From Saccharicrinis carchari (lineage in GTDB: Bacteria > Bacteroidota > Bacteroidia > Bacteroidales > Marinilabiliaceae): a stretch of 64,000 nucleotides of DNA. Shown one piece after another: positions 1-64,000 of the stretch. Position 1 is the stretch's first letter. The number at the start of each line of letters is the position of its first letter. The notes below the pieces were generated by a model. The model had not been told where the DNA came from. It worked only from the letters and a program-made list of their open reading frames with translations, and did no database searches. The position numbers were made by a program, and so were the translations under genes. The stretch is taken from assembly GCF_900182605.1 (NCBI RefSeq), contig NZ_FXTB01000009.1, forward strand, positions 1 through 64,000, written 5' to 3'.

Positions 1-54
1 CCGTGATTTTTCATCACGGGAGGTTCCCAGGTTCAAGTCCTGGAAGAGGAGCCA
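1..54 (+). tRNA. 3' part of a tRNA, cut by the window start
   Basis: A T arm is clear: stem CCAGG/CCTGG (27-31 and 39-43) around the loop TTCAAGT, followed by a 7-base acceptor strand, discriminator G and an encoded CCA ending at 54. Upstream is a hairpin CGTGA/TCACG with a TTTTTCA loop, which could be the anticodon arm or, in a class II tRNA, a long variable arm. Read as an anticodon arm it leaves an 8-base variable region and a pyrimidine at position 37, both unusual. The acceptor end with discriminator G resembles tRNA-Asn, but the anticodon does not fit, so no isotype is assigned. Confidence 0.6.
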
Positions 55-60
55 TAAAAA

Positions 61-92
61 AGAGATTGGATTTTTGTCCGGTCTCTTTTTTT
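61..92 (+). terminator. Intrinsic terminator after the tRNA
   Basis: AGAGA at 61-65 pairs with TCTCT at 82-86, extended inward by TGGA/TCC, and is followed by a run of T. It sits 6 bases after the encoded CCA. Confidence 0.65.
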
Positions 93-152
93 GTGGTAAA
101 GATCAAAAAACAGCATGTTGTAACCCGAAGGTGGCAACTAAAATGTTAAAAC

Positions 153-186
153 TTTGTTAAAAATAAAAAAATAAATCCTATATTAG
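153..186 (+). promoter_or_regulatory. Candidate promoter for a short transcript
   Basis: TTTG at 153-156 and TATATTAG at 179-186 approximate the Bacteroidota -33 (TTTG) and -7 (TAnnTTTG) boxes, with 22 bases between them. The predicted start near 193 would give an RNA of about 75 bases ending at the hairpin at 242-269. The -7 box has one mismatch in its conserved part, so this is tentative. Confidence 0.3.
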
Positions 187-241
187 CGCCGGAAAAAAAA
201 TAAATCCTTTTCCCTTAAATCTGAAAAAAATCCTTCATAAG

Positions 242-269
242 AAAGACCCGATAACCCTGGGTCTTTTTT
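242..269 (+). terminator. Intrinsic terminator upstream of the methyltransferase gene
   Basis: AAAGACCC (242-249) and GGGTCTTT (259-266) form a perfect 8-bp stem with a 9-base loop and a T tract. It lies upstream, not downstream, of the nearest plus-strand gene, so it either ends a short RNA from the candidate promoter at 153-186 or attenuates the gene that starts at 352. Confidence 0.6.
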
Positions 270-351
270 GTGTTTATTACTATCGCTTTATTACCGAATG
301 AACCATTTAAGTAGCCTACTGGTTTATCTGCCTAACTAATTATCCAGTTTT

Positions 352-948
352 ATGAAATCATTTTGGAACGAGCGCTATGCCTCAGAAGAGTATATATATG
401 GCACACAGCCCAATCCTCAGGTTAAATCATTTATAGATAGTATCCCTGCCGGAAGAATTCTGTTTCCGGGCGAGGGTGAGGGTCGAAATGCAATTTATGC
501 CGCTATGCGAAATTGGGATGTGGTGGCCTTGGATCAAAGCAGCGTAGCTAAAAATAAAGCAAAAAAATTGGCCGCTAAGTATGGCGTAAGCTTTGAATAT
601 CTTTTAGGAGATATAACTGAAACCAACCTTCAGCCCCAATCTTTTGATGCTGTTGCACTCTCATTTTTTCATCTTCCCCCCCAGCTTAGAAAAGAAATAC
701 ATACTTTTTTGGCCTCACTTGTAAAAGCCGGAGGGAGGTTGTTTGTTGTAGGTTTTTCAAAAGAACAAATACACTACAACAGTGGCGGACCGGGTAATAT
801 CGACATGCTTTATTCAACAAGTATGTTGGCTAATGATTTTGTTGATTTTAAAATTATACGTAATGTTGAGTTTATTTCACAATTAAATGAAGGAGATGGA
901 CATTATGGACCGGCATCGTTAATTGAATTTGAAGCGATAAAAATATAG
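352..948 (+). CDS. Class I SAM-dependent methyltransferase (TehB-like)
   Basis: This 198-residue protein is a small stand-alone cytoplasmic methyltransferase of the TehB/UbiE-like Rossmann type. The SAM-binding motif I is the variant FPGEGEGRNA near residues 38-47, a form seen in a subfamily where the usual GCGTG is replaced by GEGRNA. An acidic motif II residue follows in VVALDQS, and a motif IV-like stretch SFDAVALSFFHLP follows at about residue 100. There is no methyltransferase-specific C-terminal domain, so the substrate cannot be inferred; thiopurine, tellurite and small-molecule substrates are known for relatives. It is monocistronic or loosely paired with the small gene 48 bases downstream. 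The start ATG has no Shine-Dalgarno sequence, as is normal for this phylum. Confidence 0.8.
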   Translation: MKSFWNERYASEEYIYGTQPNPQVKSFIDSIPAGRILFPGEGEGRNAIYAAMRNWDVVALDQSSVAKNKAKKLAAKYGVSFEYLLGDITETNLQPQSFDAVALSFFHLPPQLRKEIHTFLASLVKAGGRLFVVGFSKEQIHYNSGGPGNIDMLYSTSMLANDFVDFKIIRNVEFISQLNEGDGHYGPASLIEFEAIKI

Positions 949-996
949 GGCTTGGCAGAAAATGAAATATTAGTAATTTTGAATTAAATTATAATA

Positions 997-1329
997 ATGG
1001 AATATAAAGACGAGAGTTGGGAAGAAATGCTTTTAAAGGTAAGCAAAAAGTTTAAGGTGTTGGCCGATTTTGATTTTCTGCTTTTCCTGATTGGGATACA
1101 GGAGAGAGGTACAGGATATATAAAATACTCGAAAGAGGAAAAAATGGATCTGATAAATCTGGGGCGCTGTGTTTTATTTCGGCACAAAGGGTTTTATGCC
1201 TCAAATGGTACTGACGAGGAAGGGTGGCCTACTTTTACCGTGCTTAAGCAATTAGAAGAATTAGCCCCTTCGGAAAGGGAAAGAATACTTAAACAGGCGA
1301 TGATCGAATATTTCGACGATAAATTATAA
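997..1329 (+). CDS. Conserved hypothetical protein, 110 residues
   Basis: I do not recognise a named family. The protein is soluble, rich in charged residues and probably alpha-helical. It begins with an acidic MEYKDESWEEML segment, has a hydrophobic FDFLLFLIGIQ patch near residue 25 and ends in a helical segment (SERERILKQAMIEYF). No signal peptide or membrane segment is present. The motif RHKGFYASNGTDEEGWP in the middle is the most distinctive part. It starts 48 bases after the methyltransferase gene and may be cotranscribed with it. The length and composition look like a real gene, and the overlapping antisense frame at 984-1187 is weaker. Confidence 0.65.
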   Translation: MEYKDESWEEMLLKVSKKFKVLADFDFLLFLIGIQERGTGYIKYSKEEKMDLINLGRCVLFRHKGFYASNGTDEEGWPTFTVLKQLEELAPSERERILKQAMIEYFDDKL

Positions 1330-1400
1330 GTATCCTTTAAGTTTAGTGTCGTCTCGTTTCTTAATCTTGATATACATAATCTTGACTTTAGTTTATACTT

Positions 1401-2270
1401 ATGAAAAAAACCACCTCGTTCATATGGGCTTTTCTTTTTATGGCCATTGTTGCCTGTTCGTCTAAGTCGGGCGAGCCCATTGTGCGTATAAAAACCAATT
1501 ACGGAAACCTGAAGCTAAAGCTTTACAACGAAACCCCTGTACATCGTGATAATTTTTTAAAGCTGGCGAAAGAAGGTTATTTTAACGGAACGCTGTTTCA
1601 CCGAGTCATCAAAAATTTTATGATTCAGGGAGGCGACCCGGATTCTAAAAATGCGCAAGGTGGTGTGGCACTCGGTCAAGGCGGACCCGGCTATACTTTA
1701 CCTGCAGAAATAGATTACCCAAAGTTTTTTCATAAGAAAGGGGCGCTGGCTGCAGCCCGCGAAGGAGATAGGCAAAATCCGGAAAGACGATCTTCGGGCT
1801 CGCAGTTTTACATTGTGCAGGGCGAGATAAGTAACGATTCCAAGTTAACCAAACTTGAGAACAAATTTAGGGAGGATAAAAAACGAGAAATATTTAACCA
1901 AGTGCTTGCACAATACGAAGATTCATTAAATACGCTTCAACAATTAGGCGACCAGGATAGCATGATGGATATGCAAAAGTTTGTGATGGGCGAGGTGCAG
2001 AAACAATACGCCGCACAGCCCGAATTTACTATGCCCGAAAGGGTAAAAGAAATATATAAAACGCGCGGTGGCACGCCGCATTTGGATGGTGGTTATACCG
2101 TTTTTGGTGAGGTAATAGAGGATAAAACCTTATTTGAACAAATAGCTTCATTGTTTGGCCGCCGTTATGGCCTGGAGGTGATAGAGCGGATTGCACAGGA
2201 ACAAACTGATGGCCGCAACAGACCGTTGAAAGATGTGGTGATATTGGATGTAAAGGTAATCAGGGAGTAA
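1401..2270 (+). CDS. Cyclophilin-type peptidyl-prolyl isomerase, lipoprotein
   Basis: A 289-residue exported prolyl cis-trans isomerase. The N-terminus is an SPII signal with lipobox IVAC and the lipid-bearing Cys at about residue 19, so it should be tethered to a membrane in the envelope. The cyclophilin core has the catalytic motif FHRVIKNFMIQGGD (Arg, Phe and Gln of the active site) and SGSQFYIVQG. A helical insert of roughly 60 residues (KLENKFREDKKRE and on) separates this from the last core motif TPHLDGGYTVFGEV. This insert is shared in position with the next two genes. It is the first of three tandem paralogues, 13 bases ahead of the second, and the set is likely one operon. Likely role: folding of secreted or outer-membrane proteins. 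Confidence 0.9.
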   Translation: MKKTTSFIWAFLFMAIVACSSKSGEPIVRIKTNYGNLKLKLYNETPVHRDNFLKLAKEGYFNGTLFHRVIKNFMIQGGDPDSKNAQGGVALGQGGPGYTLPAEIDYPKFFHKKGALAAAREGDRQNPERRSSGSQFYIVQGEISNDSKLTKLENKFREDKKREIFNQVLAQYEDSLNTLQQLGDQDSMMDMQKFVMGEVQKQYAAQPEFTMPERVKEIYKTRGGTPHLDGGYTVFGEVIEDKTLFEQIASLFGRRYGLEVIERIAQEQTDGRNRPLKDVVILDVKVIRE

Positions 2271-2283
2271 AGTAGATTAGAGA

Positions 2284-3078
2284 ATGAAAAAGTGCTTTGT
2301 TACAGCGATATTTGTATTTTGGACTTGCCTTGGCTATGCACAAAGTAAAAACGTAATTTTATCTACCACCTTGGGCGATATTAAAATTATGCTTTACGAT
2401 GATACGCCTAAGCATAGAGATAGCTTTTTAAAGTTGGCCAAGGAAGGTCATTACGATGGTACCTTATTTTATCGGGTGGTAAAAGACTTTGTGATTCAGG
2501 GTGGATCGTCCGATTCTAAAAATGCAGCCCCCGGTAAACACATCGGTTACGGCAGTTCAAAATTAACCATCGATTCGGAGTTTCGCGAAAATAGGTTTCA
2601 TAAAAAAGGAGCCATTTGTGCTCCACGCCAGCCCGAGGATATCAATCATTTTTTAATGTCGGACATTAGCCAGTTCTATATTGTGCAAGGCAGGGTTTAT
2701 ACCAATAAAGAGCTGGATTTGCTGGAGAAGGCTACCAATAATCCTATTATGATTAAATTAAAAAAAGAGTTTTACCTGCCGCATAAAGAAAAACTTAAAA
2801 AGCTAAAAGCGGACGACCCACACGAGTTTAACCGGCTACTGCGTGAGATAAAGGAAAAGATTGCCTTTGAGTACGCCTTATCTAACAAGTTGGAGTTTAG
2901 CCCGGAGCAACGTGAGGTTTATACTTCAATTGGTGGACTGCCCGAGCTCGACGGCGAGTACACTGTTTTTGGCGAGGTGATAAGCGGATTTAATGTAATG
3001 GAACAAATAGCAGCTTTAAAAACCGATAAAAACAACCGTCCTTTAAAAGATGTTAAGCTGGTGCTTAGGTTGCTGTAG
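2284..3078 (+). CDS. Cyclophilin-type peptidyl-prolyl isomerase, exported
   Basis: The second of the tandem cyclophilins, 264 residues. It has a cleavable signal peptide ending near GYAQS with no lipobox Cys, so it is probably free in the periplasm, unlike its two lipoprotein neighbours. The core motif FYRVVKDFVIQGG keeps the catalytic Arg, Phe and Gln, and SQFYIVQG and LDGEYTVFGEV are also present. The usual loop before SQFYIV is altered to NHFLMSDI. The helical insert is again present between the two halves of the core. It starts 13 bases after the previous gene and ends 9 bases before the next, which supports an operon produced by tandem duplication. Confidence 0.88.
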   Translation: MKKCFVTAIFVFWTCLGYAQSKNVILSTTLGDIKIMLYDDTPKHRDSFLKLAKEGHYDGTLFYRVVKDFVIQGGSSDSKNAAPGKHIGYGSSKLTIDSEFRENRFHKKGAICAPRQPEDINHFLMSDISQFYIVQGRVYTNKELDLLEKATNNPIMIKLKKEFYLPHKEKLKKLKADDPHEFNRLLREIKEKIAFEYALSNKLEFSPEQREVYTSIGGLPELDGEYTVFGEVISGFNVMEQIAALKTDKNNRPLKDVKLVLRLL

Positions 3079-3087
3079 CTTTGCCAT

Positions 3088-4386
3088 ATGAATAAATTAG
3101 GAATAATATTGTTAGTGAGCCTTATATTGGTTGGATGTAAATCCGGCCAGGAAAGAAAGGGTAGTACCAAGCCGGAGAATATCCGACCCAAAGGATCGTA
3201 TCAGCGCAATATCAAAGGCATTGTACGCATTCAAACCTACGATCACTACAACCGCACGCTAAAAAAGGGATATGGATTTTACATTACCGCTAACCTACTG
3301 GTTACCCATCTCGATTTAATAAAAGGTGCTTTTAAAGCCAAAGCGGCCATTATCGGATCCGATAATTATAACGATGTGGCAGGCTATACCGCGTACAGTA
3401 TTGATCAAAACTTAGTGATATTAAAAACGTGGAAGAAAAATCTAAATTATCTGGATATTGATAAGGCTATTAGAAGTATCCCCGACACAGTGGCAGGACT
3501 CTACCGCAAGCAAAAAAAAATGTATGCTCCAAAGGCAGCGGTAAAAAGGCTGGAGCAGGACTCTATTACCCATTACCTCCTGAGTCGGGAAATTTATAAC
3601 GGTTTGCCTGCTTTTAATTATCTGCACCATCTGGTTGGTCTGGTACAAAGCATGGATACCGACACAGGTCGTGTTTCCGTTTTGATTCCTTCAGCTAACA
3701 TTGCCGCACTGGCAAAAAATCAATTGGAGCAGCCGGCATCTATCTACGAACTTCGTAATAAATCCAATAAAGTTTATCCATCCTACAAAAGTATTGAGGC
3801 ATTTAGGATAGTGACCAGCATGGGCAACATCACCATAAAACTGGATAATCGAACCCCCGTTTTCCGTGATAACTTTATAAAATTGGTGAGCGATCAGTTT
3901 TACGATAGCCTGCTGGTGCACAGGGTTATACACAATTTTTTGATTCAAACCGGTGCGGCCGACAGTAAATATGCGGATAAAGATGACATAGTTGGCTGGC
4001 AGGGGCCCGGTTACGATTTAAAAACAAATGTGGTGCCCGGATTATATCATAAGCGAGGTGCTGTAGCCGCATCAAAAATGCCGGCAGAGCGCAACCCCAG
4101 GAACCGATCCGATGGTTCGCAGTTTTATATTGTTTCCGGAAGACTTTTCACCTTGGACGAATTAAAAGATCTTGAAAAAGATAAAGGAATAAAGTTTACC
4201 CAACAACAAATAAACACTTATACCACGCTTGGGGGTGCACCACATCTCGACGGAGATTATACCGTATTTGGAGAGGTGATCGGAGGAATGGATGTGGTAG
4301 ATAAAATTGCCGCCGCTAAAACCTATGCTGTTGATAGGCCGGTTGATGATATCAGAATATTAAAAATTGAGATGTTAAGAAAATAG
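3088..4386 (+). CDS. Lipoprotein: degenerate trypsin-like domain fused to cyclophilin
   Basis: A 432-residue fusion protein. Residues 1-17 are an SPII signal with lipobox LVGC. Residues about 42-215 resemble a trypsin/HtrA-like protease: GYGFYITANLLVTHLDLIKGA matches the segment around the catalytic His, NLVILK the Asp segment, and NGLPAFN the Ser segment. The triad is lost, with Asp76 at the His position, Asn108 at the Asp position and Asn171 at the Ser position. Residues about 235-430 are a full cyclophilin with HRVIHNFLIQ, GSQFYIVSG and HLDGDYTVFGEV. It is therefore predicted to be an isomerase with a non-catalytic, perhaps substrate-binding, module. It is the last gene of the tandem cyclophilin operon. 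The protease assignment rests on motif pattern only. Confidence 0.75.
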   Translation: MNKLGIILLVSLILVGCKSGQERKGSTKPENIRPKGSYQRNIKGIVRIQTYDHYNRTLKKGYGFYITANLLVTHLDLIKGAFKAKAAIIGSDNYNDVAGYTAYSIDQNLVILKTWKKNLNYLDIDKAIRSIPDTVAGLYRKQKKMYAPKAAVKRLEQDSITHYLLSREIYNGLPAFNYLHHLVGLVQSMDTDTGRVSVLIPSANIAALAKNQLEQPASIYELRNKSNKVYPSYKSIEAFRIVTSMGNITIKLDNRTPVFRDNFIKLVSDQFYDSLLVHRVIHNFLIQTGAADSKYADKDDIVGWQGPGYDLKTNVVPGLYHKRGAVAASKMPAERNPRNRSDGSQFYIVSGRLFTLDELKDLEKDKGIKFTQQQINTYTTLGGAPHLDGDYTVFGEVIGGMDVVDKIAAAKTYAVDRPVDDIRILKIEMLRK

Positions 4387-4420
4387 GTTTTTAAAATTTT
4401 GGGCGGTCAATAGGGTATGC

Positions 4421-4478
4421 TTAAAAACCCCAAAGGAGTTGGCTGTGCATAAGCCCTGTATTTATCCGGGGCTTATGT
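4421..4478. repeat. Dispersed hairpin element, copy 1 of 2
   Basis: CATAAGCCC (4448-4456) pairs perfectly with GGGCTTATG (4469-4477). The whole block from 4421 aligns with 26797-26854, sharing CC.AGGA....TGTGCATAA before the stem and TTTATC.GGGG.TTATGT after it. The stem differs by a G-C to C-G swap that keeps pairing. It may act as a terminator for the cyclophilin operon, but it lacks a strong T tract on the plus strand. Confidence 0.6.
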
Positions 4479-4570
4479 AAAGGTTATCTCGTAGGGATCA
4501 AAGATTCTTACTCTGCACGGAAAAACTTATTTCATAAGTTAAATCCTACCAATCTTTTGATCCTTTTGAT

Positions 4571-4578
4571 TAAATTTG
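4571..4578 (+). promoter_or_regulatory. -7 promoter box for pheS
   Basis: TAAATTTG matches the Bacteroidota -7 consensus TAnnTTTG exactly. It predicts transcription from about 4585, which rules out the in-frame TTG at 4576 as a start codon and supports ATG 4612. No well-spaced TTTG -33 box was found. Confidence 0.5.
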
Positions 4579-4611
4579 CAGATTCTGGATAACGATAAAA
4601 AAAAGCTGATT

Positions 4612-5631
4612 ATGCTCGATAAAATAAAAGCACTGCGCGAAGAGATACAACAATTGACCGCCCAAACAGCGGATGAGGCCGAACATCTGCGGATAAAATA
4701 CCTCAGTAAAAAAGGCATCATACCCCAATTGTTTAACGATTTTAAAACAGTGCCCAACGAGCAGAAACGGGAAGTGGGTCAATTAATTAACGTGCTTAAA
4801 ACGGAAGCCCACGATTTTATTGGGGCATTAAAGGAGCAGTTCGCCCATACCGATGTACGAGGTGCAGGATCCGACCTAACCCTTCCCGGAACCCTCATGA
4901 AGCTGGGCAGTCGTCATCCTTTATCGCTAGTGCGTAACGAGATAGTGGATATTTTTGCACGCTTGGGTTTCAATATTGCCGAAGGCCCCGAAATAGAGGA
5001 TGATTTTCATGTTTTTACGGCACTCAACTTTCCCGAGGAACACCCGGCACGTGATATGCAAGACACCTTTTTTATCGAAAAAGATCCTGATGTGCTGTTA
5101 CGAACGCATACCTCGTCGGTTCAGGTGCGGGTGATGGAAAATACACAACCCCCCATCCGCTCTATTTTTCCGGGTCGTGTGTTCCGCAACGAGGCTATAT
5201 CCGCGCGTGCTCATTGTATATTTCATCAGGTAGAAGGTTTGTATATCGATGAAAATGTATCTTTTGCTGACCTAAGGCAGACCTTGCTTTATTTTGCTAA
5301 AGAAATGTTTGGTGAAAAAACGCAGATACGATTACGACCATCTTATTTCCCTTTTACCGAGCCATCCGCCGAAATGGATATTTCGTGCAGCTTATGCGGG
5401 GGTAAGGGTTGTAACGTTTGTAAATACACGGGATGGGTCGAGATTTTGGGTTGCGGCATGGTAGATCCACATGTTTTGGACTACTCCAATATAGACAGTG
5501 AAAAATATACCGGCTTTGCATTTGGCATGGGCATTGAACGGATTACCATGCTTAAATATCAGATAAAGGACATTAGATTATTTTTTGAAAACGATGTGCG
5601 TTTTCTGGAACAGTTTAAAGCAAATATTTAA
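4612..5631 (+). CDS. pheS: Phenylalanine--tRNA ligase alpha subunit
   Basis: PheS, 339 residues, charges tRNA-Phe as part of the alpha2-beta2 PheST enzyme in the cytoplasm. An N-terminal coiled coil (residues about 1-85) is followed by the class II synthetase core, with TLPG...GSRHPLS, the motif 2 region VFRNEAISARAH, FTEPSAEMDI and the C-terminal motif 3 GFAFGMGIERITMLKY. A CSLCGGKGCNVC stretch is typical of this subunit. The open frame extends 12 codons upstream to a TTG, but that codon lies inside the -7 box, so ATG 4612 was chosen; it gives the family's usual N-terminus. pheT is not adjacent in this window, as is common in this phylum. It is convergent with pdxH and shares a terminator with it. 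Confidence 0.97.
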   Translation: MLDKIKALREEIQQLTAQTADEAEHLRIKYLSKKGIIPQLFNDFKTVPNEQKREVGQLINVLKTEAHDFIGALKEQFAHTDVRGAGSDLTLPGTLMKLGSRHPLSLVRNEIVDIFARLGFNIAEGPEIEDDFHVFTALNFPEEHPARDMQDTFFIEKDPDVLLRTHTSSVQVRVMENTQPPIRSIFPGRVFRNEAISARAHCIFHQVEGLYIDENVSFADLRQTLLYFAKEMFGEKTQIRLRPSYFPFTEPSAEMDISCSLCGGKGCNVCKYTGWVEILGCGMVDPHVLDYSNIDSEKYTGFAFGMGIERITMLKYQIKDIRLFFENDVRFLEQFKANI

Positions 5632-5641
5632 TTTAAGACTA

Positions 5642-5675
5642 CCGAGGGTTATACTGCAAGCGAAACCCTCGGCTT
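5642..5675. terminator. Bidirectional terminator between pheS and pdxH
   Basis: CCGAGGGTT (5642-5650) pairs perfectly with AACCCTCGG (5664-5672), with a 13-base loop, in the 50-bp gap between two convergent genes. T-rich flanks are short. Confidence 0.65.
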
Positions 5676-5681
5676 TGGAAT

Positions 5682-6314
5682 TTAAGGTGCCAATCGTTCC
5701 CGTACCCAATCTTTCCCGCTTAATCTGTACCTGATTCTATCGTGCAAGCGGCTGGCTCGTCCTTGCCAAAACTCTATTTCGTTGGGCAACAATGCATATC
5801 CACCCCAATGTTTAGGTCGTTGGATAAGCCCTTTTTTGGCTTCCTCCAACAGTTCCTTTAATTCATCCCTACTTTCAATTACCTGGCTTTGTGGCGAAGC
5901 GATGGCCCCGATACGGCTATCCAGCGGACGCGAATCAAAATAGGCGTTGCTATCGGAGATGGATACTTTAGATACCGTGCCCGTTATACGTACCTGCCGC
6001 TCTAATAAAGGCCAAAAAAAATTGAGCGTAGCATGATGATTATGCGCCAAGTCCTTTCCTTTATGGCTGTCGTAATTGGTGTAAAACCAAAAGCCGGTGT
6101 TATCGTCCAGTTTTTTTAGTAGTACGATTCGTGCAGAGGGTATGGCATCGGGCGAAACTGTGCAGAGAGTCATGGCGGTTGGTTCGGGCTGTTCGCTTTC
6201 GATGGCCTCATTGAGCCATAGCCTAAACTGATGCACGGGATTCTCAACAACTGTGTCCTCGCTTAGTTCCTTTTGGGTAAAATCTTTTCTGATATTTGAT
6301 AAGTCTTTATTCAT
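5682..6314 (-). CDS. pdxH: Pyridoxamine 5'-phosphate oxidase
   Basis: PdxH, 210 residues, FMN-dependent. It oxidises pyridoxamine or pyridoxine 5'-phosphate to pyridoxal 5'-phosphate in vitamin B6 synthesis and salvage. Recognisable segments are SARIVLLKKLDDNTGFWFYTN, ending in a Lys-rich FMN-binding part (SHKGKDL), WPLLERQVRITG, and the C-terminal family signature EIEFWQGRASRLHDR followed by RYRL and WVRERLAP. Length and motif order match the bacterial enzyme. It stands alone on the minus strand, convergent with pheS. Neither flanking gene belongs to B6 metabolism. Confidence 0.96.
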   Translation of the reverse strand: MNKDLSNIRKDFTQKELSEDTVVENPVHQFRLWLNEAIESEQPEPTAMTLCTVSPDAIPSARIVLLKKLDDNTGFWFYTNYDSHKGKDLAHNHHATLNFFWPLLERQVRITGTVSKVSISDSNAYFDSRPLDSRIGAIASPQSQVIESRDELKELLEEAKKGLIQRPKHWGGYALLPNEIEFWQGRASRLHDRIRYRLSGKDWVRERLAP

Positions 6315-6463
6315 TTTAAAAAATAGTGAGACAGTTTTATAATAGAGCTTTTAATACAGTGCCGGGTAGACGCAATCAAGCCTCCACATTTTATGATGTT
6401 TTGCTATAGCTATTTTTCAATAACGGTTTGCATACGTAATGAACATGGAATCCATCCAAAAGT

Positions 6464-8737
6464 TTAAAACGGAAAGCCTGCCGTAAAAAACCATCGGCCT
6501 TTGTGATGTAAGTTCGATCTGCCATATCCGAATTCGATAGGGCCTACAATAGAATTGTGCGTAAGCAACAGGTTACCTCCAAAAACCACTTGGTTGGCAG
6601 CAATTCCTCTTCCGGGAGCAAAACTCAGGTGTTCAAATTTAGTTTCGTAGTCCATGGCGCCACCCGAGAGATGAATAAATAGTTTGTTGAATACCTGATA
6701 ACGTAAATGCAACTGTGCCATCACAAACTGTTGAGCACTTACTTCTTTGGGTATCATTCCTGGGAAAGGGATGTCTAATGTACGGGCTGTAGATTTTAAA
6801 CCCCCAATGTTAAAATACTGGGCGTTGCCCAGGTTTTCCGTTGCACCACCAGCCGAAAGAAAGTAGGATAAACTAATTTTTGAATGAGCCGGTAGATAAT
6901 GCTCCCACGTGAGTTTGGCTTTTAAATATTTTTCGCGTGGTATGTTTACAAGGTCGTTTAACAATACCAAGGCACTATCCGATCCGGTATAAATGGTGCC
7001 AAAGCCCAAGGGGTATGCCAGGTCAATGTCGAGCTCGCTACCGCTGTTAATAAAAAACGGTTTGTCGAAGGAATTTTTATTGTAATTAAAGTTAAGTCCC
7101 CACCAATGGTTGCCAATCCGGCTGACATCGTCGGTTAATAAATCCAATAGGCCACGGCCCGAATTACCTATCTGCCGTTTATAAAACACACCTCCTTGCA
7201 CAATCTGTTTGGTATTGGGCGTGTAGAGTATACCTGCTTCCGAAATTAAGTTATTTTGATTAAAACCACCCAGGCTGCTGCCGTCGTTGCCAAAAAGAGG
7301 AATTGAATTAAATTCCCAGGTTGTTTTAAGGTAATTACCCACCAGCTGATTATTGCCCCGGTAATCGATAAACTCACCCTTAAAAATGGGGTACTCTGAT
7401 AGGTTAAGACTCAGGGATAAGTTGGATCCTTTGATAATTGTATTTCGGAAGGCTACATTAAAAATGGCAGCTACTTTATAGCTGTTATCGTAATGAACCG
7501 CAAAATTATATTTACTTCTGTATGATTCTGTGGGTAATAGCGTAAGCACATATCCGCGTTCGCCCTGGCTGAGCAAATAACTGACATTCTGGAAGTATCG
7601 CGTACCCACTAAACGGTGCAGTGCCTCGTTTATTTGTGCTTTAGTATATAGCTTTCCGGCTTCCAATCCCGATTTACCCAATACAAAACTTTTATCTAAG
7701 TGTTTTAACTCCCCCACATGAATATCTTCAATGTAAACTTCTTTTAAAAACTTGGTTTCAACTTTCTTTTTTTGAGGATAGAGCGATAGGAATTCTGATA
7801 GGGAGGCCAGTTCATCGTATCTTTCGCGTGCGGCTATTTCGCCTTGATCTATGATAGCAGCACCATCGTAAAAGCTGGCCGAACTGTACTTGCTTAGGTC
7901 GGGCGCAATAAGTATATCTGTGTCGTCTAACGCTTTCTGCGATTCGTAGTTGCTCCTAATCATGGCCGAACCCATTAAAATATCACTTATTGACTGAAAG
8001 TCGTCGATGCTGGGTTTATGTCGAAAGCCCACATTAACTGTAATAACAATATCGGCACCCATGTCGCGACAGGCCTGCACGGGTATATTATTTAACACTC
8101 CGCCATCTACCAAAAGCATGGAATTGAACCTAACAGGCGAAAAGATGGTTGGTATGGCCATGCTGGCCCTCATGGCGGTTACTAAGCTACCGGAGGAAAA
8201 CACGTAGGGTTGGCCGGTAACTAAGTCAGAAGCTACACAACGGAACGGTATTTCAAAATCGTCGAAATTATCTTTCCCCACTACATGCCAGGTGAGCCAA
8301 TTCATTTCCTCCATAATCCCTTGTCCTACCACCATGGCCTCGGGAAGTAAGGGGCCGTTTTTCGTTAGATCGAACTGAAAGAGGAAGCGGTTATATTTGT
8401 GCTTCTCCTCGGGTACTACTTTCGATAGCGGTATCCTGTCGCTCAGCATGCTGCTCCAATCCATCTGGCGTAATATCGAATCTAATTGAGCCGCAGAATA
8501 CCCCACGGCATATAATCCGCCCATAATACTTCCCATGCTGGTACCCGCAATGTAATCGGGTCTGATGTTTAATTCTTCCAACACTTTAAGAACACCAATG
8601 TGTGCCATGCCTTTGGCACCCCCGCCACTAAGTACTAAACCAATTTTCGGACGGTGTTCGTTGCTGCTTGGTGATTGTGCCACACCTTTAGTATAGGCAA
8701 ACAGCAGTAGTAGAACAAAAGCATAAGTTTTAATCAT
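6464..8737 (-). CDS. Patatin-like phospholipase with POTRA and outer-membrane barrel
   Basis: A 757-residue envelope protein. A signal peptide (about 1-21) is followed by a patatin domain with the oxyanion loop GGGAKG (38-43), nucleophile Ser67 in GTSMG and the catalytic Asp in VDGGVLNNIP near residue 212. All of the dyad is intact. Residues about 330-400 resemble one POTRA domain, and the rest reads as a BamA/Omp85-type beta barrel ending in Phe. This is the architecture of PlpD-like (type Vd) proteins, in which the barrel exports or displays the lipase. It starts 9 bases after the TylF-like methyltransferase gene, so the two form an operon. Function in phospholipid turnover at the surface is inferred from the family. 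Confidence 0.9.
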   Translation of the reverse strand: MIKTYAFVLLLLFAYTKGVAQSPSSNEHRPKIGLVLSGGGAKGMAHIGVLKVLEELNIRPDYIAGTSMGSIMGGLYAVGYSAAQLDSILRQMDWSSMLSDRIPLSKVVPEEKHKYNRFLFQFDLTKNGPLLPEAMVVGQGIMEEMNWLTWHVVGKDNFDDFEIPFRCVASDLVTGQPYVFSSGSLVTAMRASMAIPTIFSPVRFNSMLLVDGGVLNNIPVQACRDMGADIVITVNVGFRHKPSIDDFQSISDILMGSAMIRSNYESQKALDDTDILIAPDLSKYSSASFYDGAAIIDQGEIAARERYDELASLSEFLSLYPQKKKVETKFLKEVYIEDIHVGELKHLDKSFVLGKSGLEAGKLYTKAQINEALHRLVGTRYFQNVSYLLSQGERGYVLTLLPTESYRSKYNFAVHYDNSYKVAAIFNVAFRNTIIKGSNLSLSLNLSEYPIFKGEFIDYRGNNQLVGNYLKTTWEFNSIPLFGNDGSSLGGFNQNNLISEAGILYTPNTKQIVQGGVFYKRQIGNSGRGLLDLLTDDVSRIGNHWWGLNFNYNKNSFDKPFFINSGSELDIDLAYPLGFGTIYTGSDSALVLLNDLVNIPREKYLKAKLTWEHYLPAHSKISLSYFLSAGGATENLGNAQYFNIGGLKSTARTLDIPFPGMIPKEVSAQQFVMAQLHLRYQVFNKLFIHLSGGAMDYETKFEHLSFAPGRGIAANQVVFGGNLLLTHNSIVGPIEFGYGRSNLHHKGRWFFTAGFPF

Positions 8738-8746
8738 GGTGTTGTG

Positions 8747-9484
8747 TTATGTTTTATTTTTAGTTAACAGCACCGATCCATACATGTCGATGAGCTCTAC
8801 AAACTGCTCAGGTACCGTTAATTCAAATTCGTTTACAGCCTTACGCACGCCTTCCCAGTTGTGGTTGTAATCGTGCACCAAAATGGAACCACCGGGTGCC
8901 AGACGAGGATAAAAAAACTGCAGGCCATCCAGCGTTGATTGATACAAGTCGGCATCCAGGTGCACAAAGGCAAATTTTTCGTTCCCGATACCTTTTGCCG
9001 TTTCGGGAAAAATACCTTTAAAAATTTTAACCTTGTGGTTACCTTTTATATAGTTCTCTACCTGCTTTTGGCTTGTGTGCTCAAAATTAACCGTATGCGG
9101 ACGCACAGTGCCGTCGCAGTCTTCGCGTATGACCTGTGCAGGTAGCCCTGAAAAACTGTCAAATAGGTAAAGCACTCGTTCGGGCAGCATATGATGCACA
9201 AGTTTGGCAGTATGACCTTTATATACGCCCACCTCGGCCAACTGTCCGGGAATGTTTTTGTTAATAATGCCCTGTAATACAAACCAGATACTATAAAAAC
9301 GGTTCCGGTCTTTAAATTTTCGTTCCATCCGCTTTATTGTGGTAGGCACCTTTTTCTTTTTGCACATCTCTAACCATTGGTATGGTTTAAAAACCTTAAA
9401 TGTCCAGAAGCTCCAGAAATAGCTGATAGCCAGCCATGCCACAATATTAACAAGGAGGAGGTTGATATATAGAATAATATTCAT
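8747..9484 (-). CDS. TylF/MycF-family O-methyltransferase, membrane-anchored
   Basis: A 245-residue protein with one N-terminal membrane helix (about residues 4-26) and a cytoplasmic TylF-type SAM methyltransferase domain. The SAM motif reads LAEVGVYKGHTAK, then LYLFDSFSGLP, and the metal-binding segment is FVHLDADLYQST followed by GGSILVHDYNH. Family members methylate sugar or macrolide hydroxyls with Mg2+. In this phylum they often sit with surface-polysaccharide genes, but here the partner is a patatin/Omp85-like lipase 9 bases downstream. The joint role is unknown; modification of a lipid-linked glycan or of a lipid is one possibility. The membrane anchor is unusual for the macrolide enzymes. 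Confidence 0.85.
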   Translation of the reverse strand: MNIILYINLLLVNIVAWLAISYFWSFWTFKVFKPYQWLEMCKKKKVPTTIKRMERKFKDRNRFYSIWFVLQGIINKNIPGQLAEVGVYKGHTAKLVHHMLPERVLYLFDSFSGLPAQVIREDCDGTVRPHTVNFEHTSQKQVENYIKGNHKVKIFKGIFPETAKGIGNEKFAFVHLDADLYQSTLDGLQFFYPRLAPGGSILVHDYNHNWEGVRKAVNEFELTVPEQFVELIDMYGSVLLTKNKT

Positions 9485-9563
9485 GAAGCGGTATTATTAA
9501 AGGATGAATTTACAATATTAAGACGCAATGGTCAATAGAGAAATAATTTTGGAATCAATATTA

Positions 9564-10376
9564 TTAAAACAATTTATCCGATTTACCCTGGTACTTTTCG
9601 AGAATAGTTTGGTTTTCCTTTTTCCGCATTTTGTTTGCTTTTTGTTCCGGCGTATGCTTTAGTCCAAATTCGAGGGCTACCCCTAAAAGCAGCGTGCCGG
9701 AAGTATAGTTGTTGTTTCTAACTTTACTTAACCGTTGATGGGTATGGGCCGACAAAAAGTAAGGGACTGTATTTGCGCCAACAAAAACTCTGGCTCCTGT
9801 ATTGTCCCCCAAAAAATCTCCATAAAAATTAAAACCCAACTTCCACTCCACATACATCTTACCATCGCTAAGTGTTTGCGAAGTGATGCGCTCATTCGCA
9901 TTGCTGTATTGGTTCAAATCGCTTGTGTTACGGGCATAGCCTGCTTCAAATGAGGTATACATAGCGGTGTGACTGTTAACTTTATTGAGGGCCAAGGAAC
10001 TATTAATGGCCAGAAAAACCTGAGCCCCCGAAAACCTGCTGTATTTGTAACTTATGTCGTTCATCTCAAAATTAAAATCATCATTGTCTAATGAAGCCAA
10101 GTAATACTTAAATCCGGCATCTATGTCGAAACGGTAAAATGGTTTATACTTTACATAGGCTCCTAATGTAAAGTTTTTATCGTTGGACATTTCGCCCATA
10201 AGCCCCTGGATATTAAGTCCCCAACGTATATCAGGCATTGTCATTTCGTAAGTTTCAAAATCGTTCTGTTTTGGCTCAAGTGTTTTTTTTATGGATTCAA
10301 CATTGGCCTCCTGCGCATACATGGTAAGTGAGATAAGCATGCCGGCCAAAAGGAGTCGTAATTTGTATAGGTTCAT
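9564..10376 (-). CDS. Outer-membrane beta-barrel protein, unknown function
   Basis: A 270-residue exported protein. The signal peptide ends near MYAQE. The body shows alternating aromatic and polar strands (LGAYVKYKPFYRFDIDAGFKYYL, TAMYTSFEAGYARN, MYVEWKLGFNFYGDF, GTLLLGVALEFGLK), typical of a small 8-10 stranded outer-membrane barrel. It then has a charged C-terminal tail (residues about 235-270) rich in Lys and Glu that does not look like a strand and probably extends into the periplasm. No specific family is recognised. Its promoter appears to overlap that of the divergent nucleosidase-cupin gene 37 bases away. Confidence 0.75.
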   Translation of the reverse strand: MNLYKLRLLLAGMLISLTMYAQEANVESIKKTLEPKQNDFETYEMTMPDIRWGLNIQGLMGEMSNDKNFTLGAYVKYKPFYRFDIDAGFKYYLASLDNDDFNFEMNDISYKYSRFSGAQVFLAINSSLALNKVNSHTAMYTSFEAGYARNTSDLNQYSNANERITSQTLSDGKMYVEWKLGFNFYGDFLGDNTGARVFVGANTVPYFLSAHTHQRLSKVRNNNYTSGTLLLGVALEFGLKHTPEQKANKMRKKENQTILEKYQGKSDKLF

Positions 10377-10389
10377 CTGTTTTTATCGC

Positions 10390-10407
10390 TATTTTTGTTC
10401 AAAAATA
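10390..10407. promoter_or_regulatory. Overlapping divergent -7 boxes
   Basis: TATTTTTG (10390-10397, plus) and CAAAAATA (10400-10407, the same box on the minus strand) both match TAnnTTTG and form an 8-bp inverted repeat with a 2-base spacer. Plus-strand transcription would start near 10404 and minus-strand near 10393, so the two polymerases would compete for one site. The -33 boxes are poor. Confidence 0.45.
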
Positions 10408-10413
10408 ATAAAT

Positions 10414-11484
10414 ATGCTCAATGTTTTAATTGTTTACGCAGTTCAGGAAGAAAGGGTGCAGCTTACCATGCCCCGATGTAAATTTCATTATTGCCGTACG
10501 GGAGTAGGTAAGGTGGCGGCAGCTATCGCTGTAGAGCAGGCCATTGCCACTCATCAGCCCGATGTGGTTATTAATATTGGCACGGCCGGGGCTATTCATT
10601 ACAAAATAGGTTCGGTGCATTTATGTCAGAAATTTGTGGATAGGGACATGGAGAAACTGAATAATTTTGGGGTTCCGTTTGAAGAGGATTTTACCGATGA
10701 AGTGCGTAAGTGTGGTTTTTTTAAAAATTGGGTGTTCGAGAGCGTTTGCAATACCGGCGACACCTTTTTAACCACTGCCGATGGTACCGGCGATGTATTC
10801 GACATGGAATCTTTTGCGGTGGCAAGAGTGTGCCGTATGAACAATGTACCGTTTGTGGGTGTAAAATGCGTTACCGATATCATAGGGCAAAATTCCATTC
10901 AGCATTGGGAAGAAAAACTGGCCGAAGCACAAGCCATTCTGCAACAGTTTGTAAATGATAATCCGCTTCTGGTGCCCGACGATCATATTACCCGGGAGGC
11001 CAGACAAATCATCCATCAGCTAAAAATGAACAAACATCCTGAAGGAGGATGGTTTAAAGAAGTATATAAATCGGATATCGTTTTAAAAAAGGAAGGCTTA
11101 CCCGGGACTTTCGATTCGGATAGAAGTGCCTTAACTTCTATCTATTATCTCCTGGCAGGGGAAAGGTTCTCGGCCTTTCATAAAATTAAATCACCCGAAG
11201 TATGGTATTTTCACCGCGGTATGCCTTTGATTATTCATATGATTGATCCTAAAGGGTGTTATAGCCATGTGGAACTCTCGGAGCGTATTAACGGCCATTT
11301 GCAATATACTGTTGAACCCCATACCTGGTTTGCTGCCGAGGTTAAAGAAGGCTTGGGTTATTCGTTGGTAAGCTGTGCTGTGGCGCCCGGCTTCGATTTT
11401 GCCGACTTTGAACTGGGGCAGACCAAGAAGCTGCTTGCGCTATTCCCTATGCACAAAGAACTTATTTCAAGGTTTAGTATTTAA
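10414..11484 (+). CDS. Nucleosidase/nucleoside phosphorylase-like domain fused to DUF985 cupin
   Basis: A 356-residue two-domain cytoplasmic protein. Residues 1-185 resemble the MTA/SAH nucleosidase and PNP/UDP phosphorylase fold: NIGTAGAI near 54-61, DMESFAVARVC with the ribose-binding Met131-Glu132, and Asp155 in KCVTDIIGQ at the place of the catalytic Asp. Residues about 195-350 are a cupin of the DUF985 (cupin_5) type, with HPEGGWFKEVYKS, TSIYYLL, HKIKSPEVWYFH and a late SCAVAPGFDFADFEL. The frame opens upstream to 10291, but that would overlap the divergent gene and its promoter, so ATG 10414 was chosen. The nucleosidase core is short for the family and lacks part of the N-terminal strand region. 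The substrate is unknown; a purine-related thioether or a modified nucleoside is possible. Confidence 0.85.
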   Translation: MLNVLIVYAVQEERVQLTMPRCKFHYCRTGVGKVAAAIAVEQAIATHQPDVVINIGTAGAIHYKIGSVHLCQKFVDRDMEKLNNFGVPFEEDFTDEVRKCGFFKNWVFESVCNTGDTFLTTADGTGDVFDMESFAVARVCRMNNVPFVGVKCVTDIIGQNSIQHWEEKLAEAQAILQQFVNDNPLLVPDDHITREARQIIHQLKMNKHPEGGWFKEVYKSDIVLKKEGLPGTFDSDRSALTSIYYLLAGERFSAFHKIKSPEVWYFHRGMPLIIHMIDPKGCYSHVELSERINGHLQYTVEPHTWFAAEVKEGLGYSLVSCAVAPGFDFADFELGQTKKLLALFPMHKELISRFSI

Positions 11485-11718
11485 ATTCCTAAGATTTTAA
11501 AAGTGAATGATTGGGGTGTATTGGCAGATGTGTTTTAAATTAAAGCATGGTAGTGTGCTTTGATAATCCTTTAAAATGGGGAATAAATTGTACGTTCAAA
11601 GATAATATTGGGATGGCTTTAATGTTATCTTATTAGATGTAGTGTTTAAGGACTGTATATTTGTTAGGAGCAAGTCCATTTCTCATCGTTTTTTTTCTTC
11701 TACTTTACTTACACTAAA

Positions 11719-11779
11719 AAAGGAGCGCCCCCATTGGAAACACTCCTTTAAACTTAACTCTAATCTATGAAAAAAAACT
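11719..11779. repeat. Hairpin + CTATGAAAAAAAA element, copy A
   Basis: AAAGGAG (11719-11725) pairs with CTCCTTT (11743-11749), loop containing CCCCCATTGGAA. The tail AACTTAACTCTAATCTATGA then runs into an A tract. On the minus strand the hairpin ends in a T run and looks like an intrinsic terminator. It shares the CCCCATTGGAA loop with the copy at 23873. Confidence 0.6.
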
Positions 11780-11806
11780 CAAAACCTTTCTTTTTTTTTA
11801 GGTTAA

Positions 11807-11880
11807 AATAATCGGAGTACCAGATGATACCCCGATTATTCAACTTAAACCCTAACCTAATCTATGAAAAAAAAACTTAA
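11807..11880. repeat. Hairpin + CTATGAAAAAAAA element, copy B
   Basis: AATAATCGG (11807-11815) pairs with CCGATTATT (11832-11840), with an inner GTA/TAC extension. The tail CAACTTAAACCCTAACC then TAATCTATGAAAAAAAAA matches copies A and C. The stem sequence is unrelated to theirs, so structure and tail are conserved rather than stem sequence. Confidence 0.6.
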
Positions 11881-12010
11881 ACGTTCTTTGGCAAAAGAAA
11901 TGCAATGTCTGTGCCATAAAATCCTATTGCCAGTGGATTAACAAAGATTAACACCCAATACCTTTTTATCTATTCGGATTAGCCGCTACGTTCATCTTGT
12001 ATTTTACTCT

Positions 12011-12042
12011 TTTGCAAGGTATCCCCTTTTTGTCTATTTTTA
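12011..12042 (+). promoter_or_regulatory. Promoter for the YfhO-family gene
   Basis: TTTG at 12011-12014 and TATTTTTA at 12035-12042 are separated by 20 bases, the expected spacing for the Bacteroidota housekeeping sigma factor. The last base of the -7 box differs from consensus. Transcription would start about 15 bases before the ATG. Confidence 0.5.
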
Positions 12043-12064
12043 GCCCGCAAAAAAACGTAACACC

Positions 12065-14575
12065 ATGATTGACAAAATAAAATCATCCTTGCCCTATATC
12101 GGAACCGTTTTATTATTTGTTGTATTGAGTTTCGCCTATTTTAGCCCTGTGCTAAAAAACAAAACACTGCTTCAAATGGACAACAGTCATGCCATTGGCA
12201 TGGCACAGGAGCTGGAATCTTTTGAGAAAGAAACAGGCGAAACCTCGCAATGGACCAATAGTGCCTTTAGTGGCATGCCTGCGTACCAGATAAAAGGCGA
12301 CAGTTCAAAAAATATTTTTTCGTATATCAATAGAGTGATGCGTCTGGCCTTGCCTTATCATACCGTGGCCATTCTGTTTTTGTATTTGCTGGGTTTCTAT
12401 ATCTTTTTACTGAGCCTTAAGATGGACTGGCGTTTTGCCCTTATTGGTGCCCTGGCCTTTGGCTTTGGCTCCTATAATTTGATAATTATTGTGGCCGGCC
12501 ACATTACCAAAGCCTATACCATAGCATTGATGGCACCTGTTATTGGCGGCATACTTTATACCTACAACCGTAATGTGTGGATGGGAGGGATATTTACAAC
12601 CGTAGCGGTGGGTTTACAGATTGCCTATAATCACGTTCAGGTTACCTATTATTTAGCCTTGTTGATATTGGTGCTGATAACTTCCAGATTTGTTTACGCC
12701 ATTCTACACAAAACCATACAGCACTTCATTAAGGCTTCGTTGGTGCTTCTGGGGGCAGCATTGTTGGCCGTTCTACCAAATATAACCAACCTATGGACAA
12801 CCTACGAATACGGTAAATACAGTATTCGCGGTAAATCAGAATTAAGCAATTACGAAGGTGCAGCCGAACACAGTGGTTTAGATAAAGATTATGCCCTTGC
12901 CTGGAGCCTGGAGCCACAAGGTTCCTGGACCTTGTTGATTCCCAATGCAGTTGGCGGCGCATCCGAGGCAATTGCCAACAATCCTTCAGCATTAGCCGAA
13001 GTTGAGGACAGGTTTAAAGAAACGGTGGGTGGACAAAGCCAATACTGGGGAGGACGCCCGTTTACCTCAGGGCCCGTTTATGCTGGGGCAGTGGTCTGTT
13101 TTTTATTTATGCTGGGCATGTTTTTTTATGGTGGACCGGATAAATGGTGGCTTGTGGCTGGAACGGTATTATCGCTATTGCTGTCTTGGGGAAAGCATTT
13201 TATGCCGTTCACCGATTTTATGTTTTACAATTTCCCGCTCTACAACAAGTTTCGTACGGTTGAAATGGCCATGCTAATCGCATCCTTTACTATCCCAACC
13301 CTGGGTTTATTGGGGCTTCGAGAAGTGTACAAAAAACCGCAGCTGATACGTGAAGCCAGCTGGAAATTTTTTGCGGCCTTTGGGCTGACAGGTGGCATAA
13401 GTTTACTATTTTACCTTTTCCCTGCTGTTTTCTTTAACTTTATTAGCGACATGGAACTGAGTTCCATTTTGCAGCAAAAACAGCAAGCCATGCAAGAGAA
13501 CGCTGCCCAGGCAGGGCAAATTTCCTCCTATTTTGATGGGATTGTATACAACTTAAAAGTAGCCAGAGCTACTTTGTTTAAAATGGATGCTTTCAGATCT
13601 TTTGCATTTATACTCATCGCATCGGCATCGGTTTGGTTTTTCGCTACTAACAAACTCTCAGGCAAGTACCTTATTTGGGGATTGGGTTTGTTAATATTGG
13701 TTGACCATTGGGGGGTGGATAAAAGATATTTAAATAACGAACATTTCGAAAGTAAAAGAAATGTGGGTCGTGAATTTGCATTAAGTGAGTCGGATAAGGC
13801 GATCAATTCATTAAAGCAGGATGGCGACCGCGTATTTACTATTTATCGCGATCCGTTTAAGGAAGTAAGCACATCCTACCATCACGAATCTATTGGTGGA
13901 TACCATGGTGCCAAGCTGCGCCGTTACCAGGATTTGATTGATAAATATTTAATGAATGATTTGCAAATCCTGATCGGGACATTACAAAGCCAGAGCAGCG
14001 AGCAGGAACTGCAAAACAGCTTAGCAAACATGAGCGTGTTAAATATGCTTAACGCCCGCTTTGTAGTATACAGCCCCAAGGCTGCACCTATAATAAACCA
14101 TAGTGCTTTTGGCGACGCGTGGTTTGTAAAAGGCATATACCCTGTTGATGCACCTGATGGTGCCATCGATGCATTGAGCTATGTGCCTTTAAAGGATAAA
14201 GCAGTAGTTAATATTTCCGAATTTGACCAGTTAAAAGATTACAAGTTAGATGATGTATCCGGATCGTTAGAGCTAAAAAGTTATAAGCCAAATCAACTAT
14301 TATATGATTACTCAATAGAGCAGGAGCAACTGGCTGTGTTTTCGCAAATATATTATCCCAAAGGATGGAATGCCTATGTGGATGGCGAAAAGGTAGCTAT
14401 TTATCGCACCAACTATATTTTACGTGCAGTAATGCTACCGCAGGGTGAACACACCCTGGAGTTTAGGTTTGAGCCTTCATCGTACAGGGTGGGTCAATTA
14501 ATTTCACTTATTAGTTCCTTGTTAATATTGGCATTGATAGGATGGGCAGCTTTAAAACTGTTAAAAAAGAAGTAA
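12065..14575 (+). CDS. YfhO-family polytopic membrane protein
   Basis: An 836-residue integral membrane protein of the YfhO family, related in topology to GT-C glycosyltransferases. Around twelve hydrophobic segments lie between residues 10 and 550, the first at about 10-28. A large soluble domain follows (about 550-800) containing GGYHGAKLRRYQDLIDKY and the terminal FEPSSYRVG, then a last helix before the Lys-rich end. The first periplasmic loop carries DNSHAIGMAQE, an acidic motif where GT-C enzymes hold their catalytic Asp. Bacillus YfhO relatives take part in glycosylation of lipoteichoic acid; in this phylum a role in envelope glycan modification is inferred only. It is monocistronic, with its own promoter and a bidirectional terminator. 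Confidence 0.9.
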   Translation: MIDKIKSSLPYIGTVLLFVVLSFAYFSPVLKNKTLLQMDNSHAIGMAQELESFEKETGETSQWTNSAFSGMPAYQIKGDSSKNIFSYINRVMRLALPYHTVAILFLYLLGFYIFLLSLKMDWRFALIGALAFGFGSYNLIIIVAGHITKAYTIALMAPVIGGILYTYNRNVWMGGIFTTVAVGLQIAYNHVQVTYYLALLILVLITSRFVYAILHKTIQHFIKASLVLLGAALLAVLPNITNLWTTYEYGKYSIRGKSELSNYEGAAEHSGLDKDYALAWSLEPQGSWTLLIPNAVGGASEAIANNPSALAEVEDRFKETVGGQSQYWGGRPFTSGPVYAGAVVCFLFMLGMFFYGGPDKWWLVAGTVLSLLLSWGKHFMPFTDFMFYNFPLYNKFRTVEMAMLIASFTIPTLGLLGLREVYKKPQLIREASWKFFAAFGLTGGISLLFYLFPAVFFNFISDMELSSILQQKQQAMQENAAQAGQISSYFDGIVYNLKVARATLFKMDAFRSFAFILIASASVWFFATNKLSGKYLIWGLGLLILVDHWGVDKRYLNNEHFESKRNVGREFALSESDKAINSLKQDGDRVFTIYRDPFKEVSTSYHHESIGGYHGAKLRRYQDLIDKYLMNDLQILIGTLQSQSSEQELQNSLANMSVLNMLNARFVVYSPKAAPIINHSAFGDAWFVKGIYPVDAPDGAIDALSYVPLKDKAVVNISEFDQLKDYKLDDVSGSLELKSYKPNQLLYDYSIEQEQLAVFSQIYYPKGWNAYVDGEKVAIYRTNYILRAVMLPQGEHTLEFRFEPSSYRVGQLISLISSLLILALIGWAALKLLKKK

Positions 14576-14599
14576 GTAGAAATGGATAGATAAAAAAAG

Positions 14600-14632
14600 A
14601 AAGGGAGTCAATTTTATGGCTCTCTTTTTTTA
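14600..14632. terminator. Bidirectional terminator between YfhO and phosphatase genes
   Basis: AAAGGGAGTC (14600-14609) pairs with GGCTCTCTTT (14618-14627) with two G-T wobbles and is flanked by A and T runs on both sides. It lies between convergent genes and touches the stop codon of the minus-strand gene. Confidence 0.7.
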
Positions 14633-15862
14633 TTTAAACCCAATACCGGTAACCGAAATATCATCGAAAACAGATCCCTTTGCAAGCTGTTGTGAAATCA
14701 GTTTTTTTAAATCATTCATATTGCTTTCGATATCTTCGTTGTTTGAAATGATATCTTCGATGGGTTTCATACTCGATTCTATCTGGCTGTCGTTCTCTAA
14801 TTCTACCAGTCCATCGGTAAAAGCAAGAAATTTGGCATTTCGGGGAACACGTATCTTCCCAACCTCTATGCTGGGTATTTCGTCGAGCATACCCAAACCA
14901 ATACATCCTTTGTCGAGACTGACAAGTTGCTCACGCTTGGGATCAAACAACATAGGCGGAAGATGGCCGGCATTGATGTAGGTAAGTGTTCGGGTAAGGG
15001 TGTTGTACTTGCCCAGAAACATGGTAATAAACTTTTCGTTATTGGCACTCATATTTACTTTGCTGTTGAGCAGATGAGCCAGTTTTTTAAGCCGTATACT
15101 GGGCGTATAGAGTGCACGAAAAACGGCTTGAAAGTTAGACATGAGCATGGCTGCCGATATTCCTTTTCCGGATACATCGGCAATACAAAACCCTAATACG
15201 TTTTTTGATAAGCGGATAAAATCGTAGTAATCGCCACCTACTTCGTACTGGGGATGATAAAAAGTATGGATGGCGTACTTAGTACTGATGGGCAAATGGT
15301 CGTCGGAGGGTACCAGTTTGGTTTGGATGCGCGATGCCAGCTCCATTTCCTTTCTCATGGCCTCCTGCTCAATAACCTGTCCTTGCATCCTTTTGTTTTC
15401 GATAAAAACAATGATAAGGTTGGAGATAATTTGGATAAGCTTTAGGTGTTTTATAGTAGGACTGATACCGGTTTGCTCCTCCTCTACATCGCCTATTAAC
15501 ACAAAACCTATGGCATTATAACGATGAAAAAGTGGTATTACCGCATCAAAACCCTTTAGCTGGGGAGGGTGCGAAATAGTTACGTTTTCAATATTTTTAT
15601 ATTGTATCAGGTCGCGCTGTACATCAATGTTGGCTACCTCTTCTTTGGTAACTCCCGAATTTAACAGATTATCCCATTTGCCGTCGGCAAAGGTAAAAAC
15701 CAATATTTTACCTACTTCCAGCTCTTCTGTTAAAAGCACCTCAAACTCCGACAATAAATCGTCTATACTGTGATCTTCGTTTATTGTTTGCGCAATATCG
15801 AGTAGTATATTCAATCTGTCTTTAAATAAACGAAGCCTCTTTTTTTGAAGGTGGGTAACCAT
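14630..15862 (-). CDS. GAF-like/PP2C (SpoIIE, RsbU-type) serine phosphatase
   Basis: A 410-residue cytoplasmic signalling protein. Residues about 10-150 resemble a GAF sensor domain (LNILLDIAQTINEDHSIDDLL). A helical linker typical of RsbU-like proteins follows (EMELASRIQTKLVPSDDHLP), and residues about 195-410 are a PP2C/SpoIIE phosphatase: EVGGDYYDFI and FCIADVSGKGISAAMLM hold the metal-binding Asp residues, with GHLPPMLF, LAFTDGLVE and VFDDISVTGIGF completing the set. Such enzymes dephosphorylate anti-sigma-factor antagonists in partner-switching circuits, but no RsbW or STAS partner gene lies nearby. It is convergent with the YfhO-family gene. Confidence 0.9.
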   Translation of the reverse strand: MVTHLQKKRLRLFKDRLNILLDIAQTINEDHSIDDLLSEFEVLLTEELEVGKILVFTFADGKWDNLLNSGVTKEEVANIDVQRDLIQYKNIENVTISHPPQLKGFDAVIPLFHRYNAIGFVLIGDVEEEQTGISPTIKHLKLIQIISNLIIVFIENKRMQGQVIEQEAMRKEMELASRIQTKLVPSDDHLPISTKYAIHTFYHPQYEVGGDYYDFIRLSKNVLGFCIADVSGKGISAAMLMSNFQAVFRALYTPSIRLKKLAHLLNSKVNMSANNEKFITMFLGKYNTLTRTLTYINAGHLPPMLFDPKREQLVSLDKGCIGLGMLDEIPSIEVGKIRVPRNAKFLAFTDGLVELENDSQIESSMKPIEDIISNNEDIESNMNDLKKLISQQLAKGSVFDDISVTGIGFK

Positions 15863-16017
15863 AACTTATCTAAACTATTCTTTACAGCAGGGTAAGGTAT
15901 TAAATTTTTTTTCTTAAAGAAAATCAAATTTATTGATGAGTGATAAAAAATGTAGGATAAACTTACCTACCGTAATATTCAAACGGACAAAAGTACCAAT
16001 GTATCAAATTGTTGCAT

Positions 16018-16046
16018 AAAAAAAGCCCTGTAACAATATAGGGCTT
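16018..16046 (-). terminator. Intrinsic terminator of efp
   Basis: AAGCCCT (16023-16029) and AGGGCTT (16040-16046) form a perfect stem. On the minus strand it is followed by a run of seven or more T, 22 bases after the efp stop codon. Confidence 0.75.
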
Positions 16047-16067
16047 CATTTACTGGCATATATAAAC

Positions 16068-16637
16068 CTATTTTTTTACACGTTCTACATAACTGCGGTC
16101 GCGTGTATCCACTTTTATCCAATCGCCCGTATTAACAAACAGGGGCACCATTATTTGCGAACCGGTATCAATGGTAGCGGCTTTCAACGAGTTGGTAGAA
16201 GATGTGTCGCCCCTCACGCCTGGCTCGGTGTAGGTAACTTCAAATTCAATGTTTATGGGCAGGTCAACTAAAAGAGGTGTTTCGGTATCGGCATGATACA
16301 CTACTTCGCAGTTTAAGCCATCTTTTAAAAAATCGTGATTATCTATCAGTTTTTCCTCAATAATTACTTGTTCATAGGTTTCATTGTTCATAAAAACATA
16401 TCCCAAATCCTCCTTGTATAAAAACTGGTAGCTACGACGCTCTACGCGTTGCTCATTCAATTTTACCCCTACCGAAAAGGTGTTTTCGAGTACCTTACCG
16501 GTTGAAACATTCTTTAGTTTGGTACGCACAAAGGCCGGGCCTTTACCCGGTTTAACATGTTGAAACTGCACTACAGAATACAAGTCGTTCTTGAATTCAA
16601 TACACATCCCATTTCTAATATCAGCAGTAGTTGCCAT
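16068..16637 (-). CDS. efp: Translation elongation factor P
   Basis: EF-P, 189 residues, rescues ribosomes stalled on polyproline by binding between the P and E sites. Three beta-barrel domains are expected. The domain I loop reads VKPGKGPAFVR with the modifiable residue at the Lys of PGKG, and the C-terminal signature is INIEFEVTYTEPGVRGDTS followed by TIDTGSQIMVPLFVN and DTRDRSYVERVKK. Length matches the family. The modification gene (epmA/B or other) is not in this window. It has its own -7 box (16676-16683, minus) and terminator, so it is monocistronic. Confidence 0.97.
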   Translation of the reverse strand: MATTADIRNGMCIEFKNDLYSVVQFQHVKPGKGPAFVRTKLKNVSTGKVLENTFSVGVKLNEQRVERRSYQFLYKEDLGYVFMNNETYEQVIIEEKLIDNHDFLKDGLNCEVVYHADTETPLLVDLPINIEFEVTYTEPGVRGDTSSTNSLKAATIDTGSQIMVPLFVNTGDWIKVDTRDRSYVERVKK

Positions 16638-16675
16638 AGTATTGTCAATTAATTCGTTGTATAAATTTTTTTTTG

Positions 16676-16683
16676 CAAAATTA
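16676..16683 (-). promoter_or_regulatory. -7 promoter box for efp
   Basis: On the minus strand this reads TAATTTTG, an exact match to TAnnTTTG. A TTTG -33 box lies at 16707-16710, with 23 bases between them, a little longer than usual. Confidence 0.5.
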
Positions 16684-16830
16684 AATCAAATCCTTAAAAT
16701 AGCTAACAAAACCGCCTATATTTCAGTACCTATTTTTATTATACGCAGTAATATTTCGGATGAAAATACGCTCGAAAGTTAATTATAGCTTAATAATTTT
16801 ACCTGCACTTAATTGTAAAGCTTTTTTTTC

Positions 16831-16838
16831 TATATTTG
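16831..16838 (+). promoter_or_regulatory. -7 promoter box for the XRE-cupin regulator
   Basis: TATATTTG matches TAnnTTTG exactly, 30 bases before ATG 16869. Together with the absence of an upstream ATG in frame this supports that start over the TTG at 16854. No good -33 box is seen. Confidence 0.5.
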
Positions 16839-16868
16839 CGCCATGAATAATTATTGATTTTTGGGATT

Positions 16869-17420
16869 ATGAAACTCTTAGGAGAACGAATAAGGAGGAG
16901 AAGAGAAAGTTTGCACATGCAACTAAATGAGCTTGCTAAAAAAGTGGGTGTTAGTTCCAGTGCTTTGTCGCAAATAGAGAAGGCGAAGGCATCGCCCTCA
17001 ATTGTAACACTTAAGGCTATTGCAGATAGCCTCCGTACTACGGTTGGTGCATTAATAGGCGAAAATGAAGTTTTAACGAAAAACCCATTGGTACGATTTG
17101 AGGAGAAGAGTTTTGTTGAAAAGAATGCATCGGGAACCTCATTATACCTGTTATCGAACCATGGTAATAATAAAGAAATGGAAACATTTCTTGTTCATTT
17201 TGAGGAGAATTCTGATGCGGATACACTAATGAAGGTGCATCCGGGACAGGAGTTCTGTTTTGTTTTAAAAGGTGAAATTGAGATACAATTAGAAGATAGA
17301 ATTTTTATTCTGCAAGAAAAAGATAGTTTTTATTTCAACTCGAACAGGATGCATTCGGCGCGAAACAGAGCAAAAGGTATCTCACAAGTATTATGGGTGG
17401 TAACACCTCCCGAAGAATAA
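16869..17420 (+). CDS. XRE-family transcriptional regulator with C-terminal cupin
   Basis: A 183-residue cytoplasmic regulator. Residues 5-60 form an HTH_3 domain (LGERIRRRRESLHMQLNELA, then VSSSALSQIEKAKASPS as recognition helix region). Residues about 105-180 form a small cupin with HPGQEFCFVLKGEIEIQLE and SFYFNSNRMHSARN. This architecture belongs to regulators such as PuuR/SutR relatives, where the cupin senses a small metabolite. It lies 128 bases upstream of the DUF4914 gene in the same direction and is the likely local regulator of that cluster; the ligand is unknown. An upstream TTG start at 16854 is possible but less likely. Confidence 0.88.
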   Translation: MKLLGERIRRRRESLHMQLNELAKKVGVSSSALSQIEKAKASPSIVTLKAIADSLRTTVGALIGENEVLTKNPLVRFEEKSFVEKNASGTSLYLLSNHGNNKEMETFLVHFEENSDADTLMKVHPGQEFCFVLKGEIEIQLEDRIFILQEKDSFYFNSNRMHSARNRAKGISQVLWVVTPPEE

Positions 17421-17548
17421 AAAAATTTTAAAACAGAGGTTAAGCTCTGCTTAAATATATAACCACATCTTAATTTGAGCTGTAATTGAAAATAATGCAT
17501 TAAGTAAGCAAAACGCAAACATTAATATAGTAGAATAATAAATTACCT

Positions 17549-19510
17549 ATGAAAGATTTATTTAAGGTTGTTAAAGAAAAAAACATAAGCTTGCCCGAAA
17601 ATATTGCAAGTTTATTAAAGGAATGCAAAAGCTTAACGGTATTTAATACCACGGATGAACTGGCAACGGCAGCTACAAATGGGAAAGAAAATGTTGAATA
17701 TGAGGTAAAGTATGATGTGCCCGGCAAAGGTGAATATGTAGAGGCCACTGTGCAACAGGTAAAGAATGGGATATCGGCTAATTATACAGAGGCTTATATG
17801 CGCAGACGCGACCCTGCCACCATGGTAATAGCTGACGACAAGCCAACCGATAAAAAAACATTTAAAGAGAAGTATGGCTATGATTTCCCTAAGTTACAAG
17901 AGGAAACTTTTGCTTGGATGAAGGAACAGGACTTAGCCTTATTTTTTTATTTTGCCGGAAGAGTAAACATTGGTTCGCTTGGCATAGCTATTGCTCCCGC
18001 CAATGCGGCCTTTTTTGCTATGGGTTTATCTATGTTGCAGGAAATGGTTTCTCTGGAAGAATTAAAGGAAGATGCAGAAATTAAATCGGTAATTTTTGTT
18101 GCGCCTGTATTTCGCCATACACATTTCGATGGTAAGCAGGTAGTGGTGCATAATCGTACCGAAAAAATACATGAGTTATATTCATATAATTTATATCCGG
18201 GACCGAGCGCAAAAAAAGGACTATATGGGGTGTTACTAACACAAGGAGAAGAAGAAAACTGGGTAACGGCGCATTGTTCAGCAGTGCAGTCAATAAGCCC
18301 TTACGACAACATCACCACCTTTATGCACGAGGGCGCCAGTGGAGGAGGCAAGAGCGAATTGCACCAGCATATTGTGCGCGAGCCCGGAGGCAGAGTACTG
18401 ATAGGACAAAATTCTATAACAGGGGAAGAAAGATTTATTACTATTCCCCGATTTTGCTCTTTCAACCCGGTGGCGGATGATATGGCCTTCTGTCATCCTT
18501 CGTTACAGAGGCAAAACGGAAAGCTACGAATCATTGATGCTGAAAACGCCTGGTTTGTGCGGGTAGATAGCGTTAATCAGTATGGTGACGATCCAACCTT
18601 AGAAAAAACGACCATCGCACCTGCCGAACCTTTACTGTTTCTTAATATCGACACGCAACCCCGATCTACCGCCTTAATTTGGGATCACATTGAGGATGAG
18701 CCGGGCAAACCCTGTCCGAATCCCCGAGTTATAATCCCACGTAAAATTGTCCCCAATGTGGTAGATAAGCCGGTTTCTGTTGATATCCGTAGCTTTGGCT
18801 TAAGGGCACCTCAATGTACCAAAGAAGCTCCTTCGTATGGTATTGCCGGCATGTTTCATGTTTTACCACCTGCTTTAGCTTGGTTGTGGCGTTTGGTTGC
18901 CCCACGTGGCCATAACAACCCGAGCATTGTTAGTTCGGGAGGCATGGAGAGCGAAGGCGTTGGCTCCTACTGGCCATTTGCCACCGGAAAACGCATCCCC
19001 CATGCCAATATGCTGCTCAAACAAATTATCAATACCCCGCGAACTACATTTACGTTGGTACCTAACCAAAATATTGGCGCCTGGAAGGTGGGTTTTAAAC
19101 CTCAACTGTTAATGCGCGAATACCTAACCCGCAGGGGGGCAGCCAAGTTGAGAACAGACCAGTACCAAGCTTCGCGATGCCCACTTTTAGGCTACGAATT
19201 AAACTATCTAACCCTGGAAGGCTCTAAAATACCTTCGCGTTTTCTGAAAGTATACAACCAACCCGAAGTTGGCCTGGAGGGTTACGATGCCGGTGCCGAA
19301 ATGTTACAAAAGTTCTTTAAAACAGAATTACAGAAATACCTGCAAAGCGATTTGCTTCAAACGGGTAAACGAATTATTGATGCTTGTTTATCTAATGCAA
19401 GTATTGAGGAATATAATGAAATAGTTCCAATGAGTTTCCAATATGATTATTCATTTAACAATATAGAAGACTATGAGCAAAGTAGTGATTTTAATGGGGT
19501 CAAAGGCTGA
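17549..19510 (+). CDS. DUF4914-type protein with HprK/PEPCK-like P-loop
   Basis: A 653-residue soluble protein that I place in the DUF4914 family from overall appearance. The notable feature is GASGGGKSE at residues 262-270, a Walker A loop closer to the HPr kinase (GxSGxGKSE) and PEP carboxykinase type than to ordinary ATPases. It is followed by HQHIVREPGG, a conserved-looking DDMAFCHPS and many Pro/Arg motifs (RSTALIWDH, SVDIRSFGLRAPQC, SVGSYWPFATGKR-like). This suggests an ATP- or GTP-binding kinase or carboxykinase of unknown substrate; function is inferred. It is the first structural gene after the XRE-cupin regulator and overlaps the PurE-like gene by 38 bases, implying coupled translation. 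Confidence 0.75.
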   Translation: MKDLFKVVKEKNISLPENIASLLKECKSLTVFNTTDELATAATNGKENVEYEVKYDVPGKGEYVEATVQQVKNGISANYTEAYMRRRDPATMVIADDKPTDKKTFKEKYGYDFPKLQEETFAWMKEQDLALFFYFAGRVNIGSLGIAIAPANAAFFAMGLSMLQEMVSLEELKEDAEIKSVIFVAPVFRHTHFDGKQVVVHNRTEKIHELYSYNLYPGPSAKKGLYGVLLTQGEEENWVTAHCSAVQSISPYDNITTFMHEGASGGGKSELHQHIVREPGGRVLIGQNSITGEERFITIPRFCSFNPVADDMAFCHPSLQRQNGKLRIIDAENAWFVRVDSVNQYGDDPTLEKTTIAPAEPLLFLNIDTQPRSTALIWDHIEDEPGKPCPNPRVIIPRKIVPNVVDKPVSVDIRSFGLRAPQCTKEAPSYGIAGMFHVLPPALAWLWRLVAPRGHNNPSIVSSGGMESEGVGSYWPFATGKRIPHANMLLKQIINTPRTTFTLVPNQNIGAWKVGFKPQLLMREYLTRRGAAKLRTDQYQASRCPLLGYELNYLTLEGSKIPSRFLKVYNQPEVGLEGYDAGAEMLQKFFKTELQKYLQSDLLQTGKRIIDACLSNASIEEYNEIVPMSFQYDYSFNNIEDYEQSSDFNGVKG

Positions 19511-19939
19511 TCTTGCATGGGCTACAAGGGTTGTAGATAGTTTGCAGCTATTTAGTATTAGTGCTGAATGCCATATAGCATCTGCCCATAAGGTGCCTTT
19601 ATTTTGTTATGACATCATTAAAGAAAAAGAAAAAATAACATCGTATTTATAACAATTGCAGGAATGAGCAACGCCTTAAGCGGTTTTAGCGATGCGCAAA
19701 CACATTGTCCGGTTATTGCATGTCCTCCTGTAGGTGATTCTTACGGTGGTAATGATGTATTCTCAAGCCTTAGAATGCCTTCCGGAGTTGCTCCAATGGT
19801 GATTTTAAATCCCGAAAATGCAGCCCTTGCAGCAGCCAAAATACTAGGGCTTTCCGATTCAGGTATCCAAGTAAAGGTAAAGGAATTTCAGGAAGCACAA
19901 AGACAAAAACTTATTGACGACGATAAAAGTATAAAGTAA
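19473..19939 (+). pseudogene. PurE-like (AIR carboxylase family) gene with a frameshift
   Basis: From ATG 19473 the frame encodes VVILMGSKADLAWA (the PurE nucleotide-binding start) and CHIASAHKVP, then reaches a stop at 19650-19652 after 59 residues. The -1 frame, open from 19622, continues the same family with NNIVFITIAGMSNALSG, CPPVGDSYGG, SSLRMPSGVAP and NPENAALAAAKILGL up to 19939. One extra A in the run of six at 19630-19635 would join them into about 155 residues. Classical PurE converts N5-CAIR to CAIR, but the GSKSD-to-GSKAD change, the AHKVP in place of AHRTP and the context argue for a paralogue. Explanations are a pseudogene, transcriptional slippage on the A run, or a base-calling error. 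Confidence 0.7.
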
Positions 19940-19946
19940 TTAATGC

Positions 19947-20246
19947 ATGGAGAAGAGATATAATATTATCGCGGCCTTTTTTATTATGCTCTGTTTAGGC
20001 AGCATATATGCATGGAGCATATTTGTACCTGAACTGATAGACACTTATGGTCTAACAACAGCACAAACGCAATTGATATTCGGAACGGTTATTAGTGTTT
20101 TTACCCTAACAATGATAGGGGCAACCGCACTAATGCAGAAATTGGGCCCTCGTATTTTGGCCACCATTTCCGGACTTCTCTATTTTATCGGATATTTTAT
20201 TGCCTTCCTTTCGGAAGGCAATTTTTTGTATGACGGGCATGGTAAC
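19947..20246 (+). CDS. OFA-type MFS transporter, 5' exon
   Basis: The first 100 codons of a major facilitator of the oxalate/formate antiporter (OFA) type. It begins MEKRYNIIAAFFIMLCLGSIYAWSIF, the family's typical first helix with GSIYAWS, followed by two more helices up to GYFIAFLSEGN. Without splicing the frame runs into the group II intron and stops at 20261. The continuation (WMGIGLLGGIGTGMGYL) begins at 22145, which is exactly where this family continues. The gene starts 7 bases after the PurE-like gene, as the last member of the cluster. Exported substrate unknown; an organic acid is plausible from the family. Confidence 0.8.
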
Positions 20247-22143
20247 GTGCTATCAAGATGAAAGTTCTTGAGTTCGCCTAGTTGACAGGAAGGACTAGCA
20301 ATTGGCAAGGGTGTTGGGGGTGACCCCAAATCTGAAGGAAGCCATCAGCAAAGTCATAGTTCTAACGTACAGAAATTTGATATAAGGCTCAATAGTGTTG
20401 GGCAACCGAGCAATGGATTGGGAAAGCCCCAAAGTCAACCGTAAACACTTAGGGTAAATCAAGTAGGACGTGATGAAAGTATGTTACCTTATCCCGTGAG
20501 ATCTCAAAACTTGTTGTGGCAAACAACAAACTGAACGGCGACAATCAGCGAAAAGTTTTGAGAAGTCAGCAGAAGACATAGTATCTCTGGTTTTTTTTTT
20601 CAGAGAGAAGGTCTGAATCAGTTAATTAAAGAAGCAGTCGGACAAGACTTTTATCTATGGAGCACCAGCAACAAATAGCTTACCAGCGTGATATGTTCAT
20701 AGAACATACACAGGAGGCTATTGGTCAATCTGGAAATCGTAAAGACGTAAACGGCGCGAAAACACGATTGACGGAGCAATTAGATAAAGAGACGAGTCAA
20801 GGACGAGTCTTTGCAGAAGGATTAATCGGCATTGTATGCTCATCAGAAAATATCAACCGAGCATACAAACAAGTGAAAAAGAACAAGGGCGTAGCGGGAG
20901 TAGACAATGTTCCCGTAGGAAATTTCGCTGAATGGTTTGCAAAAGAAGGAGATGAGTTAGTCAACCAAATACTTCGGGGCGAATACCTTCCCTCGGTAGT
21001 GAAATTAGTAGAAATACCCAAGCCCAATGGCGGTGTACGTCAGTTAGGGATTCCAACCGTACAGGACCGGATTCTCCAACAGGCAATTTCACAGGTGTTA
21101 ACCCCCATTTACGAGCAAGTATTTTCAGATCACAGTTACGGTTTTCGTCCAAAACGCAGCGCAAAGCACGCCATAGAGCGAGCAAGCAGCTATGTTAAGG
21201 ACGGCAGAAATATAGTTGTTGATATGGATATGAAGAGTTTCTTTGATGAAGTTAACCATGATAGACTGATGTATCGTCTATCACAGCTTATTCAAGACAA
21301 ACCTCTTCTAAAGCTTATACGCAAATACTTACAAAGTGGAGTTATGACAGGTGGACTAGTCCATCAACGTTTGAAAGGCACCCCCCAAGGAAGCCCACTT
21401 TCCCCACTCTTATCTAATATTGTTTTAGACGAACTAGATAAGGAACTCGAAAAGCGAGGGCATTACTTTGTTCGGTATGCAGACGATTTCAGCATATTTG
21501 TTCGCAGCCAAAGAGCAGGCGAGAGGGTGAAGGAATCAGTCTGTTCATACCTCACAGGCAAACTTAAATTGAAAGTTAATGAACAGAAAAGTCAGGTTTG
21601 TAAAAGTAGCGAGACAAAATTCTTAGGGTTTACCATACTTGATCCGGGTATTATTACAATATCCGTCCAAAGTGTAAGCCGCTTTAAGAAGAAGGTACGA
21701 GAACTAACGAAGAGAAATCGGGGTATTGCTTTGGAGCAAGTAGTATCAGAACTCGAACCGATACTCCGAGGATGGTTAAATTACTTTAGAGTTGCGAAAT
21801 GCAAAAGACTTTTACGGAATCTTGATGCTTGGATTAGGCGTAAACTCAGATGTTATCGCCTGAAACAATGCAAACGAACCATAACACTTAAACGCTTTCT
21901 TAAAAGTTTGGGCGTTCCTAACTGGCAAAGTTGGATTTTAGCCCTTTCAGGTAGAGGGTGGTGGCGTAAATCGGGATGTCCACAAGTTCATCAAGCCATG
22001 AACCTTAAATGGTTCAATGATTTAGGATTGTTTAATTTGTCGATTAAATACAGTTTGTTATAAAATTAACTTGAAACCGCCGTATACGAGAGTACGTACG
22101 GTGGTGTGAGAGGGCGAGGGAGTAATCCCTCTACCTACTCGAT
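20247..22143 (+). mobile_element. Group II intron with reverse transcriptase
   Basis: The 5' end is GTGCT at 20247, close to the GTGYG consensus. About 410 bases of structured non-coding RNA (domains I-III) precede the RT gene. Domain V is recognisable at about 22076-22110 (ACCGCCGTATACGAGAGTACG then TACGGTGGT), and domain VI as GAGGGA/TCCCTC with a bulged A seven bases from the end CTACTCGAT at 22143. The intron sits inside an MFS transporter gene in the sense direction. Boundaries are certain to within one or two bases only; see the finding on reading frame. Confidence 0.88.
20657..22063 (+). CDS. ltrA: Group II intron reverse transcriptase/maturase
   Basis: A 468-residue intron-encoded protein that helps splicing and retrohoming. 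RT blocks are intact: IPKPNGGVRQLGIPTVQDR, VVDMDMKSFFDEVNHD, GTPQGSPLSPLLSNI and the catalytic FVRYADDF. A maturase domain X follows (LEPILRGWLNYFRV, then LDAWIRRKLR). No HNH endonuclease domain is visible, and the protein ends shortly after domain X with GRGWWRKSG. This fits classes that lack an endonuclease and often prime from the replication fork. The frame is complete, so the intron may be active. Confidence 0.95.
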   Translation: MEHQQQIAYQRDMFIEHTQEAIGQSGNRKDVNGAKTRLTEQLDKETSQGRVFAEGLIGIVCSSENINRAYKQVKKNKGVAGVDNVPVGNFAEWFAKEGDELVNQILRGEYLPSVVKLVEIPKPNGGVRQLGIPTVQDRILQQAISQVLTPIYEQVFSDHSYGFRPKRSAKHAIERASSYVKDGRNIVVDMDMKSFFDEVNHDRLMYRLSQLIQDKPLLKLIRKYLQSGVMTGGLVHQRLKGTPQGSPLSPLLSNIVLDELDKELEKRGHYFVRYADDFSIFVRSQRAGERVKESVCSYLTGKLKLKVNEQKSQVCKSSETKFLGFTILDPGIITISVQSVSRFKKKVRELTKRNRGIALEQVVSELEPILRGWLNYFRVAKCKRLLRNLDAWIRRKLRCYRLKQCKRTITLKRFLKSLGVPNWQSWILALSGRGWWRKSGCPQVHQAMNLKWFNDLGLFNLSIKYSLL

Positions 22144-22144
22144 T

Positions 22145-23041
22145 ATCCTATGGATGGGTATAGGCTTATTAGGAGGCATAGGAACAGGAATGGGTTATCT
22201 GGTTTCGTTAACTGTACCGGTAAAATCGTTTCCACAAAAAAAAGGGCTTATAACAGGTGTTGTTGTCGCAGGTTTTGGGGCAGGAGCTATCTTATTAACC
22301 TACCTGGCCGATTTTCTTTTTAAAAATAGCGTAGGTGTATTACATGTTTTCCTGTATTGGGGCACCTTGTATGGTTTGATAATCATACTTGCTGCTCAAC
22401 AACTTAAAACATCCGGCTTAAAAGCCTCTCAAATTAGTTATTCGTCCGTAACCCCAATGAATGGCGTTGTTTTATTTAAACTGATCTTGGGTATTTTTGC
22501 GGGTACTTTTACCGGATTATTAATCATAGGGAATCTAAAGCCTATTGCTCAAATGCAAGAGGTATCAATGTATGCAATACCCCTGGCTATCTCGCTATTT
22601 GCTTTATCCAACTTCACCGGAAGAATAGTCTGGGGTTGGATGAGTGATCGTATCGGTAATACTCTTCTTATCCCTACTGCCTTACTTGTTCAAGGGGCTG
22701 TGTCGATGAGTCTATTTTCAGTGCCCGTTTCCGACATACAGTTTATTAGTCTCATTATTTTAATTGGCTTTTGTTTTGGGGCACATTTTGTGCTTTTTGC
22801 CAAAGATACCATCCAGATGTTCGGAATCGATAACTACGCAAAAATATATCCATTTATTTTTCTGGGATATGGGTTTGCCGGTATTGCAGGCCCCTTTATT
22901 GGGGGATGGGTAGTTGATCTAACCGGCGAATACATGTATGCAATACTTTTGGCATTTACTTTATCTATTGTTGCAACGTTTATATATGTTTTTATTGATA
23001 AAAAAGTACACGTTACAAACAGGGCTTTCCAAATAAGATAA
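22145..23041 (+). CDS. OFA-type MFS transporter, 3' exon
   Basis: About 298 codons encoding the remaining helices of the transporter, from ILWMGIGLLGGIGTGMGYLV through VPVKSFPQKKGLITGVVVAGFGAGAI (the conserved cytoplasmic loop of helices 4-5) to a last helix ending near FIYVFIDKKVH. Joined to the 5' exon it gives about 398 residues, the normal OFA length. The in-frame junction needs the exon to begin at 22145, one base after the canonical intron end. No independent start codon near the beginning would give a working transporter. Confidence 0.8.
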   Translation: MLWMGIGLLGGIGTGMGYLVSLTVPVKSFPQKKGLITGVVVAGFGAGAILLTYLADFLFKNSVGVLHVFLYWGTLYGLIIILAAQQLKTSGLKASQISYSSVTPMNGVVLFKLILGIFAGTFTGLLIIGNLKPIAQMQEVSMYAIPLAISLFALSNFTGRIVWGWMSDRIGNTLLIPTALLVQGAVSMSLFSVPVSDIQFISLIILIGFCFGAHFVLFAKDTIQMFGIDNYAKIYPFIFLGYGFAGIAGPFIGGWVVDLTGEYMYAILLAFTLSIVATFIYVFIDKKVHVTNRAFQIR

Positions 23042-23091
23042 TAGCATATTAATTATACAATTAGTAAGCTTAGCACCTTTGCGTTATTAGG

Positions 23092-23799
23092 TCAAAAGAT
23101 TTTATTTTTAGATACGGTAGCCACAAAGTTTTTTAAGTAAAAGGGTTCAAAGTAGGCCAAATCTTCAAACTGCTTGTTTTGGTATTTTTTATATGCCAAA
23201 CCCGCCATATTAGATGCCAGGGGTGCCAGGTCTTTAATAAAAACCGCATTACTGTGCTCAATAGTTCCCCGACATTTATCTGAACCATCTCCAAAAAATA
23301 CGATGGTATGTTTGTTCAGACGGTTCAAGTAACTGCTGCTGTCGATTATCCGGGCGCTAACTTTTTCTTTTAGATTCATAGCGCTATCAAAAAGAGCAGT
23401 ATATACTTCCATCCTGCGCGCATCTATCATGGGGCAATAAAGCATTTCCGTATCAACTATATTTTGTAAATCGGGATGTGCTATTGCTGCCTGTGCCAGA
23501 CATTCAAGCGAGGAAATAGCAATAAGTGGTTTGGCTAAGGCATAGCATATCCCCTTAGCCACCGAAACACCTATACGCAGCCCGGTATAGGAACCAGGCC
23601 CGCTGCTCACCGCTACTGCATCTATATCTTTCATGGATAAATCGGGTAGCTCATTAAACAAATTCTGAATAAACAGCGTAAGGTGGGTAGCATGCGAATT
23701 GGCCTCAAACAATTGCTTTTTGGCCACAATAGTTTGCTTATCTGATAAACAAACGGAACATACCTTGGTGGAGGTCTCCAACGAAAGAATCAATGCCAT
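23092..23799 (-). CDS. tsaB: tRNA threonylcarbamoyladenosine synthesis protein TsaB
   Basis: TsaB, 235 residues, a catalytically inactive ASKHA-fold partner of TsaD in forming t6A37 on tRNAs that read ANN codons. It shows the N-terminal ILSLETSTKVCSVCL, AVSSGPGSYTGLRIGVSVAKG and a C-terminal AYFEPFYLK. Length and motif order match the family. It is alone on the minus strand with a -7 box about 20 bases upstream of the start codon; tsaD and tsaE are not nearby. Its 3' end is convergent with the MFS transporter gene, 50 bases away. Confidence 0.94.
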   Translation of the reverse strand: MALILSLETSTKVCSVCLSDKQTIVAKKQLFEANSHATHLTLFIQNLFNELPDLSMKDIDAVAVSSGPGSYTGLRIGVSVAKGICYALAKPLIAISSLECLAQAAIAHPDLQNIVDTEMLYCPMIDARRMEVYTALFDSAMNLKEKVSARIIDSSSYLNRLNKHTIVFFGDGSDKCRGTIEHSNAVFIKDLAPLASNMAGLAYKKYQNKQFEDLAYFEPFYLKNFVATVSKNKIF

Positions 23800-23818
23800 A
23801 GTATTACTTTTAGTTTGG

Positions 23819-23826
23819 CAAAAATA
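23819..23826 (-). promoter_or_regulatory. -7 promoter box for tsaB
   Basis: On the minus strand this reads TATTTTTG, an exact TAnnTTTG match, giving a leader of roughly 10 to 15 bases before ATG 23799. A clear -33 box is not seen. Confidence 0.45.
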
Positions 23827-23872
23827 ATACTTTTTGCGGTTTAGTTTTATTCCTATCAGGGATAAAGCAAAA

Positions 23873-23936
23873 AAAGAGCCGTCCCCATTGGAACGGCTCT
23901 TTCAAGTTAACCTAAACCTTAATCTATGAAAAAAAA
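23873..23936. repeat. Hairpin + CTATGAAAAAAAA element, copy C
   Basis: AAAGAGCCGT (23873-23882) pairs perfectly with ACGGCTCTTT (23893-23902) over the loop CCCCATTGGA. The tail CAAGTTAACCTAAACC then TTAATCTATGAAAAAAAA matches copies A and B. On the minus strand the hairpin is followed by a T run and lies downstream of the thioredoxin genes, so here it probably serves as their terminator. Confidence 0.7.
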
Positions 23937-23992
23937 TTACTCTTTAGAACATGATACGCAACGGGCCGAATAAGGTTACGTAATTTTGTATT

Positions 23993-25195
23993 TTAATTTT
24001 TTTTAGCATTCTCATCTGCCACCTTTTGCTTAAGTGTTTCAATGCGTTCCTTCTCCGAATCAAGGATACTTTGATCTGCTTTTGCCAGTTCAAGTAACTT
24101 TACTTTTTCGTTGAGATAAACAATGTTATTCTTTAGCGGCCACTGGCTGGCGGTAAAAGCATCTTCCATCCACTGAACCGCTTGCTGGTAATGCCGTATT
24201 TTGGCATCTGTGCCCTTTTCAATGGCTTTGGCCCAATTGTAATATAAAAATGCATTGGGCTGGCCATGATACCCTGCTTCGATGTTGGACTTTACTTTGG
24301 CTATATAAGCATCCCAATTATTATTTGCCCGGCAAATACTCTCCTCCACAAAAGCCACTATTTTTTCGCGTCCTTCCACTCTGCGCTCGTTCAACAGGAG
24401 TTTATATTTTCTAAATCCTGCAGAATCAACCATCGTTTGCCCATCTTTTTTAGATACAAAGGAGTGTCCATAGCCCAGGTAAGATTGATAAAGCTTACGT
24501 TCGACTTTTTCCTTGCCATACCGGTTGGCAAACTCTTCCTTGTGTTCATCAAACCATAAAAATGCGGGCAGCGCTACATCGCTCAGGTAGTTATGTATTA
24601 AATTATAATTGTACTCATCGAGTAATTCAGTACCCTTAACCTTTTTAAAATATTCCGCCAATACCCCTTGAATCTTATCTTTTTCGTAGGCATTGGCCAA
24701 TGCTTTTAAGTAGGTATTCATGGTGGTCGTATCCTCTTTGTTGAGGAGATACTTGCGTTCCAGATCTGCCAAGCCTTTACCATCCACAACCAGCTGGGCA
24801 ATATCAATTAAGGCTTGAGCTTTGGGCGCCCCTACCGATTTATGCAACTCATTGCCATCGGCATCCACCCAAACCAAGGTAGGAAAGGCCCTTACATTAA
24901 ACTTCTCTTTTAACATAATGCCCTCGCCTTTTTCCATATCTACCTTATAGTTGATAAAGTGGGCATTGAACAGGTCGCCTACTTCTTTTTGGGGAAAAAC
25001 TTTTTTAGATAGCATTTTGCAGGGACCGCACCACTCCGTATAGCAGTCGATAAAAATACTTTTGTCCTCGGCCTTTGCCAATGCTTTTATTTGTTCCCAC
25101 GAACCATGGGCGAACACTATGCCAACGGTGTCGTTTTGCGCCTGCATATTAACAATAATAAGACAAGCGACGAGAAAGGAGATGAATTGTTTCAT
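23993..25195 (-). CDS. Exported thioredoxin-family protein
   Basis: A 400-residue periplasmic protein: signal peptide ending near MQAQN, then a thioredoxin domain (about 25-140) with the redox motif WCGPC in YTEWCGPCKMLSKKVFP and the cis-Pro in RAFPTLVW. A long alpha-helical C-terminal region follows (about 150-395), probably TPR-like, without named motifs. It is a close paralogue of the gene at 25430-26740, sharing the KMLSKKVFPQKEVGD stretch. It is the last gene of the sigma/FecR/SusCD cluster, 234 bases after its paralogue. Likely role: disulfide reduction or isomerisation of exported proteins. Confidence 0.88.
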   Translation of the reverse strand: MKQFISFLVACLIIVNMQAQNDTVGIVFAHGSWEQIKALAKAEDKSIFIDCYTEWCGPCKMLSKKVFPQKEVGDLFNAHFINYKVDMEKGEGIMLKEKFNVRAFPTLVWVDADGNELHKSVGAPKAQALIDIAQLVVDGKGLADLERKYLLNKEDTTTMNTYLKALANAYEKDKIQGVLAEYFKKVKGTELLDEYNYNLIHNYLSDVALPAFLWFDEHKEEFANRYGKEKVERKLYQSYLGYGHSFVSKKDGQTMVDSAGFRKYKLLLNERRVEGREKIVAFVEESICRANNNWDAYIAKVKSNIEAGYHGQPNAFLYYNWAKAIEKGTDAKIRHYQQAVQWMEDAFTASQWPLKNNIVYLNEKVKLLELAKADQSILDSEKERIETLKQKVADENAKKN

Positions 25196-25429
25196 GAATT
25201 TATAGTATGATCAAGGATTAAGTAATGGGCGATAGGGCTGATGTATTACTAAAGCACTATTACCCGACGCCTTAGTATGTAAATACGTTTGTTGTAAGCT
25301 AATCAAAGGCCGAAAGCCCGTTCTGTGCCATAAATTCACCTCAGAACCAATTCACAAATCGGATTTTCAGCCCTTATCCAGATGGATTTTATGTTCGCTC
25401 ACTCCTGCATTAGAATAGCGCTATTGCTA

Positions 25430-26740
25430 TTAAAAACCACCCATTTTCATGGCCGGTACAGAGCGACCACCTTTTTTGCCTTCTTCTTTATCTTTTTGTG
25501 CTTCTTTATGGGTTTTATCGAGCAGCGCATTGTGCTTGGGCACTATGTTAACAAATAAATCGTTCATAGCTTTTGCTACCGCCAAGCGCTCCCCTTCAAT
25601 ACCGGCCTTTTGCACAAAGTCATAAGCATCGCGATAGGCAATAGATAACCTAAACATATTCAGCTCCGGGTTGTCCAATTCTAATTGAATGGCATCGTCC
25701 ATTAGTTTAACTGCTCTTTTAAAAACTTCCTTATCCTCGCAGTCCTTTAATCTGTTTAAAAGGTTAAAGCCCGATTCGGAGTAATAGCGGGGATTTTTGC
25801 TTAGGCCTTCGGCAAACTTTTCCTCTACCACATCCATGTAACCGGCATAGTCGCCCACATTCACCAACAAGGCACGATTGGTATAATCTTTTATAAGCTC
25901 AATCCTGTCGAAACCATTGTTTTGCATCAACTGTATCAGCTCATCGAATTTGGACTGGTCAAAATCCTCTTTTTTACTTACATCGGCCAGCTTTCCGGCA
26001 TAGCTGTAGTACATCCCCGACTCAAGATACTGCCCTTTAAATCCATTTTCCTTTACAAAAACTTCTTTGTTTTTAAAGTAATAGGCGGCCTCGTCGCTAA
26101 AGGGATCTTTTACGTAGCGGCTCAGAATCCAAAAATAATCTTTTTTATGCCAATCCGACTGAGGCACCATGTTAAGATAATGGATGGCTACTTCCTGTGC
26201 CTTGGGATCGCTTATTTTAACCAGGTAGCTCAAATAATCTTCGGTGGTTTTAATATCCTTTTTATTTTTTTTAAATGCCTTAGCCAGCGCATTACCTTTT
26301 TCTGATTGTGCCGGCGCACTTTTGGCTTCTGCAATTAATTTTTCGGCGGGTACAAAACCTATCACGCGGTGCAGCACTTCCTCGTTTTTGGGGTCGATGA
26401 ACAACATGGTAGGGAATGCCGACACACCGAACTTGTCTTTTAAAGTGATGCCTTCACCCTTTTCGCAATCTATTTTAACGTTTACAAAATTGGCATTAAA
26501 GTAATCGCCAACTTCTTTTTGTGGAAAAACTTTTTTCGACAGCATCTTGCAAGGGCCACACCAGGTGGTGTAACAATCTACAAAAATCAGTTTTTTTTGT
26601 TTCTTGGCATGTTTCAGCGCATCGACCCACTTGCCTTGAAAAAACCGGATACCCTCGTTGTTTTCGTTACCGGCCTGTGCCGGGGCAAATACAAGCAGTG
26701 CCATGGCCAAAATAAGTACTGCGGATTTTAAATTCTTCAT
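25430..26740 (-). CDS. Exported thioredoxin-family protein, paralogue
   Basis: A 436-residue periplasmic protein with a signal peptide ending near PAQAG, a thioredoxin domain with YTTWCGPCKMLSKKVFP and cis-Pro in SAFPTMLF, and a helical C-terminal domain of about 280 residues ending in a Lys/Glu-rich tail. The N-terminal half aligns well with the downstream paralogue, and the C-terminal domains have drifted. A dispersed hairpin element separates it from the TlpA-like gene upstream. Both active-site Cys are present, so it should be redox-active. Partner proteins are not known. Confidence 0.88.
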   Translation of the reverse strand: MKNLKSAVLILAMALLVFAPAQAGNENNEGIRFFQGKWVDALKHAKKQKKLIFVDCYTTWCGPCKMLSKKVFPQKEVGDYFNANFVNVKIDCEKGEGITLKDKFGVSAFPTMLFIDPKNEEVLHRVIGFVPAEKLIAEAKSAPAQSEKGNALAKAFKKNKKDIKTTEDYLSYLVKISDPKAQEVAIHYLNMVPQSDWHKKDYFWILSRYVKDPFSDEAAYYFKNKEVFVKENGFKGQYLESGMYYSYAGKLADVSKKEDFDQSKFDELIQLMQNNGFDRIELIKDYTNRALLVNVGDYAGYMDVVEEKFAEGLSKNPRYYSESGFNLLNRLKDCEDKEVFKRAVKLMDDAIQLELDNPELNMFRLSIAYRDAYDFVQKAGIEGERLAVAKAMNDLFVNIVPKHNALLDKTHKEAQKDKEEGKKGGRSVPAMKMGGF

Positions 26741-26796
26741 TGTTCTTTTATTTTGTTTTATTAATGATTCATTTCTTACTATTGCTTTGGGTCAGC

Positions 26797-26854
26797 TGAA
26801 AAACTCCAGAGGACTTTGCAGTGCATAACCCCCAGATTTATCTGGGGGTTATGT
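26797..26854. repeat. Dispersed hairpin element, copy 2 of 2
   Basis: CATAACCCCCAGAT (26824-26837) and ATCTGGGGGTTATG (26840-26853) are perfect inverted repeats. The block aligns with 4421-4478, including sequence outside the stem. It lies between the TlpA-like and thioredoxin genes and may lower downstream transcription or stabilise mRNA ends. Confidence 0.6.
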
Positions 26855-26952
26855 TGCACTTTGGATTCATTTTAGATTAACAATCTACTTATTATCTAAT
26901 ATGTAGTTGTTTTTCAGCAAGTCCCACCTATACATCCCATTACCGAAATTTA

Positions 26953-28095
26953 TTATTCAGATAACAACTCGTCTAACTTTTCATCAATTTTTTCACCGCG
27001 CAGATTCTTTGCCACAATTTTGCCTTGTTTATCCAGTATGATGATGAAGGGGATACCGCTAAACTGATAGTCCTTCATGGTTTGTTTACCCGCATTAGGA
27101 GCCAATACCTGTGCCCACGCCATGTTTTCCTCACCCAAAGCCTTGCGCCAGTCCTTCTCTTTTTTATCTATAGAAACACTCAGCATTTCAACACCTTTGC
27201 TGCGATATTTTTCGTAAACCTCTTTCAGGTGCGGTATTTCGGTACGGCACGGGCCACACCACGATGCCCAGAAATCGATAATCAGAAGCTTCCCTTCAAA
27301 GTCCTTTGGCGATACCATATCTCCGTCGGGTGTAGGGTAGGCAAAATGGGGCGCTTTGCTTCCAAGGGCTACCTTTTGGGCTGCGGCGCGAGCCTCTTCC
27401 TTATCTTTGATGTACTTTACCAATGGAGGATATTCCGGGTTGGCTTTTTTTAGGGTGGCCAATGTATGGTCAATCAGCTCCTTGTCGGTTTTGTCGCGAA
27501 GGCGTTTAACAACGGCCAGCACACTGTTTTGATCTGCATAATGTTCGGCCAGATAACGATATCGGGCACGGTCGTCATCACTTAACACGCCATATAATTG
27601 GCCCGAAATATCACCATACTTTTCAGGGACATCCCTTGTAGCCTGATAAACCCCTTGCGAAAAGCCTATCATTAATTGGTACGAACGGTAATTAATGAAG
27701 TTAAGGTGATTAATCAGTTCGTTCTTGGGGCCACCGTTAATATACACATAAGGGGGGTTTTTAATTTTAATTTTGGCCGTGTCGCGTCCGCGGAAATCAA
27801 TTTCCAGATTCTCGTCCTCGGCCCAAAAACGGACCGACTGCCATTTTTGACAATCGAGGATGTATTCGCCGGGAAAATCCGTTTTCATGGTGTAGGCATA
27901 ACTGCCATCCTGATTAATATCGAAAGAATCGGTTACTACCTTTTCCCTGTCGCGGTATTGATATATGTACATCTTAGAACCTTCGGCCGGGAATTTTACT
28001 TTTCCACTAATATTGATGCTCGCATCCTTTGTAGGGGCGTTGCATGAGCCCAGAGCGATAATAAGGGCTAAGACAAATGTTAATTGTATTTTCAT
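26953..28095 (-). CDS. TlpA-like thiol-disulfide lipoprotein with N-terminal DUF4369-type domain
   Basis: A 380-residue lipoprotein with lipobox LGSC (Cys about residue 18). Residues about 25-130 form a beta-rich domain of the DUF4369 type (INISGKVKFPAEGSKMYIY), a helical linker follows, and residues about 240-380 are an AhpC/TlpA-type thioredoxin fold with FWASWCGPCRTEIPHLKEVY and cis-Pro in FSGIPFIIILD. The CxxC is intact, so it likely reduces exported substrates. It starts 36 bases after the SusD gene, which ties it to the SusCD unit and suggests that the imported material or its binding proteins need thiol chemistry. Confidence 0.9.
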   Translation of the reverse strand: MKIQLTFVLALIIALGSCNAPTKDASINISGKVKFPAEGSKMYIYQYRDREKVVTDSFDINQDGSYAYTMKTDFPGEYILDCQKWQSVRFWAEDENLEIDFRGRDTAKIKIKNPPYVYINGGPKNELINHLNFINYRSYQLMIGFSQGVYQATRDVPEKYGDISGQLYGVLSDDDRARYRYLAEHYADQNSVLAVVKRLRDKTDKELIDHTLATLKKANPEYPPLVKYIKDKEEARAAAQKVALGSKAPHFAYPTPDGDMVSPKDFEGKLLIIDFWASWCGPCRTEIPHLKEVYEKYRSKGVEMLSVSIDKKEKDWRKALGEENMAWAQVLAPNAGKQTMKDYQFSGIPFIIILDKQGKIVAKNLRGEKIDEKLDELLSE

Positions 28096-28131
28096 TATTT
28101 AATTGGTTTAATGTGATGTGTTTAATTTTGT

Positions 28132-29562
28132 TTAATTATTAACATATCCTTCGTTTTGCTGTACCACGCCGTTGCTTATATTGATTTCGCGCAGCGGGAT
28201 GGGGAGCACCTTTTTGTTGTCGGGCAGTTCGGGGTTGTAAAGTGGTCTGTCCGTGCGTAACTGGTCGAATCGTTGCAGTCCTTCAAAAGCCAGTTCTTTA
28301 CTTCGCTCGGTAAGTACACTTAATATAAAATCCGCAGGGTTCGCAAAATCACTTGTTTGATAAGGTGTTGCGTCGGGGTTTGCGCGCAGATGTACCTGAT
28401 TTAGCAGATTTACCATTTCTTGCGTCACGGTGCCGCTATTGCGTGCCAATGCTTCAGCTCTTGTCAGCATTATTTCGGGCAGGCGCATAATTGTTACATT
28501 GTCGCGGCCACTGGAATTGGGGTATTTATTCGTTACAAAAATCTGTTCGTCCTCTGTATTTATTGCTTCCCGCATCAGTTTAACCCGCCGTTGGTCTGTT
28601 TCCTGGTATTGTGCCAGCAGTGCATCGCTGAACCAATAACTATTATAGACATAGTAAATACCATTGCCACCAAACTGCCAGTTGCCACCATTGGAACTTA
28701 CCGGAAAACCAAACATGTGTTCCGAGGAAAAAGGTATTACTGTTCCATTTTGATTTGGTGGGAAAACTTTTAAAACATCGCTTTCTAAATTATAAGCGGT
28801 CCTTGCCAGTACCTTTTCCGCCCATAAAGCAGCATTAACGTAATCGCGTTTGTACATATAAACCCGGGCCAGTAGTGCTTCGCACGTGGCCATGTTTGCA
28901 CGGCTCACCCGCGTTTCAACATCATCTTGTTGTGCCGGGTCGGGCAGGTGCGGAATAGCTTCTTCCAAATCCTGAATTATCTGCGCATACACTTGTTCGT
29001 TGGTGCTTCGGGGCCGTATATCTTTGTTGATGTCGAAGCCATCATAATGTTCCAGATACAATACCAGTCCATTATTTTGCGGCTTATTCATTAAAGCGCC
29101 ATCGCCAAACCAGGCCAACAACCGATGGTATGCATAAGCCCGGATAAACTTGGCTTCTGCAATGTGTTGCTCCATCTGCTCTTGTTTGTATTTGCCCAAA
29201 ACCGGAATCTTAAAAATCAACAGGTTGGCCTGATTTAATGCTGCGTAATACGGTTCATATATATTTTGGGGCAAACCATCTTCAGGTAAAATCGAACCAT
29301 TGTTAATGGGGTCGAAGGTGCGTGCAGCACCGGTACTATATTCGCAGGTTGGCGCGGTGGCCTCCGCGGTAATATAATCTTTTATAGCTGCGTTAAAAAG
29401 CAAGTGGTAGGTTCCGGCCACCGCAGATTCGGCAGTAGTGAACTTTTCAAAAACTTTGTCTTCCACAATAGTATCTTCAGGTGCTAAATTCAAATGACTG
29501 TCGCAAGCTGAAAATATTACAGTCAGCGTTAAAATTATAAGTAAACTATTTTTTATCGTCAT
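28132..29562 (-). CDS. SusD/RagB-family surface lipoprotein
   Basis: A 476-residue outer-membrane lipoprotein with lipobox IFSAC. The SusD-type start LNLAPEDTIVEDKVFEKFTTAESAVAGTY and TPR-like helices (AEAKFIRAYAYHRLLAWFGDG) are present, with the C-terminal LTERSKELAFEGLQRFDQLRTD typical of the family. It forms the lid of the SusC channel encoded 23 bases upstream. At 476 residues it is at the smaller end for carbohydrate-type SusD proteins. The ligand is not predictable; the cluster has no CAZyme, so a peptide, metal chelate or other nutrient is as likely as a glycan. Confidence 0.93.
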   Translation of the reverse strand: MTIKNSLLIILTLTVIFSACDSHLNLAPEDTIVEDKVFEKFTTAESAVAGTYHLLFNAAIKDYITAEATAPTCEYSTGAARTFDPINNGSILPEDGLPQNIYEPYYAALNQANLLIFKIPVLGKYKQEQMEQHIAEAKFIRAYAYHRLLAWFGDGALMNKPQNNGLVLYLEHYDGFDINKDIRPRSTNEQVYAQIIQDLEEAIPHLPDPAQQDDVETRVSRANMATCEALLARVYMYKRDYVNAALWAEKVLARTAYNLESDVLKVFPPNQNGTVIPFSSEHMFGFPVSSNGGNWQFGGNGIYYVYNSYWFSDALLAQYQETDQRRVKLMREAINTEDEQIFVTNKYPNSSGRDNVTIMRLPEIMLTRAEALARNSGTVTQEMVNLLNQVHLRANPDATPYQTSDFANPADFILSVLTERSKELAFEGLQRFDQLRTDRPLYNPELPDNKKVLPIPLREINISNGVVQQNEGYVNN

Positions 29563-29585
29563 AACTAAAAATCTTAGCGATTATT

Positions 29586-32500
29586 TTAAAAAGTTACCTC
29601 TATTCCAAACTTGAGTGATTTAGCCTGTGGCATGGTAATCTCATCATATCCGCCGAGCACGGCACTCGAACCGTAAGCATTTACTTCGGGATCTACCCCG
29701 CTGTATCCTGTCCAGGTAAATAAGTTAGTAGCTTGAGCATACACCTTTATCCGTTCCATAAACATTTTTTTCACCCAGTTCTGGCGAAAGGAATAGGCCA
29801 GGCTGATATTACGCAAGCGCAGGTAGGAGCCGTCTTCGAGGAAGCGATCGTTTAAGCGGCTCACATCGTAACCACTAAGGCCCGAGCTGGCCCAACGTGG
29901 ATCCTTATATACTGTTGTTGCATTATTCAGCTGGGGGATATCCGTGTGGTGACCCGGTATTTTCCAATAATCGAGTATGTCGGTGGATAAGTTATTCGAT
30001 TCCCGAAGAATATAGGTCATTAAAGTGGCCTGTGTTCCGTTGTACATCATTTGTCCGTACGAAAAAGATAGAGCAAAATCCAGTTCCAGATTTTTATACC
30101 TTAAGTTACTGCTTAACCCACCATAAAAATCGGGCATGCTGCTACCGGCGCTGTATCTATTATTTAAAGGCGCGTCGGAATCATATACGGCCTGAGGTGG
30201 AATTTCGTTCACCGTTCCGTTGCTATAGCTCCATTGCGGATTGCCTGTCAAGGGGTTTACGCCAAGCCAATGATATAAATAAAATTGATTCAAGCTCTCA
30301 CCTACCACAAACACCTTTCGTTCCATGCCTTGTGTTTGCACCATCTGGTACCCGGCCTCGTTTAGTCTCAGTAACTTGTCCTTGATGTGGGATACATTAA
30401 GTGAACCTTTCCATGACCAGTCTCTTGTACGAATGATAGTTCCGTCGATAAGGACTTCTATGCCTTCATTTTTCATGTCGCCTATATTCTGTTGCTGTGA
30501 ACTCCAGCCCATATATAGCGGCACAATATCGCTTGCCAACAGGTTATTGGTTCGTTTATAGAAATAATCCACGGTAAGGTTCAGGTCGCCACGGAAAAAG
30601 GAAGCATCCAAACCTATATCCAGTGAGGTGGTGGTTTCCCACTCTAAATTAGGATTAACTGTTTGGGAGTTAAAGAGCAATGGTACGCCATTATACGATA
30701 AGGTACCTCCGCTTACGGTGCGGTTATCTCTTTTCCACTGTCCCTGATTACCATAATAACCGCCAAAGGAACCATCCAAACCGGTCAGTCCGTAACTACT
30801 GCGTATTTTCAGTTCGCTTAACCATCTTCCGGTATTTTCAAGGAAAGGCTCTTCGGTCAATATCCAACCTGCCGATACAGACGGGAAACCACGATATCGT
30901 TGGTTCCGGCTAAAGCGTGAGGAGCCATCCACGCGATAGGTAAGTCCGGCCAGGTACTTATTTTTGAGTCTGTAGTTGAGCCGCCCAAAATAGGAAACCA
31001 CTGCCCATTCCTGGGTAATAGCTCCCAGTACGCGTTTTGAAGTTGCCGATTGAATACTTTTTTCGTTGTCGTCGAAAAACCCGGTTCCCGTAACGCGCAT
31101 TTTATTTTCTTCCGACGATTCAAAACTTTGACCCAGGATGCCATGTACCAGGTGTTGCCCAAAATGCTTCCGTAGGGTTAAAACGTTGTTGACCACATAT
31201 TTAATATTCTGATTGGATGCAGCAGAACCGGTTCCGTCGGTGTTTTGTGGTGTGGATAGAATGCGATTGTACGACTTGGTGTTGTACATGTCGATACCAA
31301 ACTCCGATTTGAGTCGCAACCATGAGGTAGGTTTTAACTCGGCATAAAAATTTGAAATCACGCGTGAATCTTTCACCGTATTATCTTCATGGGCTTTGGC
31401 CACCGGATTACCCAAATGACCCGAAATGTTATTGATGTTACTTTGAAGGCCTGATCCCGCAGGGGTGTGGTAAAAATAACTGCCGTCGGGGTGATAAACA
31501 GGGATGTTTGGCGACATCAGCACAGCTTCGCGATAAACACTTTGGCTATTGAGGGCAGCATTTTCGATAAGTGAATAGGAGGAGTTAGTACCAAAACTAA
31601 TCCAATCGGCGGGGCTAAAATCAAAGTTGGTGCGGATACTGTTCCGTTTAAAATCCTGATTAATAATATAGCCTTGCTGATCGAACTGGTTAAAGCTGAT
31701 AAAATAGGAAGTATTTTCTGTACCGCCTGATACAGATGCGTTACTTTGTTGGGTTATCCCTGTTCTGAGAACTTTGTCCAACCAGTCGGTATTGTGCGTA
31801 CTAGGAAAAGTAGCCGCCGAACCAATGGCCTTATTAAATCGGTTATAAATATCGCTAAACTCATTGGCATCCAGTAGATCGGGCGTGCCGATGGGCTGGC
31901 TCAGTTCAACTGAGTGTGCAATAGTAATTTGGGGCTTTCCCTTTTTCCCTTTTTTGGTGGTTACTAAAATTACACCTGCAGCACCACGCGAGCCATAGAT
32001 TGCTGTTGAAAAAGCATCTTTGAGTATCTCAATGGATTCAATGTCTTCGGGGTTAAGCGCCGATAAGGGATTTCGTTCAAATTCGGTACGCTGCGAATAT
32101 CCGTTGCTCACCGAGTTTCCACCAATCGTGGCTCCGGCAACCGTTCCGTTACCAAAATCGAGGTTGTTTACCGTTTTACCGGTACCATAAACCGGAACTC
32201 CATCAATAACAATTAAGGGATTGCTGTCGGCATTAATTGACGACAAGCCACGTATAGTAATAGAAGTAGCGCTGCCCGGCGATCCGCTGCTCAGGTTAAC
32301 GTTAACACCAGCCACTTTGCCCACCAAGGCGTTATCGAAACTGGGTGCGATGCCCGAGATGTCTTCGGCCCTTACTTTTGATACGGCTCCGGTCAAATCG
32401 CGCCTTTCCTGTACACCGTACCCTACCGTTACAATCTCCTGCAAAGCTACCATATCCTCCTTTAGCTCGGCTTTGATAAAATCCTGTCCGTCATAAACAA

Positions 32501-32774
32501 TATACATATCTTTGGATCCGATAAAAGAGATGCCTATTGTTTGCCCTTTGATTACATTTTTTATGGTAAACTCTCCTTCTATGTCTGAGATACCACCGCG
32601 CATGGTTTCTTTAATGTATACGTTGGCTCCCGGCACGGGTTCCCCGGTTTTGGAATCGATAACAACACCTTTAACCGTTGCCGGCTCCAATTCTGTAGCT
32701 TTTATAACTTCCTGTGCTACAAGTTGTAATGAAATAAATAAAAAAATACAGGTGATAGATAGCGCTTTAAACAT
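29586..32774 (-). CDS. SusC/RagA-type TonB-dependent outer-membrane transporter
   Basis: About 1062 residues. A signal peptide (FKALSITCIFLFISLQLVAQ region) is followed by a carboxypeptidase-D-regulatory-like domain (VKGVVIDSKTGEPVPGANVY), a TonB-box-like EIVTVGYGVQERRDLTGAV, the plug (VSPGSATSITIRGLSS-like, then NPLIVIDGVPVYG) and a 22-strand barrel ending KSLKFGIEVTF. The frame extends 9 codons upstream to 32801; the inner Met at 32774 gives a standard signal peptide and was chosen. There is no N-terminal STN signalling domain although an ECF sigma/FecR pair is encoded nearby, which is unusual. It pairs with the SusD gene 23 bases downstream. Confidence 0.93.
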   Translation of the reverse strand: MFKALSITCIFLFISLQLVAQEVIKATELEPATVKGVVIDSKTGEPVPGANVYIKETMRGGISDIEGEFTIKNVIKGQTIGISFIGSKDMYIVYDGQDFIKAELKEDMVALQEIVTVGYGVQERRDLTGAVSKVRAEDISGIAPSFDNALVGKVAGVNVNLSSGSPGSATSITIRGLSSINADSNPLIVIDGVPVYGTGKTVNNLDFGNGTVAGATIGGNSVSNGYSQRTEFERNPLSALNPEDIESIEILKDAFSTAIYGSRGAAGVILVTTKKGKKGKPQITIAHSVELSQPIGTPDLLDANEFSDIYNRFNKAIGSAATFPSTHNTDWLDKVLRTGITQQSNASVSGGTENTSYFISFNQFDQQGYIINQDFKRNSIRTNFDFSPADWISFGTNSSYSLIENAALNSQSVYREAVLMSPNIPVYHPDGSYFYHTPAGSGLQSNINNISGHLGNPVAKAHEDNTVKDSRVISNFYAELKPTSWLRLKSEFGIDMYNTKSYNRILSTPQNTDGTGSAASNQNIKYVVNNVLTLRKHFGQHLVHGILGQSFESSEENKMRVTGTGFFDDNEKSIQSATSKRVLGAITQEWAVVSYFGRLNYRLKNKYLAGLTYRVDGSSRFSRNQRYRGFPSVSAGWILTEEPFLENTGRWLSELKIRSSYGLTGLDGSFGGYYGNQGQWKRDNRTVSGGTLSYNGVPLLFNSQTVNPNLEWETTTSLDIGLDASFFRGDLNLTVDYFYKRTNNLLASDIVPLYMGWSSQQQNIGDMKNEGIEVLIDGTIIRTRDWSWKGSLNVSHIKDKLLRLNEAGYQMVQTQGMERKVFVVGESLNQFYLYHWLGVNPLTGNPQWSYSNGTVNEIPPQAVYDSDAPLNNRYSAGSSMPDFYGGLSSNLRYKNLELDFALSFSYGQMMYNGTQATLMTYILRESNNLSTDILDYWKIPGHHTDIPQLNNATTVYKDPRWASSGLSGYDVSRLNDRFLEDGSYLRLRNISLAYSFRQNWVKKMFMERIKVYAQATNLFTWTGYSGVDPEVNAYGSSAVLGGYDEITMPQAKSLKFGIEVTF

Positions 32775-32904
32775 GGTACTATTATTATCCCCTAAAAACA
32801 TTTGTTGATAGGTATGTTGTTAGACTTAAGAATATCAGGAATAAAAAGGGATAGTAAAAAAAATCTGTTGCCATTACATACTAATGGCAACAGATTCATA
32901 TTAA

Positions 32905-34374
32905 TTATTCTGTGAGCTTGTTTAGTTTACCGCTCCACACATCACTTAAGGAAGTTAACTCTTCGCTGTAGGTAATTTCTTGCGTTTCCGGATCGGTTTC
33001 GCTTGTTTTTTCGGCACTGTACCCACCCACGATCCATACTTTATCGTTAGCGTCAAGGTAAACAGCATGTCCGGCGCGGGGTGTAAATTCCTCGGGCAAC
33101 AAGGCATCTTCTTCGGGAGCCATCCAGGTTAATCCTTCGTCTTCCGAAATTAAAATCTCAGCACTACACTCGCCCAGTCCTGTCTGTCCGCCGATGAGCC
33201 ACAGCTTGTTGTCGTAGGATATAACACCCGCCTTCATGCGGGCAGTAATAGCACCGGTAGAAACCAGCGTCCATGTTTTACCGTCGGCACTGCTCCATAC
33301 ATCACTGGATAAGTAACCGCCTTTCAACTGTCCGCCTATCATAAACATTTTATCGTTGTGAACCACGTTGGCAGAATAACGTCGGGGTGCACCTTCGGGT
33401 AGCAGGTCCGTTTCGCCTTCTTCCCATGCAGACAGATCCATCGTATTGTGAATTTGATCAGATAGTCCGGCGGGACCATAGAAATCAGCATCTATAGCTT
33501 TTGTTCCGTCAGGATTTCCAAAACCTGTGGTGTTACCACCAACTACCCATAGTTTGCCGGCTGTTGAGTACATGGCTGTATTCAATTTTCCACCCCAGGG
33601 TACGGCGTAACCGTTGGCCAATTTGGTAAATGTTATACCGTCGGTGCTCTCCCAAATATCATTTGACACGCCGGGCAATGCGTACGTGGGGCCATAAGGG
33701 AAGGTAATGGTAAAGTGGGCAAGTACATACAATTTGTCGTTATGAACAATTAAATCGTGCCGTGACCCCATGGGGAAATTATCTTCATCGATGGTTTCCT
33801 GTGTCCAGGCTACGCCATCTGTTGATGTGTAATATACGCTCGAAGCTACACCGTCAGAAACCGAACCATAAATAGTTCTGTACTTATCTTTAAAATATAC
33901 ACTAACCACCGTTTGGTACGGATTAGCGGTAACCGCACTTTGCTCTTTAACCCAGCTAACACCTTCAGGATTAATTTGCGACACGTTAACAGTTACTGTG
34001 TAGGTAACTGTTGTTATTCCATCTTCAGCCGTTACAACAATTTGCTTTGGCGATGAAAAATCAATAACACTTTGACCGCTAACAAGCTCAGTACCATCTA
34101 CCATGACAGTAGTTTTAGCAATGGCCTCAAACTCGGGGGTCAACGCCGATACATCGGTCATGTAGGGTAATTCATTTTCGTTGGTAATGGTATTGTTGAT
34201 TTGATCCACGGTAAAAATAACATTTTCTAAGCCGGAGATGTTAGCATGGGATGCAAATCCAAATGCGGTCAATCCTGCTAAATTTGATTTAACCTCGTCG
34301 TCCTTACATGAGGTAAATACAACTGTAACGGCCAATAACAGACCTATTGCAAATTTTAAATAATTAGTTTTCAT
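32905..34374 (-). CDS. Kelch-like propeller lipoprotein (DUF6242-type)
   Basis: A 489-residue lipoprotein with lipobox TSC (Cys about residue 23). Residues about 30-130 look like a Cadherin-like/DUF4971-type beta domain (FTVDQINNTITNENELPYM). The rest is a beta propeller with repeated KLWVVGG, MFMIGGQ, KLWLIGGQ and KVWIVGGY blades spaced about 50 residues apart, which I associate with DUF6242 proteins of this phylum. It lies between the FecR gene and SusC, a position usually empty, so it may be an extra ligand-binding surface protein for this importer. It shows no catalytic motif. Confidence 0.75.
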   Translation of the reverse strand: MKTNYLKFAIGLLLAVTVVFTSCKDDEVKSNLAGLTAFGFASHANISGLENVIFTVDQINNTITNENELPYMTDVSALTPEFEAIAKTTVMVDGTELVSGQSVIDFSSPKQIVVTAEDGITTVTYTVTVNVSQINPEGVSWVKEQSAVTANPYQTVVSVYFKDKYRTIYGSVSDGVASSVYYTSTDGVAWTQETIDEDNFPMGSRHDLIVHNDKLYVLAHFTITFPYGPTYALPGVSNDIWESTDGITFTKLANGYAVPWGGKLNTAMYSTAGKLWVVGGNTTGFGNPDGTKAIDADFYGPAGLSDQIHNTMDLSAWEEGETDLLPEGAPRRYSANVVHNDKMFMIGGQLKGGYLSSDVWSSADGKTWTLVSTGAITARMKAGVISYDNKLWLIGGQTGLGECSAEILISEDEGLTWMAPEEDALLPEEFTPRAGHAVYLDANDKVWIVGGYSAEKTSETDPETQEITYSEELTSLSDVWSGKLNKLTE

Positions 34375-34519
34375 ACAATCAAGTTTTAAATAAATATAAA
34401 GGGTTTAATAAACGACATTAGGATGCTAATATCTACATAAAAAAAGTTCTTCGGGCGCTTGAGTTAATGTTCAAATTTTAATGTCATGCGAAATATTGGA
34501 GTATGAGGATCTCTTGGTT

Positions 34520-35578
34520 TTAAGAGAATATAATTGTTATTTTATGCTTGCTTTCCTTTACGCTTGCTACCTTATTGCCAAATACCTGTTGAATAAAATC
34601 CCGCACCGAGGGATCGTCAAAGCTTCCCGAGTAATTGGTATAAGGATCCATCTGGCCTTTAAACTCCACGTGCTTACCATACCAGTCGGCCATTTTATAA
34701 GCCAGCTCGTGTTGTTTCAAATTCTTGAAACAAAAAATCCGGTCTTTCCAACTAAATGTTTCGCATTGATCCAAGTCCTCGCTTTTGTTCCTGTTGCCCG
34801 ATGCTGTATAACTGACGAACTGCCCCTGCCGCACTTTGCTGTTTTCCAACAAGCTGATTGTAACTTTGTTCTGGTTAGTTTTACTGGCAGGTATAAGTTT
34901 AAATGCAGGTATAACCACCTTTTTATATGCCGTGTCTACAACTGTAGCTTCACCTTCTTTTACGGCAACATCCAAGCCATCGGCTTTTCCGTTGATTGTA
35001 ATTTTTCCGCTACGTAAAATGGTACATCGACTGCCCGATGTGACCACCATCGGGTACTTGCTCTCATTTTCGTTAATCTCTATATATGCTTTCCCCTCCA
35101 GCAACAGTTCGCGGTTGCTCTCGGCGTATTGGTCGTTATAGCTTATGCTGCTGCCCCTCGACAAAATAATTACACTGTTATCCGGTAAATATAACGAGGT
35201 AGTTATGTCGTTCCCTCTTACGGTGTGCACAAAGCCGTTCCCCATGTCATCCTCCCCTAACTCGCCCAAAGCCAAAGGAAACAGTGCAATAATTGCCAGC
35301 ATAGCGGCAATGCGCCATATTTTTTTGCGTAGTACTTTGCTAATAAGAGGTTTTTTATGCAGCGTAAGGATTGTTTTATCTTCTATCTTGCTCCACACTA
35401 TATTTTTGTGCCCTCCCATAAAAGTATTGCCTAAGGTGTGCATTGTATTTTTATACAATTGTGCATTATCTCCCGATTGGGCAATCCAGTTAAATAATTC
35501 TTCCGTTTCAAATGCGGTAATATCACCGGACAATTTGCGGGCTATAAGTTTTTCGATATGTGGTTTGTTTGAGTTCAT
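34520..35578 (-). CDS. FecR-family anti-sigma factor
   Basis: A 352-residue inner-membrane protein. The cytoplasmic N-terminus (about 1-85) binds the ECF sigma factor, a single membrane helix lies at about 88-108 (IWRIAAMLAIIALFPLAL), and the periplasmic part contains the FecR domain (TTSLYLPDNSVIILSRGSSISYN, ELLLEGKAYIEI) and a C-terminal DUF4974-type domain (YTNYSGSFDDPSVRDFIQQVF). It starts 114 bases after the sigma gene on the same strand. Signal input is normally from a TonB-dependent transporter with an STN domain, but the local SusC lacks one. Confidence 0.92.
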   Translation of the reverse strand: MNSNKPHIEKLIARKLSGDITAFETEELFNWIAQSGDNAQLYKNTMHTLGNTFMGGHKNIVWSKIEDKTILTLHKKPLISKVLRKKIWRIAAMLAIIALFPLALGELGEDDMGNGFVHTVRGNDITTSLYLPDNSVIILSRGSSISYNDQYAESNRELLLEGKAYIEINENESKYPMVVTSGSRCTILRSGKITINGKADGLDVAVKEGEATVVDTAYKKVVIPAFKLIPASKTNQNKVTISLLENSKVRQGQFVSYTASGNRNKSEDLDQCETFSWKDRIFCFKNLKQHELAYKMADWYGKHVEFKGQMDPYTNYSGSFDDPSVRDFIQQVFGNKVASVKESKHKITIIFS

Positions 35579-35692
35579 TTTAATCGGTATTCAATAGTAA
35601 AGACGCAAGTGAAGTCTAAATCCGTTATCCGGAATGATGTTTTTTTATTTTTTTCTTTAAAACCGTTTACAGCACAATCAAAGCAGAAGGTG

Positions 35693-36277
35693 TTAAATTG
35701 GATGCATAAGCAACATTATCAGCACTTTTGAATATTTTTTAACCACTTCCAATACCAACTTGGTAGCTTTTTTCAAATGTACGTCCAATGTATTTTCCGA
35801 AATAGACATTGCTTTGGCGGCATCTTTGTATTTAAGACCGTCTTCGCGTACAAGTTTAAATGCCTGTTTACATTTGGGCGGCAAATTTCCGATTACCTCT
35901 TCAACTTTTTCGGAAAGTTCCTTTAGCTCCATTTGATGGTGCGGATTGCTTTCCTGAAGGAAGGGATGGTCAAAAACGTTTTCGATGTCTGTTGTATTAA
36001 TGTTTTTTTTGCGTAGATAATTCAGGCTCTGGTTTTTAATGGACATAAACAGATAACCCTTAAAGCTCGAAACCTCTTTCAACCTTTCCTTATTGTTCCA
36101 TATTTTGGCAAATACATCACTTACCACCTCTTGTGCATCATGGAACGAACAGTATAAGCATGAGCGTTCAAATGCAAAGTGATAATACGCATCAAACAGC
36201 GCTCTGAAGGCGTTACGATCGCCATGGGCAATTTGTATCAATAGCTGCTTGTCGGTATTTTCCCTTGATTTTTTCAT
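35693..36277 (-). CDS. ECF RNA polymerase sigma factor (FecI-like)
   Basis: A 194-residue sigma-70 of the extracytoplasmic type used by Bacteroidota. Region 2 is around residues 15-85 (LLIQIAHGDRNAFRALFDAYYHF, VVSDVFAKIWNNKERL) and region 4 around 120-180 (LPPKCKQAFKLVREDGLKYKDAAKAM and SENTLDVHLKKA). The frame extends 20 codons upstream to 36337, but the Met at 36277 gives the usual short N-terminus and was chosen. It is followed by its FecR anti-sigma gene and presumably drives the DUF6242-SusCD-thioredoxin operon; a matching target promoter was not identified. Confidence 0.92.
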   Translation of the reverse strand: MKKSRENTDKQLLIQIAHGDRNAFRALFDAYYHFAFERSCLYCSFHDAQEVVSDVFAKIWNNKERLKEVSSFKGYLFMSIKNQSLNYLRKKNINTTDIENVFDHPFLQESNPHHQMELKELSEKVEEVIGNLPPKCKQAFKLVREDGLKYKDAAKAMSISENTLDVHLKKATKLVLEVVKKYSKVLIMLLMHPI

Positions 36278-36604
36278 ATCCAGGGACGCAATATAGCAAT
36301 TTTCGTTTTTATTGATTCGTAGAGTTTTAATTTGCAAGAAAAAGGGTGGTTGTAAATATAAATTGATAAGGAATCCGGTGGAGGCTACATATGTTATCGA
36401 AAAAAATGTCGCTATTATTGCCCAACGTATACCTTTTTCCAGATCTCCAATCCATTAATTTTATTACATTCGCTTTGGTTTTTTACGAATAATGAATTAA
36501 AAAGTAAAGTGCTTCTTGCTGCAATTATTTTAAACTGCTTTTAAGGATGGACCTAAAAGCAAAAGGGTTCCATTTGTTTTTTAACGAATCGTTATTTTTT
36601 ATTT

Positions 36605-36898
36605 ATGACATCATATATAGTTATTGCCATTTTCGCCCTTGGCATTGGTTTGGGCTGGTTCTTCCGGAAAAAAGACCACGCCCGCAAAAAAATTGATGTG
36701 GCCATTGCATGGGCGGTTTACTTGCTCTTGTTTTTGCTGGGCATATCCGTGGGCACCAACCAGGAGATCATCAGCAACTTTTCGCGCATCGGCTACAAAG
36801 CCTTTTGGCTGACCTTGGGTGCGGTGCTGGGCAGCGTGTTGGTGGCCAAAGTGGTGTATCAGGTTTATTTTAATTCGGACAAAACCGAGGAGCAATGA
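36605..36898 (+). CDS. LysO-type lysine exporter, N-terminal half
   Basis: A 97-residue membrane protein with three hydrophobic segments (about 4-20, 32-48, 66-86), containing FALGIGLGWF and YLLLFLLGISVGTN. It corresponds to the first part of the LysO/YbjE (DUF340) lysine exporter. Its stop overlaps the start of the next gene by 4 bases (ATGA at 36895), so the halves are translated together. Single-chain LysO of E. coli has about 300 residues; the sum here is 298. The split form occurs in several phyla and is not a lesion. Confidence 0.85.
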   Translation: MTSYIVIAIFALGIGLGWFFRKKDHARKKIDVAIAWAVYLLLFLLGISVGTNQEIISNFSRIGYKAFWLTLGAVLGSVLVAKVVYQVYFNSDKTEEQ

Positions 36899-37500
36899 AG
36901 GGAAGCTTGATCATCTTATCATTTTTTGCAGTAGGGCTTATCGGGGGCATTTATAATATATTTCCCCAATGGATGTTAAACGACGACCTTACAACCTACG
37001 CCCTGTTTGGGCTCATGTTTTTGGTGGGCATAAGCATCGGGAGCGATAAGGCCGCCTTTTACATACTGCGCAAAATGAACTTTAAAATATTTTTGGTGCC
37101 CACAACGGTCATCGTGGGTAGTTTGCTCGGAACGGCGCTCATATCGCTTATGCTTTCCGACATCAACGTAAAAGAGGGCATGGCCGTGGGAGCGGGATTT
37201 GGCTATTATTCCCTGTCGAGCATTTTTATTAGCGAGATAAGCGGAAAAGAGCTGGGCGTGGTGGCCTTGCTGTCCAATATTTTTAGGGAGATAATCACCC
37301 TGTTGGCCGTGCCGATATTGGTGAAATACTTTGGCAAATTGGCAGGCATCGCATCGGGCGGGGCAACCGCCATGGACACCACACTGCCCATCATCGTTAA
37401 GTTCACCGGCAAAGAGTACGGAATCATTGCCATATTTAGCGGTATCGTGCTAACCATACTGGTGCCAATGTTAATAATCTTGATACTGGAAGTGCTTTAA
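36895..37500 (+). CDS. lysO: LysO-type lysine exporter, C-terminal half
   Basis: A 201-residue membrane protein with about six helices. FGLMFLVGISIGSDK repeats the GISIG motif of the first half, which shows an internal duplication. The family's charged signature GFGYYSLSSIFISEISG and the pore-like SGGATAMDTTLPIIVKF follow. Together with the overlapping upstream gene it should form an exporter for L-lysine or its toxic analogues. The assignment rests on the family; the substrate may differ. No lysine riboswitch is visible upstream. Confidence 0.88.
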   Translation: MKGSLIILSFFAVGLIGGIYNIFPQWMLNDDLTTYALFGLMFLVGISIGSDKAAFYILRKMNFKIFLVPTTVIVGSLLGTALISLMLSDINVKEGMAVGAGFGYYSLSSIFISEISGKELGVVALLSNIFREIITLLAVPILVKYFGKLAGIASGGATAMDTTLPIIVKFTGKEYGIIAIFSGIVLTILVPMLIILILEVL

Positions 37501-37552
37501 GGTTAATGCTTCCATACCAAAAAACTACCGACGATTTTAACGATTTTACTTT

Positions 37553-37894
37553 CTATAATACCTCATCAATTTTTTCGGTGGGGCGACCCACTACCGCCCT
37601 GGAGCCATTGATAACGATAGGGCGTTCTATCAATTTTGGATTGTTTTCCATGGCACCAATCAACTCTTCTTCAGAAAAATCTTTATTCTTGATTTCTTTC
37701 TTGTAAAAATCTTCGTTTTTACGGATTAAATCCAATGGCCGCATGCCCAGTTTCTGTATCAGTTGCCTCAGCTCCTGGCGATTTAAGGGGGTGTTTAAGT
37801 ATTTAACAATGATGGGTGTTATGCCCTTCTCTTCCAGATAGGCCAATCCTGCTCTACTCTTGGAACATCTTGGGTTGTGAAGTATTGTTATCAT
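37553..37894 (-). CDS. arsC: ArsC/Spx-family reductase (YfgD-like)
   Basis: A 113-residue thioredoxin-fold protein. The N-terminal strand and motif ITILHNPRCSKSRAGLAYLE holds the catalytic Cys10, as in glutaredoxin-coupled arsenate reductases. The Arg that stabilises the thiolate appears in LIERPIVINGSRAVVGRP. No arsenic-resistance genes (arsB, arsR) are nearby, so it may be a YfgD-like member with a general redox role rather than dedicated arsenate resistance. It is convergent with the lysO genes, 52 bases away. Confidence 0.9.
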   Translation of the reverse strand: MITILHNPRCSKSRAGLAYLEEKGITPIIVKYLNTPLNRQELRQLIQKLGMRPLDLIRKNEDFYKKEIKNKDFSEEELIGAMENNPKLIERPIVINGSRAVVGRPTEKIDEVL

Positions 37895-37969
37895 AGCAAT
37901 CAGTTTTTATTTTTTTAAGATAAGCATAGTAAATCAGCCATGTAAATCTAAAAACGTATTTTAGTATTT

Positions 37970-39065
37970 CTACTCTTGTTTTCCGCCAAACTCCATTAAG
38001 TATGCTTTAATAAATAAATCGATATCGCCGTCGAGTACGCCTTGTACGTTAGATGTTTCGGCGTTGGTGCGTAAATCTTTCACCATTTTATAAGGCTGTA
38101 AAACGTAGGATCGAATCTGGGAGCCCCACTCAATTTTCATTTTGTTATTCTCTACCTTATTTTGCTCTTCCATCCGTTTGCGCAACTCCATTTCGTATAG
38201 CTGCGATTTTAAAAGACGCAGCGCATTTTCTTTGTTATCTAGTTGCGAACGCGATTCGGTGTTTTCGATAATAATTCCGGTTGGTGCATGTTTTAAGCGT
38301 ACACCGGTCTCCACTTTGTTTACGTTTTGCCCTCCGGCACCTCCCGATCGGAATGTATCCCACGAAATATCGGAGGGATTAATTTCTATATGTATGCTCT
38401 CGTCGATAAGCGGGGTTACAAATACTGATGTAAAAGAGGTCATCCGCTTGTTGGCAGCGTTAAACGGCGATAGGCGCACCAGGCGGTGTACCCCGTTTTC
38501 GCTTTTCATGTATCCGTAGGCATAGTCGCCCTCTAATTGCAGGGTAACTGTTTTTATGCCGGCATCGTCACCCGCTTGGTAGTTTACTTCTTTAACTTTG
38601 TACTTGTGTTTTTCGGCCCAGCGTAAATACATACGCATAAGCATTTCGGCCCAATCCTGGCTTTCGGTTCCACCGGCACCTGCATTAATTTTTAACACAG
38701 CTCCCAGTTTATCTTCCTGACGGCGCAGCATATTTTTCAGCTCCAGTTTTTCGATGTTAGCCTCTGTTTCCTCAAAAAGCTGGTCTATATCTGCTTGTTC
38801 TGCCTCACCTTCTTTTAAAAACTCAAGCATCACATTAAGCTCTTCCACCTGCGTATTAATTGCTTCATAATCGTTTACCCACGATTTCATCTCCTGAAGC
38901 ATCTTCATGTGGCTTTCGGCAGCTTTGGGGTCGTCCCAAAAATCAGGTGCCTGGGAGCGCAATTCCTGTTCTTCTATTTCAATTTTCTTCTGGTCGACGT
39001 CAAAGATACCTCCTTAACGCCAGCTGGCGCTCCGCTAAATCTTTTAGCTGTTCAATAGTTGTCAT
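37970..39065 (-). CDS. prfB: Peptide chain release factor 2, with programmed +1 frameshift
   Basis: RF2, about 364 residues after frameshifting, releases peptides at UGA and UAA. Zero-frame translation from ATG 39065 gives 21 residues ([21 protein letters not shown]) followed by UGA at 39000-39002; the +1 frame then reads [22 protein letters not shown] and on. The GGQ motif is in [16 protein letters not shown] and the tRNA-anticodon-like SPF in RLSPFNAAN. An annotation that starts at 38962 lacks the first 34 residues. The upstream gene is the pseudoprotease-TPR gene, in the same direction. Confidence 0.96.
38999..39014 (-). promoter_or_regulatory. prfB recoding site
   Basis: On the minus strand: AGGAGGTATCTTTGAC, that is AGG AGG TAT CTT TGA C. 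CTT is the slippery codon, UGA the in-frame stop recognised by RF2 itself, and AGGAGG three bases before CTT is the internal anti-SD-pairing element. Low RF2 allows the +1 slip into GAC and raises RF2 synthesis. Confidence 0.95.
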
Positions 39066-39115
39066 TGTTTATATTTTTGCGTCAAAAATAGTGTTTTTTA
39101 TTAACCCTCACATGT

Positions 39116-40585
39116 TTATCGCTGACGAGTTGGCGATATGGGTGTTTTGTTGCAATAGCGAGATAAGTATTTAATTGATTTGTAATGCCCCAGTTGGCCT
39201 GCCATATCCCAATCTCTGCAACATTTTTCTTTCATCCCCAAATTATAAAAGGCCAGGCCGCGGTTAAATAGAGCATGCGTGTCGGATGTGTCAATTGTTA
39301 TGGCCTTGTCCAGATCACTAATGGCTTCCAAATAATTTTCGGATTGTATGCGTAAAGTGCCGCGTATAGAATAGACACCGGGAAGTTTTTCGTTTAGTGA
39401 AATGGCTTTATTAAGATTTTCCATGGCAGAGGCTTTCTCGCGAAAATACTGCATATTAAGTCGGGCTAACTCGTAATAGCCATTGGCATAAATAGGGCTT
39501 GATTTTATGGCTTTCTCGAAACTTTTTTTGGCTGTAAGTATGTCCTTGTGCAATTTTATGGCCAGCAAACCAAATTCTATCAAGGCAGGCGAAAAATAAG
39601 GATGCTGGTCTAAACACGTAATCAAATGCTTAAAAGCCGCTCTATCGTCTCTCGATCTTAAAAAAGCCATGGCTTCAAAATAATGAATCAGAAAATGTTT
39701 TGGATCCATTTTTTTGGCATGGGCGTAATCCGCTTCCATGCCTATGCTGTTGTGGTAATTCCTGCGCGCTTCGCCTCTAAATATATACGGAATTACAGCG
39801 GTGGAATCACGGCTTATTTCGCGTGTAAAATTCCTTGCGGCCTCCACCCAATCGCCGTTCATCAAATAGCTTATCCCCCTAAACATATGCGGATGGGGTA
39901 GTATTTTTTGGCGGTACAGTGTGGTATCTTTAGCAAGGCTATTGTTGGCTGAATGTTCCCATAGTGTATCGTTGATGACATGGGTGCTGATAAACTGGCA
40001 GGTGTTCGTTTTTTCGAGGTAGCTGGCTATGCCTATTAAATCGCCCTCGCTGTTCATTACAGGGGCTCCCGTGGAGTGCGGACCAAAATCGGAATCTACC
40101 TTTACCAATCTATCTAAATAAGGTGCTTGAAATACGGTAGAAACCGTACCGAGACTAAGACCTCCCTGTGCTTCCTGTGGGTGGCTAAAGATAAGCACTT
40201 CCTGGTTGCCTTTATCCGTTTCTTGCGATGGAATAATATAACTCAAGCTTCTGTCTCTATTGCCACTTGCCTTAAACAGTACTAAATCGGCCATTTTATG
40301 AATGGAGATGAGATGCGAAACTTCGTAGCTACGCCCATTCCTAAGGGTAAGTGAGATGGAGTCGGCATCTAAAAACAGGCTTGCCGGCGCAATAGCAATG
40401 CCATCCCCACTTATAAAAAAACCTGTACGTGTAGCTGTCACATTTTCTTTTGCATCGTAAGCCGATATAGAAAACACAGCCTTCTCCAGTTTAGCTATTT
40501 TCTCCATAACGCTTTGTGCCTCTACCGTAGTTCCGTATAGCAATATCAGCACAAAAATGGTAAGTTGATATGGAATTGCCTTCAT
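39116..40585 (-). CDS. Exported trypsin-like pseudoprotease with TPR repeats
   Basis: A 489-residue exported protein: signal peptide ending near TTVEAQ, residues about 35-185 resembling an HtrA/trypsin fold (TGFFISGDGIAIAPASLFLDA, SIHKMADLVLFKA, DFGPHSTGAPVMNSEG), then TPR repeats (about 230-480; for example HALFNRGLAFYNLGMKEKC). The catalytic Asp100 is kept but the His position is Ser69 and the nucleophile position Thr172, so protease activity is unlikely. The first Met at 40633 would add 16 residues before a clear signal peptide, so the Met at 40585 was chosen. Its function is unknown; a scaffold or peptide-binding role is inferred. Confidence 0.78.
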   Translation of the reverse strand: MKAIPYQLTIFVLILLYGTTVEAQSVMEKIAKLEKAVFSISAYDAKENVTATRTGFFISGDGIAIAPASLFLDADSISLTLRNGRSYEVSHLISIHKMADLVLFKASGNRDRSLSYIIPSQETDKGNQEVLIFSHPQEAQGGLSLGTVSTVFQAPYLDRLVKVDSDFGPHSTGAPVMNSEGDLIGIASYLEKTNTCQFISTHVINDTLWEHSANNSLAKDTTLYRQKILPHPHMFRGISYLMNGDWVEAARNFTREISRDSTAVIPYIFRGEARRNYHNSIGMEADYAHAKKMDPKHFLIHYFEAMAFLRSRDDRAAFKHLITCLDQHPYFSPALIEFGLLAIKLHKDILTAKKSFEKAIKSSPIYANGYYELARLNMQYFREKASAMENLNKAISLNEKLPGVYSIRGTLRIQSENYLEAISDLDKAITIDTSDTHALFNRGLAFYNLGMKEKCCRDWDMAGQLGHYKSIKYLSRYCNKTPISPTRQR

Positions 40586-40690
40586 AGGTATAATATGCTT
40601 AAAAGGAAATTGAAGATTGTCGCCTAAGCGCACGAAAATAAGGAATGTAGTGCTTAATTCAAATAGATAGCAGCAATAATGCTTTTAAAC

Positions 40691-40726
40691 AAAAAACGCA
40701 ATCCTCATAATGAGCATTGCGTTTTT
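40691..40726 (-). terminator. Terminator of tRNA-His
   Basis: AAAAACGCAAT (40692-40702) and ATTGCGTTTTT (40716-40726) form a perfect 11-bp stem, downstream of the minus-strand tRNA, and end in a T run. Confidence 0.8.
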
Positions 40727-40732
40727 GTATTG

Positions 40733-40807
40733 GGTGAAAGACCGGGTTCGAACCGGCGACCTCTGGAACCACAATCCAGCGCTCTAACCAGCTGAGCTAC
40801 AATCACC
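40733..40807 (-). tRNA. tRNA-His (GTG)
   Basis: On the minus strand the cloverleaf is clear: D arm GCTC..GAGC, anticodon stem CTGGA/TCCAG with loop TTGTGGT giving anticodon GTG, variable loop AGGTC, T arm GCCGG TTCGAAC CCGGT. A G precedes position 1 (40807), as required for His, and the discriminator is C. The acceptor stem GTGATTG/CTTTCAC has two U-U mismatches at the fifth and sixth pairs. CCA is not encoded. Confidence 0.92.
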
Positions 40808-40825
40808 ATTTTTGCTAAAGCGATG

Positions 40826-40858
40826 CAAAGATAATAATAAAATAGTTAGCTTTGCAAA
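40826..40858 (-). promoter_or_regulatory. Promoter of tRNA-His
   Basis: On the minus strand, TTTG (40855-40858) and TATCTTTG (40826-40833) are separated by 21 bases, matching TTTG-N19-21-TAnnTTTG. The start would be about 10 bases before the tRNA. Confidence 0.65.
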
Positions 40859-40941
40859 CGTTTTTGTGGCAATCGTTAAATTAAAAATAAATCGTCGTTA
40901 TTTGTTGTTGAAACATAGCGAATTATATAAAAATAAAGTAC

Positions 40942-41628
40942 ATGAAATTTTTTTTACAAGATGATATTTCCGATAAAGTTGACCAGATAATAAAGCATTT
41001 AAATAAACTCATGGATGGCAATGTGTCGGCTCAAATGAAAGATTTCGGACTGGAGTATAAGCTGAATTATGGTGCCAGTTTGATGTGGCTTCGTGAGCTT
41101 TCGGAAAAATATGGGCATAACAATCAACTGGCCAATCGGCTCTGGCATCGTCAAATCAGAGAAACCATGCTTATGGCTACCTTTATTGCCGATGCGCCAG
41201 GCATTTCCGAAGAACGTGTGGAGGAGTGGGGGGAGAGCTTGCAACATAATGAAATAGCCGAGCAGATGGGTGTTAACTTACTGTGGCAGCTGAGCTTTTT
41301 GGAGGCGCTGGCCTTAAATTGGCTCAGTAGCGATAGTAAGTACAAGCAATCGGCCATTTGGGCGGCATTGGCGGTGTTTGTGCAGCAAGGTGGCATCATA
41401 GAGGATGCAGTTCTGAACAAATATCTGCAAGCCATGGAAGATAGTTTTCAATCTACAGGCGCATTCGCATTAAGGGTGCAAGGGCGTTTTTTACGATCGT
41501 TGTGCCGTAAGTCATCAAATTATGTAAGTAAAATAGAGCAATTTATAGATAAGATATCGGAACGGCCAAATGCCGCCTGGTTAGTAGAAGATGTTAAAAC
41601 AGAAATTGAGTTCTTGAAAACAAGATGA
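40942..41628 (+). CDS. AlkD-like DNA alkylation repair protein (HEAT-like)
   Basis: A 228-residue all-helical soluble protein resembling the AlkD/DNA alkylation repair family. Typical features are the helical GASLMWLRELSEKYGHNNQLANRLW near residues 34-58, an R-rich segment, and regularly spaced HEAT-like helices through MGVNLLWQLSFLEAL and SAIWAALAVFVQ. AlkD removes 3- and 7-alkylpurines without base flipping. The key Trp/Asp/Arg catalytic residues could not be located with confidence, so activity is uncertain. It stands alone, 72 bases upstream of a class V aminotransferase gene in the same direction. Confidence 0.6.
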   Translation: MKFFLQDDISDKVDQIIKHLNKLMDGNVSAQMKDFGLEYKLNYGASLMWLRELSEKYGHNNQLANRLWHRQIRETMLMATFIADAPGISEERVEEWGESLQHNEIAEQMGVNLLWQLSFLEALALNWLSSDSKYKQSAIWAALAVFVQQGGIIEDAVLNKYLQAMEDSFQSTGAFALRVQGRFLRSLCRKSSNYVSKIEQFIDKISERPNAAWLVEDVKTEIEFLKTR

Positions 41629-41699
41629 GGTGAATTGCTGTTAATGGATATACCATTGAATTTACTGACTCATAATTATCCTAAAAAAACACATTTCGC

Positions 41700-43169
41700 A
41701 TGATCAAGCACGAATTGCATTTTAAAAAGTTCAGAGAGAATACCATTGGTTACGATGCCAAATTGGAAACGCCATTTGGCAATAAGCCGCTCGTATATGC
41801 CGATTGGATTGCCAGTGGAAGGTTGTATGAACCAATAGAGAATATCCTTAAAAATAAAATAGGCCCCATTGTGGCCAACACCCATTCCGAATCGAGCGAC
41901 ACAGGGCTTATAATGACTAACATTTACAAGCAGTCGCACAACATCATAAAAGAGCATGTAAACGCGGGTAGCGACGATATAATAATTACTGCAGGTTCCG
42001 GCATGACATCAGTGGTAAATAAATTACAACGCATTTTGGGCATTAGAGTGCCCGAACAAACGCGTCCTTATTGCCATATCCCACCGGAGCATCGTCCAGT
42101 AGTTTTTATTACCCATATGGAGCACCATTCTAATCATACTTCCTGGTTAGAGTCTAATGTAGATGTTGTGGTGCTTGAGCCTTCGTCCGATTTATTGGTA
42201 GATCCGGAATCGTTGAGAAAGGAAATTGTTAAATACGAAAAAAGAACCTTGAAGATAGGTGCCTTTTCGGCATGTTCTAACGTAACCGGTATTGAAGTGC
42301 CCTATTTTGAGCTGGCAAAAATCATGCACCAACATGGTGGATTTTGTTTTGTTGATTTTGCTGCCTCTGCGCCCTATACCGCTATTAATATGCACCCTGA
42401 AGATCCGGAAGAAAGACTGGATGCCATATATTTCTCACCACATAAATTTTTGGGAGGACCCGGAAGTTGTGGTGTGCTGGTTTTCAATATCTCTATCTAC
42501 CATAACCATACGCCCGACAATTCCGGCGGTGGTACCGTAGATTGGACCAACCGCTGGGGTAAATACAGATACGTAGATGATATTGAAGCACGTGAAGATG
42601 GAGGCACACCCGGATTTATGCAGTCCATTAAAGCAGCACTTAGCATAAGGCTGAAGGAACAAATGGATCAGAAAAAAATGATGGAGCGGGAACAGGAGCA
42701 GGTGGCAAAAATATTAAAAGCCTTTAGGCAGATACCCGGCATGAATATACTGGCCAATAATGTGGATAATCGAATTGCTGCCATCTCATTTTACCTCGAC
42801 GATATTCATTTTAACCTTATTGTACGTTTGCTTAACGACCGTTATGGCATTCAGGTGAGGGGTGGATGTTCGTGCGCAGGCACCTACGGGCATTACCTGC
42901 TGCACGTTGATTACTACACTTCAAATAATATTACCAGCAAAATAAACATGGGCGATCTTTCCGAAAAACCGGGCTGGGTGCGTTTGTCGGTTCACCCCAC
43001 AACTTCTAGCGAAGAGATCGATTACATAATAGCTGCTGTTGAGCAGGTGGCCACTCATGCCCACGAATGGGGGAAAGAGTACGAATATGTAATTAGTAAA
43101 AATGAATATTTTTACAAAGGCACAGAAATGAAGAAACCGCAGGATTATGATTCCTGGTTTAGTTTATAG
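41700..43169 (+). CDS. Class V PLP-dependent aminotransferase (cysteine-desulfurase-like)
   Basis: A 489-residue cytoplasmic PLP enzyme of fold type I. The PLP lysine is Lys249 in YFSPHKFLGGPGSCG. HMEHHSNHTSW, with its His-rich stretch near residue 140, and DFAASAPYTAINMHPED, with the Asp that contacts the pyridine ring, precede it. The Cys of GGCSCAGTYG near residue 390 is at the place of the SufS/NifS desulfurase Cys. It is larger than SufS (about 410) because of a C-terminal extension. No suf or isc genes are nearby, so a role outside Fe-S assembly, such as cysteine or selenocysteine breakdown, is as likely. Confidence 0.85.
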   Translation: MIKHELHFKKFRENTIGYDAKLETPFGNKPLVYADWIASGRLYEPIENILKNKIGPIVANTHSESSDTGLIMTNIYKQSHNIIKEHVNAGSDDIIITAGSGMTSVVNKLQRILGIRVPEQTRPYCHIPPEHRPVVFITHMEHHSNHTSWLESNVDVVVLEPSSDLLVDPESLRKEIVKYEKRTLKIGAFSACSNVTGIEVPYFELAKIMHQHGGFCFVDFAASAPYTAINMHPEDPEERLDAIYFSPHKFLGGPGSCGVLVFNISIYHNHTPDNSGGGTVDWTNRWGKYRYVDDIEAREDGGTPGFMQSIKAALSIRLKEQMDQKKMMEREQEQVAKILKAFRQIPGMNILANNVDNRIAAISFYLDDIHFNLIVRLLNDRYGIQVRGGCSCAGTYGHYLLHVDYYTSNNITSKINMGDLSEKPGWVRLSVHPTTSSEEIDYIIAAVEQVATHAHEWGKEYEYVISKNEYFYKGTEMKKPQDYDSWFSL

Positions 43170-43365
43170 AACCTTTGTCATGCACTTATTTCATTATAAC
43201 ATAAGGACTTAACGTAAACCGGCTTTGTTCTGCTATAGTCGGGAGAAAAAACTATTAAAAATAGACTTAACAAGCAACTTTTAAATGTTTTTTTTGGCAC
43301 AACAATTTTTATAGCTTTAGCCACTCATAAAGAAAAGCCAGGTTTTTAGCATTAATTTTTTCAGT

Positions 43366-44595
43366 ATGCAGATAGTAACAGTAGATAATAAAGCAACCCG
43401 TCGGCACTTTTTGGATGTGGTTGCAAAAATATACCACAACGACAAGCATTTTGTTAGACCCTTAGATATAGATATCGAAAATATATTCAATCCTGATACG
43501 AATCCTTTTTATAGCCACGGTAAAGCCATACGGTATATATTAAAAAATGACGATGGTGAGGTGATAGGCAGGATAGCCGCCTTTGTGAACGACAAAAAGG
43601 CATACGGCTTTGAACAAGCTACAGGTGGGCTGGGCTTTTTTGAATGTATAAATAATAAAGCAGCCGCGTTTATGCTATTCGATGCGGGTGTAAACTGGCT
43701 TAAAGACCAGGGCATGGAAGCGGCCGACGGGCCGATTAACTTTGGGGAAAACGATAATTTCTGGGGCTTATTGGTCGAAGGCTTTACCGACCCTACCTAC
43801 GGAATGCAGTACAACCCTCCTTATTATAAAGCGTTTTACGAGAGCTATGGCTTTCAAAATTATTTTGAGCAAGTTACCAATCGTTTGGATCTGAAAAAAC
43901 CGTTCCCGGAGCGTTTCTGGAAAATTGCCGAATGGGTGGGTAAAAAGCCCAATTATCAGTTTAAACATTTTAAATGGAAGCAGAAGGATAAATTTATAGA
44001 TGACGTGATAGAGATATATAACGATGCCTGGAGGTTTCACGAAAATTTCACTCCGCTTGACAGAGGTAAACTGGCCATGGCATTCGAAAAATCTAAACCC
44101 ATTGTAATAGAAGAGGTGTTGTGGTTTGCGTATCATAAAAACGAACCCATAGGTTTTATTTTGATGTATCCCGATGTTAACCAGATATTTAAACGCCTGA
44201 ACGGCAAGTTTAACATTATAAACAAACTAAGATTTTTGTGGTTAAAACGCAAAAAAACCATGACCCGCTTACGTGTAGTTATTCTGGGTGTAAAAACCAA
44301 GTTCCAAAAATCGGGTATCGAATCGGGGCTGTTTCATCATCTGCGTAACCCTGTTTTTTCCCGGCCCTGGTTCAACGAGATGGAGCTTTCGTGGGTAGGC
44401 GATTTTAATCCAAAAATGCGGGCGCTGCAAGAATCGATGGGTGCCGAGTTTTCAAAAAAACACATTACCTATCGTTTCATCTTCGACCCGGCTAAACGCA
44501 AGCAGGTAAGGGCAGCGGCCATCCCCCGCGATTCAAAGGAACGTACCCGGCAATCCGTTCCGGAAACACAGGATAAGGACAAGCTATCAAAATAG
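43366..44595 (+). CDS. GNAT-superfamily acyltransferase-like protein (YghO-like)
   Basis: A 409-residue protein of the YghO-like family, whose members are often listed as N-acetyltransferases. Characteristic stretches are KIYHNDKHFVRPLDIDIENIF at residues 18-38, GEVIGRIAAFVND, TGGLGFFECINN, and a second acyl-CoA-binding-like half around residues 250-370 (LPIGFILMYPDVNQ-like, then SGIESGLFHHLRNP). It lacks a classical Q/RxxGxG/A loop that I can place with certainty. The C-terminal 40 residues are charged and probably disordered. It is monocistronic, with 196 bases of upstream sequence that show no clear promoter. Confidence 0.75.
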   Translation: MQIVTVDNKATRRHFLDVVAKIYHNDKHFVRPLDIDIENIFNPDTNPFYSHGKAIRYILKNDDGEVIGRIAAFVNDKKAYGFEQATGGLGFFECINNKAAAFMLFDAGVNWLKDQGMEAADGPINFGENDNFWGLLVEGFTDPTYGMQYNPPYYKAFYESYGFQNYFEQVTNRLDLKKPFPERFWKIAEWVGKKPNYQFKHFKWKQKDKFIDDVIEIYNDAWRFHENFTPLDRGKLAMAFEKSKPIVIEEVLWFAYHKNEPIGFILMYPDVNQIFKRLNGKFNIINKLRFLWLKRKKTMTRLRVVILGVKTKFQKSGIESGLFHHLRNPVFSRPWFNEMELSWVGDFNPKMRALQESMGAEFSKKHITYRFIFDPAKRKQVRAAAIPRDSKERTRQSVPETQDKDKLSK

Positions 44596-44662
44596 AAGAT
44601 TCTTAGCTGTTTAAGTACAATATAAATAGCTGGTCAATTGCCAATAAATAAATACTTTTTCT

Positions 44663-44693
44663 TTTGCAGGTTATTTATTTATCCTTACCTTTG
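44663..44693 (+). promoter_or_regulatory. Promoter for ribosomal protein L31
   Basis: TTTG at 44663-44666 and TACCTTTG at 44686-44693 are separated by 19 bases, a textbook Bacteroidota housekeeping promoter. Transcription should begin near 44700, giving a leader of about 33 bases. Confidence 0.75.
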
Positions 44694-44732
44694 CGCACCG
44701 TTAAGTTTTTTGAATATTAAAGAGATAGGAAA

Positions 44733-44996
44733 ATGAAAAAGGAAATTCATCCGGATAATTATCGCTTGGTTGCTTTCAAAGATATGTCAAACGACGAGGT
44801 TTTTATCACTCGTTCTACAGCAAATGCCAAAGATACAATTGAAATTGACGGAGTACAGTATCCATTGTTGAAACTTGAGATCTCCAACACATCTCACCCT
44901 TTTTACACAGGTAAGATGAAACTTGTTGATACCGCAGGACGTGTTGATAAGTTTAGAAACAGATATCAAAAACATATGGACAGCAAAAAAAAATAA
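44733..44996 (+). CDS. rpmE2: 50S ribosomal protein L31, type B
   Basis: An 87-residue L31 that bridges the 50S and 30S subunits. It begins [20 protein letters not shown] with the type-B signature, and has [13 protein letters not shown] and [21 protein letters not shown]. The zinc-binding CxxC motif of type A L31 is absent, so this is the zinc-free (C-minus) form, sometimes a reserve under zinc limitation. It has its own promoter and a strong terminator. No Zur-box-like sequence was identified, and no second copy is present in the window. Confidence 0.96.
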
Positions 44997-45018
44997 GCTA
45001 ATCATAGCTTTACTTGCA

Positions 45019-45049
45019 AAAGCTTCGGTTATACCGGAGCTTTTTTTTT
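45019..45049 (+). terminator. Terminator of rpmE2
   Basis: AAAGCTTCGG (45019-45028) pairs with CCGGAGCTTT (45034-45043) with one G-T pair and a 5-base loop, followed by nine T. Confidence 0.85.
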
Positions 45050-45165
45050 AATACCTCGTTAAGGCAGTATCTTCTTTGGCATGCCAATTGCCAATACCAC
45101 TTGCCGTGCTCGTGTTGTTGTAAGAAATGACAATATGGCACTAAAACGCTACATATATAATTATT

Positions 45166-47586
45166 ATGAAAGATATTAAAATCTCAATTGATAACTTTGG
45201 TTTAAATGAGGAGTACGCTTCAGAAACAGAATTTATTCCCATTGTTTCTGATGAGAGTGCGGATGAGGTAGATTTTGATATGCCGGATACACTACCCATT
45301 TTGCCATTGCGTAACACCGTATTATTTCCGGGGGTAATCGTACCCATTTCGCTGGGTCGCGATAAGTCTTTAAAACTGGTACGTGAAGTACAGCGGGGGA
45401 ACGGTATTTTTGGTGCCGTAGCCCAAAAACAGGTGGAAACTGAGGAGCCCGGGATAGACGATATATACAAGGTAGGTACGGTGGCCAAGGTGATTAAGAT
45501 GCTGGAAATGCCGGATGGCTCTACGTCGGCCATCATACAGGGTAAGGTGCGTTTTAAAATGGAAGAACTGTTGGAATCAGATCCTTTTTTTAAAGCACGT
45601 GTAAGCCAACTGCAAGACATTATACCCTTAGATGACAAAACCCGCGATTACGAGGCTTTGGTAAGCTCCCTGAAGGACCTTTCGCTACGTATTATTAAAT
45701 ACTCAAGCAATATACCGCCCGAAGCATCTTTTGCCGTAAAAAACATTGAGAATGCCACTTTCCTTATCAACTTCATCTGCTCAAATGCCGAAATTTCTGT
45801 TAAAGAAAAGCAGGACTTATTGCAGATGGACGAATTGAAAGAAAAGGGTATGAAATTACTTGAGCACCTTACCCGTGAGGTACAACTACTCGAGTTAAAA
45901 AGCGACATTCAAAGCAAAGTTAAGCTCGATATCGACCAGCAACAGCGCGAATACATGCTGCACCAGCAAATGAAAACTATTCAGGATGAGCTGGGATCGA
46001 GCCCCTTAGAACAAGAAGTACGCGACTTAAAAGCCCTGGGCGAGAAGAAAAAATGGGGCAAAGAAATTTCAGAATTGTTTTACAAGGAAGTAGACAAGCT
46101 GGAGCGGCTCAACCCTGCTTCGGGTGAATACTCGGTACAGCACAATTACTTACAGACCTTGCTCGATATCCCCTGGAACGAATATACCGAGGACAGATTT
46201 GATATGGAATCGGCAGAAAAAGTGCTGGATAGAGACCACTTTGGTTTAGACGGTGTTAAGGAACGCATATTGGAACATTTGGCTGTGCTAAAACTAAAGG
46301 GCGACTTAAAATCGCCTATTATCTGTTTATACGGCCCTCCCGGTGTGGGTAAAACATCGCTGGGTAAATCGGTGGCCGATGCCTTGGGACGGAAATATGC
46401 CAGAATGTCACTCGGGGGTGTACACGATGAATCGGAAATTCGGGGGCACAGAAAAACCTATATTGGCGCCATGCCCGGAAGAATTATTCACAACATAAAA
46501 AAAGCCGGCAGTGCCAACCCTGTTTTTATCCTCGACGAGATTGATAAAATAGGAAGCAGTGGCCATGGCGATCCGGCTTCAGCGTTGTTAGAAGTGTTGG
46601 ATCCGGAACAAAACGAAAAATTCCACGACAATTTTCTAGAAGTGGATTTTGACTTATCAAAGGTAATTTTTATCGCTACAGCCAACACCTTGGGTAACAT
46701 CTCGCAACCACTGCTGGACAGGATGGAACTGATAGAGGTGACAGGTTATATATTAGACGAGAAATGCGAGATTGCCAAACGCCACTTATGGCCCAAGCAG
46801 CTCGAAAATCATGGTATCCCTAAAAGCAAGCTGACGGTTTCAAAAAAAACCATGAGCTTTATTATCGAAAATTACACCCGGGAGTCTGGTGTTAGGGAGT
46901 TGAATAAAACACTGGCAAAGCTGGCCCGCAAGTATGCCTTAAAAATAGCCACAGGAAAAAAGGTAGCTAAAGCCATCTCCATAGATAATGTAAAGGAAAA
47001 TTTAGGGGTGGAACGCTTTACCAAGGAAAAATGGCAGGACAGCCACGTGCCCGGCGTTGTTACCGGCTTAGCCTGGACCGCTGTGGGCGGCGAAATACTT
47101 TATGTGGAAAGCAGCCTAAGCAAAGGTATCGGCAAACTCACCCTCACCGGTAATTTGGGCGATGTGATGAAAGAGTCGGCCGTACTGGCACTGGAATACA
47201 TCAAAAGCAATTGCAAGGAATTTGGTATAAACGAAAAAGTATTCGACCAAAAAAATATCCATGTCCATGTTCCGGAAGGTGCCATTCCTAAGGACGGCCC
47301 ATCGGCAGGAATAACCATGGCAACCGCGCTTATGTCGGCATTTACCGGACGTAAAGTTAAAAAGCGCATTGCCATGACCGGCGAAATAACACTTCGTGGA
47401 AAAGTATTGCCGGTAGGAGGCATCAAAGAAAAAATACTGGCTGCAAAAAGAGCAGGTATTAAAGAAATTATCCTGTCGAACAGTAACTTAAAAGATGTGG
47501 CCGAAATAAAGGATATGTACATTGAGGGCTTAGAATTCCATTATGTAAATACCATTAAAGAAACGCTGGATCATGTTCTTGTTTAA
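45166..47586 (+). CDS. lon: ATP-dependent protease Lon
   Basis: Lon, 806 residues, degrades misfolded and short-lived regulatory proteins. N-terminal LAN domain (about 42-240, LPILPLRNTVLFPGVIVPIS), a coiled-coil, the AAA+ domain with Walker A GPPGVGKTS starting at residue 390 and Walker B in PVFILDEIDKI, and the C-terminal protease domain with catalytic Ser713 in KDGPSAGIT and the Lys of GGIKEKILAAKRAG. Length fits LonA. The start at ATG 45166 is the first of the frame. Neighbours are unrelated and a strong terminator follows. Confidence 0.97.
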   Translation: MKDIKISIDNFGLNEEYASETEFIPIVSDESADEVDFDMPDTLPILPLRNTVLFPGVIVPISLGRDKSLKLVREVQRGNGIFGAVAQKQVETEEPGIDDIYKVGTVAKVIKMLEMPDGSTSAIIQGKVRFKMEELLESDPFFKARVSQLQDIIPLDDKTRDYEALVSSLKDLSLRIIKYSSNIPPEASFAVKNIENATFLINFICSNAEISVKEKQDLLQMDELKEKGMKLLEHLTREVQLLELKSDIQSKVKLDIDQQQREYMLHQQMKTIQDELGSSPLEQEVRDLKALGEKKKWGKEISELFYKEVDKLERLNPASGEYSVQHNYLQTLLDIPWNEYTEDRFDMESAEKVLDRDHFGLDGVKERILEHLAVLKLKGDLKSPIICLYGPPGVGKTSLGKSVADALGRKYARMSLGGVHDESEIRGHRKTYIGAMPGRIIHNIKKAGSANPVFILDEIDKIGSSGHGDPASALLEVLDPEQNEKFHDNFLEVDFDLSKVIFIATANTLGNISQPLLDRMELIEVTGYILDEKCEIAKRHLWPKQLENHGIPKSKLTVSKKTMSFIIENYTRESGVRELNKTLAKLARKYALKIATGKKVAKAISIDNVKENLGVERFTKEKWQDSHVPGVVTGLAWTAVGGEILYVESSLSKGIGKLTLTGNLGDVMKESAVLALEYIKSNCKEFGINEKVFDQKNIHVHVPEGAIPKDGPSAGITMATALMSAFTGRKVKKRIAMTGEITLRGKVLPVGGIKEKILAAKRAGIKEIILSNSNLKDVAEIKDMYIEGLEFHYVNTIKETLDHVLV

Positions 47587-47628
47587 GGTTACAGGAGGAT
47601 GGATTATAAAATTATAATTTTTAACAGG

Positions 47629-47660
47629 CCCCGGAGCAAATGTGTGTTCCGGGGTTTTTT
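47629..47660 (+). terminator. Terminator of lon
   Basis: CCCCGGA (47629-47635) pairs perfectly with TCCGGGG (47648-47654), followed by six T, 42 bases after the lon stop codon. Confidence 0.85.
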
Positions 47661-47800
47661 ATACTTCCATATCACCATTCGGAGTACATTTGTAGTGATT
47701 GGATCAAAATGATGGCCTACAGATGTTGATGTTAAAATGTTTTTCATATATTTATTAACGTAGATATTATAAATATTTGTGCTGATAAAAAAAGCAAGCG

Positions 47801-48919
47801 ATGAAAGACAACTTAAAATACACACTTGGTTTTATAGCCGTTGCGGCAGGCATATTTTTGCTCTGGTATTTTAAGGCAATCGTTTTTTTTATTTTTATAT
47901 CGGCCATTTTATCCTTGGTCACCCGTCCGTTGTACGACTTTTTTAGGGGAAAAAAAAGAGGAAAAAAAGAACAACGAAAACTACATATGTCAAAAGGCAT
48001 GAGTGCTTTTGCAACTTTGCTTGTTATGTGGGCTATACTGTTGGGATTTGTAAGTTATGTGTTCCCGTTTTTGATTGCTGAACTGCAATATCTCTCAACC
48101 GTGGATTTTAACCTGATACTCGAAAAGCTCGAAGAATTTACCCAGCCTATTTTTGCCCCGTTGCATAATTCCTCTTTTGGCCAGGAAAGCTTTCCCTTAA
48201 TCAGCGATCAGATCAACGATTTTTTAGTGGCTACATTCGATTTTGGTAAGTTGCAGATAATGCTGGCATCGGTGGCCGATTTTGTGGGAAGTACCTTTAT
48301 CGCCTTGTTTTCTATTTCGTTTATTACTTTTTTTTTAATAAAAGACGAATGGTTGTTGCTCGAAGGCATTAAGTTGTTTGTCCCTGAATCCTATTATGTA
48401 GGCGTCGATCACATGCTTTGGTCTATCAACCGGCTGTTGCGGAGGTACTTTATTGGCATCATCATTCAAATATCACTTATCTCCACCCTTTTGGTATTGG
48501 GTCTTTTGGTTATAGGTCTGGAGTTCAGGCATGCGTTAATTATAGGCCTGTTTTCGGGTTTTGTAAATATTATACCCTACCTGGGACCACTGATTGGTGG
48601 CTTGTTTGGCACTTTAGTATCCTTAGTAGTGTATCTGCAACTGGCCTTACCACCTCCTTTTTTACTGTACCTGGGAGGTATAGCTATGCTCTATGTTATA
48701 GTTCAATTGTTAGACAATCTGGTATTTCAGCCGGTTATTTTCTCTACAAGCGTAAAGGCGCATCCCCTCGAAATTTTTTTGGTAATTATTATGGCCGGAT
48801 ACATGGCGGGCATGTTAGGTATGTTCCTGGCCATTCCCGTTTATACCATTGTAAGGGTGGTGGCTAAGGAATTTTTCTCGAAATATAATCTGGTGCGTAA
48901 ACTCACAGGGAAGTTATAA
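47801..48919 (+). CDS. AI-2E-family (PerM/YdiK) membrane transporter
   Basis: A 372-residue inner-membrane protein with about eight helices. Two hydrophobic segments open the protein (about 8-45), a soluble segment lies at about 85-150, and the family's C-terminal part contains NRLLRRYFIGIIIQISL, LIIGLFSGFVNIIPYLGPLIGG, and AHPLEIFLVIIMAGYMAGMLGMFLAIPVYTI. Members exchange small molecules or ions; TqsA exports autoinducer 2, others act as Na+/H+ antiporters, so the substrate is not inferable. It is monocistronic. Confidence 0.9.
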   Translation: MKDNLKYTLGFIAVAAGIFLLWYFKAIVFFIFISAILSLVTRPLYDFFRGKKRGKKEQRKLHMSKGMSAFATLLVMWAILLGFVSYVFPFLIAELQYLSTVDFNLILEKLEEFTQPIFAPLHNSSFGQESFPLISDQINDFLVATFDFGKLQIMLASVADFVGSTFIALFSISFITFFLIKDEWLLLEGIKLFVPESYYVGVDHMLWSINRLLRRYFIGIIIQISLISTLLVLGLLVIGLEFRHALIIGLFSGFVNIIPYLGPLIGGLFGTLVSLVVYLQLALPPPFLLYLGGIAMLYVIVQLLDNLVFQPVIFSTSVKAHPLEIFLVIIMAGYMAGMLGMFLAIPVYTIVRVVAKEFFSKYNLVRKLTGKL

Positions 48920-49211
48920 TTTTAGCCCATCAATTTTTTTATTCACTTAAGCGATATGGCGTTTGTGCCAGCGAAACAAACCTACGGTGTTTCTGGGCAT
49001 GAGGCAAGTAGAGATTGAGCATTAACGCTTGTGTTGCAACGGTGCTACCCAAGAGCTTTTGCCACCGAAGGAAACTTATTGCCTTCTCTCGGATATTCGG
49101 ATGGCAGGATTATAGAGGAAAGGGAAGTTCCCGCATGGGTTTTATGAAGCATTTTTACCAATGCTTGTTTCTATGATTATAAATGTTTTATTTCATTGTC
49201 AAAATTATACT

Positions 49212-51908
49212 ATGGTACAAAATGTTCGTAGATGCCTGTTAACTAAGATGCTGTTGGCGTTTTTATTTATTGCCCTAACAGGCGAAGAAGCATTTTCTGC
49301 AAGAATAATACCAACGGTGAAATCTTTTGAAAAGACAGATTATAAAGCAGGAAGGCAGAATTGGGATATTGCAAAAGATAAAGATGGTATTATTTACTTT
49401 GCAAATACGGATGGTTTGCTATGTAATATCTTTGGAGAATGGACTCTTCATCAACTTGAAAAAGGGGGCAATGTTAGAGCTATTCATGCAGAAAATGATA
49501 CTGTTTGGGTAGGGGGTATTGAGGAGTTCGGTTACTTTTTTAAACGCGATAATGGTGCTTTAGTGTATAGTAAACTTGGTGACCTGGACGGTGAAATTGT
49601 TTGGAAAGTAATAGCGTATGAAAATCAAATTATTTATCAAACCTATTTAGGTTTAATTATTTACGATAAAGCGACCAAAAAAGTAAAACGGAATACGTAT
49701 ACCGAAGAGTTTTGGACAATTACTGAATGGGAAGGAGAGCTATGGGCAATTGCAACCGGAGGCATTATTGGTGTTATCAGAGATAACAGGTTCTATCACA
49801 GGGAAGCATTTACAGAACAAGTAGCTGAAGTACGCCAAGTTTTTATACATGATAAGCGCTTGTTTATTGTAACGTTTAATGATGTTTTTGTTTATGATAA
49901 AAACACATTGACGAAATTAAAATTAGATGCTAAATTTAAAAATGTACAGTTTTTTACAGGATGCTCCCTTAACAAGAGTACTTTATTATTGGGCACCGTA
50001 ACATCAGGTTTGATAAGCATTGATTATAAAACAGGGGACTATACATCCATAAGCACGGCAGAAGGCTTGCTTGATAATACAGTGCTGAGTTTAAAAACTG
50101 TTGAAGATAAAGGTGTTTGGTTAGGGTTGGATTATGGCATTGCAAAAGTTGAGTTTAAAAAAACCATCTATCCTATATTTGCCAAAGGAGCTACCTATCA
50201 TATCAAAGATATTGGAAATAAGACTTACTTATCTACAAATAAAGGTGCATTTATATCTGAAAACGACCAAGCATTCCAGTTTATCGAAGGTAGTGCAGGG
50301 CAGGTGTGGAGAATTAGGGCTGTTAACAAGGTGCTTTATATGTGCCACAACGAAGGAGCCTATAAAATAATTAATCGGAAGTTACAGCCTGTCTTCGAGG
50401 AAACGGGTGTAATGGATATAGCCAGGTTCGGACAATCAGATTACTATTTGTTATCCGCCTACCATGGTGTTTTGCTGGTTAAATATACACAGGGCAAGTT
50501 CCAGTTTATTTCTAATCTTAACGTATGGGGAAATCCAAAACTACACTACGACGCGCAAGCAGATTGTATTTGGGGCGATACCAAAAAGAAACCTCTGGTG
50601 CAGTTTCAATTGAAGAATGATAAGGTTAACATTAGGCTTCATGAAAATATGGAGCGCTTTTTTGAAACCCGGGCAGGCTTAGTATTTTACAATGGGATGA
50701 TTTTGATGGCCTACGAACCGGATGCCAATGTGTTTAGCAAGATACAACAAGCGCCATTTAGCCATGTGGCCGAAAAGGGGATTGCAGCTTTAGATATTGC
50801 AGAGAACAATGGGGCGGTGGCCTATATTGCCAACGATGAAATTAAATTATTTGTAACATTGCCGGATGGAACGGTTCACTCCTATGAGAAATTTATAAGC
50901 TCCGTAAAATATGATTTAATTAAAGCAGATCCATTTTTAAACTTATACAATAATGAACTTAGAATAGCTACCGACAGGGGTGTGGTGGTATTTAATTTGG
51001 AATACCAATCATCGGCAATTCAAGAAAAACCTGTAATTACATCGGTAAATATCGGTTCAAAGGGCATGCATAAAAAACTCTTTTTCCCCTTTAAGGACAG
51101 TACGATTAACCTGATGAAAGGAAGATATGATCTGCAGTTGCAATTTGCTTCGCCCTATTCTGATTATGAATTTACAGAGTTTAGGTATAAGCTTGAACCC
51201 TATGATAAAGAATGGACGGAATGGAAAAGTAAAATCAACAAAAAAGAGTATACAGGGATAAGTGGCGGTGAGTATCAATTTTTACTTCAAACCAGGGTTA
51301 ATCAATCCATCATTAAACAAACCTCACTAAATATTAACGTAAGCCGGCATTGGTTTCAAAACAAGTGGATTCTTATTCCAGGAATTATTACCATATTCCT
51401 AATATTCGCTTATGTTGCCTTTTTAATTATAAGGGCGATAAAGGAAAAAGCGCATTTAAGCAAGCTGGCCTATGAAAAACGCTTGAAACAAGAGGCTGTT
51501 GAGTCAAAGAATGAGCAGTTGATCCAATTCCTTGAGATAATATCCCACAAAAACAGTTTTTTACAAGATATTAAAACTATTCTGGCCGGGATGCGAAATT
51601 CAGAGGCCTGCCGATGTGTAAAAAAAATAGATGCAGAACTCAATAATGAAAAGAAGAAATTTCTCTATCATAAACTTTTTTCCGAAAACAGTAGGGAATT
51701 AGTTATTCGTGTTTCAAAAGATTATCCTGCTTTAACGGATAATGATATACGAATACTTACATTGATCAGAACCAATATGAGTTCCAGGGAAATTGCAGCT
51801 ATTCTCAATATCTCCAACCGAAGTTTCGATACGAGCAGGTACCGCATACGAAAAAAATTAGGGTTAAACCACGATGAAGATTTAAATTCTTTTATCCGCA
51901 ACCTGTAA
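49212..51908 (+). CDS. Propeller/Y_Y_Y membrane regulator with LuxR-type HTH
   Basis: An 898-residue transmembrane regulator. After a signal peptide (about 13-31), the periplasmic part is a two-component-regulator-type beta propeller (residues about 40-600) and a Y_Y_Y domain (about 630-700, FASPYSDYEFTEFRYKLE). One membrane helix follows (ILIPGIITIFLIFAYVAFLII), then a coiled coil (about 760-790) and a C-terminal HTH of LuxR type (TDNDIRILTLIRTNMSSREIAAIL). Unlike hybrid two-component systems it has no kinase or receiver, so ligand binding outside would have to reach the HTH directly. The frame opens at 49161, but ATG 49212 gives a better signal peptide. It precedes the SusC gene by 187 bases and is the probable regulator of the locus. 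Confidence 0.88.
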   Translation: MVQNVRRCLLTKMLLAFLFIALTGEEAFSARIIPTVKSFEKTDYKAGRQNWDIAKDKDGIIYFANTDGLLCNIFGEWTLHQLEKGGNVRAIHAENDTVWVGGIEEFGYFFKRDNGALVYSKLGDLDGEIVWKVIAYENQIIYQTYLGLIIYDKATKKVKRNTYTEEFWTITEWEGELWAIATGGIIGVIRDNRFYHREAFTEQVAEVRQVFIHDKRLFIVTFNDVFVYDKNTLTKLKLDAKFKNVQFFTGCSLNKSTLLLGTVTSGLISIDYKTGDYTSISTAEGLLDNTVLSLKTVEDKGVWLGLDYGIAKVEFKKTIYPIFAKGATYHIKDIGNKTYLSTNKGAFISENDQAFQFIEGSAGQVWRIRAVNKVLYMCHNEGAYKIINRKLQPVFEETGVMDIARFGQSDYYLLSAYHGVLLVKYTQGKFQFISNLNVWGNPKLHYDAQADCIWGDTKKKPLVQFQLKNDKVNIRLHENMERFFETRAGLVFYNGMILMAYEPDANVFSKIQQAPFSHVAEKGIAALDIAENNGAVAYIANDEIKLFVTLPDGTVHSYEKFISSVKYDLIKADPFLNLYNNELRIATDRGVVVFNLEYQSSAIQEKPVITSVNIGSKGMHKKLFFPFKDSTINLMKGRYDLQLQFASPYSDYEFTEFRYKLEPYDKEWTEWKSKINKKEYTGISGGEYQFLLQTRVNQSIIKQTSLNINVSRHWFQNKWILIPGIITIFLIFAYVAFLIIRAIKEKAHLSKLAYEKRLKQEAVESKNEQLIQFLEIISHKNSFLQDIKTILAGMRNSEACRCVKKIDAELNNEKKKFLYHKLFSENSRELVIRVSKDYPALTDNDIRILTLIRTNMSSREIAAILNISNRSFDTSRYRIRKKLGLNHDEDLNSFIRNL

Positions 51909-52095
51909 ATTATTGAATTTGTAACCCCTATAAATTCAGTTACATAAGAGCCTGTGTCTATATGGTGCTAAAATTTATTTTAGCCTGTTTAGAGTTAATC
52001 TATGGGGCAGATTTGACTTACCGCTTTTGACCTTATAACATTGTTTAACAATTAAAATCAACAGCAAATAGCGGAAAATTATCAATCTGAATCAA

Positions 52096-55000
52096 ATGGA
52101 TTTAAAAAAAATATCTACGGTAGTGTTGTTACTAATGCTCAGCACAACAAGTTTTACCCAGTCTAAGCTCGTTAAGGGGCTGGTAGTAGAATCCAACGGG
52201 AATCCTTTAATTGGAGTTACCGTTTTTAAAAAAAACACCACCCATGGGGTCATCACCGATTTAGACGGCCGTTACATCATTCAGGATTTAACGGTAGGCG
52301 ACACCCTGGCATTTTCTTTTATAGGTTTTCAAACTCAGGAGCGGGTGGTGGGCGAATCCAGCCAAATAGACGTGGTGATGGCCGAAGATGTAGCCGAACT
52401 GGGAGAGGTGCAAATTGTGGCTTTCTCAAAGCAAAAAAAGGAGAGTGTGATTGGCTCTATCAATACCATAAGGCCGGCTGAATTAAAACAACCGGCTTCT
52501 AACCTAACAGGGGCATTGGCCGGTAGAATGGCCGGAATTATATCGTATCAACGCTCCGGTGAACCCGGACGCGACAATGCCGAATTTTTTATCCGGGGAG
52601 TAACATCTTTTGGTTATGCCAATAGTCCCTTAATTTTATTAGATGGCTTTGAAATATCGTCGGAAGATTTAGCCCGGGTTGAACCGGATAACATTGCCAG
52701 CTTCTCCATTATGAAGGATGCCACCGCAACCGCATTATATGGAGCAAGGGGTGCTAATGGTGTTATTCTGGTTAATACAAAGGAAGGGAAGAAGGGGAAA
52801 GCTAAGATAACCGCGCGCATGGAAACATCCATTGCCAGCCCAACTAAGCTGAATTCTTTTCTTAATGGGGTGGATTACATGGAGCAATACAATAAAGCAC
52901 TGCGAACCAGGGTACCTGAAGAACAACTATTTTATTCAAAAGATAAAATAGAAAATACCCGGAACAATGTTAATTCCTACATCTATCCGAATGTAAATTG
53001 GTATGATGAGCTGTTTAAAAATCAAACGTATAATTCACGTGCCAACCTTAATGTAACCGGAGGTGGCAATGTGGCTCAATACTATATTTCAGCTTCTTTC
53101 AATAACGAAACCGGCTTGCTCAAAGTCGATAATCAAAATAATTTTAATAACAACATCGACATCAAGCGTTACAACCTACGAGCCAATATCAATATTAGCC
53201 TCACAAAAACTACGCAGATTTCAACTAAGTTTTATTCGTTGTTTTCGCAGTATAACGGGCCATCAGAAAACGCTTCGGATATTTTTGGAAGGGTAATGAA
53301 CGCCAATCCCGTTACATTTCCAAAATATTTCCCCAGAAATCCGAATGTCCTAATCGGTTCAGGTTCCGCTGAGTTTGTTAATCATACGATGTTCGGCAAT
53401 AAAAGTCGTGGAGGTGGTGCATTCTATCCCAACCCTTATGCCGACATGGTTAAGGGCTACAAAGATGAGTTTTCGTCCACCATTTTGTCGCAGTTTAAAA
53501 TTGAACAGGATTTAAGTGGCCTTACCCAAGGATTATCGGCAAGGGGGATGGCATCTATTAAAAATTATAGTACTTATGGAAGTAGCAGAAGCTTTGAACC
53601 ATTTTATTATGATGGCTTATCTTATCTCGCTCCTACTCCCGAGATCCCTGAAGGGCAGATAAATATCTACCAATTGAACGAAGGTACAGACTATTTAAAC
53701 GACCCTAGCACATGGACTAATGCAAATAGCCGGGTTTATTTTGAATTGGCTGCCATGTATAACCGTGACTTTGGACAACATAGCGTTGGGGGATTATTTG
53801 TTTACACCCGCGAAGAGCGATTAAACACTATTCAAGGTAGCAACAATGTATATACTTCGTTACCTGCCCGTAATATGGGTTTAGCCGGCCGTGCCACTTA
53901 TGGCTTTAATAAAAAATACTTTGTGGAGTTAAATTTTGGCTATAATGGTTCAGAGCGTTTTGCCAAAGATAATCGCTTTGGATTTTTCCCGTCGGCGGGG
54001 GTGGGTTATACCATTTCAGAAGAAAAGTTTTGGGCTCGGCTAAAACCAAGTATCAACCAGCTAAAATTTAGAGCCACCTATGGCCTAGTGGGTAATGATG
54101 CTATATCAGCCGAGAGTGATCGTTTCTTTTACATGTCGGATGTAAACATAAATGATGGAGGAAAAGCATATGCCTGGGGGCAGGATTTTTCGACCCGTTA
54201 TAATGGCTATCATATTAACCGATACGCCAATGAGTCCGTAACGTGGGAGGTGGCCGAAAAATTGAATGTTGGGCTTGAAATGTCGTTGTTCAAAAAACTC
54301 ACCTTACAAGGTGATTATTTCAAGGAGATGCGCTCCAATATTTATATGCCGTATCAGTATATTCCGGCTACAAGTGGTTTGGCCTCCGAGATAAAAAGCA
54401 ATATTGGAGAAGCGAAGTCTTATGGTTTTGATGGGTCTGCCGATTATAACCATTCCTTTTCAAATGGATTATATTTGATAGGACGTGCTAACTTTACTTA
54501 TGCAAAAAATGAAGTTATTGCCAATGGAGAGCCTCAGTATCAGTACCCTTATATGAGCCGCGTTGGGCATCCCATAGATCAAATGTGGGGTTTGGTGGCC
54601 GAGCGATTATTTATTGATGAGGCCGATATTTATAACTCACCGGTACAAACATTTGGTAACAATTATTTACCCGGCGATATTAAATATGTAGATGTGAATA
54701 GTGATGGCAAGATCGATGAAAACGATCGGGTACCCATTGGTTTTCCTACTGTTCCGGAAATAATTTATGGTTTTGGATTAACCGCCGGATATAAAGGTTT
54801 CGATGCCTCTTTTTTCTTTCAAGGTTCAGCACGCTCTTCGTTTATGATTGCACCGGATAAGATAGCACCATTTGTTGGTGAGCGAAATGCCTTGAATATA
54901 ATTGCCGATAATCACTGGTCGGAGTTTAATCCTGATCCTTATGCTTTTTGGCCCCGATTGAGTACCACAGCAATTGCGAATAACGAACAGGCCTCAACCT

Positions 55001-55230
55001 GGTGGTTAAGAGACGGAAGTTTCCTGCGCCTTAAAAGTTTTGAAGTGGGCTATACTTTAAACCGAACAGTGTTGCAAAAAATAAAGTTTGAAAATTTAAG
55101 GTTGTATGTAAGTGGAAATAATCTGCTTTACTTCAGTAAGTTCAAATTGTGGGATCCGGAAATGGGTGATAATGGTTTGGGTTACCCTACCCAACGTATA
55201 TTTAATATTGGTATGAACGTAACTTTTTAA
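52096..55230 (+). CDS. SusC-type TonB-dependent glycan transporter
   Basis: A 1044-residue outer-membrane importer. Signal peptide ending near STTSFTQ, a carboxypeptidase-D-regulatory-like domain (LVKGLVVESNGNPLIGVTVFKK), a short linker with EVQIVAFSKQKKESVIGSI in place of the TonB box, the plug (SPLILLDGFEISSEDLARVEPDNI, ATALYGARGANGVILV) and a barrel ending IFNIGMNVTF. It forms a pair with the SusD gene 11 bases downstream. No STN domain is present, as expected for a locus controlled by a separate membrane regulator. Confidence 0.94.
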   Translation: MDLKKISTVVLLLMLSTTSFTQSKLVKGLVVESNGNPLIGVTVFKKNTTHGVITDLDGRYIIQDLTVGDTLAFSFIGFQTQERVVGESSQIDVVMAEDVAELGEVQIVAFSKQKKESVIGSINTIRPAELKQPASNLTGALAGRMAGIISYQRSGEPGRDNAEFFIRGVTSFGYANSPLILLDGFEISSEDLARVEPDNIASFSIMKDATATALYGARGANGVILVNTKEGKKGKAKITARMETSIASPTKLNSFLNGVDYMEQYNKALRTRVPEEQLFYSKDKIENTRNNVNSYIYPNVNWYDELFKNQTYNSRANLNVTGGGNVAQYYISASFNNETGLLKVDNQNNFNNNIDIKRYNLRANINISLTKTTQISTKFYSLFSQYNGPSENASDIFGRVMNANPVTFPKYFPRNPNVLIGSGSAEFVNHTMFGNKSRGGGAFYPNPYADMVKGYKDEFSSTILSQFKIEQDLSGLTQGLSARGMASIKNYSTYGSSRSFEPFYYDGLSYLAPTPEIPEGQINIYQLNEGTDYLNDPSTWTNANSRVYFELAAMYNRDFGQHSVGGLFVYTREERLNTIQGSNNVYTSLPARNMGLAGRATYGFNKKYFVELNFGYNGSERFAKDNRFGFFPSAGVGYTISEEKFWARLKPSINQLKFRATYGLVGNDAISAESDRFFYMSDVNINDGGKAYAWGQDFSTRYNGYHINRYANESVTWEVAEKLNVGLEMSLFKKLTLQGDYFKEMRSNIYMPYQYIPATSGLASEIKSNIGEAKSYGFDGSADYNHSFSNGLYLIGRANFTYAKNEVIANGEPQYQYPYMSRVGHPIDQMWGLVAERLFIDEADIYNSPVQTFGNNYLPGDIKYVDVNSDGKIDENDRVPIGFPTVPEIIYGFGLTAGYKGFDASFFFQGSARSSFMIAPDKIAPFVGERNALNIIADNHWSEFNPDPYAFWPRLSTTAIANNEQASTWWLRDGSFLRLKSFEVGYTLNRTVLQKIKFENLRLYVSGNNLLYFSKFKLWDPEMGDNGLGYPTQRIFNIGMNVTF

Positions 55231-55241
55231 TTGATCAGGAA

Positions 55242-57167
55242 ATGAAAAAATATACAAATATACTTCTGGTACTGCTGGCAGCACTAATGCTAGCAAGTTG
55301 CGAATATCTTGATATTGTGCCTGAAAAAACGCAGGAGCTGTCACTGGTTTTTGAACGCAAAGAGCAAGCCTATAAAGCCTTGGCTACTTGCTATTCTTAC
55401 TTGCCTAAGAGCGATGATTTATATGGTACCCATACCGTAATGACCGATGAGCTAACCTCGCCCATTCGTCAATCGGTTAATGGCATTGAAATTATGCGGG
55501 GAAAGCAATCCGTTGGTAATCCTATGTTATCCTTTTGGCAAGGTTATAACGGTGGGGCTGGTGTATGGCAACATTCATTGTACAATGCTATTAACGATTG
55601 TAATATTTTTTTGGAAAACATAGGTAAAGTGCCCGATATGTCCGACTCGGAAAAACGGGAGTGGAGTGCGGAGGTGAGGTTTTTAAAGGCCTATTATCAC
55701 TTTTTGTTAGTTATGCGTTATGGCCCCATCCCAATTATGGATAAAAATTTCCCTATTTCGGCCTCGCCCGAAGAAGTGAGGGTATTTAGAAATTCAACAG
55801 ATAAATGTTTTGATTATATCGAGACACAAATAAGCCTGGCTATTACCGATTTGCCGGCAAGGGTTACAAATACCAACTTTCTGGGGCGCGTTGACCGAAC
55901 TATAGCGGCCGCGATTAAATCCAGAGTGCTGCTGTATGCAGCCAGTCCACTGTTTAATGGCAATGCTCAGTTTTATGCGGGTTATACCGATAAAAATGGG
56001 AAAGAGTTATTTAATACCACTTTCGATAAGCAAAAGTGGGCTAAAGCACTGGAAGCGGCCGAATATGCGATTCAACTGGCGGAAGGAAACGGGGTAAGAA
56101 TGTATCGTTTTGATGGCGAGTATCGGGCCTACGATAATGCCAATGTGATTTACGATGCTGAGTTTACCGAAAGTATTTACAACTACAAATTCATGTTTGT
56201 TGATCGTTGGAACAGTGAATTAATTTGGGGGCTATCGAGGGTCACTACGGATTATTACCAAATTCAGGCATCCACCTTAATAAAAAGTACGGCAGCATCC
56301 AGCAACGAGGCGGCATGGCAATGGCTGTCGCCTACTTACCGGATGGCCGAATTATATTACACCAAAAATGGCTTACCAATTGACCAGGATTTAAGCTTCG
56401 ATTACGATAATAAATATGTGCTGCGAAGAGGAACAGCTGCAGATTTTAGTGTGTTTGTTGTACAAATAGGGCAGGAGACCGTACAGCTTCATTTCGACAG
56501 AGAACCCAGATTTTATGCAACTATTGCATTCGATAGGGGCTATAATCGCGCCCATGGTATAAAGCAGTTTTTAAAAATGCGTAATGGTGAAGTACCGGGT
56601 GGCAAAAAGGGTAGCTCAAATGATTATCTGATTTCTGGATATGGATTAAAAAAATATGTGCATCCCGACTCGCAGGGTAATGGTTATGATAAGCTGGTTA
56701 ATTATCCCTGGCCTTTAATTCGTATGTCGGAGCTTTACTTAAATTATGCCGAGGCGTATAACGAATACAACGGACCTAATGCCAGCGTTTATGAAGCCTT
56801 AAATCAGGTGCGTCAAAGGGTAGGACTGCCAAATGTTGAAGATGTTTGGTCAGATGCTTCCTTAGCCAAAACGGTAGGTAAGCACGCATCGCAGGAGGGC
56901 TTACGCGATATTATCCAACAAGAGCGCTTGATTGAGCTGGCATTTGAAGGCCACCGCTATGACGATATACGACGTTGGAAGCAAGCCGAAACGTACTTTA
57001 GCACTCCGGTTAAAGGATGGAGCGTTACGGAGAGCCAGATCGATCGGTTTTATACGCTTATTAATGTAGGAGAGCGTTCGTTTATTACACCACGCGATTA
57101 TTTCCAACCAATTAAAACGGAAGAACTTTCAAGAAACCCTAACCTGATTCAAAATCTGGGCTGGTAA
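55242..57167 (+). CDS. SusD/RagB-family glycan-binding lipoprotein
   Basis: A 641-residue surface lipoprotein with lipobox LASC (Cys about residue 20), a SusD start (YLDIVPEKTQELSLVFERKEQAY), TPR-like helices (SAEVRFLKAYYHFLLVMRYG) and the C-terminal LIELAFEGHRYDDIRRWKQAE. It should cap the SusC channel and bind oligosaccharide. It is larger than the other SusD of this window (641 versus 476), in line with carbohydrate-binding members. It is followed by a 243-base gap with a small double hairpin, so downstream genes may be expressed at a lower level. Confidence 0.94.
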   Translation: MKKYTNILLVLLAALMLASCEYLDIVPEKTQELSLVFERKEQAYKALATCYSYLPKSDDLYGTHTVMTDELTSPIRQSVNGIEIMRGKQSVGNPMLSFWQGYNGGAGVWQHSLYNAINDCNIFLENIGKVPDMSDSEKREWSAEVRFLKAYYHFLLVMRYGPIPIMDKNFPISASPEEVRVFRNSTDKCFDYIETQISLAITDLPARVTNTNFLGRVDRTIAAAIKSRVLLYAASPLFNGNAQFYAGYTDKNGKELFNTTFDKQKWAKALEAAEYAIQLAEGNGVRMYRFDGEYRAYDNANVIYDAEFTESIYNYKFMFVDRWNSELIWGLSRVTTDYYQIQASTLIKSTAASSNEAAWQWLSPTYRMAELYYTKNGLPIDQDLSFDYDNKYVLRRGTAADFSVFVVQIGQETVQLHFDREPRFYATIAFDRGYNRAHGIKQFLKMRNGEVPGGKKGSSNDYLISGYGLKKYVHPDSQGNGYDKLVNYPWPLIRMSELYLNYAEAYNEYNGPNASVYEALNQVRQRVGLPNVEDVWSDASLAKTVGKHASQEGLRDIIQQERLIELAFEGHRYDDIRRWKQAETYFSTPVKGWSVTESQIDRFYTLINVGERSFITPRDYFQPIKTEELSRNPNLIQNLGW

Positions 57168-57228
57168 GGGTATGTTGATTTTATATTAAGTACAACCATG
57201 AAAAGTTAAATCGAGATGAAACGAGTTC

Positions 57229-57260
57229 CCCCGATGAAAAATCGGGGCGGGCTATCCCGC
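57229..57260. repeat. Double-hairpin palindromic element
   Basis: CCCCGAT/ATCGGGG (57229-57235 and 57241-57247, loop GAAAA) is directly joined to GCGGG/CCCGC (57247-57251 and 57256-57260, loop CTAT). It resembles the REP-like palindromes common in this phylum. The rest of the 57168-57410 gap shows nothing else. It may attenuate between the SusCD pair and the downstream genes. Confidence 0.5.
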
Positions 57261-57410
57261 TATGGCGGACAAGTTAGTGGCAAAGGAAATCAATTATAAA
57301 CAGATCACCCATGATTATTGGGATTAACACACAGGGGAATGATTGAAATCAGCTAAGCGACAGCCGTCCCTTATCTCTTATCTATCAGTCTCATATATAA
57401 TTTTAAGCAG

Positions 57411-58598
57411 ATGAAAGCAAAAATATTATTTCCAATACTTGTATTCCTACTGGCCTCGGTAGGGTGTGAGCAAGAAGAAAATGGCATAGCTCCCGGTCAG
57501 GTTTCGGGGATTGAGGTTTTCCCAACAAATGGAGGGGCAAAAATAGTTTGTCAATTGCCTGACGATCCGGATGTGCTTTTTGCCAAGGCATATTATACCA
57601 ATACACTTGGTCAGGAATTATTTACCGTAAGCAGTCTGTATAACGATACCTTATACATTAAGGGCTATAATGATACGGAAGAGCATACGGTACAGGTAGT
57701 TGCGGTGAACAGTAGCAAAAGGGAGTCGGCAGCAACAGCAGTTACTATTACACCCCTTATTTCTAATATCGAAATGGTTAAGGAAAGCATTGAAATTTCA
57801 CCGGATTTTGGAGGCGTAAGAATAAGTTGGACCAACCCTGCCGCTGACATCGTTTATACCTGGTTAACATTTAAAGAAGAGGGCGCAGAAGAATCAGATC
57901 CTATATACCTGTCTTCGTCCCGGGTCAATGAATCCATTATTGTAAGGGGGATGAATACCAATCGCAAGGAGTTTTTTGTGATGGTGGAAGACTTTTACAA
58001 TAACAAAACGGATAAAGTAACCAAGGGTGAACATACACCAAAATTTGAGGAGGAAATAGATAAATCGCTTTGGACATTAGTGGAGAACCTAAGCGTGGAT
58101 GGAAATGCTTATGAAGGAAAAACCGTAAATATTTGGGATGGTCAGATTGACTACCTGGGCTCCAACGGACAAGGCAGCTATGCCATGATTTCGCGCGACA
58201 ATAACGGAGGCCAGCTAAATTTCCCCCTCGATATAGTTATTGATTTGGGCCAGGACGATGCGGTAGTTAATCGTTTTGCTTTATGGCAGCGAGCCTACTG
58301 GTATGGTAACGAAAAAGAGTATTACTATTACCAGGGCGAGAATTTTAAAGCCTTTCGCTTATATACCAGCGATGATAAAGTAAACTGGACACTTATTGCA
58401 GAGCATTCGCTGGACGATCCCAGAGACTCTGAAGGACGTGTACCCGAAGAGTATATCCAGGCCGCCATAAATGGGCATAGCTTTAACTTACCTTCGCCGG
58501 TTAATCTCTCCCGATATTTAAAATTATCGATAACCGAAAATTTTGGAAGCGAAATATATGTGAACATATCAGAACTAACGCTTTACGGAAGCAATTAA
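57411..58598 (+). CDS. DUF4959/DUF5126/DUF5000-type surface lipoprotein
   Basis: A 395-residue lipoprotein with lipobox SVGC (Cys about residue 19). Three beta-rich modules follow: an N-terminal fibronectin-like repeat (about 30-120), a second similar module (about 125-215) and a C-terminal F5/8-type C discoidin-like domain (about 240-390, with YGNEKEYYYYQG and VNISELTLYGSN). I associate this order with DUF4959, DUF5126 and DUF5000, surface glycan-binding proteins that sit next to SusCD. It is 12 bases ahead of a shorter lipoprotein gene and the enzyme genes. Ligand unknown. Confidence 0.78.
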   Translation: MKAKILFPILVFLLASVGCEQEENGIAPGQVSGIEVFPTNGGAKIVCQLPDDPDVLFAKAYYTNTLGQELFTVSSLYNDTLYIKGYNDTEEHTVQVVAVNSSKRESAATAVTITPLISNIEMVKESIEISPDFGGVRISWTNPAADIVYTWLTFKEEGAEESDPIYLSSSRVNESIIVRGMNTNRKEFFVMVEDFYNNKTDKVTKGEHTPKFEEEIDKSLWTLVENLSVDGNAYEGKTVNIWDGQIDYLGSNGQGSYAMISRDNNGGQLNFPLDIVIDLGQDDAVVNRFALWQRAYWYGNEKEYYYYQGENFKAFRLYTSDDKVNWTLIAEHSLDDPRDSEGRVPEEYIQAAINGHSFNLPSPVNLSRYLKLSITENFGSEIYVNISELTLYGSN

Positions 58599-58610
58599 CA
58601 TGATATCAAT

Positions 58611-58982
58611 ATGAAGGATAAAAGGAAATATTGGATAATACCCCTGTTGATGATATGGATATTGGGGTGCGAAGAAATGGAGGATAATTACCAACAATAC
58701 TTGAGTAATCGGATTTATTCGCCTAAAGTAATAGATCTTACAGCTGAAGTAGGCTATAAAACCGCCTTGTTAAAGTGGACCAACCCGGCTGGGAATATTG
58801 CAAAAACCATCGAAATTAAATATGACGATGTGGTCATCAATACGTCCGAACTGCTTAGCCGGTATCAATTAAACGAATTGGAATTAAAAGGCTACAACAT
58901 AGCTGTTTTTACCATCGACCAACACGGTAACCGTTCGGTGCCCGCCCATATATATGTATTTCCAAGTGGCGAAGAAAATTAG
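58611..58982 (+). CDS. Short DUF4998-like lipoprotein
   Basis: A 123-residue lipoprotein with signal and lipobox LGC (Cys about residue 20). The start EDNYQQYL and the fibronectin-like strand pattern (KVIDLTAEVGYKTALLKWTNPAGN, then TIEIKYDDVVINTSELL) recall the N-terminus of DUF4998 proteins, which are usually about 380-400 residues. Here only one domain is present and the gene ends cleanly. It may be a small surface glycan-binding or accessory protein of the same locus. It lies 12 bases after the upstream gene and 25 bases before the GH5 gene. Confidence 0.68.
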   Translation: MKDKRKYWIIPLLMIWILGCEEMEDNYQQYLSNRIYSPKVIDLTAEVGYKTALLKWTNPAGNIAKTIEIKYDDVVINTSELLSRYQLNELELKGYNIAVFTIDQHGNRSVPAHIYVFPSGEEN

Positions 58983-59007
58983 TAAGTAAAATATTAAAGT
59001 AAAATAT

Positions 59008-61044
59008 ATGTACAGAATTTTATTGCTCCTTGCGCTAATGTCCTTATTTAATGGCATAAAGGCCGTTAATGTAAACGGATATTTAAAAGCCGAAGGCACA
59101 CAAATTGTTAATAACGATGGTAATTTCATCATCCGCGGACTTGGACCGGGTGGCTGGATGCTACAGGAAGGTTATATGTTTGGAACAGCGAATATGGCTG
59201 GTACGCAACACCAAATACGCGCCATGTTGGAGGACTTAACGGATAAGGCAACAACCGATCTGTTTTATGAGCAGTGGCTGGCTAACTTTTTTAAACTGGA
59301 GGATGTTCAATTGGTTGCCCATTGGGGTTTTAATTCCATCAGGGTTCCTTTGCATTACAATCTGTTCACCCCCCCAGTCGAGGATGAGCCCGTACAGGGA
59401 CAAATAACCTGGCTAAGCAAAGGTTTTGAAATGCTTGACGGCTTATTAAGCTGGTGCGAGGCTAACGATTTGTATCTTATACTGGATTTACACGCAGCAC
59501 CCGGTGGGCAGGGAAAGAATGCCGATATTAGCGACTACGACCCATCAAAACCATCCCTTTGGGAAAGTGAGCTGAACAAGCAAAAAATGGTGGCATTATG
59601 GGGCAAGCTGGCGCAGAGGTATCACAACAAAACACATATCGGTGGCTACGATCTCCTGAACGAAACCAATTGGGATTTAGACAATACCGGTAACGACAGT
59701 GGTTGTACGTGTAATGAAAACGCTCCCTTACTGGCTTTGTACCAGGACGTAATCGATGAAATCCGTCTATACGACAGCAATCATATCATTTTTATCGAAG
59801 GGAACTGTTGGGCCAATAACTTCAATGGTCTGCATTCACTTGCGGACTATGACAATAACATTGCTTTTAGTTTTCATAAATACTGGAACTATAATAGTCA
59901 AACCGAAATACAAGGCATACTGGATTTGAGACACCACCTGAATATTCCGCTATACCTGGGCGAAACAGGAGAAAATTCAAATACCTGGTTAACGGATATG
60001 GTTAAGCTATGCGAAAACTTAAATATTGGCTGGTCCACCTGGGCCTATAAACAAATGGATATTGACGATCCCTTTACCATGGTTAGTGATAAATGGCAAG
60101 CTATTGTTGACTATACCAATGGCGGTGCTAAGCCTGATAAAGCAACAGCTGCGGCTGCCATGGCCGAAATGACAACTAATTTGCTCATCGAAAATTGTGT
60201 GTATAACGAGGATGTTGTTTATGCCATTACCCAATTGCCTTATGGAGCGGCATCAAAACCATTTAAGGAACACAATATACCCGGTATAATATTCTGCACA
60301 GATTACGACATCGGTTTGCTCAATGATGCCTGGAACGATAAAGGGTATCAAAACTTGCATGGTTCAACCGGTATCTATACCGCCCCAAATCAGGGTTATG
60401 CCTACCGTAATGATGGTGTGGACATAGAAGCTTGCCTCGACTTTACAAGTAATGGTTACAATATAGGCTGGACAGAAAATGGAGAATGGCTTAAATACAC
60501 GCTAAATAACATAACCGAAGGATATTACGATATAACCTTCAGGGTGGCTTCCCCGCAAAAAGGTCAGCTCAACCTACTCATTGGTTCAAAAGCCATTAGC
60601 CCTTCGCAACATATCGAAGTGCCTAATACGAATGGGTACCAGGCATGGTCGGATGTTAAGTATAGCAATGTTTTCATCGGTAAAAACGAAAAGGAAATAA
60701 AACTTTACATTATTCAGGGTGGTTTCAACCTTAATTATATCCACTTTGACTTAGTTACACCAACAGCGCTTCCTAAGGAGATGAGTGCTTCCGGGCTGCA
60801 AATAAAACAAGTATCCTCAACGAACCACTTAAGTGTTTCAATCAATAGCAGTTTCAATAATAAATACCATATCAATCAAATTCAGTTGTTTGATATGCAC
60901 GGGCGTATCGTGGAATCAAAGCCGGACTTTTTATTCTCCGGTTCTTCCTCAATATCCTTTAATAAAGCCGATGAAAAAGGGATATATATCCTTCAGCTTT
61001 ATGCTGATAAAAACAAAATAACGCAAAAACTTATTCAACGATAA
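59008..61044 (+). CDS. GH5 glycoside hydrolase with CBM6-like domain and T9SS tail
   Basis: A 678-residue secreted enzyme. Signal peptide (about 1-19), a TIM-barrel GH5 domain (about 25-375) with acid/base Glu219 in LLNETNWD, nucleophile Glu319 in YLGETGEN and the conserved HWGFNSIRVPLHYN strand, then a CBM6-like jelly roll (about 425-590, NGYNIGWTENGEWLKYTL) and a C-terminal type IX sorting domain (about 600-678, FDMHGRIVES then GIYILQLYADKN). Both catalytic Glu are present. T9SS export implies a cell-surface or released enzyme that feeds the SusCD pair. GH5 members include endo- and exo-beta-glucanases and mannanases; a beta-glucan is my guess because a GH3 follows. Confidence 0.9.
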   Translation: MYRILLLLALMSLFNGIKAVNVNGYLKAEGTQIVNNDGNFIIRGLGPGGWMLQEGYMFGTANMAGTQHQIRAMLEDLTDKATTDLFYEQWLANFFKLEDVQLVAHWGFNSIRVPLHYNLFTPPVEDEPVQGQITWLSKGFEMLDGLLSWCEANDLYLILDLHAAPGGQGKNADISDYDPSKPSLWESELNKQKMVALWGKLAQRYHNKTHIGGYDLLNETNWDLDNTGNDSGCTCNENAPLLALYQDVIDEIRLYDSNHIIFIEGNCWANNFNGLHSLADYDNNIAFSFHKYWNYNSQTEIQGILDLRHHLNIPLYLGETGENSNTWLTDMVKLCENLNIGWSTWAYKQMDIDDPFTMVSDKWQAIVDYTNGGAKPDKATAAAAMAEMTTNLLIENCVYNEDVVYAITQLPYGAASKPFKEHNIPGIIFCTDYDIGLLNDAWNDKGYQNLHGSTGIYTAPNQGYAYRNDGVDIEACLDFTSNGYNIGWTENGEWLKYTLNNITEGYYDITFRVASPQKGQLNLLIGSKAISPSQHIEVPNTNGYQAWSDVKYSNVFIGKNEKEIKLYIIQGGFNLNYIHFDLVTPTALPKEMSASGLQIKQVSSTNHLSVSINSSFNNKYHINQIQLFDMHGRIVESKPDFLFSGSSSISFNKADEKGIYILQLYADKNKITQKLIQR

Positions 61045-61060
61045 CAGATTTTTTAACATT

Positions 61061-63364
61061 ATGAATCTAATTAAAGCACTATATCTGCTCCTGCTCATCG
61101 TAATTGTTGGTGGATGCAGCCCTTCGCCTTCCGATACGGTTGAACGCATACCATTTGTTGAGCAGCTGATTGGGCAAATGACCATTGAAGAAAAGGTGGG
61201 GCAAACAGCTCAAATAACATTGGATGTAATTACTAAAGGAGATGACCCGTATTCAAGTTACGAACCCTTACAGATGGACAACGAGCGGATTGAGGATGCA
61301 GTTGCCAATTACCATGTGGGCGCTGTGTTAAATACAGCCAACAATAGAGCCAGGGACATACATACCTGGCATCAAGTCGTGTCTTCCATACAAAATGTGG
61401 CCACTGAAAACACACGATTAAAAATACCGGTCTTGTACGGTATCGATGCCATTCATGGTGGCACCTACACCGCCGAAGCAACCATGTTTCCTCAACAAAT
61501 TGCTCAAGCGGCCACATGGAACCGCGATTTAGTTTATCAGGCAGCCAAAGTAACAGCTGCCGAAACACGCGCCAGCAATATCCCCTGGAACTTTTCGCCT
61601 GTGTTAGACTTAGGGGGCGATGCCCGATGGCCACGTATATGGGAAACCTTTGGCGAAGACCCTTATCTGATTTCGGAGATGGGTGTTCAGATGATAAAGG
61701 GTTATCAGGGAAAACAGCTTAGTTCCGCAACAAGTGTAGCGGCTTGCGTAAAGCATTTTATTGGGTACTCTACCCTGGCATCTTCCGGAAAGGACCGCAC
61801 TCCCTCCGAAATATCTGATATTTCATTACGCGAATATCACCTGCCGGCATTTCAAAAAGCGGTGGAGGTGGGTGCTGCATCAGTTATGATAAACTCGGGC
61901 TTAGTGAATGGAGTTTCCGTACATGGGAGTCATAATTTAATTACCGGATTACTGAAAAAGGAGTTGGGATTTAATGGTTTGGTTGTTACAGATTGGGCGG
62001 ATGTTGAGAATCTCCATAATAGGGATAAAGTGGCCTCCTCACATAAAGAAGCGATTAAGCTGGCTTTTAATGCCGGCATTGATATGTCTATGATTCCTTA
62101 TAACTATGTGCAGTATTGTGATTTACTCGTTGAGCTAGTGAATGAAAAAGAGATTAGTATGGAGCGATTAAATGATGCCGTAAGACGTATTTTAAACCTC
62201 AAATATAAATTGGGTCTTTTTGATACCCCCGTAGTAAAACCTAATCCGGATATCTTTAGTAAAACGCACAATAAAATAGCCTATACAGCGGCATCGGAAG
62301 CAATTACCTTGTTGAAAAATAAATCGGAGTTGTTGCCTCTTTCCAAAAGCAAAAGGATATTAGTAGCCGGCCCCAATGCCAATAGTATGCGAACGGTAAA
62401 TGGTGGGTGGAGCTACTCGTGGCAAGGAGAAAAAGCAGAGGAGTATGCGATGGAATATAATACCATATTAGAAGCCATTGAAAATAAATTTGGAAAAACA
62501 AATGTTGTTCATGTGCCTGGTGTAGAGTATAATATGCATGGCCGAACCTATATGGATGAGCATAAGGTAGATTTTAATGCGGCCGTTAAAGCTGCAAAAA
62601 ATGTGGATGTCATTATTTTATGCCTTGGCGAAAATTCCTACACAGAAAAGCCTGGCGACCTGAATGATTTAACGATTTCTGAGAATCAGGAAAAATTGGC
62701 GCTTGAGCTCGCTAATACCGGCAAGCCAATCGTGTTGGTACTTAATGCGGGTCGGCCTCGCATTATAAGTGGGTTTGCAGATAATATGACCGCCATTATT
62801 CAAACCTATTTGTGTGGCAACCATACAGGTGATGCCCTGGCCGATATACTAAGCGGCGATGTAAACCCTTCCGGAAAATTGCCTTATACCTATCCAATGT
62901 TCAATAATTCCCTGGGCACTTATTATCATAAGCACAGCGAAGAAAGTAAAACACCAGAAGGCATGTATAATTACGAGGGTGGTTTTTATCAACAGTTTAA
63001 ATTTGGGCACGGTTTAAGTTATACTTCTTTTAGCTACACTAATCTCCAGGTTTCACAAAATGAGTTGAATAATAATACGGAGTTATCTATTAGTGTTGAT
63101 GTTAAAAATACCGGAGAGCGAGCCGGAAAAGAGGTGGTAATGCTCTATTCAGCCGACTTGTATGCTTCGCTTGCTCCTGATGTGAAACGCCTGCGCCGTT
63201 TTAATAAGATTCTTTTAAATCCCGGAGAAACAAAAACGGTCACTTTTTCTATTACAGCCAACGATTTATCGTTTATCAATGCACTGGGCCAACGAGTTAC
63301 AGAACCCGGTGATTTTGAACTCACGGTTGCCAATCTATCCAAAACGATCACCCTCATTAAATAA
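61061..63364 (+). CDS. GH3 beta-glucosidase-like lipoprotein
   Basis: A 767-residue lipoprotein (Cys19 in VGGCS). The (beta/alpha)8 domain starts with FVEQLIGQMTIEEKVGQ and has nucleophile Asp311 in LVVTDWADVENL; the second alpha/beta domain (about 430-620) contains ILVAGPNANSMRTVNGGWSYSW and a fibronectin III domain closes the protein (LTEPGDFELTVANLS-like). The acid/base is usually a Glu near CLGENSYTEKPGDL. It probably removes single sugars from imported oligosaccharides on the periplasmic face. It lies 16 bases after the GH5 gene. Confidence 0.93.
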   Translation: MNLIKALYLLLLIVIVGGCSPSPSDTVERIPFVEQLIGQMTIEEKVGQTAQITLDVITKGDDPYSSYEPLQMDNERIEDAVANYHVGAVLNTANNRARDIHTWHQVVSSIQNVATENTRLKIPVLYGIDAIHGGTYTAEATMFPQQIAQAATWNRDLVYQAAKVTAAETRASNIPWNFSPVLDLGGDARWPRIWETFGEDPYLISEMGVQMIKGYQGKQLSSATSVAACVKHFIGYSTLASSGKDRTPSEISDISLREYHLPAFQKAVEVGAASVMINSGLVNGVSVHGSHNLITGLLKKELGFNGLVVTDWADVENLHNRDKVASSHKEAIKLAFNAGIDMSMIPYNYVQYCDLLVELVNEKEISMERLNDAVRRILNLKYKLGLFDTPVVKPNPDIFSKTHNKIAYTAASEAITLLKNKSELLPLSKSKRILVAGPNANSMRTVNGGWSYSWQGEKAEEYAMEYNTILEAIENKFGKTNVVHVPGVEYNMHGRTYMDEHKVDFNAAVKAAKNVDVIILCLGENSYTEKPGDLNDLTISENQEKLALELANTGKPIVLVLNAGRPRIISGFADNMTAIIQTYLCGNHTGDALADILSGDVNPSGKLPYTYPMFNNSLGTYYHKHSEESKTPEGMYNYEGGFYQQFKFGHGLSYTSFSYTNLQVSQNELNNNTELSISVDVKNTGERAGKEVVMLYSADLYASLAPDVKRLRRFNKILLNPGETKTVTFSITANDLSFINALGQRVTEPGDFELTVANLSKTITLIK

Positions 63365-63390
63365 TTTATTAATCACTTAAATCAAATACA

Positions 63391-64000
63391 ATGGCACATG
63401 TAAAACATCTACTTTTATTAGCCTTGTTAATAGGCTTTAATCTCTCTGCCTATGCGCAGGATGTAACATTATTGGATTTTGAATCCGATAATCTGAATAT
63501 GGGAGCCTGGAATGGCGTTGCCGTACAGCGAGTTTCCAGTTCAGATATCCCGGCAGGCAATTTATCTGCCTACGCTATAGAGTATACCCACCCCGGAAAT
63601 AATTGGTGGGGGGGTGCTTATTTTAATGACCTTGCCCAAAAGGTTGATGTAACCGTAACCCCTTACGTAAAGTTCAAGGTTTATTCAAGTAGCCCCGTCT
63701 ATATCCAGGCTAAACTCGAAGGAGGCGATAACGGGAATAATTATGAACGTGGTTATCAACTAAGCCATGATCAACTCAACAAATGGACCGAAGTGGTTTT
63801 TAACTTTGGAACCGTTACCGACGATAATAACTATGGTACACTCGTTGTGTGGTTTGACGCCCCCAATAATTATGCAATGGCGGGCTCTAAATTTTACCTG
63901 GATGATATTGTAAAAACGAGTACAGCACCTGCCGGAAAAATTAGTTTCCTGCCATCGGATAACTCCATAGTATATGCTGCCCCTTCAAAATTGCATCTTG
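63391..64000 (+). CDS. Exported beta-sandwich protein, 3' end cut by window
   Basis: The frame is open from ATG 63391 to the window end, 203 codons. The signal peptide ends near SAYAQD. The rest is a predicted carbohydrate-binding beta sandwich of the type that precedes catalytic domains in secreted enzymes: VTLLDFESDNLNMGAW, a Trp-rich HPGNNWWGGAYFND, YVKFKVYSSSPVYIQAKLEGG and KFYLDDIVK close to 185. From about residue 190 the start of a further domain appears. It is the sixth gene after the SusC gene of the polysaccharide locus, 26 bases after GH3, so the locus continues beyond the window. The enzymatic function cannot be told from this part. Confidence 0.75.
   Translation, partial: MAHVKHLLLLALLIGFNLSAYAQDVTLLDFESDNLNMGAWNGVAVQRVSSSDIPAGNLSAYAIEYTHPGNNWWGGAYFNDLAQKVDVTVTPYVKFKVYSSSPVYIQAKLEGGDNGNNYERGYQLSHDQLNKWTEVVFNFGTVTDDNNYGTLVVWFDAPNNYAMAGSKFYLDDIVKTSTAPAGKISFLPSDNSIVYAAPSKLHL

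Follow-up and report, generated by a model that had tools for sequence, protein, structure and literature searches.

The window, a stretch of 64,000 nucleotides from Saccharicrinis carchari (contig NZ_FXTB01000009.1), carries on its plus strand a gene group that starts with an XRE-family regulator with a C-terminal cupin (183 aa, 16869..17420), which matches HTH_3 (PF01381, 2.3e-13) and Cupin_2 (PF07883, 6e-13) and scores 67.8 bits with the PuuR model, under its cut-off of 211. It is followed by the gene for a 653-aa DUF4914 protein (17549..19510; PF16260, 1.8e-290), a predicted PEP carboxykinase (PEPCK)-fold enzyme, by a putative class II purE (AIR carboxylase) gene (19473..19942) and by the gene for an OFA/lactate-type MFS transporter. 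The regulator and DUF4914 genes had been named in a preliminary description of this DNA and are confirmed by the Pfam matches, as is the P-loop GASGGGKSE at residues 262-270 of the DUF4914 protein. The four genes had also been joined through a 38-base overlap (19473-19510) and a 7-base gap (19940-19946); both exist as coordinates, but purE and the OFA gene are not single intact genes.

The purE gene, previously read as one ORF, consists of a start half (from 19473) and an end half (to 19939), which lie in different frames and match PF00731 separately; intact copies exist in relatives. One of these, L082, has as its best PDB match 3rg8 (4.4e-38), which we take to be Treponema denticola PurE, followed by the ADE2 protein 2h31 (1.1e-22), with most class I entries weaker. 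Judged by the closeness of L082 to characterised class II enzymes, the window gene is assigned to class II, from which it differs in being frameshifted. Of the 15 genomes in the window's family that have class II PurE, 11 (7 of these at least 90% complete) contain no other match to the PurE query, the pattern to be expected of a genuine purine enzyme. Programmed frameshifting was rejected, as inspection of the sequence revealed no slippery pattern. An assembly error in a gene that is really intact is a rather unlikely cause of the frameshift: an A-rich stretch is present and both halves still look conserved relative to L082 (pN 0.19 and 0.09 against pS 0.84 and 0.70), yet the loss would be tolerable because the genome holds a second, normal purE elsewhere, and Sua5 is likewise missing from the gene group.

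The OFA gene, also taken previously to be uninterrupted, is split by a group II intron (20247..22138) that the preliminary description had missed. The first part of the gene (19947..20246, end approximate; NF049980 1.1e-17, TIGR00890 1.7e-12) and the second part (22139, approximate, ..23041; NF049980 6.1e-53) are all sub-cut-off matches, and with TIGR00890 the two pieces of the interrupted gene reach 47 and 136 bits against a cut-off of 374.85. The ends of the 1.9-kb intron were placed from the GTGCT...AC boundaries, in-frame exons and an EBS1/IBS1 match (GTTACC at 20483-20488 with GGTAAC at 20241-20246), and two of three homologues align up to 20228 in the first part, with the second part aligned from 22142 or 22145. 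Like other bacterial group II introns with a TIGR04416 maturase, it has D1-D4, a reverse transcriptase with maturase domain, and D5-D6, present in order (RF02001 at 20314-20487 with 119 bits, RF01998 at 20527-20613 and RF00029 at 22075-22143; D5-D6 fold z -4.37). The encoded protein (468 aa, 20657..22063; PF00078 1.1e-43, PF08388 9e-21) exceeds the TIGR04416 cut-off of 300 with 407 bits and has no endonuclease domain among its Pfam matches. In contrast to these introns, the one in the window interrupts a gene for an OFA transporter, 24 bases 3' of a strong 10-bp hairpin (20199..20222) within the coding sequence just 5' of the insertion point; the hairpin fold (20197-20226) has a z of -5.57 and was also picked up in a terminator scan. 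The intron may splice out. Sua5, carbonic anhydrase and HAD phosphatase, which are recurrent partners elsewhere, do not occur in the window's gene group. The operon here is best read as a remnant, with regulator and DUF4914 intact, purE frameshifted, Sua5 missing and the OFA gene intron-bearing.

PEPCK, which either fixes or releases CO2, belongs to central metabolism and stands where glycolysis meets the C4 acids. The DUF4914 protein matches PF16260 over its full length (964.8 bits, cut-off 25.7, model positions 1-611 of 612), which is its only Pfam match, and neither PF01293 (ATP-PEPCK) nor PF00821 (GTP-PEPCK) recognises DUF4914. An AlphaFold2 model with a pLDDT of 90.3 and a pTM of 0.89 (an earlier model from 12 sequences, pLDDT 45, was set aside) gave 117 Foldseek matches in the PDB at E<=0.001, of which the 50 listed are all PEPCKs, both ATP- and GTP-dependent (lowest E 3.6e-24, TM by target 0.62-0.77). 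A P-loop kinase core, as asked of a structure prediction by the preliminary description, is thus predicted. Profile comparison with ATP-PEPCK gave E 1.7e-7 over 417 columns and, in another comparison, 8.4e-7 over 504 columns; GTP-PEPCK gave E 0.0026 at a probability of only 12%. A canonical ATP-PEPCK sequence matches PF16260 at 1.7e-5, which is sub-cut-off, and two of ten weak PF16260 matches (L017, L023) fall in proteins without demonstrated PEPCK identity. A PDB sequence profile search returned only a chance thymidylate synthase (E 0.63), global-mode hhalign yielded nothing useful, plasmids gave no DUF4914 match, and the name was not found in the literature searched. Together, the profile comparisons and the model establish homology to PEPCK and a predicted PEPCK fold.

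R87, Y216, K223, H242, K268, S269, D310, D311 and R393 are invariant in 78 of 78 DUF4914 sequences, and in an alignment with 20 of these 78, H242, K268, D310, D311, N391 and R393 are invariant across DUF4914, ATP-PEPCK and GTP-PEPCK. Among columns invariant in both families of a pair, 30 of 65 are shared for DUF4914/ATP, 30 of 94 for DUF4914/GTP and 30 of 73 for ATP/GTP, against averages of 4.3, 6.5 and 5.4 in column shuffles, which hold the alignment fixed and so favour the observed value. By the roles of their PEPCK counterparts, K268 and S269 of the P-loop would hold the phosphates; the carboxylates would be bound by R87, Y216 and R393, and the catalytic metal by K223, H242 and D310/D311. 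The equivalences of R87, K223, H242 and R393 come from MAFFT; hhalign against ATP-PEPCK supports R87 and K223/H242 but puts R393 elsewhere. D310/D311 align with the PEPCK DD in MAFFT and against GTP-PEPCK, though not in hhalign against ATP-PEPCK, and Y216 is one column off in MAFFT. Base-binding residues have no clear conservation by eye.

In a tree, DUF4914, ATP-PEPCK and GTP-PEPCK form three separate clades with between-family distances of 5.4-6.0, while within DUF4914 any two of 78 sequences are at least 51% identical. ATP- and GTP-PEPCK are thus separated from each other by about the same distance as each is from DUF4914, which looks like a third class of the superfamily, as yet without a name. 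With ATP-PEPCK (PF01293, E. coli 1os1) it shares the predicted whole-protein fold, an SGxGK P-loop, the KKG, HCSA, DD and N-x-R motifs and 30 common invariant columns, the same number as between ATP- and GTP-PEPCK, but it differs in length (653 against about 535 aa), in its P-loop (GASGGGKSE against GLSGTGKTT) and in having 14% identity in the structural alignment. GTP-PEPCK (PF00821) is similar in length and in the E-x-W...H, DD-(I/M)-A-(W/F) and PN-x-R motifs, whereas its SACGKTN P-loop is missing from DUF4914 and the profile match is weak. The kinds of PEPCK named in the part of a review that was available are ATP, GTP and unrelated PPi enzymes only (PMC8100219).

The neighbourhood was compared across 81 DUF4914 loci, which include close relatives and contig ends that may hide partners, so that the following counts are raw and not independent: relatives of the XRE-cupin regulator lie at most 2.2 kb from DUF4914 in 33, two-domain Sua5 nearby in 26, class II PurE directly downstream in 17, HAD in 6, carbonic anhydrase in 5 (within or beside the gene group in 4 of these) and SbtA in 3. 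The order and presence of partners vary, and the full set is confined to a subset of Bacteroidota loci. Three loci of other phyla have SbtA beside DUF4914, and among the 16 loci within L118-L134 not labelled Bacteroidota, only 3 have this transporter close by. Three of four same-genus relatives retain only the regulator and DUF4914 and one adds Sua5; PurE and OFA are at the DUF4914 locus of none of the four. Of the genomes in the window's family, 12 of 26 with DUF4914 have class II PurE, against 3 of 45 without DUF4914, and in each of the 12 that have both the two genes directly adjoin. The conserved neighbourhood for which the preliminary description proposed to search thus recurs for regulator, DUF4914 and PurE (of class II) and is thin for OFA, which belongs to the gene group or borders on it at 2 of the 81 loci and is 4.8 kb off at a third; an OFA-centred organic-acid pathway was rejected on this count. 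The reaction suggested earlier, in which an organic acid gains or loses a carboxyl group with phosphorylation, is PEPCK chemistry; OFA is no regular partner. Class II PurE uses CO2, Sua5 uses bicarbonate, and carbonic anhydrase links both pools.

From the predicted fold, homology, conserved residues, gene content and recurrent neighbourhood, we infer the catalytic activity, substrate, donor nucleotide and residue roles of DUF4914, as well as the regulatory signal and physiological role of its operon. The protein would most likely catalyse oxaloacetate + nucleotide triphosphate <-> PEP + CO2 + nucleotide diphosphate, and in Bacteroidota would often stand in an operon of inorganic-carbon enzymes (class II PurE, Sua5, carbonic anhydrase) under the XRE-cupin regulator; such an operon would plausibly balance CO2- and bicarbonate-dependent reactions. 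We lean, by a narrow measure, towards DUF4914 being a PEPCK-type enzyme of a third superfamily class in an inorganic-carbon operon of many Bacteroidota. Only tentatively do we propose the fuller version, in which an unrecognised third nucleotide-dependent PEPCK class heads an undescribed operon of CO2-using PEPCK and AIR carboxylase, bicarbonate-using Sua5 and carbonic anhydrase or a bicarbonate transporter, with its own cupin sensor in control.

The distribution of canonical PEPCKs bears on the substrate. In a phylum sample, 12 of 13 genomes with DUF4914 also have ATP- or GTP-PEPCK, hence DUF4914 as a strict PEPCK replacement was rejected. The sole exception is the window's genome, which has no match to ATP-PEPCK (PF01293) or GTP-PEPCK; it has PEP carboxylase and therefore need not depend on DUF4914 for oxaloacetate. 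Among genomes of the sample without DUF4914, 10 of 382 lack both. In the window's family, ATP-PEPCK occurs in 13 of 26 genomes with DUF4914 and GTP-PEPCK in 1 of 71 genomes; at 90% completeness or above, ATP-PEPCK is missing from 13 of 23 genomes with DUF4914 against 4 of 32 without, and its absence is associated with DUF4914 (p 0.0009 by Fisher test, p 0.019 by within-genus permutation). The control genome, Thermotoga maritima, has a DUF4914 match and none to PF01293, PF00821 or PF00311, the models for ATP- and GTP-PEPCK and PEP carboxylase. Because canonical PEPCK co-occurs in the phylum and in half of the family genomes with DUF4914, DUF4914 is not a plain PEPCK substitute and may act on another substrate.

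That it is a PEPCK-fold enzyme for a different keto acid or phosphorylated intermediate, active alongside canonical PEPCK and in one pathway with the neighbouring carboxylases, would fit this co-occurrence, the tightness of a family about equally far from each PEPCK class, and a P-loop unlike those of both. We nevertheless regard it as unlikely, since the residues that correspond to those binding oxaloacetate/PEP do not vary, 13 of 26 family genomes with DUF4914 have neither ATP- nor GTP-PEPCK, and coexistence has a precedent, as the available part of the same review states that most PPi-PEPCK organisms also carry ATP- or GTP-PEPCK (PMC8100219). A PEPCK-like DUF4914 might instead sit in a loose housekeeping cluster, its partners PurE, Sua5 and carbonic anhydrase being linked by growth-gene regulation and not by inorganic carbon. 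Many DUF4914 genes indeed lack the tested partners or lie beside EPSP synthase, GntP permease or glycosyltransferase genes, ten genes that adjoin DUF4914 where its usual partners are missing have no common theme (3 of 10 without a Pfam match), and the partners vary as noted; however, the invariable adjacency of class II PurE in the family and of SbtA in the loci from other phyla makes this account improbable. Finally, the P-loop of HprK ends in GKSE, as does that of DUF4914, and the adjoining regulator could suit an HprK-type protein kinase/phosphorylase that regulates metabolism. A predicted PEPCK fold spanning nearly all 653 aa, the conserved PEPCK substrate residues and the lack of HprK among the 50 listed of 117 PDB matches and among the Pfam families matched render such a role highly improbable, and of the HprK/PEPCK-like P-loop named earlier, the PEPCK half is retained and the HprK half is unsupported by the listed matches.

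If true, a third PEPCK class with an operon of inorganic-carbon enzymes would have consequences at two levels: metabolic models such as that of T. maritima have gaps which the class would close, and the regulated operon of CO2- and bicarbonate-using enzymes would point to unified management of inorganic carbon in some anaerobic Bacteroidota.

The window holds a damaged form of a gene grouping that recurs around DUF4914 (PF16260), a PEPCK-fold family so far unrecognised as such and represented here by a 653-aa protein (17549-19510, plus strand) that is almost certainly homologous to PEP carboxykinase (PEPCK) and shares its fold. An AlphaFold2 model built with 12 sequences reached a pLDDT of only 45, while one built on 78 sequences, drawn from several phyla and 51-87% identical in pairs, reached 90.3, with a pTM of 0.89; filtering at 88% identity had reduced 137 near-full-length sequences to these 78. 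Foldseek with this model returned 117 PDB chains at E<=0.001 (best E 3.6e-24), and the 50 matches listed are all PEPCKs, of both the ATP and the GTP type, in agreement with the PEPCK half of the HPr kinase/PEPCK resemblance proposed in the preliminary description from the Walker A motif GASGGGKSE, which does lie at residues 262-270. By hhalign, DUF4914 matched ATP-PEPCK (PF01293) with E 1.7e-7 (7 sequences) and 8.4e-7 (18 sequences), and 17 GTP-PEPCKs (PF00821) with E 0.0026 and a probability of 12%. Elsewhere in a 395-genome Bacteroidota sample, the DUF4914 model has ten weak matches. Eight fall in ATP-PEPCK-type proteins (seven ORFs and locus L016; L018 was confirmed as PF01293), and the two at L017 and L023 (E 1e-4 and 8e-4; both at positions 283-356), whose genomes belong to the same class, lie outside any recognisable PEPCK.

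When 20 of the 78 DUF4914 sequences were aligned together with 18 ATP-PEPCKs and 17 GTP-PEPCKs, each family formed a clade of its own, and the tree distances averaged 5.4 (DUF4914-ATP), 6.0 (DUF4914-GTP) and 5.9 (ATP-GTP). The same pairs share 30/65, 30/94 and 30/73 invariant columns, where shuffling gave averages of 4.3, 6.5 and 5.4. Fifteen columns are invariant across all three families, including H242, K268, D310, D311, N391 and R393. The hhalign comparison with ATP-PEPCK puts R393 and D310/D311 at other positions, and the MAFFT alignment shifts Y216 by one column. Functional roles are presumed for the aligned residues (E. coli numbers R65, Y207, K213, H232, K254, T255, D269 and R333), and PEPCK activity is predicted with slightly better than even confidence. 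The open-licence literature searched yielded no paper naming DUF4914, PF16260 or IPR032583, and neither the papers listed in searches for a new PEPCK class or a Thermotoga PEPCK nor passages of PMC8100219 gave a report of one.

DUF4914 is under strong purifying selection (pN 0.11-0.15 and pS 0.76-0.80 in four comparisons). The four plus-strand genes described previously, encoding an XRE-cupin regulator, DUF4914, a PurE-like protein and an OFA-like transporter, are all present. However, the PurE-like gene, intact in relatives, is here split between two frames (start 19473, end 19939), each half matching PF00731 separately, and the transporter is not the single gene to 23041 that had been proposed, as its first part stops near 20246 and its second starts near 22139; a group II intron separates the two. 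The intron matches RF02001 (119 bits), RF01998 and RF00029, has a stable D5-D6 fold (z -4.37) and encodes a TIGR04416 maturase with no endonuclease match. Its putative extent, 20247-22138, 24 bases 3' of a strong coding-sequence hairpin (20199-20222), keeps the exon frame, and EBS1 GTTACC (20483-20488) matches IBS1 GGTAAC (20241-20246). The spliced frame would be seven codons longer than its homologues; the 18 bases preceding the insertion point (IBS2-like TATGAC, a spacer and IBS1) are without counterpart in homologous transporters.

One scan of genome contigs gave at least 592 pattern matches, of which 560 were confirmed; the best 80 of these plus one viral contig were searched for partners by tblastn, with identities assigned by Pfam on representatives. 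Among these 81 loci, the proposed conserved neighbourhood holds for class II PurE (17) and hardly for OFA (3, one 4.8 kb distant), while the regulator occurs in 33 (34 before L077, 5 kb distant and 26% identical, was dropped), two-domain Sua5 in 26, HAD phosphatase in 6, carbonic anhydrase in 5 (inside or adjoining the gene group in four, 4 kb off in one) and the bicarbonate transporter SbtA in 3. The class II PurE and Sua5 genes counted here always lie downstream on the DUF4914 strand. The regulator is also found downstream in L079, L093, L096, L097 and L114 and on the opposite strand in L066 and L067, hence its link to DUF4914 survives rearrangement. SbtA follows DUF4914 by 6 bases in L122, and in L123 and L134, MAGs labelled Gammaproteobacteria and Propionivibrio, PurE, PurK and SbtA diverge from it on the opposite strand. 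Of four same-genus relatives (L135-L138), three have only the regulator and DUF4914 and one also has Sua5. A GntP-family permease follows DUF4914 in two Bacteroidota loci, L069 (5567-6880; also with a YjgF-like gene) and L075, which is a second type of partner set, and ten further annotated neighbours shared no common theme. A DUF4914 gene of 53% identity at the extreme end of an IMG/VR contig (L168:13-1878) is probably the host flank of a predicted provirus.

Sua5 uses bicarbonate. The intact PurE relative L082 matches 3rg8, presumably the Treponema denticola PurE, at 4.4e-38 and human-type ADE2/PAICS at 1.1e-22, while most class I enzymes match it more weakly. T. denticola PurE is termed class II (PMC9376930), class II PurE takes CO2 directly, without ATP (PMC3261824), and the substrate of PEPCK is CO2 rather than bicarbonate (PMC8100219). 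An inorganic-carbon operon is a tentative reading of this neighbourhood, to which we give somewhat less than an even chance. In the window's family (71 genomes), class II PurE occurs in 12/26 genomes with DUF4914 vs 3/45 without (Fisher p 0.00016), and by coordinates it adjoins DUF4914 in all 12 having both. It is the sole match to the PurE query (E<=0.001) in 11 of its 15 genomes, seven of them >=90% complete, and therefore appears to serve ordinary purine synthesis there. The window's genome carries another, normal purE on contig C11, so loss of the operon copy would be tolerable; a third AIRC-domain gene (L026, C3:355289-355690), possibly LarB-like in our estimation, has a TAA inside the matched stretch.

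Sua5, which makes the t6A precursor, is missing from the window's gene group. The convergent gene (23092-23799, minus strand) is, as judged by sequence, presumably tsaB-like and involved in t6A tRNA modification, and its position beside an operon without Sua5 is probably coincidence. The window's genome has two YrdC-type genes, and three occur in 7/11 genomes checked (8/12 rows, G395 and G467 being the same genome), although the third copy in G443, a frame of 765 aa, is no Sua5 of the operon kind. G415 and G470, two genomes that carry the operon Sua5, have a single YrdC-type gene besides it, so the operon Sua5 is not always an extra copy. The gene divergent from the regulator (16068-16637, minus strand) we take to encode elongation factor P, and the three-gene run at 23993-28095 (minus strand) presumably encodes thioredoxin-fold-like secreted proteins.

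The co-occurrence of DUF4914 and PEPCK bears on whether the one replaces the other. In the family, ATP-PEPCK is found in 50 genomes, GTP-PEPCK in 1, DUF4914 in 26 and PEP carboxylase in 34, including that of the window. ATP-PEPCK is lacking in 13/26 genomes with DUF4914 vs 8/45 without (p 0.0066), in 13/23 vs 4/32 of those >=90% complete (p 0.0009), and a within-genus permutation gave p 0.019. Two genomes rated 100% complete (G414 and G440) lack DUF4914 and both PEPCK types and have PEP carboxylase. In the phylum sample, DUF4914 exceeds the cut-off in 13 genomes, 12 of which also have ATP- or GTP-PEPCK, the window's being the only exception, while 10/382 genomes without DUF4914 lack both types. 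DUF4914 can hence stand alone, yet outside the window's family it usually coexists with PEPCK, and therefore a specialised role or a different substrate is possible.
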